A stretch of 64,000 bases of DNA from Chloroflexota bacterium. Lineage in GTDB: Bacteria; Chloroflexota; UBA6077; CF-72. Of the stretch, positions 1 through 64,000 are shown piece by piece (the first letter of the stretch is position 1; every line of letters starts with the position of its first letter). Both the position numbers and the translations under genes were made by a program. The stretch lies in assembly GCA_016191465.1 (NCBI GenBank), contig JACPOP010000015.1, forward strand, positions 274,261 to 338,260. Reading direction: 5' to 3'. Under the pieces are notes generated by a model. It worked only from the letters and a program-made list of their open reading frames with translations. It did no database searches and was not told where the DNA came from.

Positions 1-876
1 CGCTCGGCCGACGTGACGCACGATCCTCGCGGCTACCGGCCGAGCCTCCGCATCGGTGGGACGCGCACCATCCTCAGCGTGCCCATGAAGACACGCCAGC
101 GCTCGGTTGGGGTGCTGTCTATCTACAACAAGCGCGGCGGCGCGTCGTTCTCCGAGCGCGATGCCGAGCTGGCGTCGCTGTTCGCGTACCAGGCGGCCGT
201 GGCCATCGAGAACGCGCGGCTGTACGAGCAGACGCGCGAGTTCGTCGTCGTCGAAGAGCGCAACCGGCTTGCTCGCGAGCTGCACGACTCGGTGACCCAG
301 AGCCTGTTCAGCGTCACACTCTTGTCCCAGACAGCGCTGGCGCTGTGGGATCGTGACTCGGCTAAAGCCCGCGAGCGGCTGGAGCGGGCGGTCGAGCTGG
401 CCAACGGGGCGCTGGCCGAGATGCGGGCCCTGATCTTCGAGCTGCGCCCCATGTCGCTTCAGGAGGAAGGGCTCATCCTGGCCCTGCGCAAGCACGCGGC
501 GGCGGTGACGAACCGCGAGGGTCTGGCTGTGAGCATCAGGGTGGATGGCCAGGAGCGCCGGTTGCCGGCGGGGACCGAGCAGGCGGCGTTCCGGATCGTG
601 CAGGAGAGCCTGAACAACGTGGTCAAGCACGCCAGGGCCACTCGCGCCACCGTCGTTGTCACCTTCCTGCCCACCCGCCTGCAGATCCGGACGACGGACG
701 ACGGAAGCGGGTTCGCACCGAGCACACTGGTTGGCAAGGCCCGATCCCTGGGCATGAGCAGCATGCGCGAGCGGGCTGAAGAGGTCGGCGGCACTCTACT
801 GGTGGAGAGCGCCCCTGGCCGCGGCACCACCGTAGTCGTCGACGTTCCCATCCCGCCCGCGGATACCGATGTCTGA
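1..876 (+). CDS. Sensor histidine kinase, GAF + HisKA_3 + HATPase_c (5' partial)
   Basis: The reading frame is open to the left edge, so the N-terminus lies outside the window; a GTG at 13 is probably internal. The visible part begins with the end of a GAF domain (SVGVLSIYNK to AAVAIENARLYEQ, about the first 75 residues). A HisKA_3 dimerisation helix follows, with the phospho-acceptor His in RNRLARELHDSVTQSLFS (His codon 283-285). A HATPase_c domain closes the protein, with an N box (FRIVQESLNNVVKHA), DDGSGF and LGMSSMRERAEEVGG. This is the NarL/DegS class of kinases, which autophosphorylate and pass phosphate to a LuxR-type regulator. The next gene, 89 nt downstream, is exactly such a regulator, so the two very likely form a pair. 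The ligand sensed by the GAF part cannot be read from the sequence. Confidence 0.93.
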   Translation, partial: RSADVTHDPRGYRPSLRIGGTRTILSVPMKTRQRSVGVLSIYNKRGGASFSERDAELASLFAYQAAVAIENARLYEQTREFVVVEERNRLARELHDSVTQSLFSVTLLSQTALALWDRDSAKARERLERAVELANGALAEMRALIFELRPMSLQEEGLILALRKHAAAVTNREGLAVSIRVDGQERRLPAGTEQAAFRIVQESLNNVVKHARATRATVVVTFLPTRLQIRTTDDGSGFAPSTLVGKARSLGMSSMRERAEEVGGTLLVESAPGRGTTVVVDVPIPPADTDV

Positions 877-951
877 GGCCGGGCAGGCGCGGATTTCCGG
901 CTTCGTGCCCCTACGCAGCCGGGCGGCTTTCCGTGGCGGTGCCGGGTGGTC

Positions 952-957
952 TATCGT
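952..957 (+). promoter_or_regulatory. Putative -10 box TATCGT, leaderless-type
   Basis: TATCGT lies 8 nt before the ATG of the LuxR-type regulator at 966, so transcription would start at or beside the start codon. No Shine-Dalgarno sequence lies between them. It is one of a series of similarly placed boxes in this window. Confidence 0.4.
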
Positions 958-965
958 TGCGGTGA

Positions 966-1637
966 ATGGCTGCGCTGACTGACGCGCCGCGGAAGATCCG
1001 CGTGCTGATCGTGGACGATCACGGCGTCGTCCGCGAAGGACTCCGTGCGTACCTGGACCTCGAGCCCGACCTGGACGTGGTGGGTGAGGCGCGGGATGGA
1101 CGGGAGGGCCTAAAGCGAACGCTGGAGCTCTCCCCGGACGTGGTACTCATGGACCTCTTGATGCCCAACATGGACGGGGTGGAGGCAACCCAGGCCATCA
1201 AGCAGGCGCGGCCGGCGGTCCACGTGATCGTGCTGACCTCGTTCGTCGACGACGAGAAAGTGGTCCCCGCGATCAAGGCTGGTGCGACCAGCTACCTGCT
1301 GAAGGACGTTGCCGCCATCGATCTCGCCCGGGCGATTCGCGGCGCCTACGCCGGCCAGGCGCAGCTGCACCCGGAAGTGGCGCGGCGGCTGATGCAGCAG
1401 GTCACCGCGCCACGGAAGCACGAAGCCGCGGCCGATTTGACCGAACGTGAGGGGGAGGTCTTGCGGCTGGTGGCGCAGGGTCGCAGCAACAAGGAGATCG
1501 CGCGCGAGCTCGTGGTGAGCGAGCGGACGGTGAAAGGCCACGTCTCGAACATCCTGGGGAAGCTGGGCCTGCAGGATCGCACCCAGGCGGCGCTGTACGC
1601 GGTTCGCCACGGCCTGGCGCCGAACGACGGCATATAG
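966..1637 (+). CDS. LuxR/NarL-family response regulator
   Basis: The 223-residue protein has the two-domain NarL/FixJ layout. The receiver domain (about residues 10-130) has the acidic pair in VLIVDDHG, the phospho-acceptor Asp63 in [13 protein letters not shown], and the switch Thr and Lys in [10 protein letters not shown] and SYLLKDV. The GerE-type helix-turn-helix (about 155-215) reads [20 protein letters not shown] and continues into [15 protein letters not shown]. It is most likely the transcriptional partner of the kinase just upstream. A TATCGT box 8 nt before the ATG suggests it also has its own leaderless promoter. Target genes are unknown. Confidence 0.95.
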
Positions 1638-1707
1638 GCTCCTCGCGCGGAGCGTGCGGGGTGGCACACCGTGTGCACCGGCCCCTCCTTACAGGAGGGC
1701 CAGCGCA

Positions 1708-2379
1708 GTGCCAGACCGGCGAATCAGGCCGCCCCAGGAGCCAATGGAACCTCGCCTGGAAACCCCGGGCCACCACTACGAGCTGACCGAGCCGACATCC
1801 GTCCTCCGGCGTCAGGCGCCGGCCGTCTCGCGTCGCCCCGTCGGTTCGAGAACCACCGACGCCGAGACCATGCGGCTGCACGAGGAAGAGCTCGTGGCGC
1901 GGGCGGAGGCAGTCCCTGCCGGCGAAGTGGTGGTGCGCACGGAGACCGACGAGGTTCCGCGGCGCCTTGAAGTAGAAGCCGTCCGTGAGGAGGCAGAGAT
2001 CGAGCACGTGCCAGTCGGGCGCGTGGTGAGCGAGCGCGCGGAGCCGTGGGAGGACGCCAGCGGCGACCTGGTCATTCCCGTGTATGAAGAGCAGTTGGTA
2101 GTCGTGAAGCGGCTGGTGCTCTCGGAAGAGGTCCACGTTCGCCGCCGCGCCGTGCGCGAGCACCAGGTTTTCGAGGACACCGTGCGTCGCGACCGACTCG
2201 TGGTGGAGGAAGTCGGCGGGCAGGGCCTGGTGCATGAGATGTACGCCGACGAGAGCCGCGTGGCGGGTCCGGAGCCAAACGACGATCTGCGCCGCCGTCG
2301 CGACGTCCGCGCCGATCCACCCGAGGAGCAGCAGAGCGGCGGCTTTATCCACGGCCTGGTGCGCAAGGCGCTGGAATAG
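1708..2379 (+). CDS. DUF2382 (YsnF/AvaK-type) domain protein
   Basis: The chosen start is a GTG preceded by AGGAGG (1693-1698) with a 9-nt spacer; an upstream in-frame GTG at 1654 lacks such a site. This gives 223 residues. The core is the charged, repetitive DUF2382 pattern: LHEEELVARAE, VVVRTETDEVPRRLEVEAVR, then IPVYEEQLVVVKRLVLSEEV and VRRRAVREHQVFEDTVRRDR. The family includes Bacillus YsnF and cyanobacterial AvaK and is usually described as stress-associated, with no known biochemical role. There is no signal peptide or membrane segment. The C-terminus (residues about 190-223) is a polar tail. It stands alone between the two-component pair and a convergent gpmI operon. Confidence 0.85.
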   Translation: MPDRRIRPPQEPMEPRLETPGHHYELTEPTSVLRRQAPAVSRRPVGSRTTDAETMRLHEEELVARAEAVPAGEVVVRTETDEVPRRLEVEAVREEAEIEHVPVGRVVSERAEPWEDASGDLVIPVYEEQLVVVKRLVLSEEVHVRRRAVREHQVFEDTVRRDRLVVEEVGGQGLVHEMYADESRVAGPEPNDDLRRRRDVRADPPEEQQSGGFIHGLVRKALE

Positions 2380-2400
2380 GCGCGTTGCCTGGATCAGGGA

Positions 2401-2425
2401 CCGGACCGGGCGAGATACGGTCCGG
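2401..2425. terminator. Hairpin between convergent genes
   Basis: CCGGACCG (2401-2408) pairs perfectly with CGGTCCGG (2418-2425) around a 9-nt loop. It lies between the convergent ends of the DUF2382 gene and gpmI. There is no T-run on either side, so it is a terminator-like structure rather than a canonical intrinsic terminator. Confidence 0.4.
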
Positions 2426-2452
2426 GCCTGGCCGGCTGACAGGGCGGCCCGG

Positions 2453-4063
2453 TCAGTCGCTCTGAAGGAGGCTGGTTCCCGTCATCTCCGCGGGGACCGG
2501 CAGGTTCAGCAGGGACAGGATGGTCGGCCCGACGTCTGCGAAGAGTCCGTTCCGCACAGACACCGAGCCTACCCTGGTGTCATCCACCAGGATGAGGTGC
2601 ACCGGGTTCGTGGTGTGGGCGGTGAAGGGCGTGCCATCATCGGCGATCATCCGCTCGCAGTTGCCGTGGTCGGCGGTGATGAGAACGGCTCCGCCCAACT
2701 GCCGGACGCGCTCGACGATGCGGCCGATGCACGTGTCCACCACCTCCAGAGCGGCGAGAGTTGGCTCCAGCATGCCCGTGTGGCCGACCATGTCCGCGTT
2801 GGCGAAGTTCAGCACCACCAGGTCGTACGGTTGTGAGGCGGGGTCGGTTCCCAGGCGTTGCAGCAGCTCGTCCGTGATCTGGACGGCGCTCATCTCTGGC
2901 CTGAGGTCGTAGGTTGCGACCCTGGGCGATGGGATTAGCGCCCGATCCTCGCCCACGAAGGGAGCCTCCCGGCCGCCGTTGAAGAAATACGTCACGTGGG
3001 CGTACTTCTCGGTTTCGGCGATCCGCAGCTGTGTCAGGCCCGCCTCGGCAATGACCTGGCCGAGCGGATTCGCGAGGCGGTCCGGCGGGAAAGCCACCGG
3101 CGCGGGGATAGTGGCGTCGTACTCCGTCAGGCACACGAAGTGGACGCGGACCCTCGGCTTGGAAGCCTCGGGCGGCGCTTCGGCAGGCGTGGTGCCGGTA
3201 AAGGAACGCGCAATCTGGCGGGCCCGATCTGGACGGTAGTTGAAGAACACGATGGCGTCGCCGTCGCGGACGAGGCCAAGCGGCCGTCCGTCGGAGCCCA
3301 CCACGGCCGTGGGGTCGACGAACTCGTCGGCGCGGCCTGCTTCGTAGCTGGCGTGGATGGCGGCCGAGGAGCTGACCGCCTTGCGGCCCGTGCCGAGGAC
3401 ATAGGCCTGGTAGGCCCTGGCGGTGCGCTCCCAGCGGTTGTCGCGGTCCATGCTGTAGTACCGCCCAACCACCGTGCCGACCGACCCGATGCCGATCCGG
3501 GCCATCTCAGCTTCGAGCGCCTCAAGATACCCGGCGCCGCTCTTCGGCGGAGTATCCCGCCCATCCATGATGGCGTGGACGGCCACCTGCTCCCGGCCGA
3601 GGCGTTGGCGGCGGGCTAGCTCGAGCAGCGCGTACAGATGGGTGTGGTGCGAGTGGACGCCCCCATCCGAGAGGAGCCCCATCAGGTGCAGCCGGGTGCC
3701 ATTCCGACGCACCTCGCCCATGGCCTTGAGCAGCACCGGGTTCTGGAAGAACGAGCCGTCGCGAATCGCCACGGTGATGCGCATGATGTCCTGGTAAACC
3801 ACCCGCCCCGCGCCGAGGTTTTGGTGGCCCACTTCGCTGCTCCCGATTTGCCCCTGAGGCAGTCCGACCGCTTCGCCCGAGGCTTGTAGGAGCCCGTGCG
3901 GATACCGGGCAAGCACCTGCCTCAGCACCGGGACGCGGCCGAGTGCGACGGCGTTGCCATTGCGGCGAGCCGTCTCGGCGTCGTCGTCGGCCACGCCCCA
4001 GCCGTCGCGGATGACCAGGACGAGCGGTCTTGGCGCGCTCGGTACATCGGCGGGCGGGCTCAC
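2453..4063 (-). CDS. gpmI: 2,3-bisphosphoglycerate-independent phosphoglycerate mutase
   Basis: The enzyme interconverts 3- and 2-phosphoglycerate in glycolysis using two metal ions (usually manganese) and a phosphoserine intermediate. The 536-residue product matches the usual length of about 510-540. Family motifs include VIRDGWG near the N-terminus, GSSEVGH with the catalytic Ser76, [43 protein letters not shown] and [10 protein letters not shown] longer reading frame runs into the upstream gene. The GTG at 4063 is preferred because it overlaps the stop of the PAP2 gene as GTGA (4063-4060), implying translational coupling. It is the last gene of a three-gene minus-strand cluster with the PAP2 and LOG genes. 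Confidence 0.95.
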
Positions 4064-4887
4064 CCGCTCAGCATAGCGGCGGGGTGCTCCCGTGTTGCGC
4101 GCGCCAGCCGCCGTGAGGTCACCATGCGACTGCCGAGGATGACGGCGTCTGTCCAGATGAGTCCCGCGGCATAACCGGCCAGGACATCGGTGAAATAGTG
4201 CACCCCGAGGTACAGGCGGCTGAGGCCGATCAGGAGGACCACGAGCGTCATCAATCCCACCCACACCCGTTTCATGACGGGCTGGTGCGTGAGCTCACGC
4301 CACCCCAGGTAGCCGATGAATGTATAGAAGGATGCCGCGACCATGGCGTGCCCAGACGGGAAGGAAAACGCCTGCGCCGCGAAGGCACCCGCGACCGGCG
4401 CGGGCCGAGCGCGCTGGAAGAAATCCTTGAGGACGTTGTTCAGCTCCTGTGCACCAACGACGACCAGCACCAGAGCCACCGCGGCACCCCACTGGCGCCG
4501 CCAGCCCAGCACCAGCAGGAGGAGGACCAAGAACCCCGCGACAGCTTCGGACCCCAGCACCGAGATGGCCGACGCCAGGGTGTCCAGCGCTGGTGACTGG
4601 AAGCCCCGGAGGAATGCCAGCACGCTCTCGTCAAGCGCCTGGGTCTGCCGCCCCCGCACCTCGAACGCGACGTAACTGAAGAACAGGAGGGCGCCCAAGC
4701 CGAGGAGATAGCCGAGGACAAGGGTGATCCCGAGCGCCGCTAGCCGAGACCGTCCGCCTCGCGAAAGCTGCCGGAGATAGGCGCGCCAACCCGCGGCATC
4801 AGTCCGGGCCAGGGTGGGATCAGACGCCTGGTTCTGATCCACCAATCCGTTGCTCACGTCCACGCGCCACGCATGGCGCGTGCCCAT
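4060..4887 (-). CDS. PAP2-family membrane phosphatase
   Basis: This 275-residue integral membrane protein carries the three PAP2 (acid phosphatase/vanadium haloperoxidase) signature blocks: [19 protein letters not shown], and [12 protein letters not shown] with the catalytic His. About six hydrophobic segments are visible (for example [20 protein letters not shown] and [13 protein letters not shown]). Membrane PAP2 enzymes dephosphorylate lipid phosphates such as phosphatidic acid or undecaprenyl diphosphate; the actual substrate cannot be told here. The gene overlaps gpmI by 4 nt and lies 24 nt downstream of the LOG gene, so the three are probably co-transcribed. The start is an ATG at 4887; no strong ribosome binding site was seen. 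Confidence 0.9.
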
Positions 4888-4911
4888 CGTGCTCAGGTGG
4901 GACGGACACGC

Positions 4912-5718
4912 TCAGCCTCTGCGCGCGACCGAGCGTTCCACCACGCCGTCCGCGCAGTGGTTGCGGAAGCACTCGGAGATGACGCGCACCGCTTCCTCCG
5001 GCGAATCCGTCACCACCAGGAGCTCAAGGTCCAGGTCGGCGATCTTGCCTTCTGCCAGTACGGTGGACTTTAACCAGTCCAACAGACCCGTCCAGTAGGT
5101 CCGGCCGAAGAGCACGACGGGGAAGTTCCGCACCTTGCCCGTCTGGATCAGCGTGAGCGCCTCGAACAGCTCGTCCAGGGTGCCGAAGCCGCCCGGGAAG
5201 ATGATGAAGCCCTCCCCATACTTCACGAACATGAGCTTGCGGGCGAAGAAATAGCGGAAGTTCACCGCGAGGTCTACCCAACGGTTGACGGTCTGCTCCA
5301 TGGGCAGCTCGATGTTGCAGCCGACGGACGTGCCGGTGCCCTCCTTGGCGCCCCTGTTGGCAGCCTCCATGATGCCCGGGCCGCCGCCGGTGATGATGGC
5401 GAAGCCCTCTTCAGCCAGTAGACGGGCGGTCTGCTGGGCGGCCGGGTACATGGGGTCAGACTCGGGGGTGCGGGCGGAGCCGAAGATCGTGACCGCCGGG
5501 CCGACGGCGGCGAGCGCATCGAAGCCGGCGACGATCTCGCCCTGAATGCGCAGGACCCGCCATGGGTCGGTGTGCGTCCAGGAGGTATCCCGGGGTGGGC
5601 TGGCGAGAAGCTTTTCGTCTTCGGTCTGTTCGCCGGAGCGTGCGGCCCTGCTCAGGGTGGGGTTCGATTGTGTTCTCGAAGGCGCCGGAGGATCGTCGCG
5701 CGGCGCGTCGTCAGGCAT
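4912..5718 (-). CDS. LOG-family protein (TIGR00730-type nucleotide 5'-monophosphate phosphoribohydrolase)
   Basis: The 268-residue protein has the Rossmann-like core of the LOG/lysine decarboxylase-like family: VTIFGSART, AIITGGGPGIMEAANRGA and the hallmark PGGFGTLDELFE. Family members hydrolyse nucleotide monophosphates or cytokinin riboside monophosphates to free base and ribose 5-phosphate; the older label lysine decarboxylase is unsupported. The ATG at 5718 was chosen over upstream in-frame codons because residues before it are low-complexity and a TAAAAC box ends 7 nt before this ATG on the minus strand. The first 50 residues (Asp/Pro/Ser-rich) are poorly conserved and may be a disordered leader. 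It heads the LOG-PAP2-gpmI cluster. Confidence 0.88.
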   Translation of the reverse strand: MPDDAPRDDPPAPSRTQSNPTLSRAARSGEQTEDEKLLASPPRDTSWTHTDPWRVLRIQGEIVAGFDALAAVGPAVTIFGSARTPESDPMYPAAQQTARLLAEEGFAIITGGGPGIMEAANRGAKEGTGTSVGCNIELPMEQTVNRWVDLAVNFRYFFARKLMFVKYGEGFIIFPGGFGTLDELFEALTLIQTGKVRNFPVVLFGRTYWTGLLDWLKSTVLAEGKIADLDLELLVVTDSPEEAVRVISECFRNHCADGVVERSVARRG

Positions 5719-5843
5719 GTGAGATGTTTTACCGAATGCGCACGCTGCGCGTGGGCAGCCTCGGCGATCCGGACCCGCCGCGCGGGGGGAGTCCGCCGCC
5801 GGCGCCTTCGGCACGGCCCACGTCAAGTCCACGGCTTCTGCTC

Positions 5844-5849
5844 TACGAT
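5844..5849 (+). promoter_or_regulatory. Putative -10 box TACGAT, leaderless-type
   Basis: TACGAT ends 8 nt before the ATG at 5858 of the MFS gene. Its position supports that ATG over the alternative TTG at 5849, which would overlap the box. Confidence 0.35.
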
Positions 5850-5857
5850 TGCGGGCT

Positions 5858-7237
5858 ATGGGGATTCCGGGGGATGCATCGATCGCCAAGCAGGCGGAGA
5901 AACCCGTTCTCTCGACTCCGCCCGCGGCCGGCGGGGCGCCGCCTGACGTGCGCTCGCTCGCGTTCGCGCTGCTGGGCACGTTCGTGCTGCGCAGCGCGTC
6001 GTACGGGGCGGGCAGCATCATCCCGATCTTCCTGGGGCTGAAGAACCGGACCGACCCGGAAGTGACGGCCGGGCTGGCGTCCTTCGTCGCGGTGACGTTC
6101 TACGCCGCCGAGCTGCTTGCGGCGCCCATCTTTGGCGGGCTTTCGGATCGGTACGGACGTAAGCCGTTCATCGTGCTTGGCCCCGTGTTCGGTGGCATTG
6201 CCATCCAGATCCTGGGATTCTCGTCCGTGCCGTTCGTCCTGGCGCTGGTTCGTATCCTGGAGGGGCTCTCTACTGCCAGCTCCGCCCCTGCCACGTTAGG
6301 CCTGATCTCTGCCCAGACCGCCTCCTCCCCGCGGGTGCGCGGCCGGGTCATGGGGTTTTATGAGGCCGCGACGGTGGTCGGTCTCGCCTCCGGCGCGGCC
6401 GTGGCTGGGCAGTTGTACGAACGGGTCGGCGTACCCCTGGCGTTCACGCTCCTGGCAGCGATCTACGCCCTGGCATTTGGACTGTTCCTGTTCGTCCGCG
6501 ATCACCCCGTGAGGTCCGGACTGGCGGAGCGCGCCCATGGCTCGGGGGTGCTGAAGCGTCTCGCGAACCCCCGGATCATGCGCTTCGCCCCCGCCTGGCT
6601 GGCGGCAAACGCCGTCCTCGGCGTGTGGCTGAACGTGGCGCCGTTCCTGGCCGCGGGCACACCGGACCCCGAGCAGTTCCTGATGGGCGGCTACTCGCCA
6701 GGCCAGATCACGGCCACCGTGCTGGTTTTCGGCGTCGTGTTCACGGTTGGGGCCATCGCGTGGGGCTTCGTGCTGCCGCGGATCGGCCGCCAGGCAACGC
6801 TGCTGTTCGGGGTGACGGGCCTCGGGTTTACGAGTGTCATGCTGTGGGTGCTCAACGACATCGCCCCGCGGCGAGCCGACCCGCTGCTGCCCCTGGTAGC
6901 GGTAATGGTCGCGCTCGGGGTCTTCGTGGAGAGCGGCTTCACCCCGGCTGCGCTGGGGTACCTCGCCGAGATCGCCGAGGAGCACGCGGAAGACCGCGGC
7001 TCCGTGATGGGGGTGTACTCCGTGCTCCTCTCGGTGGGACAGCTCGTGGGCGCCGGGCTCGCGGGCCGGTTCGGCGAAGCGCTGGGTATTAACGGGCTCA
7101 TCCTCCTCACGGGCTTGCTCACGCTCGTGGCAGGCTTCACAGTGGTCCTCCTGGGTAGAGGGGAGCGCCGCCACGCGCGACGTGTGTCGGCCGCTCGCGC
7201 CCCCGGACAGGCCCGGATCGAGCCCGCGGAGGGCTGA
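5858..7237 (+). CDS. MFS transporter (drug:H+ antiporter-like)
   Basis: The 459-residue protein has about 12 hydrophobic segments and the major facilitator signature between helices 2 and 3, GGLSDRYGRKPFIVLGP. There is a second-half counterpart around GFVLPRIGRQATLLFG. A Gly-rich helix 5-like segment (MGFYEAATVVGLASGAAVAG) resembles motif C of exporters, so export of a drug-like compound is a reasonable guess; the substrate is unknown. The first 30 residues are polar and probably cytoplasmic. The gene is divergent from the LOG gene and is followed by tRNA-Leu. Confidence 0.88.
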   Translation: MGIPGDASIAKQAEKPVLSTPPAAGGAPPDVRSLAFALLGTFVLRSASYGAGSIIPIFLGLKNRTDPEVTAGLASFVAVTFYAAELLAAPIFGGLSDRYGRKPFIVLGPVFGGIAIQILGFSSVPFVLALVRILEGLSTASSAPATLGLISAQTASSPRVRGRVMGFYEAATVVGLASGAAVAGQLYERVGVPLAFTLLAAIYALAFGLFLFVRDHPVRSGLAERAHGSGVLKRLANPRIMRFAPAWLAANAVLGVWLNVAPFLAAGTPDPEQFLMGGYSPGQITATVLVFGVVFTVGAIAWGFVLPRIGRQATLLFGVTGLGFTSVMLWVLNDIAPRRADPLLPLVAVMVALGVFVESGFTPAALGYLAEIAEEHAEDRGSVMGVYSVLLSVGQLVGAGLAGRFGEALGINGLILLTGLLTLVAGFTVVLLGRGERRHARRVSAARAPGQARIEPAEG

Positions 7238-7283
7238 GCGTGCGCTGAGTCGGTAGACTTGCGCCGCTCGGAGGCGAGCGGAC

Positions 7284-7366
7284 GCGGGAGTGGCGTAATG
7301 GCAGCCGCGCAGGTCTTAGGAACCTGTGCCCGTAAGGGCGTGGGGGTTCGACTCCCCCCTTCCGCA
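7284..7366 (+). tRNA. tRNA-Leu (anticodon UAG)
   Basis: A complete cloverleaf can be drawn. Acceptor arms are GCGGGAG (7284-7290) and CTTCCGC (7359-7365). The D stem is GCG/CGC (7293-7295 with 7306-7308), and the anticodon stem CAGGT/ACCTG (7310-7314 with 7322-7326). The anticodon loop CTTAGGA has TAG at 7317-7319. A long variable arm (TGCCCGTAAGGGCG region) is typical of class II tRNAs, and the T arm GGGGGTTCGACTCCCCC follows. The 3' CCA is not fully encoded (ACC TG follows). A TAGACT box at 7254-7259 may be its -10 element. Confidence 0.97.
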
Positions 7367-7483
7367 CCTGTCAGTGTCAGAACTCGCAGGTGAGTGCAGT
7401 TCGACATCGGAGAGACCCGCCACGAGGTCTGAGCCTACCTCACCGCGACGCCTGCCACGCTACGCGCAGGAGGTGACACGCGA

Positions 7484-7726
7484 ATGGCTGTGTATCCTGT
7501 GTGTCTGACGCGCACCAACCTTGAATTGGATGAGCAGGCGTGTGCTGCTGTCATGCGCCGCTACGAGCTGCCGACGAAACGCGCTGCCGTCAACTTCGCC
7601 CTGTGGCAGCTCGCGGCCGAGCTGCCGATTGAGGAGGCCCGTCGCTTGAAGGGTTCCGGTTGGGACGGCGGCCTCGACGTGCTGCGCGCTGCCCGCCACA
7701 GCGTGCTCGCCATCCACCAGCCATAG
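7484..7726 (+). CDS. VapB-type antitoxin (orphan)
   Basis: This 80-residue protein resembles type II antitoxins of the VapB/DUF2191 family: TRTNLELDEQ at the N-terminus (beta strand of the ribbon-helix-helix), MRRYELPTKRAAVNFALWQL (helical part) and the C-terminal toxin-binding-like tail LKGSGWDGGLDVLR. A strong ribosome binding site, AGGAGGTGA (7468-7476), sits 7 nt before the ATG. VapB normally neutralises a downstream PIN-domain RNase, VapC. Here no VapC reading frame follows; the next gene is the convergent DUF3494 gene. It is therefore an orphan antitoxin, a repressor acting elsewhere, or the remnant of a lost module beside a tRNA gene, a common integration spot. Confidence 0.75.
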   Translation: MAVYPVCLTRTNLELDEQACAAVMRRYELPTKRAAVNFALWQLAAELPIEEARRLKGSGWDGGLDVLRAARHSVLAIHQP

Positions 7727-7847
7727 CAGGGACTCCCGGTCCAGCCCCGGCCTGCGACCTTATCCAGCCGGGACCACGGCGGACGCTCATTCCACCCCGT
7801 TGCGACTCCCGCGGCTCGTGCGCGTCGTTGCTGGCCCAGCCAGCGCA

Positions 7848-9179
7848 CTAACGGGTTTGTCGCGCCCGCAGGATCCACACACCGCCGGCCAGCAGGAGCA
7901 GCGCCGTGAACAGCAGCACTGCCGGACCGTCTACCGTGGGCACTCCGTCGCCGGTTCGGGGTAATTGCGCGGGCAACTGGACAGGGGGTCGAACCCCGCC
8001 GCCAGTGGGCGTGGCCACATCGGTAGAGCCCGCGGTCGAGATCGTCGGGGTGGCCATAGCCGTGGCTGTCGCGGCCGTGACGGCCGTCGACGTGGCCGCG
8101 ATAACCGCCGTCTGCGTGGCTGCCGGCAGGGTGGCTATCGCGGTGGCGGTCGCGGCCGTAACAGCGGTGGCGGTCGCGGCGGTCACCGCGGTCCGCGTGG
8201 GAGCCGGCAGAGTTGCGATGGCGGTAGCCGTTGCGGCGGTAACCGCTGTGGCGGTCGCCGGGGGCAGAGTTGGCGTGGCCGGGCCGGGGTGGGACGGTGG
8301 AGCGCTCCCGTTCGCGGCCGCCGCCGCCGCCTCGGCGGCCGCGACCGCCGTGGCGGCGGCGGCCGAAGTGGCGACGGCGGGAGCCGTGGTGGGGGTGGCG
8401 GTCGGCAGGGGTAGACCGCAGGCGGCGCGGGTGATGGCATTGGTGTCCATCGTCACGGCCCCGTTCCGAGCCAGGGCTCGGCCAGCCAGGCTCGCGCCGG
8501 TGTTCATGGTGATGCTCGTCAGCGCGAGGATGTTGCCCTGGAAACTCGTGGTCGTCCCAATGGTCGCCGAGCTACCAACCTGCCAGAACACGTTGCAGGG
8601 CGACGCACCGTTGATCAAAAGCACTGACGAACCGGTTGCGGTGGTGAGCGTGCTGCCGATCCTGAAAATGAAGACCCGGGTCGGGTCCCCGGCGGCGTCG
8701 AGGGTCAACGCGCCTGTCAGTTGCGCCGATGTCGCGAAGCAGTAGACGCCGGCCACGAGCGTCCTTCCGCCCAGCTCCTGGTTCGCCGTGATATCGGGCG
8801 GGGTCAAGGTGGTCGTGCATGCCTGGCCCGCCAGGCTGTTGTACGCGGTCGTCGTGTCCGTCTGTGCCGACGCCGCCGCGGCGTTGGCGGCGTTGATCGT
8901 GCCGGCAACCAGGAGGCCGGGCGGGAAGCCGGTAATGGCAGTTCCAGGACTGACGCCCAGGTCACCATTGATGGTGGTCGGGCCCGTATTGGTGACTGTC
9001 GACCCGCCGAGCACGGCAAAGGTTGCGGCGGTCCCGAGGCCGGGAGCGACTTGCCGCAGCGGGCTTGCCTCCACCCGAAGCTGGGCTGCGCCGAAGAGCA
9101 GGACAAACGCCATCAGGCCAAGAGCGGTCGAGCGGGAGGTCGTCCCTGTTAGCCGCCTGGCCATCACGTTTCGTTGCAT
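7848..9179 (-). CDS. DUF3494 ice-binding-like surface protein with Thr/Ala stalk and LPXTG-like anchor
   Basis: The 443-residue product starts with a signal peptide (hydrophobic LGLMAFVLLFGAAQ, cut near VEASP). A DUF3494 domain follows (about residues 47-255), with the family pattern TAATFAVLGGSTVTNTGPT, INGDLGVSPGTAITG and VFIFRIGSTLTTATGSSVLL. DUF3494 is the beta-solenoid fold of microbial ice-binding proteins, but many relatives are adhesins of unknown ligand. Residues about 265-390 are a Thr/Ala/Pro stalk with repeated ATATAVTAATATA units. The C-terminus has LPRTG, a hydrophobic helix (VLLFTALLLLAGGVWIL) and RARQTR, the layout of a sortase-sorted wall anchor. GGAGGAA (9194-9188) lies 8 nt before the ATG. 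A small hairpin (7830-7844) follows the stop. Confidence 0.85.
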   Translation of the reverse strand: MQRNVMARRLTGTTSRSTALGLMAFVLLFGAAQLRVEASPLRQVAPGLGTAATFAVLGGSTVTNTGPTTINGDLGVSPGTAITGFPPGLLVAGTINAANAAAASAQTDTTTAYNSLAGQACTTTLTPPDITANQELGGRTLVAGVYCFATSAQLTGALTLDAAGDPTRVFIFRIGSTLTTATGSSVLLINGASPCNVFWQVGSSATIGTTTSFQGNILALTSITMNTGASLAGRALARNGAVTMDTNAITRAACGLPLPTATPTTAPAVATSAAAATAVAAAEAAAAAANGSAPPSHPGPATPTLPPATATAVTAATATAIATLPAPTRTAVTAATATAVTAATATAIATLPAATQTAVIAATSTAVTAATATAMATPTISTAGSTDVATPTGGGVRPPVQLPAQLPRTGDGVPTVDGPAVLLFTALLLLAGGVWILRARQTR

Positions 9180-9486
9180 GAATGCATTTCCTCCCCGGTG
9201 CCGTTCGTTACCGTAGCGCGAATGGTTTGCACTGTCGAGTCACGAACGGACTACACGGGCCTCGCCCACGGCCCTCAAGCACGTCGCTGCCGCCCACCGC
9301 GCTGGTGCGTCCGGTCAACTGCCGGCACCATCCAACCAGCCAGGCTGCTCCCACTCACTCGAGTTTTAGGAATGGGTTAACACTTCCTGGTTCCGCCGAG
9401 TGGTCCGGGGCGCCATACTGCGCGCACGAATCGAGGCGGGTCTGTCGCACCGTGTCGCACGCGGACAGCCTGCAAGGATGCCCGGT
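9180..9486. other. Divergent intergenic region (307 nt)
   Basis: This is the only gap above 300 nt. It separates the minus-strand DUF3494 gene from the plus-strand HlyD gene. It holds the DUF3494 ribosome binding site (9188-9194) and a CATACT box (9413-9418) about 70 nt before the HlyD start that could be a -10 element. A small A+T-richer patch around GGGTTAACAC (9373-9382) contains the GTTAAC palindrome. No RNA gene or further coding potential was recognised. Confidence 0.5.
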
Positions 9487-11994
9487 ATGCAACTCACCGC
9501 TCCGCTGGCTGGCACCCGCCGCCTACCCGTGCTTCGGCCAAAGCTCGGCCGGCTGCTGTGGGCGGTTCCAATCGTCGCATTGCTGGGCGCCGGCGCATAT
9601 GTCGTGGTGCCACGGGTGCTCGCCCCCGCGGCGCCTGTCGCTACGGGCCAGGTTGTCACCGTCCGGCGCGCATCTGTGGCGCAGACGGTCAGCGCCACGG
9701 GCAGCACGGTCGCCACCAAGCAGGCGAAGCTGGTGTTCGCGGCGAGCGGGCGTCTCAAAGAGATACCGGTTGCTCTGGGGGACACCGTGCGGGCCGGGCA
9801 GGTGTTGGGGCGTTTGACCGACGACGCCCAGCGGCTGAAGCTGGCCCAGGCGAAGTCCCAACTGGCCGCGGCGCAGCTGAAGCTCGACGCGCTCAGCGAC
9901 GGCGCGACGGCCGAGGAGATCGCCGCGGCCCAGTCCGCGTACGACGCCGCGATGGCAAAGCTTACGGACGTGCGGAAGGGTGCCACGTCGAGCGACCTGG
10001 TCGCCGCGCGGGCGTCGGTGTCCCAGGCCCAGACGTCGTTCGACCAGGCCTCCGGCAAGATCCAGACGCTCGAATCTGGCGCCACCGACGCCGACCGCGC
10101 GGCGGCCGAGGCCTCGCTGGTGAGCGCCCGGAACAACCTGCTGTCCAGCCAGGCCAAGTTGACGCAGCTCAAGAATGGCGCGACTCCTGAGGACACGGCC
10201 GCGGCCAAGAGCAGCGTCGACTCGGCGCGCGCGAGCCTGCAGTCCGCGCTCTCGAAACTGGATCAGGTCAAGGCCTCGACCGCCCAGGGCAGCCCCGACG
10301 TTGTGTCGGCGCAGGCCGCCGTGGTGAAGGCGCAGGCGGACCTGGACCAGGCTCAGCGCACCGTCGGCCTGCTCAAAGATCAGTTAATCCTGGCGCAGGC
10401 CGACCTGGAGACGAAGTCGCACGCGGTGGATGTCGCCAAGCAAGCAGCCCAGGACGTGTGCGGGCGCAATGGCGACTCGTCCACCCCTTGCCGGCAGGAG
10501 CAGAACAAGATCGATTCCGCGTACTCCGCCCAGTACGCGGCCCAGCAGAAGGTCGTTAATCTCACTCCGGACAACGGCGCGGACGTGCGGACGGCGAACC
10601 AGGCAGTGGTCACGGCAAAGGCCGGCCTGGAGAGCGCTCGGGCAAAGCTCGAGCAACTCAAGGCGACGACGGCCATCCCCACGGATGTGACGGCTGCCCA
10701 GAGTAGCGTGGACTCCGCGCGCGCATCGCTGACGAGCGCGGAAGCGAAGCTGAAGGCTGTCCAGCTTGGGCCGACGCAGGCCGATCTTGTGGCGGCCCAG
10801 ACGGCGGTGGATACGGCCCAGGCGAACGTGCTGTCGGCGCAGGCAAAGCTGGATGGCCTCGGCCTGGCCACCCAGCAGGACCTGGATTCCGCGTACTCGG
10901 CGCAGGCGAGCGCGGCGGCGGGGCTCCAGAGCGCACAGGCGAAGCTCGATCAGCTTCTCGCGGGCCCCACCCGCTCCGACGTCGCCTCGGCGCAGAGCCA
11001 GGTGGCCTCGGCGCAGTCGTCACTGGTGCTCAAAGCGGCGCCCGCGAAGGTCAGCGACCTCGCCATTCAGCAGGAGGCGGTACGGCAGGCGGAGCTGAGC
11101 GTCCAGTCGGCGCAGCTTGACCTCGACAACACGGTCCTCACCGCGCCATTCGCGGGGGTGGTCGCCGCGATCGCCGGGAACGTTGGCGAGAACGCGCCCA
11201 CGGGCACGGCCGGATTCATCACCTTGCTCGACCCGACGCAGGTGCGCGTGGACGTTACCGTGGACGAGACGGACGTGGCCCGGGTCCAGATCGGGAAGGC
11301 AGCGCTGGTGACGTTTGATGCGCTGCCCACGCGGCCCTACGTGGGCAGGGTGGTGGCGGTCTCGCCGAGCGGCACCCTCACGCAGGGCGTGGTGAGCTAC
11401 CAGGTGAGCATGAGCATCGAGCCGCTCCGCGTGGGGCCGAATGGGAATGCGCAGGGGCTCAACCCCTCTGGGCTGCCGAGCACCGGGACCAGCAGCGCCC
11501 TCCAGGCGCCTCCACCGAATGGTGCCGGCGAGACCCGCGGGCCGGGGCGGCAGGGACAGGACGCGGCGAGCGGAGACCGGCCACAGCAGGGTCGAGCGGC
11601 GGGTCGGCCAGGCGGTGAGCAGCCGGCAGCCCTCGAGGCGCCGTTCATCCTGCCCGCCGGATTGACCGCGAGTACCGTCATCACCATCGAGCAGCGTGAG
11701 AACGTGCTCGTGGTGCCCAACCGGGCCGTTCGCCGCCAGGGACGAAACCAGGTGGTAGAAGTGCGCCTGCCGGATGGGACATCCGAGATGCGGACCGTGC
11801 GAACCGGCATCCAGAGCGACCAGTCCATCGAGATCCTCGAAGGCGTGTCCGAGGGTGAAGAGGCAGTGATTCCTTCGACCACTGCCCGCCAGCCGGCGGT
11901 GAGCGGCGTGCCCGGAGTGACGGGCGGTGGCGGTGGCGAGGGTGCGCGCCCAGGCGCGGTCCAGCAATCGGGCCTGACGCTCCCAGGCCGCTGA
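9487..11994 (+). CDS. HlyD/MacA-family efflux adaptor with long coiled-coil hairpin
   Basis: This 835-residue membrane-fusion-type protein would link a MacB-like ABC exporter to the outside. An N-terminal membrane segment (WAVPIVALLGAGAYVVVP) is followed by a lipoyl half-motif (ASGRLKEIPVALGDTVRAGQ). A very long Ala/Gln/Ser-rich helical hairpin comes next (about residues 130-560), built of degenerate repeats such as AQSSVDSARASLTSAEAKL. The second lipoyl half (LTAPFAGVVAAIAGNVGEN) and a beta-barrel region (VRVDVTVDETDVARVQIGKA) follow. A Pro/Gly/Gln-rich insert (about residues 655-715) interrupts the distal domain. The start at 9487 has AAGGA (9474-9478) 8 nt upstream; 9478 is an alternative. 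It is far longer than typical MacA (about 370 residues) because of the hairpin. The ATPase and permease genes follow at 12584 and 13384. Confidence 0.88.
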   Translation: MQLTAPLAGTRRLPVLRPKLGRLLWAVPIVALLGAGAYVVVPRVLAPAAPVATGQVVTVRRASVAQTVSATGSTVATKQAKLVFAASGRLKEIPVALGDTVRAGQVLGRLTDDAQRLKLAQAKSQLAAAQLKLDALSDGATAEEIAAAQSAYDAAMAKLTDVRKGATSSDLVAARASVSQAQTSFDQASGKIQTLESGATDADRAAAEASLVSARNNLLSSQAKLTQLKNGATPEDTAAAKSSVDSARASLQSALSKLDQVKASTAQGSPDVVSAQAAVVKAQADLDQAQRTVGLLKDQLILAQADLETKSHAVDVAKQAAQDVCGRNGDSSTPCRQEQNKIDSAYSAQYAAQQKVVNLTPDNGADVRTANQAVVTAKAGLESARAKLEQLKATTAIPTDVTAAQSSVDSARASLTSAEAKLKAVQLGPTQADLVAAQTAVDTAQANVLSAQAKLDGLGLATQQDLDSAYSAQASAAAGLQSAQAKLDQLLAGPTRSDVASAQSQVASAQSSLVLKAAPAKVSDLAIQQEAVRQAELSVQSAQLDLDNTVLTAPFAGVVAAIAGNVGENAPTGTAGFITLLDPTQVRVDVTVDETDVARVQIGKAALVTFDALPTRPYVGRVVAVSPSGTLTQGVVSYQVSMSIEPLRVGPNGNAQGLNPSGLPSTGTSSALQAPPPNGAGETRGPGRQGQDAASGDRPQQGRAAGRPGGEQPAALEAPFILPAGLTASTVITIEQRENVLVVPNRAVRRQGRNQVVEVRLPDGTSEMRTVRTGIQSDQSIEILEGVSEGEEAVIPSTTARQPAVSGVPGVTGGGGGEGARPGAVQQSGLTLPGR

Positions 11995-12009
11995 TGGGCG
12001 AGTTGCACG

Positions 12010-12027
12010 TTCAAAGTTCCAAGTTCG
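12010..12027 (+). repeat. Short copy of AAGTTCC heptamer repeat
   Basis: TTCAAAGTTCCAAGTTCG contains about two units of the AAGTTCC heptamer that forms longer arrays at 23185, 29554 and 29695. It lies in the 115-nt gap between the HlyD and RmlC-like genes. Confidence 0.55.
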
Positions 12028-12093
12028 CCGAAGGTGTGGTGGTGAACGTGCCACGCTGTCTGCTCGGGCGGAGCATTGAGCGCCCTGCTTCGG

Positions 12094-12099
12094 TAGGCT
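12094..12099 (+). promoter_or_regulatory. Putative -10 box TAGGCT
   Basis: TAGGCT ends 10 nt before the ATG at 12110, the same placement seen before other genes here. It suggests the epimerase-like gene is also transcribed separately from the HlyD gene upstream. Confidence 0.3.
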
Positions 12100-12109
12100 C
12101 TGTCTCCAC

Positions 12110-12559
12110 ATGATTCAAGACGTCATTCTCAAGCCGCTTGTCGCTCACAACGACGACCGCGGTTTCTTCATGGAGATCCTGCGCGAGACAGATCCGTTCT
12201 TTACCCGGTTCGGGCAGAGCAGCTTTTCCATCATGTACCCGGGCGCCGTGAAGGCGTGGCACCACCATCGCCAGCAGGACGACATCTGGTTCTTCGTCTC
12301 TGGCATGGCCCAGGTGGGGCTGTACGACCTGCGCGAAGGTTCGCCCACCTTCGAGGAGACGAACACCGTGTACCTCGGTGAGCATAACCGCCAGGTGTTG
12401 TTCATCCCTCACGGCGTTGCCCACGGCTACCGGCCGATCGGCACCACGCCGGCCGCGCTGGTCTACTTCACCACCCACACCTACGACCCGAACGACGAGC
12501 TGCGGCTGGACTGGAATGACACGCGGATCGGCTTCGACTGGACCACAAAGAACAAGTAG
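12110..12559 (+). CDS. dTDP-4-dehydrorhamnose 3,5-epimerase-like (RmlC) cupin
   Basis: The 149-residue protein has RmlC-family features: NDDRGFFMEILRE near the N-terminus, PGAVKAWHHHRQQDDIWFFV with the conserved His cluster, RQVLFIPHGVAHGYRPIG, and a C-terminal NDELRLDWNDTRIGFDW. RmlC enzymes epimerise dTDP-4-keto-6-deoxy sugars for rhamnose and related sugars. At 149 residues it is shorter than typical RmlC (about 180), so it may be a WxcM/FdtA-like sugar isomerase or a non-catalytic cupin. No other rml gene is nearby. It sits between the efflux adaptor and the ABC ATPase, an unexpected position, and is preceded by its own TAGGCT box. Confidence 0.8.
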   Translation: MIQDVILKPLVAHNDDRGFFMEILRETDPFFTRFGQSSFSIMYPGAVKAWHHHRQQDDIWFFVSGMAQVGLYDLREGSPTFEETNTVYLGEHNRQVLFIPHGVAHGYRPIGTTPAALVYFTTHTYDPNDELRLDWNDTRIGFDWTTKNK

Positions 12560-12583
12560 GCCCGGACCGCATCAACCACCGTC

Positions 12584-13387
12584 ATGAGCATTCGCCTCGT
12601 CGACATCAGCAAGGTCTACCGCATGGCCGGAGCCTCGGGGATCGAGGTGCACGCTCTGCGCGGGGTCTCGGTGGACATTGCCGACGGCGAGCTGGTCTCG
12701 ATCATGGGCCCCAGCGGCTCGGGCAAAAGTACGCTCATGAATATCCTGGGCTGCCTGGACACGCCCTCAACCGGGACGTACGTGCTGGATGGGGAGGATG
12801 TCAGCACCCTTCGCGAGGATGCGCTGGCTCGGGCCAGGAGCCGCAAGATCGGCTTCGTGTTTCAGCAATTCAATCTGCTGGCCCGCACCCCGGCGGTGGA
12901 GCAGGTGGAGCTGCCGCTGGTCTACTCGGGCGCGCGCGGCGACCGTCGCCGTCGGGCACTGGCCGCGCTCGACGCGGTTGGTCTGGCGGACCGTGCCCAC
13001 CACAAGCCGACCGAGCTTTCGGGAGGGCAGCAGCAGCGGGTGGCGATTGCGCGGGCGCTCGTCAACGAGCCCAGCCTGATCCTGGCCGACGAGCCCACCG
13101 GTGCGCTGGATTCGCGCACCAGCCTTGAGATCATGGCCATCTTCCAGCGCCTCAACCGCGAGCAGAACCTGACCGTCGTATTCGTCACGCACGAGCCGGA
13201 CATCGCCTTTCACACGCGCCGCATCATCCACATCCGCGACGGCCGGATCAGCCGTGACGAAGCGGTACCCGCCGAGCGCTTCCGCGACGCCGAAGCCGCG
13301 CTGCGTGCGCTCGATAGCCCGCCAGCGGTCGCGGAAGGGCCAGGGGCGTACTTGCGCGCCCTGGAGCCGGCGATGGTGAGCGCATGA
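12584..13387 (+). CDS. MacB/LolD-type ABC transporter ATP-binding protein
   Basis: The 267-residue ATPase carries Walker A (GPSGSGKST), Q-loop ([20 protein letters not shown]), signature ([15 protein letters not shown]), Walker B ([12 protein letters not shown]) and the switch His ([10 protein letters not shown]). It belongs to the MacB/LolD/FtsE branch, whose members drive mechanotransmission export rather than classical translocation. The stop overlaps the permease start as ATGA (13384-13387), so the two are translationally coupled. The C-terminal 35 residues past the nucleotide-binding domain are a variable tail. Together with the HlyD protein at 9487 it would form a MacAB-like export machine; the substrate (peptide, lipid or drug) is unknown. 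Confidence 0.95.
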
Positions 13388-14649
13388 CGGGTTTCACGCC
13401 GGTCCGCGTGGCGCTCCGGGCGCTGGGTGCAAACAAGCTGCGCACGACGCTTACGATGCTAGGGATCGTCATCGGCGTCGGCGCGGTCATCGCGCTCATG
13501 TCCATTGGCAAGGGCGCTCAGGCATCCGTCACGGCATCAATCCAGAGCCAGGGCACCAACCTCCTGTTCATCCGCCCGGGCGCCAGCAGCCAGGGAGGGG
13601 TTCGCCAGGCCGGCGGCGCACCGACCCTCACCATCGAAGACGCCGATGCCATCGCCGCTTCGATCCCGACGGTTTCGGGCGTGGCGCCGGAGCTGGGCAC
13701 GGTCGCGCAACTGCTTGTGCGTGGTCAGAACTGGAACACCCGAGTCACCGGTACCAACGACGAGTACCCCACGGTACGCAACACGAACGTCGCATCAGGG
13801 GAGTGGTTCAGCCGCCAGCAGATGGACAGCCGCTCGTTAGTCATTGTCCTGGGGGACACCGTGGCCAAGCAGCTCTTTCCCGACCAGGATGCAATCGGCG
13901 AGCTGGTCCGCGTGAGCGCGGGAGGGCGCACTGGCTCCCAGTTTCGCGTGATTGGCGTGACGGAGGCCAAGGGCGGCAGTAGCTTTGGCAACCAGGATGA
14001 CCAGGTGTACGTGCCTGTTACGACACTCCAGGCTCGCCTGTTTGCCCAGCGCAACGCCCGCGGCGCGCCCAACGTCAGCACCATCAACGTCCAGATGGTC
14101 AACGAAAATGCCCAGGCCGCGACCATCGCCGATATCGGCGAGCTGCTGCGGGCGCGCCATAAAGTCGTGCAGGATGACTTCACCGTTCAGAGCCAGCAGG
14201 ACATTTTGAACACCCTCGGGCAGGTTCTCGGAACCTTCACACTCCTGCTGGGCGCCATCGCGGGAATTTCCCTCGTGGTGGGCGGAATTGGGATCATGAA
14301 CATCATGCTGGTCAGTGTCACCGAGCGCACCCGCGAGATCGGCATCCGGAAGGCCGTCGGCGCGCGCCGCAAGGACATTCTGACGCAGTTCCTGGTGGAG
14401 TCGGTGGTGGTGAGCGTTCTGGGCGGGGCTATCGGGGTGGCGATGGGTACCGGGATCTCCCAGTTGATCAGCCGCATCCAGGTTCCTGCTCAGGGCGGCG
14501 GAGCACCGCAGTCGCTCACGACTCAGGTGGGGCTGGATTCGGTCCTCCTCGCCTTCGGCGTCTCGGCCGCCGTGGGCCTGTTCTTCGGGATCTATCCGGC
14601 CACCCGAGCCTCCCGGCTCCACCCGATAGAGGCGCTTCGTTATGAGTAG
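13384..14649 (+). CDS. MacB-like ABC transporter permease (MacB_PCD + FtsX)
   Basis: The 421-residue protein has the MacB permease plan. The N-terminal helix ([23 protein letters not shown]) precedes a large extracytoplasmic MacB_PCD domain (about residues 45-270). Three C-terminal FtsX-type helices follow ([43 protein letters not shown] and [20 protein letters not shown]). The coupling segment [20 protein letters not shown] is typical of the family, as is the ending [17 protein letters not shown]. It overlaps the ATPase by 4 nt and is followed 12 nt later by a response regulator, so transport and regulation are probably in one operon. Confidence 0.95.
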
Positions 14650-14661
14650 CGGGCGAACCGC

Positions 14662-15399
14662 ATGACGACCATCCTGGTCGCCGACGACGAGCGCAACATC
14701 GTCCAACTGTGCCGCATGTACCTCACCAATGAGGGCTTCACGGTCGAGACGGCCACGAACGGGCGTGAGGCGCTGGACCGCGTCCACCAGACGAAGCCCG
14801 CGCTCGTGATCCTGGACCTGATGATGCCCGAGATGGACGGCTGGGAGGTCTGCCGCCGCATCCGCAAAGAGAGCGACGTGCCGATCATCATGCTCACGGC
14901 GCGCGGCGACGACGTCGACAAGATCGTGGGCCTCGAATTGGGCGCCGACGACTACGTGACGAAGCCATTCAATCCACGCGAGCTGGTGGCGCGTGTGAAG
15001 GCGGTGTTGCGCCGCTACCAGGCCAGCACGACGCCCGCGCGCATCCTGCACGTGGGCAATCTCACGATCGACGCCGAACGGCGCGAGGTGACCGTGGGCG
15101 GCCGGGTTGTGGAGCTCCGTCCCAAGGAGTTCGACCTGCTCTCGACGCTGGCCAAGAACCCCGGCGTGGTGTTCGATCGGGAGAAGCTGCTGAAGCTGGC
15201 GTGGGGCTACGAGTACTTTGGCGATTCACGCACGGTGGACGTGCACGTCACGTGGCTGCGGGACAAGCTACGCGCCAGCACCGCGCGCATCCAGACCGTC
15301 TGGGGGGTGGGCTACAAGCTCGTCGAGACGGACGGCTCGGATCCGGACCTGGGCCGACGGAAGAAGTCGGCACCCGCGGAAGCCGCCGGGAGCGAGTGA
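14662..15399 (+). CDS. OmpR/PhoB-family response regulator
   Basis: The 245-residue regulator has a receiver domain with the acidic pair in LVADDERN, phospho-acceptor Asp52 in VILDLMMPEMDG, Thr in IIMLTARGDD and Lys in DDYVTKPF. A C-terminal winged helix follows (LTIDAERREVTVGGRVVELR through VDVHVTWLRDKLR). It lies 12 nt after the MacB-like permease and directly before its kinase. This suggests the pair senses the compound or stress handled by the exporter and regulates the cluster, although no operator was identified. The C-terminal 20 residues (Lys/Ala/Glu-rich) extend past the usual end of the domain. Confidence 0.95.
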   Translation: MTTILVADDERNIVQLCRMYLTNEGFTVETATNGREALDRVHQTKPALVILDLMMPEMDGWEVCRRIRKESDVPIIMLTARGDDVDKIVGLELGADDYVTKPFNPRELVARVKAVLRRYQASTTPARILHVGNLTIDAERREVTVGGRVVELRPKEFDLLSTLAKNPGVVFDREKLLKLAWGYEYFGDSRTVDVHVTWLRDKLRASTARIQTVWGVGYKLVETDGSDPDLGRRKKSAPAEAAGSE

Positions 15400-15401
15400 G
15401 C

Positions 15402-16949
15402 GTGTCCATCCGTTCGTTCCTCGCGCCATCGCTCAGGCTGCGGCTGATTGCCTCCTTCGCGGCCGTCATCGGGCTCTCCCTGCTGCTCGCGAGCGGATCC
15501 TTCATCTACCTGCTGCGCGATTACCAGACAGAGCGCGAAAAGGACCGCCTGGGCACCCTGGCGCTGAGCGCATCCGGGCAGGTCTTCCTGCAGCTGCGGC
15601 GCGGGGTTCCCATCCAGGAGATCGCCACGCAGATCGACGACATGGCCGCGCGCGCCGGCGTCCGCATCCTGTTGCTGGACAACGGCGGCACGGTCATGCG
15701 CGATTCGGAAGAAGACCATTTGCTCAACCGCGTGCTGACGCTGCCGCCATCGCCACCGCCGAGCCGGGACCAGCGTCGCGAGGTGTACCAGGGGAACATG
15801 ACCTCGCCCACGGGCGACCCGATGTACGCGGTCATTCCGAGTCCGCCTCCGGGCTCGAGCTATCGACTGGTCGTCGTTGCCCCGGAGCAGAGCTTGACGA
15901 GTACCTGGCGGGAGATCCTGCCCCGGTTGGCGCTGGCGTTTCTCGGTTCCCTGGCCGTGTCCGTGGCGCTCGCCTGGTGGCTCGCGTCGTCCATCACCCG
16001 CCCGCTGGTGCGCATTACCCATGCGTCGGAAGAGATGGCGCGAGGGAACCTGGACCAGCAGATCGAGGGCCTCACCACGTCGGGCGAGATTGGCCGTCTG
16101 GCGGTGGCGTTCAACCTCATGGCGCGTGAGGTGGGCCGTTCACACCGGGCCATGCGCGACCTGCTGGCAAATGTGAGCCACGACTTGCGGACGCCGCTGA
16201 CGTCCATCCAGGGCTTCTCGGGCGCGCTCGTGGACGGAACCCTGGCGGGTGAGGCGGGTGCCCGCGAGGCCGGCAAAGTGATTGGCGAAGAGGCGGAGCG
16301 GATGAGCCGGCTTGTCGAGGACCTGCTGTACCTTGGGCGCATCGAGGCTGGCCAGGTGGTGATTGCACGGTCCAGGGTGGACGTGGGCGACCTTGTCCGT
16401 GCGGCCAAGCATCGCTTCAGCCTGCGGGCCGAAGGTGCCGGGATCGCCCTCGTGGCAGAGGAGCCCGACCACATCCTTGTTGAGGGCGACCCGCACCGCC
16501 TCGCCCAGGTGCTGGACAACCTGCTGGACAATGCCCTCAAGCACACCCCGGCCGGCGGGACCGTCACCGTGGCAGCGCGTTCCGAGAGTCCCCGCGGGGC
16601 GGGTGCCGCGCGGGCCCGCGCGGGGAAGGTGCTCGTATCCGTCCACAACACCGGCTCGTTTATCCCGAAGGAAGAGCTTGAGCGGGTCTTCGAGCGCTTT
16701 TACCAGGTGGACAAATCGCGGGCCGCGCGGCCCGGTGAAGGTCGTGGCCTGGGACTTGCCATCGCGAGCGAGGTTGTGCATGCCCACCGAGGATCCATCA
16801 CCGTAAAGAGTGATCGGCAATCAGGGACGGTGTTCACGGTGACGCTGCCAATGCTTGGGGGATCACCCGAGCGAAACGTACACTCCTCTGAACCCGCGCG
16901 GCGGGACGCGCTCGTCGCCGGCGCTCCCGTGCCGGCGCGACGGGGCTGA
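15402..16949 (+). CDS. Membrane sensor histidine kinase (HAMP, HisKA, HATPase_c)
   Basis: The 515-residue kinase has an N-terminal membrane helix (about residues 12-34), an extracytoplasmic sensor domain of about 130 residues and a second helix (LALAFLGSLAVSVALAWWLA). A HAMP linker (ITRPLVRITHASEEMARGNL) and HisKA follow, with phospho-acceptor His260 in LLANVSHDLRTPLTSIQGF. The HATPase domain shows VLDNLLDNALKHTP, FERFYQVDKSR and GRGLGLAIASEVV. Two in-frame GTG codons are possible: 15396 overlaps the regulator's stop as GTGA, while 15402 has GGGAG (15388-15392) 9 nt upstream and is preferred. It is the cognate kinase of the regulator at 14662. The last 35 residues are an unstructured Arg/Ala-rich tail. 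Confidence 0.93.
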   Translation: MSIRSFLAPSLRLRLIASFAAVIGLSLLLASGSFIYLLRDYQTEREKDRLGTLALSASGQVFLQLRRGVPIQEIATQIDDMAARAGVRILLLDNGGTVMRDSEEDHLLNRVLTLPPSPPPSRDQRREVYQGNMTSPTGDPMYAVIPSPPPGSSYRLVVVAPEQSLTSTWREILPRLALAFLGSLAVSVALAWWLASSITRPLVRITHASEEMARGNLDQQIEGLTTSGEIGRLAVAFNLMAREVGRSHRAMRDLLANVSHDLRTPLTSIQGFSGALVDGTLAGEAGAREAGKVIGEEAERMSRLVEDLLYLGRIEAGQVVIARSRVDVGDLVRAAKHRFSLRAEGAGIALVAEEPDHILVEGDPHRLAQVLDNLLDNALKHTPAGGTVTVAARSESPRGAGAARARAGKVLVSVHNTGSFIPKEELERVFERFYQVDKSRAARPGEGRGLGLAIASEVVHAHRGSITVKSDRQSGTVFTVTLPMLGGSPERNVHSSEPARRDALVAGAPVPARRG

Positions 16950-17098
16950 TCGCCGGGCTGGCTTCCGCGCTCGTGCGCCCCCGGGCTCCGTGCAGCGGAG
17001 CCCGGTTGGCGGATAGGTCACATCGGGCGGACTCGGTCGAGCGAGCCTGGCGTGGACGCTGTCCGCGGGTTCTGCTGCCTCGCATCTCTCCACCGACC

Positions 17099-19036
17099 AT
17101 GCGTACGCGAATCGCCTGTAGCGCTCTCCTGCTCGCGGCCTGGCTGCTGGTTCCAGCCGCCACGTTCGCGGCGCCGCTCTCAGCACCGGGGGTGGCGCAA
17201 GCCACCGTGGCCCCCACCGCGGCGGCCGCTGCGCCAACGGCGGCGCTGACGAAGCCCACGCCCGCCCCGGCAGCCCCGACGCCCGCGCCGGCCGCGACCC
17301 CGCCGCCTCCCACCCCTACCCCGAAGCCGGCCCAGCCCACCCCCCTCGCCGCTCCTACCGTCGCTCCGAAGCCGTCACCTACGCCGGCGCCGGCCGCACC
17401 CCTGGTGTTGCAGGGTGACGTGTTCCAGGACGTGGACGGAAACGGTGAGCGTGGGCCCGACGAGGGCGGACTCGCCGGCGCAACCCTGCGCATCACCGAC
17501 CCCAACGGCAAGGTGCTGCCCGCCCAGACGGATGACAACGGCCACTTCAGTGTTGACGTTCTAGCGCGCGGCTCGTACCGCGTGCTCGTGCGTCTCCCCG
17601 ACGGCATGGTGGAAACCACGACCCTTGAGCAGAGCGTCGTGGTGCCCCAGACGGACGGCGAATCGCTGCTCTTTGGGGCCATAGCCGCCGATAGCGAGGC
17701 CGCACCAGCGCGGTTGGAGGGGCAGGCACCACCCGTTGAGGCGCCGGCCGAGCCCGTGGCCGAAGGACAGCCAGCCGCCGAGCCCGTCGCCGAAGCGCAA
17801 CCCGGGCCAGAACCTGACGGGCAGGCCCCGGCCGCCGATGGTGTCGCCGAGACGCCGGAGTTGGTGGCGGCGGAGCCCACCGAGGTGGCCACGTCGGACG
17901 AGGGTGAGCAGGTCACCGCGACGCGCGTCGTCACCACGAACCTCGAGATGCGGTTCGCCCCGGGGCGGGACACGCTCGCGCAGGTCACGCGGCGGGTCCT
18001 TCCCGACGGATCGCTGTGGCTGGGGGTGCCGTTCCGCACCCAGATCGACGGGACGGAGTTCCAGTTCGTCAACTGCGGACCGGCGACCCTGTCGATGGTC
18101 CTCCTGGGCTTTGGCCTCGACGTCGAAGCTGACAAGGTCCGCGACTACGTCAACTATCTGACGGGTGACTACAGCCGCGAGGTGGGGACCAGTCTCGACA
18201 TTCTCGCTCAGGTGGCGAACCAGGCCGGCCTCGCTACCGCGGACCTGTACAGCAGCCGCGGCAACTACCGCTCCTGGACCGTGGAGGCGGTCCGCTGGCA
18301 GATCCAGCAGGGCAACCCGGTCATGACGCTGGTGAAGTACCGAAATCTGCCCGGCCATGCGACCTCGTCGGCCCAGACCGATCATTACGTGGTCATCACG
18401 GGGCTGACGCAGGGTGGCTTCATCTACAACGATGCGGCGTTTGGCAGCACCGCCGGCTACGGGCTGGAGATCTCCGATGCGGAGCTCGAGCTCGCGTGGG
18501 ACAACAGCAGCATCCCGCGGAACGCCATGGCGCTGGCGTTGCCGCGAGAAGGCGTCCAGCTCTCCTTTCCCGAGAAGCTCCCAGAGAAGCCGCTCGAGGT
18601 GGGCGCGTGGGCCCAGCGTGAGCGCGATGGCCCATCGGGGAGCGCGCGCGGGGTGCAAACGGGCGAGGATCCGCTGGGGGAGCGGCTCAGCCAGATCGCG
18701 CGTCCCGCGGCGCCCGCCGACCCCGCGCTAGCGGCGGAGGCTCGGGCCGAAGGCGGCCGTCCTGTCACGGATGGCATAAGCGACCTGGACCTGGCGGCCG
18801 AGCCAGACCTGACACCGTCGGACGCCGCTCCCATGGGGCTCGTCGAGCTCCAGCCCGACACGGCGAGCGAGGTGGCAGGACCGCGGCGGGTGGTTGGACA
18901 ACTCGCACTCGTGCTCGGCGCTCTCTGGGCCGCGGCCCTGCTGTGGTCCACCGCGCGCTGGCTGGCGCGGGCTGCACGTCCATTGCGGCGGGTGCGGCTG
19001 GCCCTCGCGGCGGCCCTCTCCCTGTTCGGCCGCTAG
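17099..19036 (+). CDS. Secreted C39-like peptidase with SdrD-type B domain and Pro/Thr stalk
   Basis: The 645-residue protein begins with a signal peptide (IACSALLLAAWLLVPAATFA). A Pro/Ala/Thr stalk follows (about 35-100). A SdrD B-like calcium-binding domain (GDVFQDVDGNGERGPDEGG, about 102-185) is next, then an acidic Pro/Ala/Glu linker. The C39-like papain-fold domain (about 285-480) has its predicted nucleophile Cys326 in FVNCGPATLSMVL and His429 in TDHYVVITG, with a following Asp in YNDAAFG. A C-terminal helix (LALVLGALWAAALLWSTARW) and a short basic tail would anchor it with the catalytic part outside. C39-like enzymes often cut bacteriocins or wall proteins; no substrate gene is adjacent. 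The ATG at 17099 is chosen because upstream codons precede the signal peptide with Arg-rich sequence. Confidence 0.82.
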   Translation: MRTRIACSALLLAAWLLVPAATFAAPLSAPGVAQATVAPTAAAAAPTAALTKPTPAPAAPTPAPAATPPPPTPTPKPAQPTPLAAPTVAPKPSPTPAPAAPLVLQGDVFQDVDGNGERGPDEGGLAGATLRITDPNGKVLPAQTDDNGHFSVDVLARGSYRVLVRLPDGMVETTTLEQSVVVPQTDGESLLFGAIAADSEAAPARLEGQAPPVEAPAEPVAEGQPAAEPVAEAQPGPEPDGQAPAADGVAETPELVAAEPTEVATSDEGEQVTATRVVTTNLEMRFAPGRDTLAQVTRRVLPDGSLWLGVPFRTQIDGTEFQFVNCGPATLSMVLLGFGLDVEADKVRDYVNYLTGDYSREVGTSLDILAQVANQAGLATADLYSSRGNYRSWTVEAVRWQIQQGNPVMTLVKYRNLPGHATSSAQTDHYVVITGLTQGGFIYNDAAFGSTAGYGLEISDAELELAWDNSSIPRNAMALALPREGVQLSFPEKLPEKPLEVGAWAQRERDGPSGSARGVQTGEDPLGERLSQIARPAAPADPALAAEARAEGGRPVTDGISDLDLAAEPDLTPSDAAPMGLVELQPDTASEVAGPRRVVGQLALVLGALWAAALLWSTARWLARAARPLRRVRLALAAALSLFGR

Positions 19037-19060
19037 GGTTGAAGGAGGCGACTCGGCCCG

Positions 19061-19066
19061 TACAGT
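19061..19066 (+). promoter_or_regulatory. Putative -10 box TACAGT, leaderless-type
   Basis: TACAGT ends 8 nt before the GTG at 19075 and supports that start. An AAGGAGG-like stretch at 19042-19048 is too far upstream (26 nt) to act as a ribosome binding site for it. Confidence 0.35.
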
Positions 19067-19074
19067 TCGTGGCT

Positions 19075-20139
19075 GTGAGCCTTCCCGCGCGGCTTTCCAA
19101 CCTCGCCCTGCTGGCTCTGATTGTGGCGGCCGGCACGTACAAGGTGCTGGTCTACAGCCAGGAGTGGAACGATATCGCGCTCTGGCAGCGGAACCTCTTC
19201 CTGAGCGGCGACGCCGGGAACCCGTGGCAGTACCGCGCGCTCAGCCAGTGGATTGCCATCTGGCTGAGCAGCGTGGACCTCCGCGGTTGGTGGGAGTACG
19301 ACGTCATGCGAACGGCGCAGACCGCGCTGCTCCTGGTGCTGGCGTACGTCCACTACGGCCAGTTGGGTTTTCGCCCCCGCACGCGGTTCCTGGGCCTGGT
19401 GATGATCATTCTCCTGTCCATGCTGAGCCTTCGGCCGAGCACGTACAGCCTGGACCGATTCACTGATGCCATCATCTACCTGCTTGCGGGGATAGCGCTC
19501 TTTGGCGGCTGGAGCCTGCTGCTGATACCACTCGCGTTCCTGGGGAGCCTGAACCGCGAGACAGCCGGGTTCATCCCATTCATGATCCTGGCGAAGGAAG
19601 GCAGCGCCCTCTTCAGCCCGGCAAAACGCCGCCAATTGGCTATCCTGATCGTCGCGCTGGCCGCGTACACCGCCGCCTTCTTTGGGATCCGGGCGTACTA
19701 CAGCTTCGCGCGCATCACCATCCAGGACACCGCGAGCCGCCTGGCATCGGCATTCCTGTTCGACGTTCAGCGGCGGGGCATGTGGGTGGCGTTCTTCACC
19801 GCGTTCAACCTGCTCCCGTTCACGTCCGTGGTGGCGCTTCCGTGGTGCTCGGCGTACCTGCGCCGGCTGTTCTGGATCATGGTCCCGGCCTGGATCGGGA
19901 TCCACTTCCTGACGAGCTGGCCGCGTGAGGGCCTGATGTTCCTGCCGCCGATCGTGTCGGTGCTGATTCCGATGACACTCCACCTTGTCGAAGGCGCCGC
20001 CGCCTGGGACCGCGGCCCCGTACGCGCCCGCGACTTCGTGCTCGGCGCACGGCGGCATCCACCGGAGCACGTTGCCCCGGATCCGGCAGAGCGCCGGGCG
20101 CAGCCCCGCCCGGCCCGCCATCTGGAGCCGGTCGCCTAG
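19075..20139 (+). CDS. Polytopic membrane protein, unknown (paralogue of the convergent neighbour)
   Basis: The 354-residue protein has about eight hydrophobic segments, for example LALLALIVAAGTYKVLVY, FLGLVMIILLSMLSL and LAILIVALAAYTAAFFGIRA. No enzyme motif was recognised. It aligns along much of its length with the protein encoded convergently at 20136-21215. LGFRPRTRFLGL matches LGIRWGTRMAGL, LIPLAFLGSLNRETAGF matches IAPLAFLAPFDGAAGL, and the C-terminal GLMFLPPIVSVLIPMTL matches GALLLPPVAAIFLPVVL. The layout recalls polytopic glycosyltransferase-like or acyltransferase-like proteins, but that is a guess. The stop TAG shares CTAG (20136-20139) with the stop of its convergent paralogue. 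The C-terminal 45 residues are polar and Arg/Pro-rich. Confidence 0.8.
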   Translation: MSLPARLSNLALLALIVAAGTYKVLVYSQEWNDIALWQRNLFLSGDAGNPWQYRALSQWIAIWLSSVDLRGWWEYDVMRTAQTALLLVLAYVHYGQLGFRPRTRFLGLVMIILLSMLSLRPSTYSLDRFTDAIIYLLAGIALFGGWSLLLIPLAFLGSLNRETAGFIPFMILAKEGSALFSPAKRRQLAILIVALAAYTAAFFGIRAYYSFARITIQDTASRLASAFLFDVQRRGMWVAFFTAFNLLPFTSVVALPWCSAYLRRLFWIMVPAWIGIHFLTSWPREGLMFLPPIVSVLIPMTLHLVEGAAAWDRGPVRARDFVLGARRHPPEHVAPDPAERRAQPRPARHLEPVA

Positions 20140-21215
20140 AACGTGCCGCTGTCTTCACCGGCGGTGTTGTACCGCCGGACGGCGGCTTCCACGGCGGTGA
20201 GTACCACGGGGAGGAAGATGGCCGCGACGGGCGGCAACAGCAGGGCGCCCTGCCCGAGGGGCTGGATCACCAGGGCGGCCGCGAGCCACGGCGGACCCAG
20301 GGCCCACAGCACACGGCGGAGGCCGGGAGAGGTGTCGCGGCTCCAGGCGAATGCCAGCACGGGCACAAAGGCAAGGCCGGCCAGGAGAGAGGCAAGTGTC
20401 CTCGGGTCCAGGTTGCGCCCGAGCGTGCGGAGCGCGCTTGCCCACAGGGTCCCGGCCGATGCAACGGCGGGCGCAATCTCCCCCGCGTGCAGGGCGCCGA
20501 ATGGGATCAATCCAATCGCGGCGACACCCGCCAGCAGGCGGCGGTCACGTGGTGTCCACGGGCCCGGCCGAAGGAGCGCGAGCCACGGCAGCAGGAGGCC
20601 CGCGGCGCCGTCGAACGGAGCCAGGAACGCGAGCGGCGCGATCCAGCCGATACTGAGCGAAGGTATCGTGAGCAGGTATCCAGCGGACACGAACAGCGCT
20701 GCCTGCGTGAAGCTTGGAAGCTCCCAGCCACGCTCATACGAAGCGTAGGCAATCGCCCAGGCGAGGAGGGCGAGCCCAGCCATGCGCGTACCCCAGCGGA
20801 TCCCGAGGGCACGGTAGTACAGGTTCCCAAGCCCGAAGATCACCAGGCATTGGAAGAACCGCATGGCGAAGAAGCCCTTCCCGAGGTAGGCGCCTGACCC
20901 GGCGATCCGAATGGCGGCCATCGGCAGCCAGGCCAGCACGTCAGAGAGCGCGGACCAGCCATCAGCCTGGAGGACGCGACCACTGGAAACGGCGGCGTAC
21001 AGCGCCTGCGAATACGCTTCCACCTCGGAGTCGTTGCTGTAGTCCGTGAACGACGACGTGGCGAACCAGGTCAGAAACAGGATGAGGAGCCCCGTGAAGA
21101 GCGTCCGGGGCGCCAGACGCCGGGAGGCGGAGCCCGCGGCGCCGTGCGTTGCCTCGCACCTGACGCGGGCCGGCGACTCGCCCCCATTCTTCACCAGGTG
21201 CTCATGCCGGCGCAT
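20136..21215 (-). CDS. Polytopic membrane protein, unknown (paralogue of the convergent neighbour)
   Basis: A 359-residue multi-spanning protein with about nine hydrophobic segments (FTGLLILFLTWFATSSF, MAGLALLAWAIAYAS, AGLLLPWLALL and others). The first 35 residues are Arg/Gly/Glu-rich and probably cytoplasmic. The ATG at 21215 has GGAG 5 nt upstream; an upstream GTG at 21260 is possible but lacks such a site. An Asn-Asp-Ser stretch after the first helix (TDYSNDSEVEAYSQALY) may be an extracytoplasmic active or binding loop. See the preceding entry for the paralogy. It is the gene directly downstream of ychF on the minus strand, though no functional link to that GTPase is known. Confidence 0.8.
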   Translation of the reverse strand: MRRHEHLVKNGGESPARVRCEATHGAAGSASRRLAPRTLFTGLLILFLTWFATSSFTDYSNDSEVEAYSQALYAAVSSGRVLQADGWSALSDVLAWLPMAAIRIAGSGAYLGKGFFAMRFFQCLVIFGLGNLYYRALGIRWGTRMAGLALLAWAIAYASYERGWELPSFTQAALFVSAGYLLTIPSLSIGWIAPLAFLAPFDGAAGLLLPWLALLRPGPWTPRDRRLLAGVAAIGLIPFGALHAGEIAPAVASAGTLWASALRTLGRNLDPRTLASLLAGLAFVPVLAFAWSRDTSPGLRRVLWALGPPWLAAALVIQPLGQGALLLPPVAAIFLPVVLTAVEAAVRRYNTAGEDSGTF

Positions 21216-21281
21216 CGCCACTCCGGCTGACCGCTGGGTACGTCGCCATCTCGCGGACACTGACCGCTGGCGCTCGGCCCG

Positions 21282-22352
21282 TTAGACGTTGAAGAGGATG
21301 TGGAGGACGTCGCCGTCCTGGACCTCGTACGTCTTGCCTTCCTGGCGGACCCAGCCCTTCTTCTTGGCGGCTGCCTCGCTGCCCACCTCTACCAGCTGAT
21401 CCCAGCGGATCACCTCGGCCCGGATGAAGCCGCGTGCCAGGTCGGAGTGGATGGCGCCAGCGGCCTCCTGGGCGGGCGTGCCGCGCCGGATGGTCCACGC
21501 CCGGCACTCATCCTCACCGGCGGTGAAGAAAGAGATGCTCTCGGAGAGGGCGTACGCCTGGCGGATCACCTCGCCGACCTTGCGTTCGGCGACGCCCATG
21601 GCCTCCATGAACTCGGCTGCCTCCTCTTCCGCAAGCTCGCCAAGGTCCATCTCAAGGCGCGCCGGCAGCGCCAGCACCACCGTGCGTGGCGCCGATCCGA
21701 TCGCGGCATTGAGCGCCGTGATGACCGGCTCGGGCGGCTGCTCGTCGGCCAGGTTGGCGACCACCATCGTCGGCTTCTGGGTCAGGAACCCGAAGTTCAG
21801 GATCAGGCGCTGCTCGTCCTGGGTTAGCTCTACCGCACGCGCTGGTTGGCCCGACTCCAGGACAGGTCGGAGCTTTTGGAGCACCTCCAGCTCGCGCTCC
21901 TTGGTCGCCCGCTCCTGGGCCGTGCCCTTTGCGCCCAGCCGCACTTCCTTCTCCAGCCGTTCCACCCGTCGCTCGACCTGGCCGAGGTCCGCGAGCTGCA
22001 GCTCGAGCGCAAACTCCTCGTAGTCTGACGCCGGGTTGCGACCATCCTGGTGGGCAGCGATCACCTGCACCAGTACGTCCGCGGTGCGAAGGTGGGCCAG
22101 GACGGCGGCGGTGCTCTCCTGGCCCATGCCCTTGGCGACACCGGCGACATCGACAAAGCGCACTTCCGCCGGGGTGTGCTTGCGGGGCTGGAACAGTGCC
22201 GAGAGCTTGTCCAGCCGTTCGTCGGGCACCTTCACAACGGCCAGGTTCGGCTCGTTGCCGGCGTAGCCGCCGACCTGCGCTTTCTGGCGGGCAACCGCGT
22301 TGAACAGGGTGGTCTTGCCGGCTCCTGGCAGACCCGCTATGCCAATGTACAC
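21282..22352 (-). CDS. ychF: YchF/OLA1-family ribosome-binding ATPase/GTPase
   Basis: The 356-residue protein carries the P-loop GLPGAGKTTLFNAVA, a switch II region FVDVAGVAKGMGQESTA, the family-specific NLADEQP in place of the usual NKxD (consistent with ATP preference), and a C-terminal TGS domain (RRGTPAQEAAGAIHSDLARG to DGDVLHILFNV). YchF binds ribosomes and is linked to translation and oxidative-stress control. A coiled-coil insert (about residues 120-165, QVERRVERLEKEVRLGAKG) is normal for the family. It starts with GTG at 22352 and is preceded by a small unknown gene. Confidence 0.95.
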   Translation of the reverse strand: MYIGIAGLPGAGKTTLFNAVARQKAQVGGYAGNEPNLAVVKVPDERLDKLSALFQPRKHTPAEVRFVDVAGVAKGMGQESTAAVLAHLRTADVLVQVIAAHQDGRNPASDYEEFALELQLADLGQVERRVERLEKEVRLGAKGTAQERATKERELEVLQKLRPVLESGQPARAVELTQDEQRLILNFGFLTQKPTMVVANLADEQPPEPVITALNAAIGSAPRTVVLALPARLEMDLGELAEEEAAEFMEAMGVAERKVGEVIRQAYALSESISFFTAGEDECRAWTIRRGTPAQEAAGAIHSDLARGFIRAEVIRWDQLVEVGSEAAAKKKGWVRQEGKTYEVQDGDVLHILFNV

Positions 22353-22367
22353 CTGTCCGCCAGCGCC

Positions 22368-22616
22368 CTAGGACGCGCTGCCGATCTGGTGGGGTGTGCT
22401 GCGGGCGTGGTCGTCCGGGTCGCCGCCGCCGATAGGCGTGCCGTACTGGGCAATGATTGCCTCCACCCGCTTCCGCTCGGCCAGGTAGCGCTGTTGGCCG
22501 ACGAAAAAACCGAGCTTCTGGGTGACCAGGCGCACGCTGTCGCGCAGGTTCAGGCCTAACTGGTCGGTCTCATAGACAGCGCGCTGCAAAGGGCTTAGCA
22601 GGGGAGGCGTGCTCAT
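22368..22616 (-). CDS. Small conserved-looking protein, unknown
   Basis: The 82-residue product starts at the ATG at 22616 and lies 15 nt upstream of ychF on the same strand. The first 55 residues look helical and well formed (LQRAVYETDQLGLNLRDSVR, then LAERKRVEAIIAQYG). The end is a disordered Gly/Asp/His tail. There is no signal peptide, membrane helix or recognised motif. A longer in-frame extension upstream would overlap the divergent HIT gene and has no coding character. Its tight spacing suggests co-transcription with ychF. Confidence 0.6.
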   Translation of the reverse strand: MSTPPLLSPLQRAVYETDQLGLNLRDSVRLVTQKLGFFVGQQRYLAERKRVEAIIAQYGTPIGGGDPDDHARSTPHQIGSAS

Positions 22617-22651
22617 AGATCGTGTGTGGGCATTGTAGCCAGCGGCCTTCC

Positions 22652-22657
22652 TACACT
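22652..22657 (+). promoter_or_regulatory. Putative -10 box TACACT, leaderless-type
   Basis: TACACT ends 8 nt before the GTG at 22666 of the HIT gene, within the 49-nt divergent gap. Confidence 0.4.
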
Positions 22658-22665
22658 CCCCACCA

Positions 22666-23172
22666 GTGGAGCGACTGTGGACCCCCTGGCGTAGGGCCTT
22701 CATCGAGTCTGCCGCCCGGCCTGAGGCCAAACCGCCTTCCTGCTTCCTGTGCGCCAACCCCGCGGCGGGGATCGAGCGGGACCGCGTGCACTTCATTCTG
22801 TACCGCGGCGAGCGCACCTACGCGCTCCTGAACCTGTACCCCTACAACTCCGGCCACCTGCTCGTGGCGCCCTACCAGCACACGGGCAACTTTGCGCACC
22901 TCGATCCGGCAACCTCGGCCGAGATGGCGGCGCTCGCCCAGCGCTGCGTTGCGGCACTGACCGAGGTGTATCGGCCACACGCGTTCAACCTGGGGATGAA
23001 CCTGGGCGAGGCGGCTGGAGCCGGGGTCCCGGACCACCTCCACACCCACGTGGTGCCGCGGTGGAACGGCGACACCAACTTCATGCCGGTCCTGGGCAGC
23101 ACCAAGGTCCTCCCGGAAAGCCTGGAGCAGACCTTCGACCGGCTGCGGCCCCACTTTCAGGCGGGGCCGTAG
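22666..23172 (+). CDS. HIT-family nucleotide hydrolase/phosphorylase
   Basis: The 168-residue protein has the histidine-triad motif PDHLHTHVVPRW (catalytic middle His) and an N-terminal WTPWRRAFIES typical of the Ap4A phosphorylase-like/galT-like HIT branch. It also has a CxxC pair (CFLCANP) that often binds zinc with downstream histidines. Other conserved parts are LNLYPYNSGHLLVAPYQH and FNLGMNLGEAAGAGVPDH. Enzymes of this type cleave dinucleoside polyphosphates or adenylylated compounds. It starts with GTG after a TACACT box 8 nt upstream, without a ribosome binding site. Confidence 0.92.
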   Translation: MERLWTPWRRAFIESAARPEAKPPSCFLCANPAAGIERDRVHFILYRGERTYALLNLYPYNSGHLLVAPYQHTGNFAHLDPATSAEMAALAQRCVAALTEVYRPHAFNLGMNLGEAAGAGVPDHLHTHVVPRWNGDTNFMPVLGSTKVLPESLEQTFDRLRPHFQAGP

Positions 23173-23184
23173 GATGCGGGACGA

Positions 23185-23223
23185 GTTCCAAGTTCCAAGT
23201 TTCAAGTTCCAAGTTCCAAGTTC
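23185..23223 (+). repeat. AAGTTCC heptamer tandem array (about 5.6 units)
   Basis: GTTCCAA is repeated five times with one C-to-T variant, then GTTC; the period is exactly 7 nt. It starts 12 nt after the HIT stop codon in a 177-nt gap before the cupin gene. The same heptamer recurs at 12010, 29554 and, inverted, at 29695. Confidence 0.9.
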
Positions 23224-23349
23224 TCGAAGGACGAGACGTGCCGTACAACTGCCAATCGGGAGCAGCGGATGCTGAACCTGCATGTTGGAGCTGGGTCGGA
23301 CCATGCTGGCACACCAGGGCTGGAAACTGGGATCATCGGTCGCAGCCGT

Positions 23350-23799
23350 ATGACCGCCCCAGCCTCTGGTTACCCGTCGTTTGATCCCGCTGCCTTCTCC
23401 CTGGCGCCGCTTGGGCGGCGCGTGGAGAAGCCGTGGGGATACGAGATTCTCCTGTCTCCCCCGGATGCACCGTACACGTCCAAGCTGATCCACGTCCGCG
23501 CGGGCAAGCGCCTCAGCTTGCAGATCCACGACCTGAAAGTGGAGACGCAGACGCTCGTTGCTGGCAAAGGCATCCTCGTCCTGGAGGGCCCCGACGGCAC
23601 GCTGCATGACCTGGCGATGGAGCCGGGGCGCGGTTACCACGTGGCGGTTGGTCAGAGGCACCGTCTGTGCGCGGCCCAGGATGCCGATGCCACCGTGTTT
23701 GAGGCTTCGACGCCAGAGGTAGGCACCACCTACCGTCTGGAAGATGATTTCCGTCGCCCCGACGAGACCGACGCCCTGCGCTCCGCCGAGCGCGCCTGA
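23350..23799 (+). CDS. Cupin-fold protein, mannose-6-phosphate isomerase type II-like
   Basis: The 149-residue single-domain cupin has the pattern of C-terminal mannose-6-phosphate isomerase/GDP-mannose pyrophosphorylase cupins: VEKPWGYEILL, SKLIHVRAGKRLSLQIHD, VETQTLVAGKGILVLEG and PGRGYHVAVGQRHRLCA. It could isomerise a sugar phosphate, but the short length and lack of partner genes leave the substrate open. The ATG at 23350 is chosen; an in-frame ATG at 23269 would add 27 residues without conservation. The heptamer array lies upstream. Confidence 0.8.
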   Translation: MTAPASGYPSFDPAAFSLAPLGRRVEKPWGYEILLSPPDAPYTSKLIHVRAGKRLSLQIHDLKVETQTLVAGKGILVLEGPDGTLHDLAMEPGRGYHVAVGQRHRLCAAQDADATVFEASTPEVGTTYRLEDDFRRPDETDALRSAERA

Positions 23800-23844
23800 C
23801 CCCACTCGTTCGCGGCGCGCCAACTGCGTGGATCAGCGCGTGGT

Positions 23845-24129
23845 CTAGCGCTCCTTGCTTCGGTGCGCAGCGGACCGCTCGGCTTCCTCGGCGGTGCGCT
23901 CCATCTGCTCGCCGATCGGCGCTTCGCCGTGGTCGGGGGTGACCCGCACCTCGAAGCCGCCCGATGGGCTGGTGCGGGTGAGGGCACCTTCCCCGGGCTC
24001 GTCGGGCTCGTTGGTCGTTGTCGGTTCGAGGTCGGCCATGTACGCCTCGCCGGGTGTCGCGCTCTCGTCATGCCCTGTGTGGCGCGGCGCCTTCTCGACG
24101 TGGGTATGGCTCTTGTTCTGCGTTGTCAT
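23845..24129 (-). CDS. Small acidic hydrophilic protein, unknown
   Basis: The 94-residue product is rich in Glu, Thr, Pro, Ser and His, has no hydrophobic segment and is probably disordered (TPGEAYMADLEPTTTNEPDE, EQMERTAEEAERSAAHRSKE). GGGAG lies about 12 nt upstream of the ATG. No family is recognised. It is convergent with the cupin gene and divergent from the membrane protein at 24228. Coding character is moderate, so it could be spurious. Confidence 0.45.
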   Translation of the reverse strand: MTTQNKSHTHVEKAPRHTGHDESATPGEAYMADLEPTTTNEPDEPGEGALTRTSPSGGFEVRVTPDHGEAPIGEQMERTAEEAERSAAHRSKER

Positions 24130-24210
24130 ACGGAACCGTTTCTCCCATCCGAGCTGTCACGGTGCAGGGGACGTACCAGCGGCAGCCGTCGCCCGCCGGG
24201 CGCGGTTCGC

Positions 24211-24216
24211 TACATT
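24211..24216 (+). promoter_or_regulatory. Putative -10 box TACATT
   Basis: TACATT ends 11 nt before the ATG at 24228, consistent with a leaderless or very short-leader transcript. Confidence 0.3.
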
Positions 24217-24227
24217 GACCGGACCGC

Positions 24228-25052
24228 ATGTCCGCCCTTGAAGCGTTACCCCCGGCTGCATTCTTTCTGTTCCTGGAAGCCGCCGTCGGAGGCACCATCC
24301 TGCTGCTGCTCGTTCAGGCCCGGGGAGACGTCACGCGCGGCTTCACGCTCTTCACGGGTTGGCTGTTCTGGACCTGCGCTGTGCTGGCGCTGGGGCTGCG
24401 GTTGGCATTCCCTCCTTCCGCGGACTGGCGCCTCGACCCAACCGATGCATTCTGGTACGGCGCGGAGCGCGCGCTAACAATGGCGTTTACCGGGCTGCTG
24501 CTGCTGTACCTGGTGGCGCTCCAACGCGGCGCGGCGAACGCGGCGAGCGTGCTCCAACCGGCGGTGCAGCTCACGGGCCTTGGCGGCCTCTGGGCCGCGG
24601 CCGTACTGCATTCGGGCCCTCAGCTTAGCGGGCTCGGCGCGCCGCTGGCGGTCGTGGCCGGTGCAGTCAGCCTCGGCTCCGCCCTGGCGGGGCTCTCGCT
24701 GGGGCACTGGTACCTGGTGGCGCCCACGCTCTCCGTGCGGCCACTGCTCCAGCTTACCTTCACCTGCCTTGGCGCTATCGGCCTCCAGATCCTCCTGCTG
24801 CCGGTGCTGCTGCTTACGGGCGATGGCGCGGCCCCGGCACGGGTACTGATCGAACAGCAGTCGCTGTTCTTCGCGGTGCGCATGCTGTTCGGGCTGGCGG
24901 TGCCATTTGCGGTGATGGTGGCCGTGTGGCGCACGGCGCGTATCCGCTCGCTGGATTCTGCTACCGGCTTGCTGTACGTGGCGGCCACGCTCATCCTGGT
25001 GGGTGAGATCAGCGCCCGCAGCCTGTATTTCCTGACTGGCATCGCCACCTGA
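24228..25052 (+). CDS. Polytopic membrane protein, unknown
   Basis: The 274-residue protein has about eight hydrophobic helices, including PPAAFFLFLEAAVGGTILLL, GWLFWTCAVLALGLRLAF and LPVLLLTGDG. A conserved-looking motif, LGHWYLVAPTLSVRPL, lies between helices 5 and 6, where a His could bind haem or a quinone; this is only suggestive. No cofactor-binding or transport signature was identified. It stands alone with its own TACATT box. Confidence 0.75.
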   Translation: MSALEALPPAAFFLFLEAAVGGTILLLLVQARGDVTRGFTLFTGWLFWTCAVLALGLRLAFPPSADWRLDPTDAFWYGAERALTMAFTGLLLLYLVALQRGAANAASVLQPAVQLTGLGGLWAAAVLHSGPQLSGLGAPLAVVAGAVSLGSALAGLSLGHWYLVAPTLSVRPLLQLTFTCLGAIGLQILLLPVLLLTGDGAAPARVLIEQQSLFFAVRMLFGLAVPFAVMVAVWRTARIRSLDSATGLLYVAATLILVGEISARSLYFLTGIAT

Positions 25053-25091
25053 CCGCGCGCATGCGACGGACTTCGGCGCCGGGCTCGGCTG

Positions 25092-25097
25092 TATAGT
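25092..25097 (+). promoter_or_regulatory. Putative -10 box TATAGT, leaderless-type
   Basis: TATAGT ends 6 nt before the GTG at 25104 of the PAC2 gene. With no ribosome binding site in between, this is one of the clearest leaderless-type arrangements in the window. Confidence 0.45.
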
Positions 25098-25103
25098 CGG
25101 AAC

Positions 25104-26108
25104 GTGGCAGGCACCGGGCCGGTACGGTACTTCGACTCGGGAGAGAGCGCGGTGTTGCGGGCGCCGCGCGCCCTGGTTGCCTTCGGCGGCTGGGTTGACG
25201 CGGGCTCGGGCGGGACTGGGGCGGTGCGATACCTGGTCGATTCGCTGGGCGCTCGGCGGCTCGCAGACCTGGATCCGGAAGACTTCTACAGCTTCACGGA
25301 CACGCGTCCTCTCACCAGCGTCGTCGGTCCCGGCCAGCGGGCCATGCACTGGCCCCGTGGAGAGTTTTTCGCTGCCACCTCGCCTGGCGAGTCCGCGCAC
25401 GACCTCCTGCTGTTTGTGGCGCCCGAGCCCAACATGCGCTGGCGGACGTACTGCAGTGTCGTCATGGACGTGCTGGAGAAGTACGGCGTCACCCAGATCA
25501 TCAACCTTGGCGCAATCTTTGGTGCCGTTCATCACCGGGGCGAGACGCCACTGATGGGTTGGGCGACGGATGCCGCCCTGAGGGAGGCGCTCACGCGGCG
25601 CCAGATCACCTTCAGCAACTACGAGGGTCCGACGGGGATTGTCACGGCCCTGCTAGCTGAAGCGCAGGCGCGGGGCGTCCCCTCGGCGGCGATCATCGGC
25701 TTCACGCCGAACTACGTCCAGGGCGTTGCCAACCCGCGAACCTCCCATGCGCTCCTCAAGGCCGCCTGCGAGATTGCCGAAGTCGACGTGCCGCTGGCAG
25801 ACCTGGAGCGTGCCGGCCGGGCGCTGGTGCGACAGGTGGATAAGCTGCTCGCCGACCAGCCTGAGCTGCGCGAGCGCGTCGAGCGGATGCTGGCCATGCT
25901 GCAGGGCTCCGAGGAGCCCCCGTCTTCGGGCGCGCCAGAGCCCGCGCCGGGTTTCGACATGGGGCCTTCCACCGCCGAGCCGTCCGGCGAGCTTCCCAGT
26001 CCGCAGGCGGTGGTCCAGGAGCTCGAACAGTTCCTGCGGCAGCTCCGCGGCACCTCCGAGTCCCAGCCGCCGCCCGAGGGCGACCCGAAGCCTGACGGCG
26101 GTCAGTAG
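25104..26108 (+). CDS. PAC2-family protein (proteasome assembly chaperone-like)
   Basis: The 334-residue protein matches the PAC2 family seen in actinobacteria, archaea and chloroflexi: LVAFGGWVDAGSGGTGAVRY, FYSFTDTRPLTSV, LLFVAPEPNMRWRTYC, INLGAIFGAVHHRGETPLMG and YEGPTGIVTALLAEAQARGV. The fold resembles purine nucleoside phosphorylases, and eukaryotic relatives chaperone proteasome assembly; bacterial function is unclear. The last 75 residues are a disordered Pro/Glu/Ser tail. Its stop is one nucleotide before the GTG of the penicillin acylase gene, so the two are probably co-expressed. Confidence 0.88.
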   Translation: MAGTGPVRYFDSGESAVLRAPRALVAFGGWVDAGSGGTGAVRYLVDSLGARRLADLDPEDFYSFTDTRPLTSVVGPGQRAMHWPRGEFFAATSPGESAHDLLLFVAPEPNMRWRTYCSVVMDVLEKYGVTQIINLGAIFGAVHHRGETPLMGWATDAALREALTRRQITFSNYEGPTGIVTALLAEAQARGVPSAAIIGFTPNYVQGVANPRTSHALLKAACEIAEVDVPLADLERAGRALVRQVDKLLADQPELRERVERMLAMLQGSEEPPSSGAPEPAPGFDMGPSTAEPSGELPSPQAVVQELEQFLRQLRGTSESQPPPEGDPKPDGGQ

Positions 26109-26109
26109 G

Positions 26110-28536
26110 GTGGCGGCGCCCTCGCTGCGCGGCCTGGGGTTCGTCGCCGGGGCACTCGGCGCGCTGGGCGCTGGAAGCCTGCGCTACGTGCTGCGTCGCT
26201 CGCTTCCCCAGGTGGACGGCGAGGTGCGCGTGGCCGGCGGGCTGGGCGCACCCGTGGAGATAGTCCGCGACCGCTGGGGCATCCCCCACGTCACCGGGCG
26301 CGACCACGACGGCGCGCTGTTTGGGCTGGGGTTCTGCCATGCGCAGGACCGCCTGTGGCAGATGGACCTGAATCGCCGCGTCGCTCGCGGCGAGCTGGCA
26401 GAGCTGGTGGGTGAAGCGGCGCTGGACGTCGATCGTCTCATGCGCCGTATTGGGCTCCACCGTGCCGCGCAACGCGAGTGGGAGGGCGCCGACGCGCGGA
26501 TCCGCTCGGCCCTCGACTCTTACTCCGCTGGAGTCAACGCTGCCATAGAGCAGGCAGCGGTCCGCAAGCGATGGCCGCTGGAGTACGTCCTCCTGCAGGC
26601 GCGGCCGCGTCCGTGGACGCCATTGGATACGCTGAGCTTCGGGCGCTTCTTCGCGTTCACCCAGTCCGCCAACTGGGACAGCGAGCTCATGCGCTCGCGG
26701 ATCATCGCCCGAATCGGCGCGGCGGCCGCGGCGGCGCTCGAGCCCGCCCTGTGGCAGCCCGGATCAGACGCCCTGCCGCCGCTTGGCGACTGGGGGCCTG
26801 CCGACCTGCCCAGACCCGCTGCGGACGACATTCCACCCGTGCCGACCTTCGGCGGCGGCGGCAGCAACGCCTGGGTCGTGAGCGGCATGCGCTCCTCCAC
26901 AGGCAAGCCGCTGCTGGCCAGCGACCCCCACCTCTTCCCCAGCATCCCCAGCGTGTTTTACGAGGCGCACCTGGTCGGCGGATCAGAGCTCAACGCCATC
27001 GGAGTTACGATCCCGGGCATTCCCGGCGTGGCGATTGGCCACAACCGCGACATCGCCTGGGGCTTCACCGCCTCGATGGCCGACACCCAGGACTTCTTCG
27101 TGGAGCGGACCGATCCAAACGATCCGACCCGGACCGAGTACCAGGGACGCTGGGAGCCGGGCACGGTGATCCGCGAGAGCATCACGGTGAAAGGCCGATC
27201 GGACCCGTGGCACGAAGACGTCCTGGTGACGCGCCACGGCCCCGTGATCACGCCAACCCCGGCGATCCCCGACGAGCACCGCCACCTGGCGCTGCAATCC
27301 ATGGTCCTGGAAGCACCGGAGACGGCGGCCGGCCTGCTGTTGCTGAACACGGCGACAAACTGGGCGGAGCTCCGCGCCGGCTTGAGCCATTGGGGGACGC
27401 CGAGCATGAACTGCCTGTATGCGGATGTTGACGGCAACATCGGCTGGCAGCTCGTGGGACGTGTGCCGGTCCGAAGTCGCGGGAAGGGGCTGGTGCCATC
27501 GCCCGGGTGGAGCGGCCAGTACGAGTGGCGCGGCGAGATCCCGGTGGACGAGCTGCCGCGGGCATTCAATCCCCCGGACGGCCTGTGGGCGAACGCCAAC
27601 CACGAGGCCACCCTGGGCAGCCCGCACTTCTTCACCCTGGAGTACGAGGACCCGGCTCGCTACCACCGAATCCGCGAGGTACTGGAGAGCCGCGAGCGCC
27701 ATTCAGCCGTGGACTTCCGCGCGCTTCAGGCAGACCAGGTGAGCCTCACCGGGCGCGAAGTCGCCACGATCGTGGTGGCGCACCTGGAGCCACGCGCGAC
27801 GCTCGAGCGAGAAGCCCTCAACGAGCTCCGGCTCTGGGATGGTCGGGTGTCCGAGGATTCTCCGGGCGCGGCGATCTACGAGGTCTTTCGCCATGAGCTG
27901 GCCCGGGCTCGCTTTGGCGACGCGCTCGGCCCGCTGTTTCCAGCGGTGCTCGGGGTGGGGCCACACCCGGTCATCGGACCGGTGTGGTCGTTGTACTTCC
28001 GCCTTTCGCTGGAGACAGTGCGGTTTCTCCGCCGCTGGGGCGTGGCGCGGACGGAGCACGGCGACGGAAGCGTCGGGAGCGAGCGACCAGTCGCCGAGGC
28101 ATTCGCGCGGAGCGTGCAGGTCCTCCGCGAGCGCTTCGGGGGCGACGTGGCCCGCTGGCAGTGGAGCCGCCTGCACAGTCTGCACCTGAAGCATGGCCTG
28201 TCCATCCAGAAGCCGCTGGGGGTGCTGTTCGACGTGCCGGCGTTCCCGCTCGGCGGCGACCACGAAACGGTGCGCGCCGCCGGCTCACTGCCGGGCGGCT
28301 ACGCCGCCGGCGGTCCGACGGCAGGCTATCGTTTCATCGCCGATACCGCCGACTGGGACGCGTCTCTTGGCTGCATCCCGGGCGGCCAGAGCGGGCATCG
28401 CGGCAGCCCGCACTATGCGGACCAGGTCGAGGATTGGCGCCGCGTGGCGTACCACCCGCTGGCCTTCACTCGCCCGGCTATCAGCCGAGTCAGCCGCCAT
28501 ACACTGCGGCTGCTACCGAGCCTCAGCGTCGCGTGA
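26110..28536 (+). CDS. Penicillin acylase family protein (Ntn-hydrolase)
   Basis: The 808-residue protein is a precursor of the S45 Ntn-hydrolase type. Features are an N-terminal hydrophobic segment (LGFVAGALGALGAGSL), the alpha chain with VEIVRDRWGIPHVTGRDHDG and FCHAQDRLWQMDLNRR, a linker, and the predicted autocleavage site GGGGSNAWVV with nucleophile Ser252. The beta chain contains DPHLFPSIPSVFYEAHL, GVTIPGIPGVAIGHNRDIAW and the Asn in LWANANHEAT. Family members hydrolyse amide bonds in beta-lactam side chains, acyl-homoserine lactones or other N-acyl compounds; the substrate is unknown. The start is a GTG one nucleotide after the PAC2 stop; a longer frame upstream lies within the PAC2 gene. 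Confidence 0.93.
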   Translation: MAAPSLRGLGFVAGALGALGAGSLRYVLRRSLPQVDGEVRVAGGLGAPVEIVRDRWGIPHVTGRDHDGALFGLGFCHAQDRLWQMDLNRRVARGELAELVGEAALDVDRLMRRIGLHRAAQREWEGADARIRSALDSYSAGVNAAIEQAAVRKRWPLEYVLLQARPRPWTPLDTLSFGRFFAFTQSANWDSELMRSRIIARIGAAAAAALEPALWQPGSDALPPLGDWGPADLPRPAADDIPPVPTFGGGGSNAWVVSGMRSSTGKPLLASDPHLFPSIPSVFYEAHLVGGSELNAIGVTIPGIPGVAIGHNRDIAWGFTASMADTQDFFVERTDPNDPTRTEYQGRWEPGTVIRESITVKGRSDPWHEDVLVTRHGPVITPTPAIPDEHRHLALQSMVLEAPETAAGLLLLNTATNWAELRAGLSHWGTPSMNCLYADVDGNIGWQLVGRVPVRSRGKGLVPSPGWSGQYEWRGEIPVDELPRAFNPPDGLWANANHEATLGSPHFFTLEYEDPARYHRIREVLESRERHSAVDFRALQADQVSLTGREVATIVVAHLEPRATLEREALNELRLWDGRVSEDSPGAAIYEVFRHELARARFGDALGPLFPAVLGVGPHPVIGPVWSLYFRLSLETVRFLRRWGVARTEHGDGSVGSERPVAEAFARSVQVLRERFGGDVARWQWSRLHSLHLKHGLSIQKPLGVLFDVPAFPLGGDHETVRAAGSLPGGYAAGGPTAGYRFIADTADWDASLGCIPGGQSGHRGSPHYADQVEDWRRVAYHPLAFTRPAISRVSRHTLRLLPSLSVA

Positions 28537-28706
28537 CGGCCCTGTGAGTCGGCCGTGTCGCCCGTGTGAGCCGGACGCGCCATGCCCGCCGAGAGAATCC
28601 CCGTGTGCCCGTTCCGGTCAATCGCGTAACCAGGTCCAGGTCCTCGCTGGCATCCCTGCGGTCTCATCCAGAGCATATCCGCCCCGTTCCGCCACCCGAG
28701 AGCCTG

Positions 28707-29546
28707 GTGGACAAACCTTCTACTGGGGACGCCCCGCGCCTCCAGTTCGCCGACCTCCAGGCGGGTGTCCGGGTCTACCGCGGTGACTCGACCCGTCTGG
28801 CTGAAGGGCTGCCTGCCGAGTCCGTGGACCTGGTGGTCACCTCGCCGCCGTACGCGCTGGGCATTGACTACGGTACATCCGGATATTCGGACGATCAGCC
28901 TTACCAGCAGTACTTGAGCTGGGTCCGCGAGTGGGCCGAAGGCTTGCTGTATGCGGCGAAGCGGGGCGGCCGGGCGTGCATCAACATCCCGCTCGATTCC
29001 AACAAGGGCGGCAAACGGGCGGTCTACGCGGACTACCTGCGCATTTTCCAGGAGGTGGGCTGGACCTACCAGACCTCCATTGTCTGGAATGAGCAGAACA
29101 TCAGCCGCCGGACTGCCTGGGGCTCGTGGCTTTCCCCTTCGGCGCCGTTCGTCACGGCCCCGGTGGAGATGATTGCCGTCTTTCACAAGGGCGACTGGCG
29201 CCGTCCCGCCGCGGGTGGCCAGCGCGGCGACATCACGCGCGACGAGTTCCTGGCCTGGACGCTAGGGATGTGGACCTTTCCGGGCGCCAACGGTACCCGG
29301 ATTGGCCATCCGGCGCCCTTCCCGGAGGAGCTGCCGCGCCGCTTGATCAAGCTCTACAGCTACCCCGGCGACGTGGTGCTCGATCCCTTCCTGGGCTCTG
29401 GCACCACCGCCGCGGCGGCGATCAAGCTGGGCCGCCAGGCGGTTGGCGTGGAGATCAATCCCCACTTCTGCGATCTTTCGGTGCGCACGGTGCAGCGCGC
29501 CGCGCTGGCCGCCGCCGAAGAGATGCCACTCGCCGTCGCAGTCTGA
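28707..29546 (+). CDS. Orphan DNA methyltransferase (TSPPY, N4-cytosine/N6-adenine type)
   Basis: The 279-residue enzyme has the catalytic motif IV TSPPYALGIDYG first and the SAM-binding FxGxG motif DPFLGSGTTAAAAIKLGRQA near the end, the beta-group order. TSPPY favours N4-cytosine methylation, but N6-adenine cannot be excluded. Other parts include RACINIPLDSNKGGKRAVYA, SIVWNEQN and AWGSWLSPSAPFVTAPVEMI. No restriction endonuclease or specificity subunit is adjacent. The GTG at 28707 is chosen; the frame extends to a GTG at 28566 but the extra 47 residues are Arg/Pro/Ser-rich with no conservation. It is followed within 8 nt by the composite repeat. Confidence 0.88.
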   Translation: MDKPSTGDAPRLQFADLQAGVRVYRGDSTRLAEGLPAESVDLVVTSPPYALGIDYGTSGYSDDQPYQQYLSWVREWAEGLLYAAKRGGRACINIPLDSNKGGKRAVYADYLRIFQEVGWTYQTSIVWNEQNISRRTAWGSWLSPSAPFVTAPVEMIAVFHKGDWRRPAAGGQRGDITRDEFLAWTLGMWTFPGANGTRIGHPAPFPEELPRRLIKLYSYPGDVVLDPFLGSGTTAAAAIKLGRQAVGVEINPHFCDLSVRTVQRAALAAAEEMPLAVAV

Positions 29547-29553
29547 TCGGGCG

Positions 29554-29729
29554 AAGTTCCAAGTTTGAAGTTCCAAGTTCCAAGTTTGAAGTTCCAAGTA
29601 CCCGGCTATCGTCCCGAGGCCGCGGCCGAAGCATTCGCCTCTCCACGCAGGAGCACGGATCCTTCGCTCCGCTCAGGATGACACCTGACAACCTGGAACT
29701 TCAAACTTGGAACTTGGAACTTGGAACTT
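29554..29729. repeat. Composite repeat: inverted AAGTTCC heptamer arms around a VILSGAKDP/HPERSEGS-type core
   Basis: The left arm (29554-29602) is seven 7-nt units: AAGTTCC, AAGTTTG, AAGTTCC, AAGTTCC, AAGTTTG, AAGTTCC, AAGTACC. The right arm (29695-29729) is five units in opposite orientation: GGAACTT, CAAACTT, then GGAACTT three times. The 92-nt core holds GGATCCTTCGCTCCGCTCAG (29658-29677), whose minus-strand translations read VILSGAKDP and HPERSEGS, strings known as translated artefacts of a dispersed bacterial repeat. The arms could pair into a long hairpin. It lies between the convergent methyltransferase and acyltransferase genes and overlaps the 3' end of the latter. Confidence 0.85.
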
Positions 29730-30317
29730 CGTACCACAATGGGTGCAGGTTCCCACCAGGCCTTGCTCGGAGGGGGTCGTATCCAGGCGGCGGGCACAGC
29801 GGCATACCCAGCCGTGGACCCGGGCGGGCGACCCGAAGACGAGCGCATGGTCCGGGACGTCGCGGGTGACGACCGATCCGGCTCCCACCAGTGCCCAGCG
29901 GCCGATGGTGACGCCCGTGACCACCACCGTCGCCGCGCCGACCGACGCGCCCTCTCGTACGCGGGTGCGGCCAACGTGCCAATCGTCGGCGGATTTCAGG
30001 CTGCCGTCGGGGTTCACGGCTCGCGGCAGGTAATCGTTGGTGAAGCACACCTGCGGGCCGATGAAGACGCCATCGTCGAGCTCCACGCCTTCGTACAGGA
30101 GCGCCTGGTTCTGGACCTTGCAGTGGTTGCCGAGCCGGACGCCGGCGCCCAGGTAGACCCCTTCGCCAATGATGCAGCCCTTGCCCAGGTGCGCGTCCTC
30201 GCGGATGTGGGCACCGCGCCACACCTTGCAGCCTTCGCCGAGCGTTGCCGAGGCGGCGACGTCGGCACCAGGATGGATGAAGACGGGCGAAGGGGGCTGT
30301 TCAGGGGTGTCAGACAC
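29673..30317 (-). CDS. Hexapeptide-repeat acyltransferase (WbbJ/WlbB-like) with repeat-derived C-terminus
   Basis: The 214-residue protein is a left-handed beta-helix acyltransferase: hexapeptide repeats run through ASATLGEGCKVWRGAHIRED, GVYLGAGVRLGNHCKVQNQA and TVVVTGVTIGRWALVGAGSV, with FTNDYLPRAV as the likely catalytic loop. Relatives N-acetylate UDP-amino sugars. A CxC...CxxC zinc-ribbon-like tail (VCRCARRL, CTHCG) follows the helix. The last 18 residues, KFQVPSSKFEVPGCQVSS, are encoded by the heptamer array, and the TGA stop comes from the adjacent repeat core. The natural end was therefore replaced or extended by the repeat. The start is GTG at 30317, divergent from the PBP gene. Confidence 0.88.
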   Translation of the reverse strand: MSDTPEQPPSPVFIHPGADVAASATLGEGCKVWRGAHIREDAHLGKGCIIGEGVYLGAGVRLGNHCKVQNQALLYEGVELDDGVFIGPQVCFTNDYLPRAVNPDGSLKSADDWHVGRTRVREGASVGAATVVVTGVTIGRWALVGAGSVVTRDVPDHALVFGSPARVHGWVCRCARRLDTTPSEQGLVGTCTHCGTKFQVPSSKFEVPGCQVSS

Positions 30318-30327
30318 GGACCGTCCG

Positions 30328-30333
30328 TAGAAT
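30328..30333. promoter_or_regulatory. Shared A+T box between divergent genes (TAGAAT / TATTCT)
   Basis: TAGAAT (plus) and the overlapping TATTCT (minus, 30336-30331) lie in the 35-nt gap between the acyltransferase (start 30317) and the PBP gene (start 30353). One site may serve as the -10 element for both directions. Confidence 0.35.
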
Positions 30334-30352
30334 AGATGCCGGGCACGGCGCC

Positions 30353-33076
30353 GTGAGCGCTCGGGCGTACGTCGTCATGCGCATCATCTTCACACTTCTG
30401 GCGCTTGCCGTGTTCGCGGCGGCCCTTGGCTTCGCCGGCGTCATGGGCCTGTACGCGTACTACGCGCGCGATCTGCCCGACCCGGGCGCGCTGGCAAATC
30501 GCTCACTGTTCCAAACCGCGCGCATCCTGGACCGTAACGGCAAACTGCTCGAGGAGCTGGTCGATCCTGAGGGCGGTCGCCGCACCCTGGTCACCCTGGA
30601 CAAGGTGCCGGTGGTGATGCGCGACGCCACCATCGCGGCCGAAGACTCGTCGTTTTACGACAACCCCGGCTTCGACGCGCGCGCCATCGTCCGCGCGTTC
30701 TATCAGTGGGCACGCTACGGATCGCCACAGAGTGGCGCCAGCACCATCACCCAGCAACTGGTCAAGAACACGCTGCTCGGGCCCGAGCAGACCGGCGAGC
30801 GCAAGGCCAAAGAGGCGTTCCTGGCGATCGAGCTGACACGGCGGTACTCGAAGGACCAGATCCTCCAGATGTACCTCAACGAGATCAACTACGGGAACCG
30901 CGCCTACGGAATCGAGGCCGCCGCCGAGACGTACTTCGGCAAGCCGGCCCAGGGCCTGACGCTTGCCGAAGCATCGCTGCTCGCCGGCCTGCCCCAGGCG
31001 CCCGCGTACTACGACCCGTACGAGAACCTGCCAGCGGCCCAGGAGCGCCAGCGCTACGTGCTGGAGCAGATGGTGCGCACGCGCGCCATCACCCAGGCCC
31101 AGGCCGAGCAGGCCCTCGCAGCTCCGCCCAGCCTGAAGCCCAGATCGGTCGGCCGAAGTACTCAGGCGCCCCACTTTGTGAGCTATGTGCGGCAACAGGT
31201 AGAGGAGCAGTTCGGCACCGAGGCGCTGTTCCGCAGCGGGTTGCAGATTACGACTACCCTGGACCTGGACTGGCAAAATGCCGCTACCCGGGTGGCGCGC
31301 GAGCGGATCCAGGCCGTAAAAGGCCGCAACGCCAACAACGCCGCCGTCGTCTCGATCAAGCCCGAGACCGGCGAAATCCTGGCCATGCTCGGATCCGTGA
31401 ACTTCGACGACCCCAGCATTGACGGGCAGGTCAACGTGGCCCTGGCCGAGCGGCAGCCAGGTTCGGCGCTCAAGCCATTCACCTACCTGACCGCGTTCGG
31501 CAAGGGCTGGAGCCCGGCCACCGTGCTCATGGACCTGCCGACCGACTTCAACGGCTACCGCCCCAACAACTTCGACGATCGCTTCCGAGGCCCGGTCAGC
31601 GTGCGTTCGGCCCTGGCGCAGTCGCTCAACATCCCCGCCGTGGAAGCGCTCCAGTTCGTCGGGATCCCCGACATGCTCGCCACCGTCCACCGGCTTGGCG
31701 TGACCAGCCTACGCCAGCCCGAACGATATGGCCTTTCCGTCACCCTGGGCGGCGGCGAGGTGCGGCTGCTGGACCTGACGTACGCCTACGCCGCCCTTGC
31801 CAACGGTGGCCGCCAGGTTGGCACGCCGGCCCCGACCGAGCGTCGCCAGGGTGGCTTTCGGGCGATGGACCCGGTGTCCATCCTCAAAGTGACGGATAGC
31901 GGCGGCAAGGTGCTCTACCAGTACCAGCCGCCCCAGCCGCTGGAGGTCGCGGATCCCCGGCTGGTGTACCAGGTCACCTCCGTGCTCTCGGACAACGCTG
32001 CCCGCCTTCCGACGTACGGTGCCAACAATGCCCTGGAGCTGAATGGCCGCCCGGCGGCGGTTAAGACGGGCACCACCAACAACTACGTGGACGCCTGGAC
32101 CGTGGGCTACACCCCGGACCTGGTGACAGGCGTCTGGGTGGGCAATACTCGGGGTGGCGCCATGCAGGAAGTCGGCGGCTCTCTCGGCGCCGGCGCCATC
32201 TGGAATGGGTTCATGGAGGAGGTGCTGCGCGGCACCCCGGTCAAGCAGTTTCAGCGACCGAGCGGCGTCGTGGAGGCGGAGGTGTGCGCGCTCTCGACGC
32301 TGCTCCCAACGCAGGAGTGCCGCGACGCCCAGACGCCCGTTCGTGGCACGGTGAAGGACCTGTTCGTGGAAAGTGTGAACCTGCCCACCAAACCCGACAC
32401 CTGGTACCAGCGGGTGGAGGTGTGTGTCGTCAACGGGAAGCGCGTCACGCCGCTGGTGCCGGCGAACGGGCGGGAACAGCGCGTCTTCGTGCAGCTCCCC
32501 GAGCCATACCGTACCTGGGGCGAGGCGAACGGCTACCCGGCGCCACCCACCGAGGCGTGTGACGACGTGTACAAGGGCGAGCGTCGCGCGGAAATCGACG
32601 GTCCGCGCCCTGCGGACCGCCTGGTCGCGGGAGGGGACTTGCAGGTCGTCGGCAGCGTCTGGATCGACGACTTCGCCGAATACTCGCTGGACATTGGCCC
32701 CGGAGCCGCGCCCAGCGCCTGGACGGTGCTGACGGACCGTCGAACGCAGGCCGTGGACAAGGCGCTGCTGGGCATCTGGCCAACGGCCAACCTGCAGCCC
32801 GGACCATACACGCTCCGCCTGCGCGTGTCTGACAGCCTGGGTAACGTGGTGGAAGGCCAGCAGACGGTGACGCTGGTGGCGCCACCAACGCCCACGCCAG
32901 CGCCCACGGCGAGCCCGGTGCCCACCGCGGTCGCGCCGCCGACCGCTACGCCGGTCCCTGCCGCCGCGGCCACCCCCACCCGGCCCGCGGCTCAGCCGCC
33001 CGCGACTCCGCCTGGCCCCACGCCAACGCCGGCCGCCACGCCTCGCCCGACTGTGCCCCCGAAGCCGTCCGGCTGA
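30353..33076 (+). CDS. Class A penicillin-binding protein (PBP1A-type)
   Basis: This bifunctional peptidoglycan synthase has 907 residues. After a cytoplasmic stub and membrane helix (about 8-37) comes the GT51 glycosyltransferase with catalytic Glu97 in AAEDSSFYDNPGFD, then GASTITQQLVKNTLL and RKAKEAFLAIELTRRYSKDQ. The transpeptidase has the acylated Ser371 in PGSALKPF, SLN in ALAQSLNIPAVEA, and KTG at Lys571 in AVKTGTTNNYVDAWTVGYTP. The C-terminal 60 residues are a Pro/Thr/Ala-rich tail, a feature shared with several exported proteins of this window. The start is a GTG at 30353; an in-frame ATG at 30377 is also possible. Confidence 0.95.
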   Translation: MSARAYVVMRIIFTLLALAVFAAALGFAGVMGLYAYYARDLPDPGALANRSLFQTARILDRNGKLLEELVDPEGGRRTLVTLDKVPVVMRDATIAAEDSSFYDNPGFDARAIVRAFYQWARYGSPQSGASTITQQLVKNTLLGPEQTGERKAKEAFLAIELTRRYSKDQILQMYLNEINYGNRAYGIEAAAETYFGKPAQGLTLAEASLLAGLPQAPAYYDPYENLPAAQERQRYVLEQMVRTRAITQAQAEQALAAPPSLKPRSVGRSTQAPHFVSYVRQQVEEQFGTEALFRSGLQITTTLDLDWQNAATRVARERIQAVKGRNANNAAVVSIKPETGEILAMLGSVNFDDPSIDGQVNVALAERQPGSALKPFTYLTAFGKGWSPATVLMDLPTDFNGYRPNNFDDRFRGPVSVRSALAQSLNIPAVEALQFVGIPDMLATVHRLGVTSLRQPERYGLSVTLGGGEVRLLDLTYAYAALANGGRQVGTPAPTERRQGGFRAMDPVSILKVTDSGGKVLYQYQPPQPLEVADPRLVYQVTSVLSDNAARLPTYGANNALELNGRPAAVKTGTTNNYVDAWTVGYTPDLVTGVWVGNTRGGAMQEVGGSLGAGAIWNGFMEEVLRGTPVKQFQRPSGVVEAEVCALSTLLPTQECRDAQTPVRGTVKDLFVESVNLPTKPDTWYQRVEVCVVNGKRVTPLVPANGREQRVFVQLPEPYRTWGEANGYPAPPTEACDDVYKGERRAEIDGPRPADRLVAGGDLQVVGSVWIDDFAEYSLDIGPGAAPSAWTVLTDRRTQAVDKALLGIWPTANLQPGPYTLRLRVSDSLGNVVEGQQTVTLVAPPTPTPAPTASPVPTAVAPPTATPVPAAAATPTRPAAQPPATPPGPTPTPAATPRPTVPPKPSG

Positions 33077-33184
33077 CATGTCCCGTACGCCGCGTGCATC
33101 CCGCGCCGACAACTGCGACGCGGACGGTACGTCCCATGCGATGGGTGGCTCTGGAGTGTGGCTACACTGCGCGCACGATCAGCC

Positions 33185-34087
33185 ATGCGCGTGAAATTCT
33201 GGGGCACTCGCGGCTCGGTGCCCACCCCCGGCCCCAGCACCGTCCGCTATGGCGGCAACACGTCGTGCGTGGAGGTCACCACGAGCCGCGGAACTTTGCT
33301 CGTGCTCGACAGCGGGACGGGCATTCGTGAGCTGGGCCTGGACCTCATGGCACGCGGGAAGCAAGTGGACGGACACCTGTTCCTGGGGCATACCCACTGG
33401 GACCACATCTCCGGCTTTCCGTTCTTTACCCCTGCCTTCATACCAGGCAACAGGCTCCGCATCTACGGCGCGCGAGACCTCGACCGCTCGCTCCAAGACG
33501 TGCTGGCGGGGCAGATGCACTACACCTACTTCCCGGTGCCGCTTGGCGACCTGCGGGCCGACATTACGTTCCACGAGCTGGACGAAGGCGAGCTGCGCGT
33601 CGAGGATGTGCGGGTCCGAACGCAGTACCTGAACCATACCGCCGTGACGATGGGCTACCGGCTGGAAGCCGACAATGCATCGGTCGCCTACATCACCGAC
33701 CACGAGCCCTACGGTCTCTCATTAGTGCCGCCCGGCGGAGAGACTCAGCCCGAGGTAGGCCGCGGACTGCGGGGCGATTTCATCCACGGCGGCGACCAGC
33801 GCCTGATCGACTTCGTGCGTGGCGTGGACCTGCTCATCATGGACACGCAATACACGCCCGAGGAGTACCAGGCCAAGCGCGGCTGGGGACACTCCAGCAC
33901 TGACTACGTCACGGACCTTGCAGTCGAGGCGGGCGTCACCCGGTACGCGCTCTTCCATCACGAGCCGACGCACCCGGATGATGGCGTTGACGCGATGGTG
34001 CAGTACTGCCGGGACCGCGCCGCTGAAAGCGGCTCCACCCCCCTGGAAATCTTTGGAGCGCAAGAGCGCCAGACGATCGAGCTCTGA
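33185..34087 (+). CDS. MBL-fold metallo-hydrolase
   Basis: The 300-residue protein starts MRVKFWGTRGSVPTPGPST, typical of the cyclic-nucleotide phosphodiesterase/ribonuclease Z-like branch of the metallo-beta-lactamase superfamily. It has the metal motif LGHTHWDHISGFPFF (HxHxDH), a second-metal His in TQYLNHTAVTMGYR, Asp in AYITDHEPYG and MDTQYTPEEY, and a final His in YALFHHEPTHPDD. The substrate is unknown. The ATG at 33185 is preferred because homologues begin at MRVKFWGTRGS. A TACACT box at 33163-33168 is 16 nt upstream. The gene is convergent with the dpgC-like gene. Confidence 0.92.
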   Translation: MRVKFWGTRGSVPTPGPSTVRYGGNTSCVEVTTSRGTLLVLDSGTGIRELGLDLMARGKQVDGHLFLGHTHWDHISGFPFFTPAFIPGNRLRIYGARDLDRSLQDVLAGQMHYTYFPVPLGDLRADITFHELDEGELRVEDVRVRTQYLNHTAVTMGYRLEADNASVAYITDHEPYGLSLVPPGGETQPEVGRGLRGDFIHGGDQRLIDFVRGVDLLIMDTQYTPEEYQAKRGWGHSSTDYVTDLAVEAGVTRYALFHHEPTHPDDGVDAMVQYCRDRAAESGSTPLEIFGAQERQTIEL

Positions 34088-34102
34088 GCGGCAGGGCGCG
34101 CC

Positions 34103-35437
34103 TCAAGGGGTGCTGGAGCGCTCCTTCACCGTCCGCTGGTGGGCGTTCCAGTGGCGCTCCAGGTTGTCGATCAACTGCGGGCTGAAGTGGCAGGACGCTT
34201 GCTCCCGGGCGTACACGGCCATGTACTGGCGAAAGACATCGATCGGCTCCTGGCCGACTCGGATCGCTTTGCGGTTGCCCGAGGCGCTCACGACGCCTGA
34301 ACCGGTGAGTGACTCCACCGCGCGGTGGAGTGCCGCATCCATCTCGCCCGGCGCCACGACCTCGTCGCACAGCAGGCGTCCGTTCGGCGAGTCGGCCGCA
34401 AACTGTTCGTCGAACAGGATGGCCGAGCGGGTCAGTCGATCTCCCACGAACCGGGGCAGACGCAGGTTCGCCGCCCCGGGGATGATCCCCTCCTTGCGTG
34501 CCGGAAGGCTGAAGTAGCTGCCGCGCTCGGCCAGCACGCGGTCCATCACCAGCAACAATTGACAGCCGCCGCCGATGGCGAACGATTCGACGGCCGCGAT
34601 CCACGGCGTTTCGAGCGTCGCTTCGATCTCTCCCGCGTTGAACTCGGGGCCGCTGACGCCCCGGTAGAGCTTATTGACATAACCCAGATCGCGGTTCAGG
34701 TAGAACAGGTATGACAGTTGCCCGTGGTAAATCTGGGTCAAGTTGATGCCGGCGTTGAACACCCGTCGCCCCTGGTACTTGGGGTGGTCGACCTCGGCCC
34801 CGCGCAGGACGCCGACCTCGATGGATGGGTCCAGGATCACCAGGTCGGTGGCGATCTCCAGCGAGTCGGTGGTGGAATCGTCCTCCGCGTTCAAGTAGCC
34901 GGGGTTCGCGTGGAACACGTACCCGGCGCGCCCTTCACGCTGCACGACTGTGCTTCCAATGTCGGCGCGTCCGGTGCGGACGAAGTGCTCCAGGCGTTCG
35001 AGGGATTCGTCCCTGGGACGAAGCATGGCATGGAGGAGGTGCAGCCCCGCGCGCGGGTGTGACAGCACCGCCGAGAGGAACAGGCCCTGGTCTACCTCGA
35101 CGCCGTCCTTGTCCTTCTGCAGGCGCTCGCGCTCGGCTGCCACCTCTGCCCGGCTTGGGGTTAGCCCCGGGAACCACTCGGCCGCGGTGTAGACCAGCTC
35201 GTCGGCGCGCAGGAAACGGGTGTAGCCGGACGTCAGGCTGCGATACACATCCTCGACGTACTGGCGGAGGAAGGCCGCTCGCGCGGACCGCGCTGCTTCG
35301 ATGATCGTCGCGGCATCGGCTGCTTCCGAGGCGCTCCGGAGCGGTTTTCGGGGCAAGGCGTCCAGCACCGCCCGGCCACCCGCGAGCAGGGACGCGAGAC
35401 GCTCCGCGTGTGCCTGCACCCCGCCAGCGGTCGTCAT
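34103..35437 (-). CDS. DpgC-like (3,5-dihydroxyphenyl)acetyl-CoA 1,2-dioxygenase family protein
   Basis: The 444-residue product combines an N-terminal helical domain (about 1-185) with a crotonase fold (about 190-420), the plan and length of DpgC. Characteristic stretches are DKDGVEVDQGLFLSAVLSHP, YQGRRVFNAGINLTQIYHGQ, RDLGYVNKLYRG, ETPWIAAVESFAIGGGCQLL and FSLPARKEGIIPGAANLRLP. DpgC needs no metal or flavin: it uses O2 to convert the arylacetyl-CoA into an arylglyoxylate plus CoA, within the dpgABCD pathway of glycopeptide antibiotics. None of dpgA, dpgB or dpgD is present here, so the natural substrate is uncertain. It lies 22 nt after an E1-alpha gene on the same strand, probably one operon. 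The ATG at 35437 matches the expected N-terminus. Confidence 0.85.
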   Translation of the reverse strand: MTTAGGVQAHAERLASLLAGGRAVLDALPRKPLRSASEAADAATIIEAARSARAAFLRQYVEDVYRSLTSGYTRFLRADELVYTAAEWFPGLTPSRAEVAAERERLQKDKDGVEVDQGLFLSAVLSHPRAGLHLLHAMLRPRDESLERLEHFVRTGRADIGSTVVQREGRAGYVFHANPGYLNAEDDSTTDSLEIATDLVILDPSIEVGVLRGAEVDHPKYQGRRVFNAGINLTQIYHGQLSYLFYLNRDLGYVNKLYRGVSGPEFNAGEIEATLETPWIAAVESFAIGGGCQLLLVMDRVLAERGSYFSLPARKEGIIPGAANLRLPRFVGDRLTRSAILFDEQFAADSPNGRLLCDEVVAPGEMDAALHRAVESLTGSGVVSASGNRKAIRVGQEPIDVFRQYMAVYAREQASCHFSPQLIDNLERHWNAHQRTVKERSSTP

Positions 35438-35459
35438 GGCCGGCGCGAGCGGATGCGCT

Positions 35460-36515
35460 TCATGTGGTGGGGCCGTACACGTCACGAGTAGCGGCGCTCG
35501 GCTCCGGGAGCGGCGCATCGCGCGCTTCCTCGATAGCCTGCGCAATCTCGCTCGTGGCTCGGGCTTCCAGCGCCGCCTGCCGCGCCTTGTCCAGCAGGCC
35601 TTGCCCGCGGAGGTAGGCGGCGTACGCCGGGAGTGGATCGTGCGCCGTCGCTTCCCGGATCTCGGCCCGCGTGCGCAGGTCGCCGACCTGGCTCGTATGC
35701 TGGCCGATGCGCGACACCTTCGCCTCGATCAGCGTCGGGCCCTGCCCCCGACGAGCGCGTTCAACGGCCGCGCAGGTGGTCGCGTACACCGCCAGGGGGT
35801 CGCCGCCGTCGACGGTGGTGCCCAGCACGCCGTACGCCGCTGCTCGCTCGGCGATGCTGCCAACGGGAGACTGCTTCTCGAAGGGCACGGAGATGGCGAT
35901 GCCGTTGTTCTCGCAGAACAGCACCACCGGTACATGGTGCACCGCCGCGAAGTTCAGGCCTTCGTGGAAATCGGACTTGGAGGCTCCGCCGTCGCCGAAG
36001 TAGACGATCGTCACCGCGTCCTCACCACGGACCTTTGACGCGAGCGCGGTCCCGACAGCGTTGGGGATCTGCGTTCCCACCGAGCCCGAGATGCTCATCA
36101 GGTTCAGGCCGCGGTGCGCCCAGTGCCCCGGCAGGTTCTTGCCGCCCGATGATGGCCCCGCCGCCCGCCCAAACGAATCCAACATGATCTCGCGCGCGGT
36201 CATGCCGCGGGCGTAGGCCGCGGGGATGCTGCGGTAGAAGAGGTAGGCGAAGTCGGTGGGCCGCAGCGCGCGGATGCTGGCCACCTGCGCCGCCTCGTGC
36301 CCATCGGCCGGAATGGCAACGTCCAGCGTGCCCTGGAAGGCGAGACGGAGGCAGGCCTCGCTGATCCGACGCGCCACCACCATGGCGCGATACAGGTCAA
36401 CAGCCTGCTGGTCTGTCAGGCCGACCTCGCGGTGGCGCGGAAGCAGGCTCGGCGGGCCATCCCCACCTGATGGAACCCGTGCCTGGCGGCGGGTCGCCGC
36501 AACCGTTGGGCTCAT
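35460..36515 (-). CDS. Thiamine-diphosphate-dependent 2-oxoacid dehydrogenase E1 component, alpha subunit
   Basis: The 351-residue protein matches E1-alpha of pyruvate/branched-chain 2-oxoacid dehydrogenases: LYRAMVVARRISEACLRLAF, IPADGHEAAQVASIRALRP, FYRSIPAAYARGM and the ThDP motif GDGGASKSDFHEGLNFAAVH ending in ENNGIAI. E1 decarboxylates a 2-oxoacid and normally works as alpha2beta2; no beta-subunit or E2 gene is present here. The ATG at 36515 follows GGAG. The next gene downstream (22 nt) is dpgC-like, whose expected product is an aryl 2-oxoacid, a substrate type that E1 could decarboxylate. A winged-helix regulator precedes it by 88 nt on the same strand. Confidence 0.9.
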   Translation of the reverse strand: MSPTVAATRRQARVPSGGDGPPSLLPRHREVGLTDQQAVDLYRAMVVARRISEACLRLAFQGTLDVAIPADGHEAAQVASIRALRPTDFAYLFYRSIPAAYARGMTAREIMLDSFGRAAGPSSGGKNLPGHWAHRGLNLMSISGSVGTQIPNAVGTALASKVRGEDAVTIVYFGDGGASKSDFHEGLNFAAVHHVPVVLFCENNGIAISVPFEKQSPVGSIAERAAAYGVLGTTVDGGDPLAVYATTCAAVERARRGQGPTLIEAKVSRIGQHTSQVGDLRTRAEIREATAHDPLPAYAAYLRGQGLLDKARQAALEARATSEIAQAIEEARDAPLPEPSAATRDVYGPTT

Positions 36516-36603
36516 CTCTCCTACTCGCTCCTTCGCACGCCGCGGCCCACGCCCCACTCCTGGACGGCCTCCACCGGGCAGATTGCGTGCCGTCTCGCAA
36601 TTG

Positions 36604-37392
36604 CTATTCGGGCGCTCCACTGACCTCGAAGCGATAGCCGCTGCCGTGGTGCGAGTGCAGGTAGCGCCCGCCGCGGCCCTGTTCGCCCAGCTTCTTGCGC
36701 AGCATGCCCATGAAGGTGCGCAGCCGGGACTGCTCCGCGGCTCCGCCGGACTTCCAGATGTGCTGCATGATCTCTTCGTGCGTGAGGACGCGGCCCTCAT
36801 GACTCACGAGGAATTGGAGTAAAGAGAGCTCGGTGCGGCTGAGTGGTACCTCGCGGCCGTCGACAATCACCTGCCGCTTGCCGCCGTCGAGGACGAGACG
36901 TCCGTTGTCGAACACCTTGCGATCCGTACTTCGCACTGGGGCCAGGCTATCGATTTCGACCCGTCGGAGGTTGGCACGGATGCGCGCGGTCAGCTCGCTA
37001 ATGCTGAAGGGTTTGGTCACATAGTCGTCGGCGCCGGCCTCGAGGCCTGCCACCACGTCAGCCTCGTTGCGCCGCGCGGTCAACATGATGATTGGGACCG
37101 GCGAGCGCAGACGAATGGTGCGGCAGGCCTCGATCCCGTCCATCTCCGGCATCATCACGTCCATGAGGATCGCGTCGAAGGCGTCCTGCTCGACCGCGGC
37201 GACGGCCGCGGCACCATCCGGCACGAGGGAAACATGGAACCCTTCCTCGGCCAGCGCGACCTGGAGCAGCTCACGCAGGTGCGGGTCGTCGTCGACCACC
37301 AGGAGGCGGGGGATTTCGGGCGCGCCATCGGCTCGCTCACCCGTTGGCAGCGGGTTCGCGTCGCCGGGGAGCGTGGTGTCCAACTGCTGCAT
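36604..37392 (-). CDS. OmpR/PhoB-family response regulator (no adjacent kinase)
   Basis: The 262-residue regulator has a receiver domain with LLVVDDDPHLRELL, phospho-acceptor Asp78 in ILMDVMMPEMDG, Thr in IIMLTARRNE and Lys in DDYVTKPFS, then a winged-helix domain (VPLSRTELSLLQFLVSHEGR, LRTFMGMLRKKLG, and GSGYRFEVSG near the end). It resembles KdpE-like regulators. No histidine kinase is adjacent. It lies upstream of the E1-alpha/dpgC-like pair on the same strand and could control it, which is inference. The ATG at 37392 is used; a TTG at 37494 would add 34 residues. The 300 nt upstream hold the structured element at 37516-37575 and nothing else recognised. Confidence 0.9.
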   Translation of the reverse strand: MQQLDTTLPGDANPLPTGERADGAPEIPRLLVVDDDPHLRELLQVALAEEGFHVSLVPDGAAAVAAVEQDAFDAILMDVMMPEMDGIEACRTIRLRSPVPIIMLTARRNEADVVAGLEAGADDYVTKPFSISELTARIRANLRRVEIDSLAPVRSTDRKVFDNGRLVLDGGKRQVIVDGREVPLSRTELSLLQFLVSHEGRVLTHEEIMQHIWKSGGAAEQSRLRTFMGMLRKKLGEQGRGGRYLHSHHGSGYRFEVSGAPE

Positions 37393-37515
37393 GCTGTGCG
37401 AGTGCGACCGGTCCGGTTGCTCTCGCCCGCAATAGTAGCGGAGGAGGACAGTAGATTCTTCCAGGGGCGGTGGTGAGGATTTGGTTTCAGGCAAGCGTGT
37501 TCGCCACGTCGTCTG

Positions 37516-37575
37516 AGTGCGCGGGCCTCTGGCCCGTCCGACGCGGGCGACGTTGCGGGCGGGGACGCCCGCGCA
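37516..37575. repeat. Nested inverted-repeat element with two inner hairpins
   Basis: GTGCGCGGGC (37516-37525) is the exact reverse complement of GCCCGCGCAC (37566-37575). Alternative inner hairpins are CGGGCC-TCT-GGCCCG (37521-37535) and GCGGGCG-GGGA-CGCCCGC (37554-37571). It lies in the gap between rpoN and the regulator gene, downstream of rpoN. It could be a terminator-like structure or a REP-like dispersed repeat; there is no T-run. Confidence 0.6.
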
Positions 37576-37692
37576 CCCAGGGGTCTCGCGCTGCGGGGCG
37601 GCGCGGCTTTCAGGTGGACCTGGCCGGGATTGGCCGCGGCTACCGGCAAGCGCCGTTGGCCTGGCCGCCTGCCCGAGCAGCGCGCGTGGCGC

Positions 37693-39111
37693 TCAGCGCA
37701 GCGAGCTGGGCAGGATGGCGAGCTGCATGCGGTACTTCGCCACGGTCCGCCGGGCGATGAAGATGCCCCGCTCCTTCAGCCGCTCCACGATCTGCGAGTC
37801 CGTCAGCGGGCGGCCTTCCTTCTCGATGACTTCCTTCATGATGTCCTTCACGCTCAAGCTGGGCGTGAAGAAGTGGGCGTAGGGAATCACCTCGCCGCTC
37901 GGGAGCATCACGTATTTCTGGGCCGTCGCGCGACTCACCGTGCTCTCGTGGACGCCGAGCTCTTGCGCCACGGCGGCGCGGCTCAGCGGCCGCAGGTGGC
38001 GGACGCCCTTCTGCAGGAACTCCCGCTGCTGGTCGACCAAGCACCTGGTGATGTTGGCGAGCGTTTGTCGACGCTGGTTGATGTTGGCGATGAACAGCTT
38101 GGCGCGGCCGACGTACTGCTGGACGTGTTTCTTCTCGTCGGCGGTCATGCTGCCGTTGGCGCGGTGCAGCTCCGTGGAGAGCCGCGTGTACATCGGGTTC
38201 ACCCGAAGCACGAAGCGGCGGCTTTCGACCACCTCCACCTCGAAATCCTCCACGCCCTGGGTAATCACCACGTCAGGGGTGATGTACATGGCCCTGGTGT
38301 CTCGGTCGCTGGTGTTGGTAGACGAGAAGCCATGGGCGGGGTGGGGGTTCAGCTTCGTTTTCACGAACTCCCAGATGTCCTCTACCTGGGCCACGGGGAT
38401 CTTGAGCTCGTGGGCGATGCGGCTAAACTTGTGCTCGCCGAGCTCGGTGAGGAACTGGCTGACCACCTCGCGCGCATGGGGCTGTGTAAGCCCACGCTCC
38501 TCCAGGTGGTCGATCTGGATCAAGAGACACTCGCGTAGGTTTCGGGCACCAATGCCGATCGGCTCCTGGGCCTGGAGCACGCGAATTACCGCGCGGACAC
38601 GATCCTCCGACACCTCCAGGTCGTACGCGACGTCCTCCGGTTTGATGGCCAGGTAGCCCTTCTCGTCCAGGCTGCCGACCAGGTACTCGGCAATCGGGAA
38701 ATCCTGCACGCCGATCACGGAGCCCATGTCCATCAGGAGTCGCTCGCCGAGCGTCTGCTCCGACGCAACGCGCGTGAGTGGGTCGAACTCGTCGTCGTCG
38801 GGGCTGCGCTCGCTGCGCTCGCCGACGTCGTCGAAGCGGGACGCGGGATCCTGCGAGTAGGGTGAATCGGTGCCCTTCTGGCGCTGGATGCAGCGCGGGC
38901 AGATGGAGCCGTGCAGCTCGGAGCCGCAGATGTTACAGGTGGGGACGTCGATCAGCTCGAGCGCCGGGTTGTCGTCAAGCTCGCGGGAGATCTGCTGCTG
39001 AAGCTCCTGAGACGAGAGCTCGAGGATGTAGTTGGCCGCGACAAGGCGCGGCGAGACCTTCATGGTCTGCGATGCCGAGTAATCCTGGCTCAGGTCGAGC
39101 TCCAGCTCCAT
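37693..39111 (-). CDS. rpoN: RNA polymerase sigma-54 factor with N-terminal zinc-binding insert
   Basis: Sigma-54 directs RNA polymerase to -24/-12 promoters and needs an AAA+ activator. The 472-residue protein has region I (QTMKVSPRLVAANYILELSS), the core-binding domain, a helix-turn-helix (LSRAAVAQELGVHESTVSRA) and an RpoN box reading ARRTVAKYR near the C-terminus. Unusually, a CxxC-x8-CxxC cluster (Cys59, Cys62, Cys71, Cys74 in CNICGSELHGSICPRC) sits between region I and the core-binding domain, just where the acidic region II normally lies. A plausible activator is encoded 600 nt upstream at 39704-41155 on the same strand. The start is the ATG at 39111. Confidence 0.95.
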   Translation of the reverse strand: MELELDLSQDYSASQTMKVSPRLVAANYILELSSQELQQQISRELDDNPALELIDVPTCNICGSELHGSICPRCIQRQKGTDSPYSQDPASRFDDVGERSERSPDDDEFDPLTRVASEQTLGERLLMDMGSVIGVQDFPIAEYLVGSLDEKGYLAIKPEDVAYDLEVSEDRVRAVIRVLQAQEPIGIGARNLRECLLIQIDHLEERGLTQPHAREVVSQFLTELGEHKFSRIAHELKIPVAQVEDIWEFVKTKLNPHPAHGFSSTNTSDRDTRAMYITPDVVITQGVEDFEVEVVESRRFVLRVNPMYTRLSTELHRANGSMTADEKKHVQQYVGRAKLFIANINQRRQTLANITRCLVDQQREFLQKGVRHLRPLSRAAVAQELGVHESTVSRATAQKYVMLPSGEVIPYAHFFTPSLSVKDIMKEVIEKEGRPLTDSQIVERLKERGIFIARRTVAKYRMQLAILPSSLR

Positions 39112-39206
39112 GTGGACCTTCTGTCCTCCTCGTTGGCGTGGGACTGAATGACTGTATGAAAGTATGAACGACCGTCGGTGCGGCGCCTCTTTTCGCGCAA
39201 ATGAAA

Positions 39207-39226
39207 GGGGGTCCCGAAGGACCCCC
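39207..39226 (-). terminator. Intrinsic terminator with UUCG tetraloop
   Basis: On the minus strand GGGGGTCC-TTCG-GGACCCCC forms a perfect 8-bp stem closed by C(UUCG)G, followed by CTTTCATTT. It lies 35 nt after the stop of the small membrane protein gene at 39261 and before rpoN, so rpoN probably has its own promoter. Confidence 0.7.
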
Positions 39227-39260
39227 GAGCTGCGCGGTCGCGGCGCGAGTGCGTACCTGC

Positions 39261-39599
39261 CTACAGCTGCTTCACCATCTTCTCGGCGCGGCGGAAGCCC
39301 TTGTCCACGGCTTCCTCGATCTCGTCGAGAACCGCCATCAGCGCCGGCTTCAGCTCCGGGAGAATCTTGTCCATGAAGAACTCGCGGCTGGCCTCCATAC
39401 CGTCGGAGTCAGCCCAGGTCCGGGCCATCTTCGCGACGCGGCTCGCGGGCACTTCTTCCTCTTCACGGGACCGCCGGATGAGGAACGCGATTACTCCAGC
39501 GGCCAGAGCAGTAGCAAGAATCGTGCCCACTGCCATCCCGCCCCGGTCTTCCCAGGGCTTCGCACCGTACATCCCGCCGTTGCGGCTCTCGTCGACCAT
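39261..39599 (-). CDS. Small single-pass membrane protein, unknown
   Basis: The 112-residue protein has a short Gly-rich N-terminus, one membrane helix (AVGTILATALAAGVIAFLI), a charged juxtamembrane segment (RRSREEEEVPA) and an amphipathic helical tail (LKPALMAVLDEIEEAVDKGF to KMVKQL). GGAAGG lies 8 nt before the ATG. No family was recognised. It sits between the sigma-54 activator and rpoN genes on the same strand and is followed by a strong terminator. Confidence 0.75.
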   Translation of the reverse strand: MVDESRNGGMYGAKPWEDRGGMAVGTILATALAAGVIAFLIRRSREEEEVPASRVAKMARTWADSDGMEASREFFMDKILPELKPALMAVLDEIEEAVDKGFRRAEKMVKQL

Positions 39600-39703
39600 G
39601 CGTGGTGTCCTTCCTCTCGCGACGTTCGTTCAGGTGTGTGAAAGGGGCCGCCGCCGGCGCAGTCCGGGCACGGCGGCCCGTTCGCTCGGATGGAGGGCCG
39701 TAC

Positions 39704-41155
39704 CTACTTCGTGCGACTGACGTCCACACCGCGCTCTCCGCGGCCCTCGAGGCCATGCTCGGAAAGCTTCTTCTCTAGAACGGCAATGTCTATGCCAAGC
39801 GCTTTGGCCGCGGCATGCCGGTTGCCGTCAGATCGGAGCAGGGCACGGCTAATGTAGCGCGACTCCACCTCGGTCAGCACGTCCGTCAGCCGGGTGCCGG
39901 CGGTGAGCTTCTGGTTCAGGTCCAGGATGGCTACCTCGCGATCCTCGTCCATCAACAGGTGGTGATTGGTAATGACGCCGCCACGCGACAGGACGACCGC
40001 TCGCTCGATCGTGTGCTCAAGCTCGCGGACGTTGCCGGGCCAGTCGTGCGAGATGAGCCTCGTCAGAGACTCATCGCTGATGCGCGCCGGAGCGCTCGCG
40101 TCGCTGAAGCGGTGCTTCTGGAGGAAGTGCTCCACCAGCAGCGGGATGTCCTCCTTGCGCTCACGCAGCGGCGGAACGTGGATCGTAATCACCGCCAGGC
40201 GCTGGTACAGGTCTTCGCGGAAGCGCCCGGCGTCCACTTCGGCCTTGAGGTCCTTGTTCGTCGCGGCGACAACTCGAACATCCACCTTGACCGTCTGGCT
40301 CGATCCGACGCGCTCGAATTCGCGCTCCTGGAGCACGCGCAGCAGCTTGGCCTGCAGGGAGAGCGCCATATCGCCGATCTCGTCCAGGAAGATGGTGCCT
40401 TTGTGCGCCATCTCGAAGCGGCCGATGCGCTGGCGGTCGGCCCCCGTGAAGCTGCCCTTTTCATGGCCGAAGAGCTCGCTCTCCATCAGCGTCGCGGGCA
40501 GGGCGGTGAGGTTGACCTTGACCAGCTCGCCCTTGGAGTACGAGGAATACTGGTGGACCATCTCGGCCACCGCTTCCTTGCCGGCACCGGTCTCGCCGAT
40601 GATGAGCACGTTGGCATCCGACCCCGCTACCTGGCCGATCAGCTTGTAGACCTGCTGCATCTCCGGCGTGTTGCCGACGATGCGCTCGGAAAGCGCCTTG
40701 CCCTCGGTTCGGCTCCTGGCCAGCTCGCGCGAGAGGCGCTGCTGCTCGAAGTACCGCTGGATCGTGAAGAGCACCTTGTCCAGATCGAACGGCTTGGTGA
40801 TGTAGTCGTACGCGCCCAGGTGCATCGCCTCGATGGCCGCGCTGGACGTGCCGAATGCGGTCATCATGATGATGTTGTTGACGCTGATGTCCTGCGTCTT
40901 CAGCCGTCGCATGATCTGGATGCCATCCTGCTCGGGCATCCGCAGATCCATGAGCAGAAGATCCGGCTCCTCGACGGGTACCAGGCGAAGGACTTCGTTG
41001 CCACTCTTGGCCTCGAGGGTGGCGTAGCCCTCGTCCTTGAGGAGCTCGACGAGCATCGAGCGGATCGCGGCGTCGTCGTCGGCGACGAGGATGCGGCGGC
41101 GTGATTCGGGGGGCGAGGGGGCTCGCTTGGCAGGATCGGCTACGGCAACAGTCAT
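39704..41155 (-). CDS. NtrC-family sigma-54-dependent response regulator
   Basis: The 483-residue protein has three domains. The receiver has LVADDDAA and phospho-acceptor Asp70 in LLLMDLRMPEQDG. The AAA+ domain has Walker A GETGAGKEAVAE, the sigma-54 contact loop GSFTGA (a variant of GAFTGA), Walker B GTIFLDEIGDM and the arginine-finger region GRFREDLYQRL. A Fis-type DNA-binding helix-turn-helix ends the protein (RSDGNRHAAAKALGIDIAVL). It would activate sigma-54 promoters after phosphorylation; the kinase is not nearby. Its neighbour rpoN encodes its polymerase partner. The ATG at 41155 is chosen; upstream in-frame sequence is Arg/Cys-rich and overlaps the divergent promoter region. Confidence 0.94.
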   Translation of the reverse strand: MTVAVADPAKRAPSPPESRRRILVADDDAAIRSMLVELLKDEGYATLEAKSGNEVLRLVPVEEPDLLLMDLRMPEQDGIQIMRRLKTQDISVNNIIMMTAFGTSSAAIEAMHLGAYDYITKPFDLDKVLFTIQRYFEQQRLSRELARSRTEGKALSERIVGNTPEMQQVYKLIGQVAGSDANVLIIGETGAGKEAVAEMVHQYSSYSKGELVKVNLTALPATLMESELFGHEKGSFTGADRQRIGRFEMAHKGTIFLDEIGDMALSLQAKLLRVLQEREFERVGSSQTVKVDVRVVAATNKDLKAEVDAGRFREDLYQRLAVITIHVPPLRERKEDIPLLVEHFLQKHRFSDASAPARISDESLTRLISHDWPGNVRELEHTIERAVVLSRGGVITNHHLLMDEDREVAILDLNQKLTAGTRLTDVLTEVESRYISRALLRSDGNRHAAAKALGIDIAVLEKKLSEHGLEGRGERGVDVSRTK

Positions 41156-41299
41156 GGGGATGCGCTGGGGAAAGGCGGCCGGCCTCATTTTGCACGGCGC
41201 GTGCCGTGTGGTGCAGCGGCGCCTTCGTCTCGCGAAGCAGTATGCCATGCTGCCGGAAGGCGACGCGGAGTTGCGTGGCCGAGGTGCAACAATGCCCGC

Positions 41300-42736
41300 A
41301 TGGGCACACGGCCGGGCGACGCGGACCGCCCGTCGCACCAGGCTGATCTTTTTAGCTCTGGCTGGGGAGGCGCCGCATCCCGTCCTTCAGGGGCGGATGC
41401 GGACGCGGCGACCGCGGCGCACATGCCGCTCGCGGCGCGTCTGCGCCCGCGGGCCCTGGACGAGGTGGTCGGCCAGGAGCACCTGCTGGGTGAGGGCCGC
41501 GTGCTGCGCCGCGCACTCGAAGCGGACCGGGTGCCGAGCATGATCCTGTGGGGCCCGCCAGGCTCGGGAAAGACCACCCTGGCGGAGGTCATTGCTCGCG
41601 GCACCCACTCCCACTACGTCGCCCTCTCGGCGGTCACCGCCGGTGTGGCGGAGCTACGCAAAGTGGTCGAGGAAGCCCGCCGGCGCCGCCGCGCGGGCCA
41701 GCGCACCATCCTGTTCGTCGACGAGGTCCACCGATGGACCCGCTCACAGCAAGACGCCATCTTGCCGCACGTGGAGGATGGCACCCTGACATTGATTGGT
41801 GCCACGACCGAGAACCCCTCGTTTGAGGTGAACGCTGCGCTCCTCTCCCGGTCCCGCGTGTTCCCGCTTCGTGCCCTCGCCGAAGCGGACATAGCAGCGC
41901 TTGTGGCGCGCGCGCTTGACGACCCAGAGCGCGGCCTTGGCGGAACAGGGCTCGATCTTCAACCGGACGCACTGGCCCATCTCGTCACCCAGGCGAACGG
42001 CGATGCGCGGACGGCGCTGAACGCCCTCGAGCTGGCCGCCGACGCGGCTGTGGAGCAGCCGACATCCGGCGCGCGTGTCATCACGCTGACGGATGTCGAG
42101 GAGGCATTGCAGCACCGCGCCCTGCTGTACGACCGGGTTGGCGAGCAGCATTTCGACACGATCAGCGCGTTCATCAAGTCCATCCGGGGCTCGGACCCGG
42201 ACGCGGCGATCTACTGGCTTGCGCGCATGCTGGAAGCTGGCGAAGACGTCATGTTCGTCGCCCGCCGCCTGGTGATCCTCGCGGGCGAGGACGTGGGATT
42301 AGCAGATCCGGGAGCGTTGCCCATGGCGGTGGCCGCGCAGCAGGCGGCGCACATGATTGGCCTGCCGGAAGCGCTCTATCCCCTGGCCGAGGCGACGCTC
42401 TACCTGGCGACCGCGCCCAAGAGCAACAGCGTCAAACGTGCGTATGATGCCGCCCGAGAGGCCGTGCAGCGGATGCGCAATGAGCCGGTTCCGCTCCACC
42501 TCCGCAACGCGCCGACGACCCTGGCCCGCCAGCTCGGGCACGGCCGCGACTACGTGTACCCGCATGACCATGCGTTCGACGATCCGACTCAGTGGGCTCA
42601 GGAGTACCTTCCCGAGGGGCTTTGGGGCACACGCTTCTACGTGCCCAGTGACGCTGGAGCGGAAGGAACGCTCGCACGCGAGCGCCTTTCACGAGTGGCC
42701 GACCTGCGCGCGCAGGCGCGCGCCAGGCGCACATGA
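41300..42736 (+). CDS. rarA: Replication-associated recombination protein A (RarA/MgsA)
   Basis: The 478-residue AAA+ ATPase has [20 protein letters not shown], Walker [15 protein letters not shown], Walker [12 protein letters not shown], the [20 protein letters not shown] block and sensor [21 protein letters not shown]-terminal tetramerisation motifs are [20 protein letters not shown] and [20 protein letters not shown]. RarA acts at stalled replication forks together with [12 protein letters not shown] replaces the more usual HRFNKAQQD. The ATG at 41300 gives a short polar leader with QADLF, a common N-terminal clamp-binding-like peptide in this family. It is divergent from the NtrC-type gene across 144 nt. 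Confidence 0.95.
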
Positions 42737-42871
42737 TGACGAGCAAGCCAGGTGCTGGCGTACGCACGGGCGTACGTCAGCAAGCCCTCGGAGGCCGTAC
42801 TCGCGTGGCATGAATGTTGCCTGGCCGCCGCGCCGGAACTTGATCCTTCCTCTGCCGTACCCCACAGCCTC

Positions 42872-44131
42872 GTGAACACCCGCGCACCAGCACTCGAACC
42901 GCGGGCACTGGACGGTGTAGGCGTCTCGGCGGCCCTGGCGCGCCTGGGTCATCGAGTCGCCTCGTCCGAGCGCGCCGCGTGGCTCGCGAAAGATGTCCTG
43001 GTGCCCTTCATCGGGACTCGCGCCGTACTGCTCCTGGCGGCCTGGCTGGCGACGCACCTGCTGCCGGCTGGTCCGTTTCCCGGTATCTGGGCCAACTGGC
43101 CAGAGTGGTGGATGACCGCTCTGTCCAACTGGGACGGACGCTGGTACCTGTCGATCGTCCGCGATGGCTACAACTACCTGCCGGACCAGCAGTCAAACAT
43201 CGCCTTCTCGCCGCTCTACCCGCTTTCTATGTGGGCTCTGGCCGGCGTGGTCGGCGCGCGCGACGAACTGTCCTGGCTGCTCGCGGGCATCACCGTCAGC
43301 AACGTGTCGCTGCTCGCATCAATGGCGCTCCTCCGCGCGCTTGTCCGACTCGACCACGATGCGCGGACCGCGGGCCGCGCCGCGCTCTACCTTGCGCTTT
43401 TCCCGACCAGCCTCTTCCTTTCGGCGCTGTATGCCGACAGCCTGTACCTGGCGCTTGCCCTGGGAGCCCTGTACGCGGCGCGGCGCCGGGCGTGGTGCGC
43501 TGCCGGCACGCTTGGCGCCCTTGCGACGCTGGCCCGGCCGCATGGCGTCCTGATCGGGCTTCCCCTTGCAATCGAGTACGGTCTCGCCATTCGCGCGGCC
43601 GTGCGCTCCCGCGGCGCACCCTCCGTGCGAGCCTGGCTGCATCCCGGCGTGCTGTGGCTGGGTTTGATCCCGCTGGCACTTGTCGCCTGGGCGGCCTACG
43701 TCTTCCAATTGACCGGTGATCCGCTGGCCTTCATGCGCGCCCAGGCTGCCTGGGGCCGCGAGCTTACCCCGCCCTGGGAGACATTGCGGCGCATGTTCGA
43801 TGGACCTCTCTATCCGCATGGCGGCTGGTGGGGCTGGGATCATTCCATGCTGGATCTGGCCGCCGCGGTCCTGTTCCTGGCGCTCGTCACCGCGTCGTTC
43901 CGCCTCGTGCGGCCGTCTCTCGCCATCTACGGCGCCGCGGTGTTCTTGACCATGGTCAGCAACGGCGCTCTCGCCGCCGATATGCGCTACGGGTTGGCGA
44001 TCGTGCCGGCCTTCGTGGTGCTGGCGCTGGCCGGCCGTTTGTCTGCGTTTCACCAGGCGTACCTGGTGGGTGCTTCGGTCCTCTCAGCCGTGTTCACGGT
44101 GCTGTTCTCGGCTGGCTACTGGGTCGCGTAG
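42872..44131 (+). CDS. PIG-V-like membrane mannosyltransferase (GT-C fold)
   Basis: The 419-residue polytopic protein has the PIG-V family pattern: WMTALSNWDGRWYLSIVRDG, FSPLYPLSMWALAG, LFPTSLFLSALYADSLYLAL and ATLARPHGVLIGLPLAIEYG. An acidic-residue loop before the second helix (NWDGRWY) is the expected catalytic site. Such enzymes transfer a sugar, often mannose, from polyprenyl phosphate outside the membrane. The GTG at 42872 is one possible start; the frame runs upstream to 42752 without a better site. The next gene, another membrane mannosyltransferase, begins with GTG immediately after the stop, so both probably act on the same envelope glycan. Confidence 0.82.
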   Translation: MNTRAPALEPRALDGVGVSAALARLGHRVASSERAAWLAKDVLVPFIGTRAVLLLAAWLATHLLPAGPFPGIWANWPEWWMTALSNWDGRWYLSIVRDGYNYLPDQQSNIAFSPLYPLSMWALAGVVGARDELSWLLAGITVSNVSLLASMALLRALVRLDHDARTAGRAALYLALFPTSLFLSALYADSLYLALALGALYAARRRAWCAAGTLGALATLARPHGVLIGLPLAIEYGLAIRAAVRSRGAPSVRAWLHPGVLWLGLIPLALVAWAAYVFQLTGDPLAFMRAQAAWGRELTPPWETLRRMFDGPLYPHGGWWGWDHSMLDLAAAVLFLALVTASFRLVRPSLAIYGAAVFLTMVSNGALAADMRYGLAIVPAFVVLALAGRLSAFHQAYLVGASVLSAVFTVLFSAGYWVA

Positions 44132-45790
44132 GTGGCGGCGGAACGCGAGTGGGGCGCCGCGTCGCTGCTTGGCCTCATCGTGGCGGGCGTGCTGATCGAG
44201 GTTGCCTGGCTGGCCTTCTGGCCAATTGGCCTCGCCTTCACCCGAACCCCGGATGTCTCGCGGATGGCCCTCTCGTCGCCGCTCGTGGGCTCGTTCACCA
44301 GCGCCTTGCAGGGGGCCCTGGCGCCCCTCCTGCCGGGCATCAGTCTCACCCAACCGTCGCCGCCGCTGCTGGCCGCCCTGGGACTCACATTTGCGATTGC
44401 CGGGGCCGCGTACCTCGCGGGTGTCACGCTGCTCGCTCGCACAGCCGGGGCATGGCGCTGGGCACTCCCGTTCGTCGTGGCCGTCACGGTTGCCAGCCAG
44501 GTGACTTTGCTGTTCGCCCCGGCGGTGCTGACCACCGACGTCTTCTCGTACCTGCTGTACGGCCGCGCCGTGGCCGTGTACGGCGTCGATCCGTACCTGG
44601 CCCCGCCGGCCCAGTTTTTGGGTGACCCGTTCCTGCCGTGGATCCATCCCCTCTGGTATGGCGCAACCACCGTCTACGGACCGCTGTGGACCCGCCTCAG
44701 CGCATTCTTCGCGGGTCTCTCCGCGCCGCTGGCGCCATTCCAGCAGTGGCTGCTGCTGCGGGCGCTCGTCAACGTGTCATACGGGGTCCTGCTGTGGCTT
44801 GCCTGGTGGATCCTGGGGCCGGACCAGGCCGGCGGAGAACGCGGCCGGGCGAGCCGCGTGGCCTCGTTCGCGCTCCTGGCCTGGAATCCGCTGCTGCAGT
44901 TCGAAGTGGGCGCGGGCGCCCACAACGACATCCTCATGGCGCTCCTGCTCCTCGCCAGCCTGGCGCCCATCGCGGCGTGGCGACGCGGTGTGGCCGCCGA
45001 TCGAAGCTGGCTGGCGAGCTTCCTCCTGCTGACCGCGAGCGGTCTGGTGAAGTACGCGACGGCGATCGCCGCGCCGTTCCTGGTGGTCGTGTGGGTCCGT
45101 ACGACGCGCGGCCGGTGGCGGGCTGGCAGGCTCCTGGTTGCCGCTGCCCTAGGCGGTGGGTTGGCGCTCGCGGCCGGTGCCCCCTGGTTACCAGGCGCCC
45201 TCCTACCGCGCTCGGCGGGAACCCTGTACACGAATGCACCCTGGTACGTGGTCTGGTACTGGGTTGCGCAGGGTCCGGGGGTGCTGGTCGACGGGGTGTC
45301 AAATCTCGGGCCAGATCCCACGGACGGGGGCCGGTCGCTGGTCCGCCTGGCGCTGGCGCTGCTGTTCGCCGTGTACCTGGCCTGGGAAACCTGGCGCGTG
45401 TGGCGCGCACCTGGCCCACCTGTTCTCGCGATCGCCCGCGCCACCACGCGCGCCTTTCTCGTGCTCATCCTCGGCGTGCTCAATGGGGTCCAGGCCTGGT
45501 ACTGGATGTGGGCGCTCGTGCCTGCCGCGCTCCTGGGCTGGCGCGACCCGCTCGCTCGCCTGGTCGTCGCCTACAGTGTCGCGGCCGCGATGACGTTCAA
45601 CGTCCACGACTACTGGTACGTCGTATTCTCGCGCGAGATGCCCGGATGGCTCACGCTGGCCTACGCAGTCCTGCCGCCGCTGGCGACAGCCCTCACCCTC
45701 ATCCGCCGCGCACCTGTCGGGCAGCCGCCGGGCCAGGTGGCAGCCGCCCGACGCGGAGCCGGCCAATCACTCCAGGCGACGCCTCCCTGA
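44132..45790 (+). CDS. Polyprenol-phosphate-mannose alpha-mannosyltransferase (MptA/MptB-like, GT-C)
   Basis: The 552-residue protein has about 13 hydrophobic helices and the GT-C features VLTTDVFSYLLYGRAVAVYG, VDPYLAPPAQF and the loop YGATTVYGPLWTRLSAF. AWNPLLQFEVGAGAHNDILM contains the acidic pair typical of this family. MptB-type enzymes extend mannan chains using polyprenyl-phospho-mannose in mycobacteria and relatives. The GTG start directly abuts the TAG of the preceding mannosyltransferase (no spacer). The C-terminal 35 residues are polar. The glycan product (wall or lipid-linked mannan) is inferred from family only. Confidence 0.85.
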   Translation: MAAEREWGAASLLGLIVAGVLIEVAWLAFWPIGLAFTRTPDVSRMALSSPLVGSFTSALQGALAPLLPGISLTQPSPPLLAALGLTFAIAGAAYLAGVTLLARTAGAWRWALPFVVAVTVASQVTLLFAPAVLTTDVFSYLLYGRAVAVYGVDPYLAPPAQFLGDPFLPWIHPLWYGATTVYGPLWTRLSAFFAGLSAPLAPFQQWLLLRALVNVSYGVLLWLAWWILGPDQAGGERGRASRVASFALLAWNPLLQFEVGAGAHNDILMALLLLASLAPIAAWRRGVAADRSWLASFLLLTASGLVKYATAIAAPFLVVVWVRTTRGRWRAGRLLVAAALGGGLALAAGAPWLPGALLPRSAGTLYTNAPWYVVWYWVAQGPGVLVDGVSNLGPDPTDGGRSLVRLALALLFAVYLAWETWRVWRAPGPPVLAIARATTRAFLVLILGVLNGVQAWYWMWALVPAALLGWRDPLARLVVAYSVAAAMTFNVHDYWYVVFSREMPGWLTLAYAVLPPLATALTLIRRAPVGQPPGQVAAARRGAGQSLQATPP

Positions 45791-45983
45791 GCCAGCCAAA
45801 CGGCTGGGGACGGCCAGGCATCGGCGGGGCTGGCTTGCGCGCCCGCTTGAGCTCGCGCCGCTAAACTGGCGCAGCGAAACCAGTCGACACATGGGCCACA
45901 CTGCCAGGGAGCGGAAGCCACGTGCTGAACCGGCGGATGTGGCCGTTGCCTTCAGGGCCGTGTCGAGCGCGTATTGAGTGAAG

Positions 45984-45991
45984 AAAGGAGG
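45984..45991 (+). promoter_or_regulatory. Strong ribosome binding site of selD
   Basis: AAAGGAGG with a 9-nt spacer to the GTG at 46001. It fixes the true start of selD upstream of the in-frame UGA codon. Confidence 0.8.
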
Positions 45992-46000
45992 CAGAGGCCA

Positions 46001-47053
46001 GTGAACGAATCAGGCAGCCCCCGGCTTACGAGCCTGAGCCACGGCGCTGGTTGAGCCTGCAAGCTCAGTCCTGCTGAGCTGGCGCAGGTGCTGCGTCATC
46101 TTCCCCCCGTCACCGACCCGCGCGTGCTGGTGGGCGCCTCCACGCGCGACGATGCCGCGGTTTATCGGCTCACCGATGAGCTTGCGGTGGTGACCACGGT
46201 CGACTACATCACGCCGGTGGTCGACGATCCCCACGCCTGGGGCAGGGTCGCCGCGGCCAACGCGCTCAGCGACATCTACGCCATGGGCGCCGAGCCGCTG
46301 TTCGCGTTGAACACGGTCAACTTCCCGCGGGACACGCTGCCGCTCTCGGACCTGGAGCAGGTGCTCCTCGGCGGCGCTGCCACGGCGGCCGAGGCGGGCA
46401 TTCCCATCCTGGGAGGCCACAGCATCGACGATCCAGAGCCGAAGTTCGGGATGGTCGTCGTGGGCATGGTTCACCCGGAGCGGGTGCTGCGGAACGTCGG
46501 CGCCCTCCCGGGCGATGCGTTGATTCTCACCAAGCCGCTCGGCGTTGGCATCATGACCACTGCCATCAAGCGTGGCATAGCCAGCCCAGAGCAGGTGGCG
46601 GAGGTGGTTGAGCAGATGGCCCGGTTGAATCGCGCCGCTGCCGAGGTGATGGTCGCGGCGTGGCCGACAGTTCACGCGGCAACGGACGTGACGGGCTTTG
46701 GATTCCTGGGCCACCTGTCCGAGATGCTCGCGGGCGGGCTGGGAGTCGAGGTCGATGCCGGTCGGGTGCCCGTGCTGGCGGCGGCGTGGCCGTTCGTGCG
46801 GCACGGCGTCTTCCCTGGCGGCTCGCGGCGGAACCTCGAAGCGGTCGAGGATCGCCTGGATGCCGACTCGGGGATCGATGACCTCACGAAGCTGGTCCTG
46901 GCCGATGCCCAGACTTCTGGCGGGCTCTTGATCGCCGTGGACCCTCGTGAAGCAGGCGAGCTCCTGGCAGACCTCCATGCGCGGGGCGTCCGCGGCGCGA
47001 CGCGGGTAGGCGTCTTCACGTCTGACGCCGCTCAGAGGATCCGGATTCGCTGA
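46001..47053 (+). CDS. selD: Selenide, water dikinase, selenocysteine-containing
   Basis: SelD makes selenophosphate, the selenium donor for selenocysteine, from selenide and ATP. From the GTG at 46001 the frame reads MNESGSPRLTSLSHGAG, then TGA (46052-46054), then ACKLSPAELAQVL. The TGA falls exactly at the catalytic Cys (Cys17 of E. coli SelD), followed by the conserved Lys (Lys21 here). It is therefore read as selenocysteine (Sec18), giving 350 residues (E. coli 347). Other motifs are DDAAVYRL, ANALSDIYAMGAEPLFALN, ILGGHSIDDPEPKFG, TKPLGVGIMTTAIKRG and ATDVTGFGFLGHL. A start at 46088 would lose the active site. Sec insertion requires selA, selB and selC elsewhere in the genome. Confidence 0.93.
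46055..46088 (+). promoter_or_regulatory. SECIS-like hairpin directly after the selD UGA codon
   Basis: One nucleotide after TGA, CCTGC (46056-46060) pairs with GCAGG (46084-46088). After an internal loop (A61 against GGC 81-83), AGCTCAG (46062-46068) pairs perfectly with CTGAGCT (46074-46080), leaving a TCCTG loop. The spacing is that expected for a bacterial SECIS element recognised by SelB. Confidence 0.8.
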
Positions 47054-47102
47054 GCGCTCGTTGGGCCGGCGGCGCGGGTCGCGTTGACGGGTCTGAAGGA
47101 CA

Positions 47103-47879
47103 ATGCTGATACTGCACCCTTCGTCTCGGCGAACCGCCCAACCGTCCATGCAAGCTGCCGCGAACCAGAAACTTGCCCGCAACCGTTCGCGCCTGGCCTG
47201 GGGCCTGTACGTGGCGGCCATGGTGATCTTCATCCTGGGGCTGTTCGTCAACAACGGCGCCAACCGCGAGGCGTCCTTCGAGGCGCAGCTCACGCCCTGG
47301 GCCACGATTGCCGTCGGTCTGCTGCTGTGGTTCACCGCGCTGTCCCAGCTTCGTCGCTGGGGACCCAGGGGGCGCCAGGAGAAGGTTCTCGCGGGTGCCA
47401 TGTCCGGCCTTGATGACCGGTACAAGCTGTACGCCTTCCTTGCGGCGAGCCTTCCAGACTTCATCCTGGTTGGCCCGGGGGGTGTCCTGTCTCTCGTCGC
47501 GAAGGCCGAGACAGGCTCCGTGGTGTGTACGAAAGATCGTTGGAAGCGGGCGGGAAGCTGGTTGACGAGCTTCGCCTTTGACTCGCCGCTTGGCAACCCC
47601 AGTGCCGAGGCCGTGGACGACATCAAACGGCTCCGGACGGTGCTCGATCAGGCTGGCCTGCACGACGTTCCGGTGGGGGCGCTCGTGGTGTTCACCAATG
47701 ATCGGGTGAAGGTTAAGCTGGAAGGCTGCAGCTACCCCGTGACCCGCCTGAAGACCCTCCGCGACACGCTGCTCAAGCTCACCGGGCGCGGGAAGGCCGT
47801 GGCGTTGAGCGCCGCGCAGGTGCGCGCGGTGCGCGACGTGTTCGATCGTCGGCTCGACAGCGCGCGGTCCTGGCGCTGA
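47103..47879 (+). CDS. Membrane protein with degenerate NERD-like domain
   Basis: The 258-residue product has two membrane helices (about 35-80: WGLYVAAMVIFILGLFV and WATIAVGLLLWFTAL) and a cytoplasmic domain from about residue 100. DDRYKLYAFLAASLPDFILV and GPGGVLSLVAKAETGSVVC resemble the NERD (nuclease-related) fold, in which DHVLVGPxGVxxIExK carries the catalytic acidic and Lys residues. Here the E-x-K is not clearly kept, so nuclease activity is doubtful. The start at 47103 has GAAGGA very close upstream; 47148 is an alternative ATG. It lies 49 nt after selD, with no known link to selenium. Confidence 0.65.
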   Translation: MLILHPSSRRTAQPSMQAAANQKLARNRSRLAWGLYVAAMVIFILGLFVNNGANREASFEAQLTPWATIAVGLLLWFTALSQLRRWGPRGRQEKVLAGAMSGLDDRYKLYAFLAASLPDFILVGPGGVLSLVAKAETGSVVCTKDRWKRAGSWLTSFAFDSPLGNPSAEAVDDIKRLRTVLDQAGLHDVPVGALVVFTNDRVKVKLEGCSYPVTRLKTLRDTLLKLTGRGKAVALSAAQVRAVRDVFDRRLDSARSWR

Positions 47880-47943
47880 GCGCGTGGAGCGCCTCGCCCG
47901 CGCGGTACGCTCCGCCCGGCCCACAGACGCAGATCGCCGCTAG

Positions 47944-50571
47944 ATGCAGCACAACGCCACGGCCGTGGGCCGGCGGACGCGGCGCTCCGGGCCGCGCGGG
48001 CGTGAGGACGTCGGGCCCAGCCCCGTAGACGACCGCGCCGTGTTGCCAGGCGCGGACCAGCTGCGGATCCGCGCTGCCCGTGGCCCGTGGCGGGTGGTCG
48101 TGCTCCTCGCGCTGCTGCTGCTCGGCGCCCTGGCGGGTCCGACAGCGGCCGCGCCCCTCCCGGCTGAGCCGCTGGTCGTTTCGCTCCGGCGAGGCGCGTC
48201 GCCATCGGAGGTGGCATCGCTGTGGGCAGCAGCAGGGGCTCGGCCTATCGAGGACCTGGCCCCGCTCAGGGCGGTGCGCGTCGTCCCCCGCGACAGCGGC
48301 ACCTCGACGGCGCAGCTCCTGAGCGGACTCCAGTCGAGCCCGCTGGTGCGCTCGGTGGAACGCGACGGCACCCAGCGCATGAGCGTCGTACCGAACGACC
48401 CGAGCTACGCGGCGCTGCAGTGGAACCTCCGCCGGATCTCGGCCGAGCAAGCGTGGGACCTCCGTCCCTCGGCCCCCGACATCGTGGTGGCGGTACTGGA
48501 CACTGGCGTGGATTACGAGCACCCCGACTTGAGGGCCAACCTGCTGCTAGACGAGGGCTTCGACTTCACGAGCGGCACCCCGCTCGCCCGAGATGACGAG
48601 TCACACGGCACGGCCGTGGCGGGCATCCTGGGGGCGGTAGGAAACAACGGCGAGGGCGTGACGGGGGTCGCCTGGAAAATCAAGATCCTCCCCATCAAGG
48701 TATTGAATTCCCTGGGTCGCGGGTCGAACAGCACGCTGGCGCGGGCCATCACCTACGCCGTCGATCGAGGCGCGCGCATCCTGAACATCTCGTCCACGAG
48801 CACGGACTACTCGCCATTGCTGGAGCAAGCCGTGGCCTATGCCCGCGAACGCGACGTGGTGGTGGTGGCCGCCGCCGGGAACTCGGGAGACCAGGGCAAC
48901 CAGCCGACCTACCCCGCGGCCCTGCCGGGCGTGCTGGCGGTCGGCGCAATTGACGAAGCCGATCGGGTGCCGTCGTTCTCACAGCGTGGCGACTACGTGG
49001 GCCTCCTGGCGCCGGGGGTTGACGTGCCGTCCACGTCATGGGCGGGTGCGGGGCGGGGCGCGTACGCGAGCTACTCCGGTACCAGCATCGCGGCGCCGCA
49101 CGTGGCCGGCGTGGCCGCACTCCTGTGGAGCATGCGCCCGGACCTGCCCTCGGGCGACATTATCGCGGCCATCCAGGCGACGGTTGACCCCATCGCCCCG
49201 TCGCTCATGCCAGCCGGTGGGCTGGCTCCGGGGGCAGGTGTCGTCAACGCCGGCCGTGCCGTGGCGCGGCTGCGGCTGGGAGTTCCACCGACGCGTGTGC
49301 TCGATCCGCAGCCGCCGTTGGCGGTTGCCGAACCGCCCGCTCTCCCCGCGGAGGGTCGTCGGACGCTCTTCGCCGAAGGGAGCACCCAGACGCCGTTCGA
49401 GACGTGGTTCGCGCTCTTCAACCCATCGCTCCGGCCCGCGAGCGCCACGCTGACGTTTTCCACGGTCTCGGGGCGCCAGGTGCGCAGCACCGTGGCGCTC
49501 GCCCCGGGCGCGAGAACCACGCTGCGCGCGAACGACCTGCTGCCGGGTGAGGAGTTCTCCACCCAGGTCCAGGCGGACGGACCCGTGTTCGCCGAGCGCT
49601 CCACCTTCTTCGGCCACGACGGCCATAGCTCGAGCGGCTCGCGTGATGCCGCGCGCTCGTGGTACCTGGCCGAAGGCTCCACCGCGCCGCCCTTCGATAC
49701 CTGGATCCTGCTCTTGAACCCCAGCCCCGCGCCAGCCCAGGTGCGGCTGCGACTGATGCTGGAGAACGGGCAGGTGGTGGAGCAGCGCGAGACCGTGCCG
49801 CCCTCGGGCCGGCGCTCGGTGTACGCGAACCTGGTCGTGCCCAACCAGGCAGGTTTCTCCACGCAGATCGACGCCGACCAGCCGATCGTAGTGGAGCGGG
49901 CGATGTACTTCGACGCCGGCGCCGGTGGGCACGACACACTGGGAACCCGCGTGCCATCGCGGACATGGTTGATCCCAAATGGGATAGCGCGCGCTGGTTT
50001 CGATACCTGGGTGTTGATCCAGAACCCGAACGACGTCCCCGCAACGGTCAACGTAACCCTCATGGGCGACGACGGCGTGGCGGTGGTGCAGCCACTGCTG
50101 GTGCGTCCCCGGGCGCGGGCGTCGCTGCTCACGAACGTGGTCACGCGGCGGGAAACCTTCGGGATCCGGGTGGAGTCGGATCAGCCGGTGGTGGCCGAGC
50201 GCGCGGTCTACTTCGCGGGCTCCACCGCGGGTTTCGTGAGCGTAGGCCAGCCGGCGGCGGCGGCGGAGTGGTTCTTCGCCGACGGCTCGACGGCGGGGTC
50301 GTTCCTGGAGCAACTGTCGCTGTTCAATCCCCAGGGGCAGGCGGCGAACGTGGAGGTGGACATCTACCGCCAGGACGGCGCGGCGGTTCCGCCGCGGCGC
50401 CTGCGCCTGGCGCCGACGAGCGCACGGACCGTGGACGTCAATCCGTGGGTGGTGGACGGCGTGGCGTCGCTCCGGGTGATCTCGGATCGCCCGATCCTGG
50501 CCGAGCGGGTGGAGTACTTCGCGCGTCCGACCGGCCTCGGCGCCAGCGCCTCCCTCGGCCAGACGCGGTGA
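47944..50571 (+). CDS. Secreted subtilase (S8) with four DUF5719-like C-terminal repeats
   Basis: The 875-residue protease has a long polar N-terminus then a signal-anchor (WRVVVLLALLLLGALAG), an I9-like propeptide region and a subtilisin domain with Asp186 in AVLDTGVDYEHPDL, His221 in DDESHGTAVAGIL and Ser381 in YSGTSIAAPHVAG. From about residue 470 come four repeats of about 100 residues, each with xxEGST/DGST...F(D/E)TW...L(F/L)NP and closing on xVxAERxxYF. These are DUF5719-like repeats found in chloroflexi and actinobacteria, probably surface or stalk modules. The stop overlaps the next gene's start as GTGA. Substrate unknown. Confidence 0.9.
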   Translation: MQHNATAVGRRTRRSGPRGREDVGPSPVDDRAVLPGADQLRIRAARGPWRVVVLLALLLLGALAGPTAAAPLPAEPLVVSLRRGASPSEVASLWAAAGARPIEDLAPLRAVRVVPRDSGTSTAQLLSGLQSSPLVRSVERDGTQRMSVVPNDPSYAALQWNLRRISAEQAWDLRPSAPDIVVAVLDTGVDYEHPDLRANLLLDEGFDFTSGTPLARDDESHGTAVAGILGAVGNNGEGVTGVAWKIKILPIKVLNSLGRGSNSTLARAITYAVDRGARILNISSTSTDYSPLLEQAVAYARERDVVVVAAAGNSGDQGNQPTYPAALPGVLAVGAIDEADRVPSFSQRGDYVGLLAPGVDVPSTSWAGAGRGAYASYSGTSIAAPHVAGVAALLWSMRPDLPSGDIIAAIQATVDPIAPSLMPAGGLAPGAGVVNAGRAVARLRLGVPPTRVLDPQPPLAVAEPPALPAEGRRTLFAEGSTQTPFETWFALFNPSLRPASATLTFSTVSGRQVRSTVALAPGARTTLRANDLLPGEEFSTQVQADGPVFAERSTFFGHDGHSSSGSRDAARSWYLAEGSTAPPFDTWILLLNPSPAPAQVRLRLMLENGQVVEQRETVPPSGRRSVYANLVVPNQAGFSTQIDADQPIVVERAMYFDAGAGGHDTLGTRVPSRTWLIPNGIARAGFDTWVLIQNPNDVPATVNVTLMGDDGVAVVQPLLVRPRARASLLTNVVTRRETFGIRVESDQPVVAERAVYFAGSTAGFVSVGQPAAAAEWFFADGSTAGSFLEQLSLFNPQGQAANVEVDIYRQDGAAVPPRRLRLAPTSARTVDVNPWVVDGVASLRVISDRPILAERVEYFARPTGLGASASLGQTR

Positions 50572-51356
50572 GCGAGGCGGTGCCCATCGGCTGGGGCCGA
50601 CGGCTGCTGCCTCGGCTTGACGGCGCCGGTCGCGAGGCCGAGGGCCTGGTCCACGGGGACACGCTGTTCGGCCCAACCGAGCAGGCGCATCACGGGCGGC
50701 CCTGGGTTGCTGCGAACTTCGTCAGCAGTGTCGACGGGCGCATTGCACAGAACGGGTCGGCTGCTGGCCTGGGGTCCGCCACGGATAAGGCCCTCATGCG
50801 CAGAATCCGGTTCGAGGCGGATGCGGTGCTTCACGGTGCCGGCACGGTGCGGGCCGAGCGCTTTACGCCGGCCGTCCCGCCGTTGCTGTCCGAGCGCCGC
50901 GTCCGCGAGGGACGCCCGCCGCAGCCGCTGGGCGTGCTGGTGGCGGGCAACGGCGGCCTGCCGCTCCAGCACCCGTACTTCACGGCCGCATCGCCGCGGA
51001 GTCCCCGACTCATCTGGACCACCGACCCGAGCCTTGGCGCGCTGGCCCGCCCTGGCATCATCGACGTCAGGATCGTCGACGCACCCCGGGTGAGCCTGCA
51101 TGGCCTCCTGGCGGACCTCCTTGCCCGAGGCGTAGAGCGCGTCGTCTGTGAGGGCGGGCCGGGTCTGTTCACGGCGATGGTCCGCGACGGACTCATCGAC
51201 GAAGTCTTCCTCACGGTGGCTCCACGGTTGCTCGGCGACGCGCCTTCACTGACGCTGGGCGCGCTTCCCGGCGGCTGCTCGCTGCGGCCGCGGTCGGTGT
51301 ACCAGCGCGCCGGGGAGCTGTTTCTGCGCTACACGGTGGATGCGGGCGCCGGGTAG
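50568..51356 (+). CDS. RibD C-terminal-domain (dihydrofolate-reductase-fold) reductase
   Basis: The 262-residue protein matches the RibD_C family: PWVAANFVSSVDGRIAQNGS, ALMRRIRFEADAVLHGAGTV, then GVERVVCEGGPGLFTAMVRD and FLTVAPRLLG. RibD_C reduces 5-amino-6-ribosylamino-pyrimidine in riboflavin biosynthesis, but many stand-alone relatives act on unrelated pterin-like or keto substrates. No deaminase domain or rib gene is nearby, so the riboflavin role is not assured. The GTG at 50568 overlaps the subtilase TGA (GTGA), an odd pairing of unrelated functions. Confidence 0.88.
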   Translation: MSEAVPIGWGRRLLPRLDGAGREAEGLVHGDTLFGPTEQAHHGRPWVAANFVSSVDGRIAQNGSAAGLGSATDKALMRRIRFEADAVLHGAGTVRAERFTPAVPPLLSERRVREGRPPQPLGVLVAGNGGLPLQHPYFTAASPRSPRLIWTTDPSLGALARPGIIDVRIVDAPRVSLHGLLADLLARGVERVVCEGGPGLFTAMVRDGLIDEVFLTVAPRLLGDAPSLTLGALPGGCSLRPRSVYQRAGELFLRYTVDAGAG

Positions 51357-51416
51357 GTCTTTGGGAGCCGGCTGATCTCGTCCCGAGGTCCGGTGTCGCG
51401 GAGCAGGGTACCCGCC

Positions 51417-51422
51417 TACACT
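51417..51422 (+). promoter_or_regulatory. Putative -10 box TACACT
   Basis: TACACT ends 4 nt before the GTG at 51427 of the MFS gene, the shortest spacing of this kind seen in the window. Confidence 0.3.
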
Positions 51423-51426
51423 CGAA

Positions 51427-52728
51427 GTGAGCTCCGCTCGGGAGCGCTCGCTCTCCAGAACTGTGGCACGCACCGCTCCCGCCTCCCCGACCCCTGGCTC
51501 GCGCGAGCCGATCCCGATCCGCCGGCCGCTGACGGCGGTCTGGCAACCGTGGCGGCGGGTTACGTGGGTCACCGCGGCGACGCAGGTGGCCACCCAGATG
51601 GGATTTGGCCTCGGCATTCCATTTATGCCGTTGTACGTCCAGACGTTGGGCATCACCGACCGCGCGGAAGCAGCGCTCTGGACCGGCGTGCTCGTCGGCG
51701 CGGCGGCGGTCTCGATGACTGTCATGTCGCCGATCTGGGGTGCCCTCTCGGATCGGTACGGGCGGAAGCCCATGCTCATCCGCTCCATGCTGGGCGGGGC
51801 CTTCCTCATTGGCGGCATGGGCTTTGTCACCGGGGTCCAGCAATTGTTGATCCTGCGCCTGTTGCAGGGCGCGCTGACCGGCACGGTCGCCGCGGCGGGT
51901 GCGCTGGTCGCTTCGGCAGCGCCGGCAGCAGAGCTCGGCTTCGCGCTTGGGCTGCTCAATGCCTCCATTCAGCTTGGGAACTCCATCGGCCCCGCGTTCG
52001 GCGGCATCCTGGTCGGACAGGTCGGTTTTCGCTGGACGTTCATCGCCGGCGGTGCGCTGCTGGGCGTGGGCACCCTCCTGGCCGTCTTCTGGGTCGAGGA
52101 GCCGCCCAGGCCGGCACGGTCGCCGCATGCCGTCGATCCGGGCAACCTGCTCGTTCGCACGCTGCGGCCGTTCGGGTGGCGGCGCTTCCGGGGCGTCCTG
52201 GTCCTGCAGGTGGTGACCCAGTTCGCGTACTCCGCCACCTGGGCACTCATCCCGCTGTACGTGCAGGAGATGCGGCTGCCCCCCTGGCTCAGCATCGAGC
52301 TGGCCGCTGGCCTGGGTGTCACCGTGAGCGCCATCGTGGCCGCGATGACGACGAGCTTCCTGGGCCGACTGGTTGACCGAGTGGGCGCGGAGCGTGTCCT
52401 GGCGGGTGCGCTCGTGGCGGGCGGGATTGCCTACGCGCTGCAATCGCTGGTCCCCGACGTGTGGGCGTTTCTCGCCCTGCGGCTGGCTGTCGGCCTGGGT
52501 GTGGCCGGATCGACCGCGGCGCTCGCGGTGCTCACCAAGACCACGGCGCCGAGCGGTCGTGAGGGCGCGGCGTACGGGGCGGTGTCGGCCGCGCAGGCGC
52601 TGGGCTGGGGCCTGGGCCCACTGCTGGGCGCGGGCGTCGTCGCGGTGTTGGGCATCCCCGCGCTGTACCTGGCGAGTGGCGTGGTTATGCTCGTCTCCGG
52701 CGGGAGCATGTGGCGCCGCAGGCTGTAG
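51427..52728 (+). CDS. MFS transporter (multidrug-type)
   Basis: The 433-residue protein has 12 predicted helices and the MFS motif GALSDRYGRKPMLIRSMLGG between helices 2 and 3. LLNASIQLGNSIGPAFGGIL is an exporter-like motif C, and FLGRLVDRVGAERVLAGALV is the second-half counterpart. It resembles multidrug exporters of the MdtG/YfmO type. The first 35 residues are Ser/Arg/Pro-rich. It is only distantly similar to the MFS gene at 5858. The M1 peptidase frame begins downstream after 62 nt. Confidence 0.9.
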   Translation: MSSARERSLSRTVARTAPASPTPGSREPIPIRRPLTAVWQPWRRVTWVTAATQVATQMGFGLGIPFMPLYVQTLGITDRAEAALWTGVLVGAAAVSMTVMSPIWGALSDRYGRKPMLIRSMLGGAFLIGGMGFVTGVQQLLILRLLQGALTGTVAAAGALVASAAPAAELGFALGLLNASIQLGNSIGPAFGGILVGQVGFRWTFIAGGALLGVGTLLAVFWVEEPPRPARSPHAVDPGNLLVRTLRPFGWRRFRGVLVLQVVTQFAYSATWALIPLYVQEMRLPPWLSIELAAGLGVTVSAIVAAMTTSFLGRLVDRVGAERVLAGALVAGGIAYALQSLVPDVWAFLALRLAVGLGVAGSTAALAVLTKTTAPSGREGAAYGAVSAAQALGWGLGPLLGAGVVAVLGIPALYLASGVVMLVSGGSMWRRRL

Positions 52729-52790
52729 GCATACCGGGCTGCCCGATCGGAACGGGTGCGCCCGCCGGGGCGACACCTGAGTCGCCTCGC

Positions 52791-54704
52791 GTGCGTGCCG
52801 TGCGCCCTGCCGCGGCGTTCTGGCGGTCGGCGCTGGCGGTGAGCGTTGCCGCGTCCCTGGCACTCGGGCTCCACGCCGCTCCGGGGCGGACCGCGCCCCC
52901 CGAGCAGTCCGCTCAGGCCGTAGCCGCGCCCGCGGACGTTGCCTCCTACCGTTTGTCCGCCGTCCTTGATCCCACGACGAAACAGGTCCTCGGCACCGGT
53001 CGCATGCGCTTCACGAACCCGGGTGAGCGTCCAGTGGAAGAGCTTTGGGTCCGCCTGTACCTCAATGCCTTCCGGAGTGCGAGCACCCCCTGGATGCGGG
53101 AGGCAATCGCCCAGTTTCGAGGCGCCGTGTTTGACCCGGCCGCGCCGGGGTCTATCGACGTAACCGTGCTGCGTCGGGCCGATACCGGACGGGACCTGGC
53201 GCTGGAGCCCATGGATGAGGGCGCCACAATTGCCCGGGTTCAGCTCGACCGGCCGCTCGATCCGGGCGCCACCCTGGACCTGGACGTGGCGTGGACCGCC
53301 CGCTTGCCGCGCGTCTTCGCTCGAACCGGGTTCGGCGGCCCGGACGATCGCTTCTTCATGGTCGGGCAGTGGTATCCCAAGTTTGCCGCGTTTGATCGAG
53401 GCCGCTGGGACACCGAGCCCTGGCACGCGAACGCCGAGTTCTTTCACGACTTTGGCACCTACGACCTGGAGGTCACCGCGCCTGCCGAATTCGTCATCGG
53501 TGCCAGCGGCGTGCGCGTGGGCGAGGACACGGTGGCGGATGGCCAGCGGACGGCGCGCTTTCGCGCCGAGGGGGTGACGGATGTTGCCTGGACAGCCTGG
53601 CCGGGGTTCAGCGTCGTGCAGAGCGAGGTGGACGTTGGTGGCCGCTCCGTGCAACTGGAGGTCCTGCTCCCGCCGGCCGAGATGCCGCGCCAGGAGCGGC
53701 ACGTCGCCGCCGCTGCACGGAGCGTGCAGCTCTTCAGCCGCTGGTACGGTGCGTACCCGTGGCCGAAGCTGACGGTGGTTGTGCCGCCGCCCGGGGCCGA
53801 GGGGGCGGGTGGCATGGAGTACCCGACGCTCGTCGCCACCGGCGGCGCCCTGGGCCTGCCCTCGCCCGTGGAGGCCACCCTCCGAGACATCGAGACGGTC
53901 ACGGTCCACGAGGTCGCACATCAGTGGTTCCCCATGCAGGTGCAATCCAACGAAGCGCGCGAGGCGTGGCTGGACGAGGGGTTCTCGGACTATTTGACGA
54001 TCCGTGCGCTGCGAACCCTGTTTCCCGGAAATGCCTCCTTTCTCGATCTCGGGCCAGCGCGGCTGGATTACGCCGACATCCAGCGGGCCGCGGCGATGAC
54101 CGCCATCCGCCAACCGCTCACCACGCCATCCTGGGAGATCGCTACCTTCAACCGCTACGGGGCTGCGATGTACGGCAAGGGAAGCTCCGCGCTCCTCACT
54201 CTGGAGGGGCGGTTTGGCGACGAGCCATTCACGGCCGCGATGCGCGCCTACGCCGATGGGTGGCGCTGGCAACACCCGACGATCACTGATTTCCAGGACA
54301 GTCTCCGCGAGCGCCTCGGCGCGGATGTCGACCTCTTCTTTGAGCAGTTCGTCCGGGGAACGCGGACGCTGGACTACGCCGTGACATCGCTCGAACCGGC
54401 GCGAGCCACGGTCATGCAGCGTGGCGACGGAGCGTGGCCCGTCGCGGTGGCGCTGGAGCTGGCGGACGGCACCCGCGAGATCCGAGCGTGGGATGGCGCC
54501 GACGCGCTGACGGTCGAGCCCGGCAGCGGGGGGCGCGAGCTTCGAGCCGTGGCAATCGACCCTGAGCGGCGCGTGGCGATCGAGACCGAGCGCCTGGACA
54601 ACGCCCGGACCCTGGCACCCGACGCGGGTCCGAGGCTGGCGCTCGTGGTTCGGTGGATGGGCCTGCTTCAAGCACTCCTGCAGGCGGTCGGACAGGTCGG
54701 GTGA
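52791..54704 (+). CDS. Secreted/membrane-anchored M1-family metallopeptidase
   Basis: The 637-residue protein has an N-terminal signal-like helix (SALAVSVAASLALGLHAA), a beta-rich N-domain (YRLSAVLDPTTKQVLGTGRM) and the gluzincin core. Visible there are GGMEYPTLVATGG (the GxMEN-like exopeptidase motif), the zinc site HEVAHQWF with His373 and His377 flanking Glu374, and the third ligand in WLDEGFSDY. These are peptidases of the aminopeptidase N superfamily; the MEYP variant is typical of bacterial secreted relatives. The GTG at 52791 is chosen because upstream in-frame sequence overlaps the MFS gene. The stop overlaps the next start as GTGA (54701-54704). Confidence 0.9.
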   Translation: MRAVRPAAAFWRSALAVSVAASLALGLHAAPGRTAPPEQSAQAVAAPADVASYRLSAVLDPTTKQVLGTGRMRFTNPGERPVEELWVRLYLNAFRSASTPWMREAIAQFRGAVFDPAAPGSIDVTVLRRADTGRDLALEPMDEGATIARVQLDRPLDPGATLDLDVAWTARLPRVFARTGFGGPDDRFFMVGQWYPKFAAFDRGRWDTEPWHANAEFFHDFGTYDLEVTAPAEFVIGASGVRVGEDTVADGQRTARFRAEGVTDVAWTAWPGFSVVQSEVDVGGRSVQLEVLLPPAEMPRQERHVAAAARSVQLFSRWYGAYPWPKLTVVVPPPGAEGAGGMEYPTLVATGGALGLPSPVEATLRDIETVTVHEVAHQWFPMQVQSNEAREAWLDEGFSDYLTIRALRTLFPGNASFLDLGPARLDYADIQRAAAMTAIRQPLTTPSWEIATFNRYGAAMYGKGSSALLTLEGRFGDEPFTAAMRAYADGWRWQHPTITDFQDSLRERLGADVDLFFEQFVRGTRTLDYAVTSLEPARATVMQRGDGAWPVAVALELADGTREIRAWDGADALTVEPGSGGRELRAVAIDPERRVAIETERLDNARTLAPDAGPRLALVVRWMGLLQALLQAVGQVG

Positions 54705-55627
54705 ATACCTTCCTCCTGCTGGGCAACAGTGCGCCGCGGGCTGCCCGGTCCTGGCCGCTGGCCCTGGCGCTGTACGTGCCGTCCGCGATCCTGGCATTCA
54801 TTGCGGGGACTCCGTTCTTCTTGGGTCTGGAAGCGCTGGCCGCATCCGGCACGCTCCTCGCCCGCGCCGCGACGGGCGACGTGGTACTCGTGGTGCTCGA
54901 AGTGGGGCTGGCCGTTCTGGCGGCGCCGTCCGGTACTCCACCCGCGGCCGTCCGTGCGCTGGGGGTCGGATCTGGGGTTTCCGTGGCCCTGCTCGGCGCC
55001 GCGGTGCTCGTGCAGGGATGCCTCTACAACCTGGTGGCCGGCGGGGTGATGCACAGTCTTGGCGTGAGTAGCGATGCTCGGGGCTTCTCGTGGACGGTGG
55101 CGCGGGGCTGGTTCTGGCCGATGCTGCGCCTCGGGTTCGAAGGCGTGCTCGCGCTCGGCACCGGGGCGGCCGTGGTCGTGGCAGTGGTGGCCGTGCTCCC
55201 GCTGGGTGCATGGGCCGCCCCGGTCTCCGCGGTCGCGCTACTGGGGTGGCTCGCTCTCGGGAATGGCTGGCTAGAGCTGGCGCGCGCCGAGCTGGTCCAC
55301 GGGGGGACGCGGAGCGCGTGGCGGTCGATCGGGCGCGCGGGGCTCCGTCTGGTGCAATCCAGGGCGCACATGGGCAGCCTGGTGGCTGCCTGGCTGCTGC
55401 TCGGGCTGACGGCCGTGCTGTACTGGAGCCTGGTCGGGCCCCTGGCGGCAGTGGTGCCGGCGAGCGCGGTCCTCGGCTCCGCGCTCGCGCAGCAGGCGGC
55501 GCTCATCGGATCGGCCTGGCTCAAGCTGTTGCGCCTGGCGCTGGCCGTGGAGGTTGTGCTGCACGCGCCCGCGGGCCGGCGGTATCGAGAGCGGGTGCGT
55601 CCCGGCGAGGGGGCGGCTGTCCTATGA
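54701..55627 (+). CDS. Polytopic membrane protein, unknown
   Basis: The 308-residue protein has about six hydrophobic segments (LALALYVPSAILAFIAG, VALLGAAVLVQGCLYNLVAG, AVVVAVVAVLPLGAW, LVAAWLLLGLTAVLYWSL) with a basic C-terminus. No functional motif was recognised; the layout resembles DUF4013-like or stage-II-sporulation-like membrane proteins only loosely. It is translationally coupled to the M1 peptidase (GTGA overlap) and may help its membrane assembly or be co-regulated with it. Confidence 0.75.
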   Translation: MNTFLLLGNSAPRAARSWPLALALYVPSAILAFIAGTPFFLGLEALAASGTLLARAATGDVVLVVLEVGLAVLAAPSGTPPAAVRALGVGSGVSVALLGAAVLVQGCLYNLVAGGVMHSLGVSSDARGFSWTVARGWFWPMLRLGFEGVLALGTGAAVVVAVVAVLPLGAWAAPVSAVALLGWLALGNGWLELARAELVHGGTRSAWRSIGRAGLRLVQSRAHMGSLVAAWLLLGLTAVLYWSLVGPLAAVVPASAVLGSALAQQAALIGSAWLKLLRLALAVEVVLHAPAGRRYRERVRPGEGAAVL

Positions 55628-55764
55628 TGCCACCGAGGGTTAACGCGCCGGCCGCCTTCAAGAGACCAACCTCGACGCGACGCGCCGGCGGGTGGACACC
55701 CCGCTCGACAGCGCGCGGATACGGGTGCGCAATGGCGCGCACCTGCCTGTCAAAGGGGGACAGT

Positions 55765-57102
55765 GTGGCAGTGACTGAGCCGCTCGTGCGGAGCGTGGAC
55801 AACGGGACGTCGCGCCGACGGCCCCGTTCAGCGTTCAAGACCGGCACACCCGCTCGCCGGCACCGGAATCCGTTTGACGACGTGCTGGAGCAATTGGACC
55901 GGGCTGCCGCGGTCCTGAAGCCCGACCCCGACGCCCTCGCGCCGCTGCGGCATCCGCGCCGCCAGGCCATCGTCTCGATCCCGGTCAAGATGGACGACGG
56001 CCATCTCCGCGTCTTTGAGGGGTACCGCGTCCTGTACGACACCTCGCGCGGACCTGGTAAGGGCGGGATCCGCTACCACCAGGACGTTGACCTGGAGGAG
56101 GTGAAGGCGCTCGCCGCCTGGATGGCCTGGAAATGCGCCATCGTCAACATCCCGTTCGGGGGCGCCAAGGGCGGCGTGGCCGTCGACCCGCTCAAGCTCT
56201 CGGAAGGCGAGCTGGAACGCCTGACGCGGCGCTACGTTTCCGAGATCTTCGAGCTGATCGGGCCGGCCATCGACATCCCCGCGCCGGATGTGGGCACCAG
56301 CCCGCGGGTTATGGCCTGGGTGATGGACACGTTCAGCATGAAAAGGGGCTACGTGGAGCCGGGCGTGGTGACCGGCAAGCCGATAGCCCTCGGAGGCTCG
56401 AGCGGCCGGGTGGAAGCCACGGGCAGGGGTCTGCTGTTCATCACCCGCGAGACGCTGCGGAAGGTGGGCGCGACCCTCGAAGGCAGCCGCGTGGCGGTGC
56501 AGGGATTTGGCAACGTCGGCTCCAACGCCGCCACGCTGCTGCACGCGGTGGGCGCGAAGGTGGTCGCGGTCTCGGATGTCAGCGGCGCGCTGCACGCGCC
56601 CGGTGGCCTGGACATGCCATCGGTGCTGAGCTACTACCGCGAGAACCACCATCTCCAGGGATACCCGGACGCAGCGTTGATCGACAATGACACGCTGCTC
56701 AGGCTCCCCGTCGACGTCCTCCTGCCGGCCGCGATGGATGGGCAGATCACCGCGAGCAACGCGGCTGAGATCCAGGCCAAGGTTGTCATCGAAGGTGCGA
56801 ACGGTCCGACGACGGCCGATGCGGACGAGATCCTCGCCCGGCACGGCGTGCGGGTGGTGCCCGATATCCTGGCGAATGCCGGCGGTGTCGTCGTGAGCTA
56901 CTTCGAGTGGGTGCAGGATCGCTACGGGTTCTTCTGGGCCGAGTCGGACGTCAACCAGCGCCTGGAGGACAGCATGGTCCAGGCGTTCGATGCGGTGTGG
57001 GCGGCATCCGTGCGCCACGGGGTGGACCTGCGAACCGCGGCCTACACGGTGGCGGTGGAGCGCATCCTGGAAGCGCGCCGCCTGCGCGGCCTGTACGCCT
57101 GA
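55765..57102 (+). CDS. Glu/Leu/Phe/Val dehydrogenase (glutamate dehydrogenase type)
   Basis: The 445-residue enzyme has VSIPVKMDDGHLRVFEGYRV, GPGKGGIRYHQDVDLEEVKA, the catalytic-Lys block IPFGGAKGGVAVDP, PAPDVGTSPRVMAWVMDTFS, and a Rossmann motif VAVQGFGNVGSNAATLLH. It interconverts glutamate with 2-oxoglutarate and ammonia, or acts on another amino acid. Substrate-pocket residues suggest glutamate but were not checked against structures. The start is uncertain: GTG at 55765 or 55771 behind GGGGGA (55755-55760). The 40-residue Arg-rich N-terminus is longer than usual. Confidence 0.93.
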   Translation: MAVTEPLVRSVDNGTSRRRPRSAFKTGTPARRHRNPFDDVLEQLDRAAAVLKPDPDALAPLRHPRRQAIVSIPVKMDDGHLRVFEGYRVLYDTSRGPGKGGIRYHQDVDLEEVKALAAWMAWKCAIVNIPFGGAKGGVAVDPLKLSEGELERLTRRYVSEIFELIGPAIDIPAPDVGTSPRVMAWVMDTFSMKRGYVEPGVVTGKPIALGGSSGRVEATGRGLLFITRETLRKVGATLEGSRVAVQGFGNVGSNAATLLHAVGAKVVAVSDVSGALHAPGGLDMPSVLSYYRENHHLQGYPDAALIDNDTLLRLPVDVLLPAAMDGQITASNAAEIQAKVVIEGANGPTTADADEILARHGVRVVPDILANAGGVVVSYFEWVQDRYGFFWAESDVNQRLEDSMVQAFDAVWAASVRHGVDLRTAAYTVAVERILEARRLRGLYA

Positions 57103-57186
57103 GACTGGCGCGCCTTTGCAGCCTGGACCCGTGGCACGTCACTTGCAGCGCCGCGGCCCCATATGGGTCAGCGGGAGACAGTTGGG

Positions 57187-57450
57187 ATGGCACAGGTCAG
57201 CCACCTCATCAAGGTGTTTAACGTGCAGTGCGTGATGTGCGGCCGGGCTGCCGGCCAGTTGATCGGGCGCGGCTTCGTGCCAGCCCAGAGGGTGGCGGCA
57301 CCGATTGCCGGGCGGAACGGCGAGACGCGCTGTGGCGAATGCGGCGGCAACCTGTACCTGGAGCCCGAGGAGGCGATCACCCCGTTCATGGCCTCCCAGA
57401 TAGCCGCCCAGCGGGCGGGGGCGCTCCAGCAGGCACAGCGGGCGGCATAG
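57187..57450 (+). CDS. Small zinc-ribbon protein, unknown
   Basis: The 87-residue protein has two CxxC pairs (CVMCGRAAGQLIGRGF, RCGECGGNLYLEP) forming a likely zinc ribbon, followed by a helical Ala/Gln tail (FMASQIAAQRAGALQQAQRA). It starts at the ATG at 57187 (an ATG at 57163 is possible); GGGAG lies upstream. It could be a small transcription- or translation-associated protein, but this is not established. It converges on the gene at 57479 across a long palindrome. Confidence 0.7.
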   Translation: MAQVSHLIKVFNVQCVMCGRAAGQLIGRGFVPAQRVAAPIAGRNGETRCGECGGNLYLEPEEAITPFMASQIAAQRAGALQQAQRAA

Positions 57451-57478
57451 GACCTACCCTCGAGCAGCGAGCTGCACA

Positions 57479-57796
57479 TTACCCGCGCGAAGGCTCGTTG
57501 TCGTTGAACGGCAACGAGCCTTCGCGCTGCACGTAGCGCCAGAGCGCTGTCAACTCTTCGGCCAGCAGCGACTCGCCGACGTCTTCCGACTGGATTGTGG
57601 CGGCGAGCCGGGTCTCGAATGCGTCCGCTTCGAGATCCTGGCTGCACCACGCCGGAAGTTTGTCCATTTTCAGCCGCAGCGGGTGGCGGGTGGCATGCCC
57701 GCCCGCCCGGCGCCACTGGCGCTCGTACTCTCGCAGCAAGGCCCGGCACACCGCCTGAGGACGCACGCAACCGAGTGTAGGGCGTGCTGGGTTCAT
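57479..57796 (-). CDS. Small protein, unknown
   Basis: The 105-residue product is basic in its first half (VCRALLREYERQWRRAGGHA) and acidic and helical in its second half (DVGESLLAEELTALWRYVQR). Its last residues (REGSLPFNDNEPSRG) are encoded by the palindrome at 57485-57527. No family or motif was recognised. It is convergent with the zinc-ribbon gene and its ATG at 57796 lies 67 nt from thiN on the other strand. Coding character is plausible but modest. Confidence 0.5.
   Translation of the reverse strand: MNPARPTLGCVRPQAVCRALLREYERQWRRAGGHATRHPLRLKMDKLPAWCSQDLEADAFETRLAATIQSEDVGESLLAEELTALWRYVQREGSLPFNDNEPSRG
57485..57527. terminator. 16-bp perfect palindrome at convergent gene ends
   Basis: GCGCGAAGGCTCGTTG (57485-57500) is exactly complementary to CAACGAGCCTTCGCGC (57512-57527), with an 11-nt loop. 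It lies just after the zinc-ribbon gene and within the last codons of the opposing gene. It would act as a bidirectional terminator-like hairpin; no T-run was seen. Confidence 0.6.
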
Positions 57797-57851
57797 CGAC
57801 GGTCTCCATCCGGGCGGGTGCCGCGGGTGTCAGCAGTCGGGCCAGAACGGC

Positions 57852-57857
57852 TACGCT
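57852..57857 (+). promoter_or_regulatory. Putative -10 box TACGCT, leaderless-type
   Basis: TACGCT ends 6 nt before the ATG at 57864 of the thiamine pyrophosphokinase gene. No ribosome binding site intervenes. Confidence 0.4.
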
Positions 57858-57863
57858 GAGCCC

Positions 57864-58556
57864 ATGGGGCGGCCGGCAGTGGTGTTCGCGAGCGCGCCTG
57901 TGCGTGATTCGGCCTGGCTGCGGCGGCGGCTGCGCGCCCTCGATCGGCGCCCGTTCGTCGTCGCCGCGGATGGCGGTGCGGACACGGCTCGCGTGTTTGA
58001 TCTTGCCCCAGACCTGGTGGTGGGCGACCTCGATTCCATTTCAGCCGGGTCGCTGGCTCGCCTGGAAGCCGAGGGGGTGTGCTTCGAGCCCCTGCCGCGT
58101 GACAAAGACGTGACGGACGGTGAGGTGGCCGTTCTCCGCGCGGGTGAAGCGATTGGCGCCGGCGGTGAGGTGCTGGTGGTTGGTGCGCTGGGGGGTCCGC
58201 GGCTCGACCATGGGCTGGCAAACCTGGGTCTGCTCGCCCGCTTCGGGTCGCACGTCGTCCTCCTCGACGAGGCCAACGAGGTGCGCCTGTTGCGCGGCCC
58301 CGAGACCCGACGGTGGGCGCCAGAGCCAGGTGAGATCGTGTCGCTGATCGCCTGGGGCGTCGCCGCCCGGGGCGTGGCCACCAGCGGCCTGCGCTGGGCG
58401 CTGGACGGGTTTGATCTCCCAGTCGGCTCGACGCGGGCGATCAGCAATGAGCCGAGCAGACCGGATGGAGAGGTCGCCGTTACGCTGGCGGAGGGACTTC
58501 TCCTGGTGACGCGGTACGTTCCAGACTTCGGGAGCGAGGCGCGGCCTGGGCTATAG
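57864..58556 (+). CDS. thiN: Thiamine pyrophosphokinase
   Basis: The 230-residue enzyme transfers diphosphate from ATP to thiamine to make ThDP, the cofactor needed by enzymes such as the E1-alpha encoded at 35460. Family blocks are VVAADGGADTARVFDLAPDL, VVGDLDSIS (metal site), PRDKDVTDGEVAV and VVGALGGPRLDHGLANLGLL. The C-terminal TPK_B1 beta domain contains GVATSGLRWALDG, AISNEPS and VAVTLAEGLLLVT. Length is normal for the family. A TACGCT box 6 nt upstream suggests a leaderless transcript. Confidence 0.92.
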   Translation: MGRPAVVFASAPVRDSAWLRRRLRALDRRPFVVAADGGADTARVFDLAPDLVVGDLDSISAGSLARLEAEGVCFEPLPRDKDVTDGEVAVLRAGEAIGAGGEVLVVGALGGPRLDHGLANLGLLARFGSHVVLLDEANEVRLLRGPETRRWAPEPGEIVSLIAWGVAARGVATSGLRWALDGFDLPVGSTRAISNEPSRPDGEVAVTLAEGLLLVTRYVPDFGSEARPGL

Positions 58557-58557
58557 T
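58552..58557 (+). promoter_or_regulatory. Putative -10 box TATAGT, leaderless-type
   Basis: TATAGT ends 9 nt before the ATG of serA at 58567, overlapping the end of thiN. Confidence 0.4.
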
Positions 58558-58566
58558 CCGCCGCCT

Positions 58567-60228
58567 ATGACCAGCCCCGCTACCCACGAACCGCCCGTAA
58601 CCACGACCGGTGCACCGGGTGGAAACGGAACTGTTGGTTTGGCGCGCCCGGTGGTGGTGGTTGCCGACTCGGTCGCCGAGGAGGGGCTGGCTCTTCTGCG
58701 TCCGGCGGCGCAGGTCCACGTGGTCCATGGCCAGGGTGCTGAGGCCCTGAAGGCAGCGCTCGGCGCTGCCGAGGCGCTTCTGGTGCGCTCGGAGACGCGC
58801 GTCACCGCCGACTTGCTGGAGCACGCGCCCAGGCTGCGGGTTATCGGCCGTGCTGGGGCCGGTGTCGATACGATCGACGTCCAGGCGGCGACAGCACGGG
58901 GCATCGTCGTCGTGAACGCGCCGGGTGGGAACGCCATCGCCGCCGGCGAGCACGCCCTGGCGCTCATGTTCGCCCTCGCCCGACGCATTGCCGTGGCCGA
59001 TGCTTCCATGAAGCGCGGCGAGTGGCAGCGGGCTGCCTTCATGGGGCTGGAGCTCACCGGCAAGACGCTCGGGCTCGTGGGTCTGGGCCGGGTCGGCAGC
59101 GAGGTTGCCCGACGCGGCCTGGGCCTCGAGATGAAGGTGCTGGTCTTCGATCCCTACGTTCCGGACGAACACGTGCGGCGGCTGGGCTGCGAGCCGCGGG
59201 AGCTCGCCGCGCTGCTGGGCGAAGCCGACTTCGTGTCCCTGCACACACCGCTAACCGATGGCACCAGGGGGCTGATGAACGCCGAGCGACTCCGCCTTAT
59301 GAAATCCACCGCCTACCTGGTCAATTGTGCGCGCGGTCCGCTCGTGGACGTAGCGGCCCTGGTGGCCGCGCTGGATGCTGGGCAGTTGGCGGGCGCCGGG
59401 ATTGACGTCTACGAGCAGGAGCCGTCGAGCCCCGACGATCCCCTGGCGCTGCACCCCAAGGTGGTGGCGACGCCGCACCTTGGCGCGAGCACCGTGGAAG
59501 CGCAGACCAACGTGGCAGTGCAGGTAGCCGAGGAGGTGCTGGCGGTGCTGAATGGGCTCCCTGCCCAATTTGCCGTCAATGCCCCCAGCGTGCGCGCGGA
59601 GGACGCGGCGGCGCTGCGGCCGTTCCTGGAGCTGGCGGCGTTGCTCGGTAAGATCGCCACCCAGTTGGCTGAGGGCACGCTCAAGACAGCCGAGGTCGTG
59701 TACCGCGGCGCCATCGCCGAACGCGCGAACCTGAGCGCCGTCACCGCGGCCGCGGCACAGGGCCTCCTGGAGCCGATCACCGCCGGCCCGGTGAACCTGG
59801 TCAACGCGCGGTTGCTGGCGCAGCAGCGTGGCCTGGAGCTCCAGGAGCACCGCAGCACCACGCCCGAGCACTACACGGACCTGGTACGGGTGCGCGTGCA
59901 GACGGACCGCGGCACCACCAGCGTGGCCGGCACGATCGCCGACGGCCGGCCCCACGTGGTGCAGATTGACGAATACGATTTGCACCTCCCGCCGACCCCT
60001 GGCTACCTGCTCGTGACGCAGCACACGGATCAGCCTGGCATCATCGGCCGCGTCGGCACCATCCTCGGCGAGGCGGACATCAACGTCTCGTCGATGCAGG
60101 TCGGCCGCGAGGCGCCGCGGGGCAAGGCGCTCATGCTCCTCTCGGTCGATGATCCTGTTCCGGAAGCCGTGGTCGAGCGGCTTCGAACCGTCGCCAGCAT
60201 TGCCTACATCAAGGTGGTGAAGCTCTAG
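58567..60228 (+). CDS. serA: D-3-phosphoglycerate dehydrogenase
   Basis: SerA oxidises 3-phosphoglycerate to 3-phosphohydroxypyruvate, the first step of serine synthesis. The 553-residue protein has the long form: a 2-hydroxyacid dehydrogenase core with VIGRAGAGVDTIDVQAATAR, the NAD fold GLVGLGRVGSEVARRGLG, the catalytic Arg in NCARGPLVDVAALV and His in PHLGASTVEAQ, then an allosteric-substrate-binding domain and a C-terminal ACT domain (YLLVTQHTDQPGIIGRVGTI and INVSSMQVGRE). ACT domains usually bind serine for feedback inhibition. The first 20 residues are a Thr/Gly/Pro extension. It starts 10 nt after thiN. Confidence 0.95.
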   Translation: MTSPATHEPPVTTTGAPGGNGTVGLARPVVVVADSVAEEGLALLRPAAQVHVVHGQGAEALKAALGAAEALLVRSETRVTADLLEHAPRLRVIGRAGAGVDTIDVQAATARGIVVVNAPGGNAIAAGEHALALMFALARRIAVADASMKRGEWQRAAFMGLELTGKTLGLVGLGRVGSEVARRGLGLEMKVLVFDPYVPDEHVRRLGCEPRELAALLGEADFVSLHTPLTDGTRGLMNAERLRLMKSTAYLVNCARGPLVDVAALVAALDAGQLAGAGIDVYEQEPSSPDDPLALHPKVVATPHLGASTVEAQTNVAVQVAEEVLAVLNGLPAQFAVNAPSVRAEDAAALRPFLELAALLGKIATQLAEGTLKTAEVVYRGAIAERANLSAVTAAAAQGLLEPITAGPVNLVNARLLAQQRGLELQEHRSTTPEHYTDLVRVRVQTDRGTTSVAGTIADGRPHVVQIDEYDLHLPPTPGYLLVTQHTDQPGIIGRVGTILGEADINVSSMQVGREAPRGKALMLLSVDDPVPEAVVERLRTVASIAYIKVVKL

Positions 60229-60292
60229 AGGGCCGGGGCCACCCCCACCTCTGGAACTTCCTCCGTTCGTCCGTCTACCCGAGAGCATTCGC

Positions 60293-61192
60293 GTGCAGGC
60301 ACGCCCGCCCTACCAACCACCCTCCCCCGACGATCCTTCGCGGTTGGCGCGCGCTGTCGCCTGGTTCGATGGGCTCACGGACTGGCAGCGTGTTCGCTAT
60401 GCGCTTGCCGCGATGACCTTTCTCCTGGCGAGTGGTGGGTACTTTCTTGGACTCGGCAGCACCATCCTGTTGCGACGGGTGGAGGCCCAGGAGATCAAGC
60501 TTGGCGTGACGCCGTCGGCGCTGACGACCGTGGAGCCGACGCTCACCAGCACGGCGGTACCGTCGACCGTTACGGCGACGCCCAGCCCGGGTGGGACGCC
60601 TTTGACGAGCACTCCGGTGCCGACGCCGTTTACTGCGCCGCAGTTGAATCCCACGGGTCCGTTGGTGCCGCGGGTGCCGGCAGCGCCACCGCCCGGTGTG
60701 CCGGCGGCGCCGCAAGCCTCGATCACCGCGCGCCCCCGCAACGTGGAAGGCACGAGCACGCCGGAAGCGCGCGGAACCCCTGCGCCGGCCATACCTGGCT
60801 CGGTGCGAACCACCACGCCGGTGACGGCGGGGGCGACGCCCGTGGGAACACCGCGGGCCGCCGGGACGAGTGTGCCCGTTGCGCCGCCAACTGCCGCGGC
60901 GCCTCCGGCGACAGCCGTCGTGCCAACCCCTGCAGCAGGAGCCACTTCGGTGCCCACCGTGCCCGCTCCGGTCGCAACCGTCGCTCCCGCCCCACCCCCC
61001 ACCGCGCCCGCGGCGGCGCCGACGGCCACGCCCGCGCCGCCACGGGCTACCGCCGTGCCGCCCACCCCCGTGCCGCCCACCGCCGTGCCGCCCACCGCCG
61101 TGCCGGTTGCGCCACCTACCCTTGCGCCGACGGCGCGGCCCCCAACGGCCACGCCAGGTTCCGGCGGCGCGGTCGCTCCCGCCAAACCCTGA
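60293..61192 (+). CDS. Membrane-anchored Pro/Thr-rich stalk protein, unknown
   Basis: The 299-residue protein has a cytoplasmic N-terminus, one helix (YALAAMTFLLASGGYFLGLG) and then about 230 residues of Pro/Thr/Ala/Val sequence with no folded domain. Tandem AVPPTAVPPTAVP-type units near the end come from 15-nt repeats (about 61050-61110). Such a tail is likely extracytoplasmic and extended. It begins with GTG at 60293. The same Pro/Thr composition is seen in the C39-like peptidase and the PBP tails. Function unknown; it could be a spacer or wall-associated protein. Confidence 0.7.
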   Translation: MQARPPYQPPSPDDPSRLARAVAWFDGLTDWQRVRYALAAMTFLLASGGYFLGLGSTILLRRVEAQEIKLGVTPSALTTVEPTLTSTAVPSTVTATPSPGGTPLTSTPVPTPFTAPQLNPTGPLVPRVPAAPPPGVPAAPQASITARPRNVEGTSTPEARGTPAPAIPGSVRTTTPVTAGATPVGTPRAAGTSVPVAPPTAAAPPATAVVPTPAAGATSVPTVPAPVATVAPAPPPTAPAAAPTATPAPPRATAVPPTPVPPTAVPPTAVPVAPPTLAPTARPPTATPGSGGAVAPAKP

Positions 61193-61215
61193 GCCGCCGC
61201 CAGAACGGGGGTTCG

Positions 61216-61221
61216 TATACT
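61216..61221 (+). promoter_or_regulatory. Putative -10 box TATACT, leaderless-type
   Basis: A near-consensus TATACT ends 7 nt before the ATG of the carbamoyltransferase gene at 61229, so the A of ATG is the predicted transcription start. It is the best example of the leaderless-type boxes. Confidence 0.55.
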
Positions 61222-61228
61222 GGCCGCC

Positions 61229-62224
61229 ATGTCGCCGGGTGCGCCGGGCGCCGCGCAGACCGCCCGCCTCACTCGGTCGTCGAGTCAGGCGCCGCGTCAC
61301 TTCCTGAGTGTGCTGGACCGCTCCGCCGACGAGTGGCTCGCCCTCATCAACCGCGCCGGGGCTTTGAAGCACGTTCGCCCGATCGGGGGCCCGCACCCGG
61401 CGCTCCTGAGCGGCCGCACGCTCGCGCTGATTTTCCAGAAGCCATCGCTCCGCACCCGTGTCTCCTTCGAAGTGGCCATGCTCCAGGCCGGCGGACACGC
61501 GCTGTACCTCTCGCCCGCGGAGATTCAGCTCGGGCAACGGGAAGGCATCGCCGATGCCGCGCGCGTGCTCAGCCGGTACGTGGATGCGATCGCCGCGCGG
61601 GTGTACCTGCACCGCGACGTCGAGGCACTTGCCCGAGATGCAACGGTTCCCGTCATCAATGCGCTCTCAGACCGAGAGCACCCTTGCCAGGCGCTGGCCG
61701 ACTTGCTGACGCTGACCGAGCACCGCGGCTCACTCCGGGGGCTTCGGTTGGCGTACGTGGGTGACGGGAACAATGTCGCCAGCTCGCTCGCGCTAGCTGC
61801 CACACGGCTCGGCGTCCAGGTCACGATTGCGTCGCCGGACGGCTTCGAGGTGCCTCCCGAGGTGCTGGAAGCTGCTCATGAGGGCGCTGGCCTCGGTGGG
61901 ACCGTCGAAACCTTTCGGAATCCACGGGATGCCGTGCGGGGCGCCGACGTGGTGTACACGGATGCCTGGTACAGCATGGGCCAGGAGGACGAGGCGGAGG
62001 TCCGCCAGCCGCTCTTTCGAGCCTACCAGGTTAACCAGACGCTGCTGCACTCCGCGGACCCGAACGTTCTCGTGATGCACGATTTACCAGCCCACCGTGG
62101 GCAGGAGATCACCGACGACGTGATGGACGGTCCCCACAGCATCATCTACGACCAGGCCGAGAACCGGCTGCACGCGCAGAAAGCGCTGCTGGTGGACCTG
62201 TTGGAGCGCCGCGCGTCGGTCTAA
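61229..62224 (+). CDS. argF: Ornithine carbamoyltransferase family enzyme
   Basis: The 331-residue enzyme joins carbamoyl phosphate to ornithine in arginine synthesis, or runs in catabolism. It shows the carbamoyl-phosphate motif KPSLRTRVSFEVAM (STRTR variant), the HPCQALADLLTL block, AYVGDGNNVASSL and the ornithine loop DAWYSMGQEDEAEVR. The usual HCLPAHRG motif is HDLPAHRG here (Asp285 replaces the Cys), which may affect the substrate site. No other arg gene is in the window. A TATACT box ends 7 nt before the ATG. It is 21 nt upstream of cdaA, so co-transcription is possible. Confidence 0.88.
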   Translation: MSPGAPGAAQTARLTRSSSQAPRHFLSVLDRSADEWLALINRAGALKHVRPIGGPHPALLSGRTLALIFQKPSLRTRVSFEVAMLQAGGHALYLSPAEIQLGQREGIADAARVLSRYVDAIAARVYLHRDVEALARDATVPVINALSDREHPCQALADLLTLTEHRGSLRGLRLAYVGDGNNVASSLALAATRLGVQVTIASPDGFEVPPEVLEAAHEGAGLGGTVETFRNPRDAVRGADVVYTDAWYSMGQEDEAEVRQPLFRAYQVNQTLLHSADPNVLVMHDLPAHRGQEITDDVMDGPHSIIYDQAENRLHAQKALLVDLLERRASV

Positions 62225-62245
62225 CCGACACCCGGACGGTGCCAC

Positions 62246-63133
62246 GTGGACGCGCTCTTCGGCCTGCTTGGCGCCCTGTTCGGCCGTTTCGCGCTGAGCT
62301 CGTTCGTCGATATCGGCATCGTGGCGCTGGTCCTCTACTGGCTGCTCACGCTCATCAGCGGCACCTCGGCCGCCACCCTGGTCCGGGGAGTCCTGATCCT
62401 GCTTACGCTGGCGTTCGCGCTCAGCAACTGGTTCAACCTGACCATGCTGCAATGGCTGCTCCGCAACTCGCTGCCGGCGTTCCTGGTGGCGATACCGGTG
62501 CTCTTCGCCCCGGAGCTGCGGCGCGCGCTCGAGCAGCTCGGCCGTGCCGGGGCCTTGATCCCCCGCGCGCCGGCCGCCATCTCGTCGACCACGCGGGCGG
62601 CCGAGGCGATCTCCACCGCGGCCCAGCGCCTCTCGGAGCGCCGCTGGGGCGCACTGATCGTCATCGAGCGCGAGACGGCGCTCGGCGAGTACGCTGCCAG
62701 CGGCATTCCGATCGACGGGGTCGTGTCGGTGGACCTGCTGCTGAACATCTTCTATCCCAACTCGCCCCTGCACGACGGCGCCGTGATCGTGCGCGGCGAC
62801 CGCATCGTCGCGGCTGGCGCGGTGCTGCCGCTGGCGCAGTCTGAGCACGTGGAACAGATGGGGACGCGCCACCGCGCCGCGATCGGCATCTCCGAGCGCT
62901 CCGATGCCATCGCCGTCGTCGTCTCGGAAGAGACGGGGATCATCTCTATCGGGAACGCGGGACGAATGGTGCGGAACCTGGGCCAGGGCCGCCTGCTGAA
63001 GGTGCTCTCGATCCTGGAGAAGGTCCGTACCACGGGTGGCGCAGCCACCTGGCGCACCCGCCTGAGCGCACTCGCTCGCAGTGACGTCGACGAGATCCGA
63101 CTGGAGGACGAGGATCGCCGCGCCTCGGCGTAG
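62246..63133 (+). CDS. cdaA: Diadenylate cyclase CdaA (c-di-AMP synthase)
   Basis: CdaA makes cyclic di-AMP from two ATP at the membrane; c-di-AMP controls potassium and osmotic balance and cell-wall stability. The 295-residue protein has three N-terminal helices (about 15-95) and the DisA_N catalytic domain with WGALIVIERETAL, the DGA motif NSPLHDGAVIVRGDRIVAAG and the RHR motif MGTRHRAAIGISE, then IVVVSEETGIISI-like sequence (VVVSEETGIISIGNAGRM). The start is GTG at 62246. The next gene encodes a CdaR-like regulator, the standard cdaA-cdaR pair; glmM, which often follows, would lie beyond the window. Confidence 0.95.
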   Translation: MDALFGLLGALFGRFALSSFVDIGIVALVLYWLLTLISGTSAATLVRGVLILLTLAFALSNWFNLTMLQWLLRNSLPAFLVAIPVLFAPELRRALEQLGRAGALIPRAPAAISSTTRAAEAISTAAQRLSERRWGALIVIERETALGEYAASGIPIDGVVSVDLLLNIFYPNSPLHDGAVIVRGDRIVAAGAVLPLAQSEHVEQMGTRHRAAIGISERSDAIAVVVSEETGIISIGNAGRMVRNLGQGRLLKVLSILEKVRTTGGAATWRTRLSALARSDVDEIRLEDEDRRASA

Positions 63134-63157
63134 CGACCCTTACGTCGCGCCACCTCC

Positions 63158-64000
63158 ATGCGGTTGCCGTTTGGACTCGACCCCGGCCGGGCGGCATTCT
63201 CGCTCGTCCTCGCCGTGCTGCTGTACGTCTTCGCACTGAATGAGACAAACCCGGAAACGACCCGGACGACCGATTTCACGGTGCCGGTAGAGGTCGTGAA
63301 CGTCCCGGCCGGGCTGCTTCTGGCCGACCGTCCGCCAGCCGTCCAGCTCCGCGTTCGCGCTCCGCAGGACGTCTTCAGCCGCCTGCGCCCAGAGTCCTTT
63401 GGCGCGCAGGTAGACGCTGGCGGTACCCAGGCGGGGACCCAGGAGCTGGATGTGGCCATTCGCTCGACAAGCCCCGAAGTCCGCGACGCCACCGCGCTGC
63501 CCAGCCGGGTGCGGCTGCGCCTCGACGCGGTCCAGGAGCGCTCGCTGCCGGTTCGGGTGAGCACCGTTGGCCAGGTGCCGTCCGGGTACCAGGTGGGAAC
63601 CGCCCGCGCGGACCCCGCGCGCATCACTGTGAGTGGTGCGGAGAGTGTGACCCGGACGGCTGTGGAAGCGGTGGTCGAGGTGAACCTGGACCGCGTGACG
63701 GTCACGGTGAACGGCGTCTTTACGCCGCGAGTGGTGGACGGCCGCGGCAACGAGGTCCGGGAAGTGACGGTCAGACCATCTGCCGTCAACGTGGAAATCC
63801 CGATCACCCAGCAGGCGCAGTTCAAGGAGGTGGGTGTACGGCCGCGGATTGTGGGCAGCCCCGCCCCGGGCTACTTGCTGGAACCGGTGGAGGTGGAGCC
63901 CCCAACCACCACCCTGTTTGGCGAGCCCGCCGCTCTGGAAGGCGCGAACTTCGTGGAGACCGTGCCCGCGGACGTCACCGGGCTCACGGGTACGGTGGTC
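63158..64000 (+). CDS. cdaR: CdaR/YbbR-domain regulator of CdaA (3' partial)
   Basis: From the ATG at 63158 the frame is open to the window edge (281 codons). It has an N-terminal membrane helix (AAFSLVLAVLLYVFALNE) followed by YbbR repeats, with recurring patterns VPVEVVNVPAGLLLADRP, PVRVSTVGQVPSGYQVGTAR and EVGVRPRIVGSPAPGYLLEP. YbbR/CdaR proteins bind CdaA outside the membrane and modulate c-di-AMP synthesis. It follows cdaA by 24 nt. The C-terminus is missing, so the number of YbbR repeats is unknown. Confidence 0.88.
   Translation, partial: MRLPFGLDPGRAAFSLVLAVLLYVFALNETNPETTRTTDFTVPVEVVNVPAGLLLADRPPAVQLRVRAPQDVFSRLRPESFGAQVDAGGTQAGTQELDVAIRSTSPEVRDATALPSRVRLRLDAVQERSLPVRVSTVGQVPSGYQVGTARADPARITVSGAESVTRTAVEAVVEVNLDRVTVTVNGVFTPRVVDGRGNEVREVTVRPSAVNVEIPITQQAQFKEVGVRPRIVGSPAPGYLLEPVEVEPPTTTLFGEPAALEGANFVETVPADVTGLTGTVV

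Follow-up and report, generated by a model that had tools for sequence, protein, structure and literature searches.

A Gene for a Putative DpgC-like Cofactor-free Dioxygenase beside a Solitary E1-alpha Gene in a Chloroflexota Bacterium: Neighbouring Genes of Its Relatives Point to Arylacetate Metabolism

DpgC is among the very few enzymes that use O2 without a metal or an organic cofactor, and it is known from antibiotic pathways. In the window, the whole 64,000-nucleotide stretch of Chloroflexota DNA that was analyzed, a gene for a DpgC-like protein follows a gene for the E1-alpha subunit of a 2-oxoacid dehydrogenase. The locus raises the question of whether this is a DpgC-type oxygenase outside antibiotic clusters and whether the two neighboring gene products act in one route. 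The original prediction had proposed a two-gene operon in which the E1 component acts on the product of the dioxygenase. Both open reading frames were present at the predicted coordinates, and the 22-nt gap from the E1-alpha stop to the dpgC start was confirmed (Table 1).

Table 1. Features of the dpgC-like locus in the window
Feature	Position	Strand	Length	Basis
Metallo-beta-lactamase-fold (MBL) protein	33158..34087	plus		PF12706, synteny
DpgC-like cofactor-free arylacetyl-CoA dioxygenase family protein	34103..35437	minus	444 aa	NF042432, PDB 2NP9/5KAG, signature residues, tree
Gap, E1-alpha stop to dpgC start	35438..35459	minus	22 nt	
Solitary 2-oxoacid dehydrogenase E1-alpha	35460..36515	minus	351 aa	PF00676, TIGR03181

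The DpgC-like open reading frame had NF042432 (DpgC) as its best NCBIfam match (444 bits, E 5e-133), below the equivalog cut-off of 530 bits. The best PDB match was DpgC itself, (3,5-dihydroxyphenyl)acetyl-CoA 1,2-dioxygenase (2NP9/5KAG, E about 5e-103), with 46% identity over almost the full length. All eight inspected signature residues were kept (E189, H222, I235, R254, G296, Q299, A319, and I324, in the numbering of the 5KAG chain as counted from the alignment); we take these to be active-site and oxyanion residues of DpgC. The PDB entries used are variants, differing at A319 and V425. Phylogenetic analysis of 23 sequences placed the window protein in a branch of 16 non-actinobacterial members (support 100/100), separate from the actinobacterial groups of glycopeptide DpgC and phenylglycine PglA. 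The protein did not fall among ordinary enoyl-CoA hydratases, and the predicted assignment held: judged by its sequence, the window gene is a true relative of DpgC, in a well-supported branch outside glycopeptide DpgC. It differs from DpgC in its score, its branch, and the lack of dpgA, dpgB, dpgD, or NRPS genes nearby. DpgC-like genes were sparse: among the sampled genomes, they occurred in 8 of 301 from the phylum, 4 of 16 from the order, and 9 of 42 from another family. A literature search found no published assay of any enzyme from the non-actinobacterial branch. We abandoned predicting the substrate from E189, R254, and Q299, since these positions do not vary even in PglA, for which a substrate without ring hydroxyls is proposed. 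An AlphaFold model of the DpgC-like protein (five sequences only) had a mean pLDDT of 51 and was discarded.

As predicted, the partner genes dpgA, dpgB, and dpgD were missing around the window dpgC. Queries taken from the open reading frames around dpgC in the Nonomuraea dpg cluster matched only the DpgC-like gene in the window, plus receiver domains for an unrelated response regulator, and no relative of the three partners was found within the window. A GGAG-type ribosome site lies upstream of E1-alpha, and none was visible before dpgC. Neither a promoter-like site in the dpgC/E1-alpha region nor a terminator-like site between the two genes was found. The proposed operon is inferred from the spacing, and the gene order in relatives detracts from it: the two genes are not adjacent there, and the 22-nt spacing is specific to the window genome.

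The locus was compared with those of other genomes, among which, as for the window genome (78% complete), are metagenome-assembled genomes. Two genomes of a sister genus in the same family (G161 and G225) carry MBL, dpgC, paaK (phenylacetate-CoA ligase) on the opposite strand, and E1-alpha, with paaK occupying the place of the 22-nt gap; their E1-alpha proteins show 65% identity to that of the window. A further sister genome (G145) has MBL, PaaK, and E1-alpha and lacks dpgC. It keeps a small open reading frame resembling that between MBL and dpgC of G225 and also carries PaaA/PaaC-type genes for phenylacetyl-CoA breakdown. The MBL protein is a conserved neighbor in the family (68% to the G161 counterpart), and a homologue (50%) adjoins a solitary E1-alpha in G065. 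The window assembly (78% complete) yielded no PaaK at the locus or elsewhere, and a paaK remnant was sought between the window E1-alpha and dpgC and not found. Within the family, each of the three genomes with dpgC has an E1-alpha close to it; PaaK stands between the genes in G161 and G225, and G145 has E1-alpha without dpgC. Because of this proximity, and because a more distant E1-alpha lies near PaaK and dpgC in G317, some link between E1-alpha and dpgC is still conceivable, although the case for it is weak and partly contradicted. Probably, E1-alpha stands beside the window dpgC by an accident of gene order. In L070:1583-4419, a solitary E1-alpha gene is followed by one for a small lipoyl-domain protein and by PaaK in convergent orientation; this contig also carries dpgC, ~3.3 kb past PaaK.

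Gene neighbors were then counted at the 16 other non-actinobacterial loci (15 in the tree plus the fragment L026). PaaK adjoins dpgC in six of them (L010, L020, L021, L025, L065, and L069) and lies 3.3 kb away in L066; L025, L065, and L069 are from the other family that was sampled. PaaK was assigned where TIGR02155 was the top-scoring model, at 455-636 bits in each case and so always below its cut-off of 646. The adjacencies come in at least three different gene orders, and the chance of so many is far below 1e-9 (about 1e-10 or lower) in a naive estimate that ignores the relatedness of the loci. Another acyl-activating enzyme is encoded near dpgC in 3 of the 16 (L023, L024, and L034); in L023 and L024, both of that other family, it is an adjoining AMP-forming acyl-CoA ligase. 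A ThDP decarboxylase-type gene (BFDC/acetolactate-synthase-type) adjoins dpgC in L024 and L069 and lies 2 kb away in L008. In Alphaproteobacteria, L010 has the order PaaK-dpgC, and L008 combines the ThDP gene and an aldehyde dehydrogenase with dpgC. No paper treating DpgC and PaaK together was found in the literature search. Several further features were observed at these and related loci. L069:4253-9212 (another family) is a compact, consecutive run of ThDP enzyme, DpgC-like gene, and PaaK, with a putative cyclase (PF04199) before it. On the Tistrella mobilis plasmid pTM3 (L034:6002-10125), an AMP-forming ligase and an acyl-CoA dehydrogenase precede the DpgC-like gene. A DsbA-type thioredoxin-fold protein is encoded directly upstream of dpgC in L066:7584-8045 (PF01323), with a similar sequence in L022:6229-6708, and another open reading frame takes this position in L068:7586-7969.

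A downstream ThDP step has a published parallel. VemC-VemE-VemF, like the Ken enzymes, were proposed to convert an arylglyoxylate to the aldehyde and then to the acid via a ThDP decarboxylase and an aldehyde dehydrogenase (PMC5132015). This combination with a DpgC homologue (venemycin, kendomycin) resembles L008, L024, and L069. However, its substrate comes from DpgA and its product primes a PKS, whereas the relatives studied here usually have PaaK or another acyl-activating neighbor, and the window has no adjoining ThDP decarboxylase. The idea that DpgC products feed a ThDP enzyme was therefore supported for the family, by these three loci and the Vem precedent, but not for the window E1-alpha.

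Taken as a whole, the neighbors of the DpgC-like genes suggest that this branch serves in arylacetate metabolism away from antibiotic clusters. In our best explanation, held with moderate confidence, the window gene would encode a DpgC-type oxygenase of a non-actinobacterial branch, and E1-alpha would not be dedicated to the DpgC-like step. By analogy with DpgC, the enzyme would remove a proton from C2 of an arylacetyl-CoA and let O2 react directly with the resulting enolate; the products would be free CoA and a 2-oxo acid, e.g. phenylglyoxylate. The substrate would probably be supplied by a neighboring acyl-activating enzyme, often PaaK, in most relatives with an informative context, and in a few relatives the 2-oxo acid would probably be decarboxylated by a neighboring ThDP enzyme. 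A cofactor-free, O2-dependent route from arylacetate to arylglyoxylate, and perhaps on to the aldehyde, is plausible outside antibiotic clusters given its precedent in the kendomycin and venemycin clusters. As a more tentative proposal, several lineages (among them the window relatives and some Alphaproteobacteria) might have a short aerobic route of this kind, unconnected with antibiotic clusters: PaaK might form phenylacetyl-CoA, a DpgC-type enzyme with O2 and without a cofactor might convert it to phenylglyoxylate, and a ThDP enzyme might decarboxylate the latter to benzaldehyde. If true, this would be an O2-using counterpart of the anaerobic route from phenylacetyl-CoA to phenylglyoxylate and could take the place of the phenylacetyl-CoA epoxidase pathway. 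If the branch beside PaaK genes oxidizes arylacetates, it would bring DpgC chemistry into general aromatic-acid metabolism and provide further enzymes for study and for arylglyoxylate production.

The E1-alpha protein resembles 2-oxoacid dehydrogenase E1-alpha subunits in its E1_dh domain (PF00676, 242 bits) and in the ThDP motif GDGG...ENN, kept in the alignment. It differs in its TIGR03181 score (285 bits, below the cut-off of 411) and in loop A, the phosphorylation loop, where its clade has lost the D-x-YR part (HTSQVGDLRTR versus HSSADDDSRYR). It differs further in its lack of partners. No E1-beta, E2, or E3 gene lies next to it, and neither beta nor E2 was found beside the E1-alphas of G161, G225, and G145. 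An E1-beta partner was also not recovered elsewhere: the window genome (78% complete) encodes four other E1-alphas of the two-subunit type, each paired with its own beta, and no unpaired E1-beta was found in it. The incompleteness of the assembly possibly accounts for this absence and for that of PaaK. In E1 enzymes, the beta subunit completes the ThDP site. In a larger tree, the window E1-alpha grouped with the same-family alphas and a solitary alpha from G193, a genome in which dpgC is absent (support 100/99).

The pairing of a DpgC-like enzyme with E1 is already published and is not new. In the pgl operons for phenylglycine in Streptomyces, the DpgC-like PglA is encoded with E1-alpha and E1-beta, a thioesterase, and an aminotransferase (PMC7089894, PMC10685826), and the E1 was proposed to act before PglA, converting phenylpyruvate to phenylacetyl-CoA (PMC7089894). 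Both directions of a DpgC/ThDP link thus have precedent, because the pgl E1 was proposed upstream and the Vem ThDP step downstream. Like the window locus, the pglA-pglE operon (pristinamycin I) has genes for both a DpgC-like enzyme and an E1-alpha, and the order pglA-pglB-pglC occurs in L033 and L035. An E1 with the window alpha subunit could likewise act upstream, making arylacetyl-CoA from arylpyruvate for the DpgC-like enzyme, with PaaK as an alternative supply of the CoA ester. This would explain why G145 has PaaK and E1-alpha without dpgC, alongside the PaaA/PaaC-type genes; since G000 lacks PaaK, another source of arylacetyl-CoA would be needed there. We nevertheless consider an upstream role unlikely. 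The pgl operon lies in an NRPS cluster and includes genes for E1-beta, a thioesterase, and an aminotransferase, whereas the window pair has none of these and no matches to PglC, PglD, or PglE nearby; the window DpgC-like protein and E1-alpha fall in branches other than their pgl counterparts, the latter outside the PglB group; and solitary E1-alphas exist without dpgC or PaaK.

Another alternative to the favored oxygenase reading concerns the DpgC-like protein itself, whose branch might have switched to another reaction of the crotonase fold. Its score and separate branch would fit such a change, as would positions 238, 298, 320, and 425, which are unlike those of characterized DpgC. However, 238 and 425 are as in PglA, and the window protein keeps all of the signature residues, three of which (E189, R254, and Q299) are missing from the DpgD relative that served as outgroup; we therefore regard a changed function as rather improbable. 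Least probable by our estimate, and very unlikely, is the downstream role of the original prediction, in which arylglyoxylate from the DpgC-like enzyme is decarboxylated by E1 to aroyl-CoA or an aldehyde: it draws on the 22-nt adjacency, on the ThDP enzymes of another family encoded next to dpgC in L024 and L069, and on VemC-VemE-VemF (PMC5132015), but PaaK separates the genes in the sister genus, G145 and G193 have E1-alpha despite lacking dpgC, and the alpha subunit is without a beta subunit and has lost the loop A motif.

For the E1-alpha, apart from the DpgC-like oxygenase, a role in trans is the preferred reading: it belongs to a beta-less lineage of the order and probably works with an E1-beta/E2 encoded elsewhere. 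Solitary E1-alphas were also found in G065, G097, and G217, of which G065 and G097 have no dpgC, and a tree test (p-AU 0.144) neither rejected nor established one common origin for all of the solitary E1-alphas. Further solitary E1-alphas, from several families of the order, were seen in L084, L085, L086, L087, and L088, with no beta, E2, PaaK, or dpgC beside them. Alpha-less beta-E2 loci occur in G161, G225, G193, and G065, and in G161 and G225 the beta subunit is fused to the E2 catalytic domain. A split complex acting in trans is the simplest reading of the two sets of loci together, the pairing being one that we infer, and would represent a separate case of a split 2-oxoacid dehydrogenase. 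The E1-beta/E2-catalytic-domain fusion was observed in L109:8393-10126 (578 aa) and L110:6660-8489 (610 aa), each with a lipoyl E2 after it and E1-alpha not adjacent; it is a possible partner of the solitary E1-alpha. L111 and L112 contain beta-E2-lipA operons without the E1-alpha that is present at the same place in L046.
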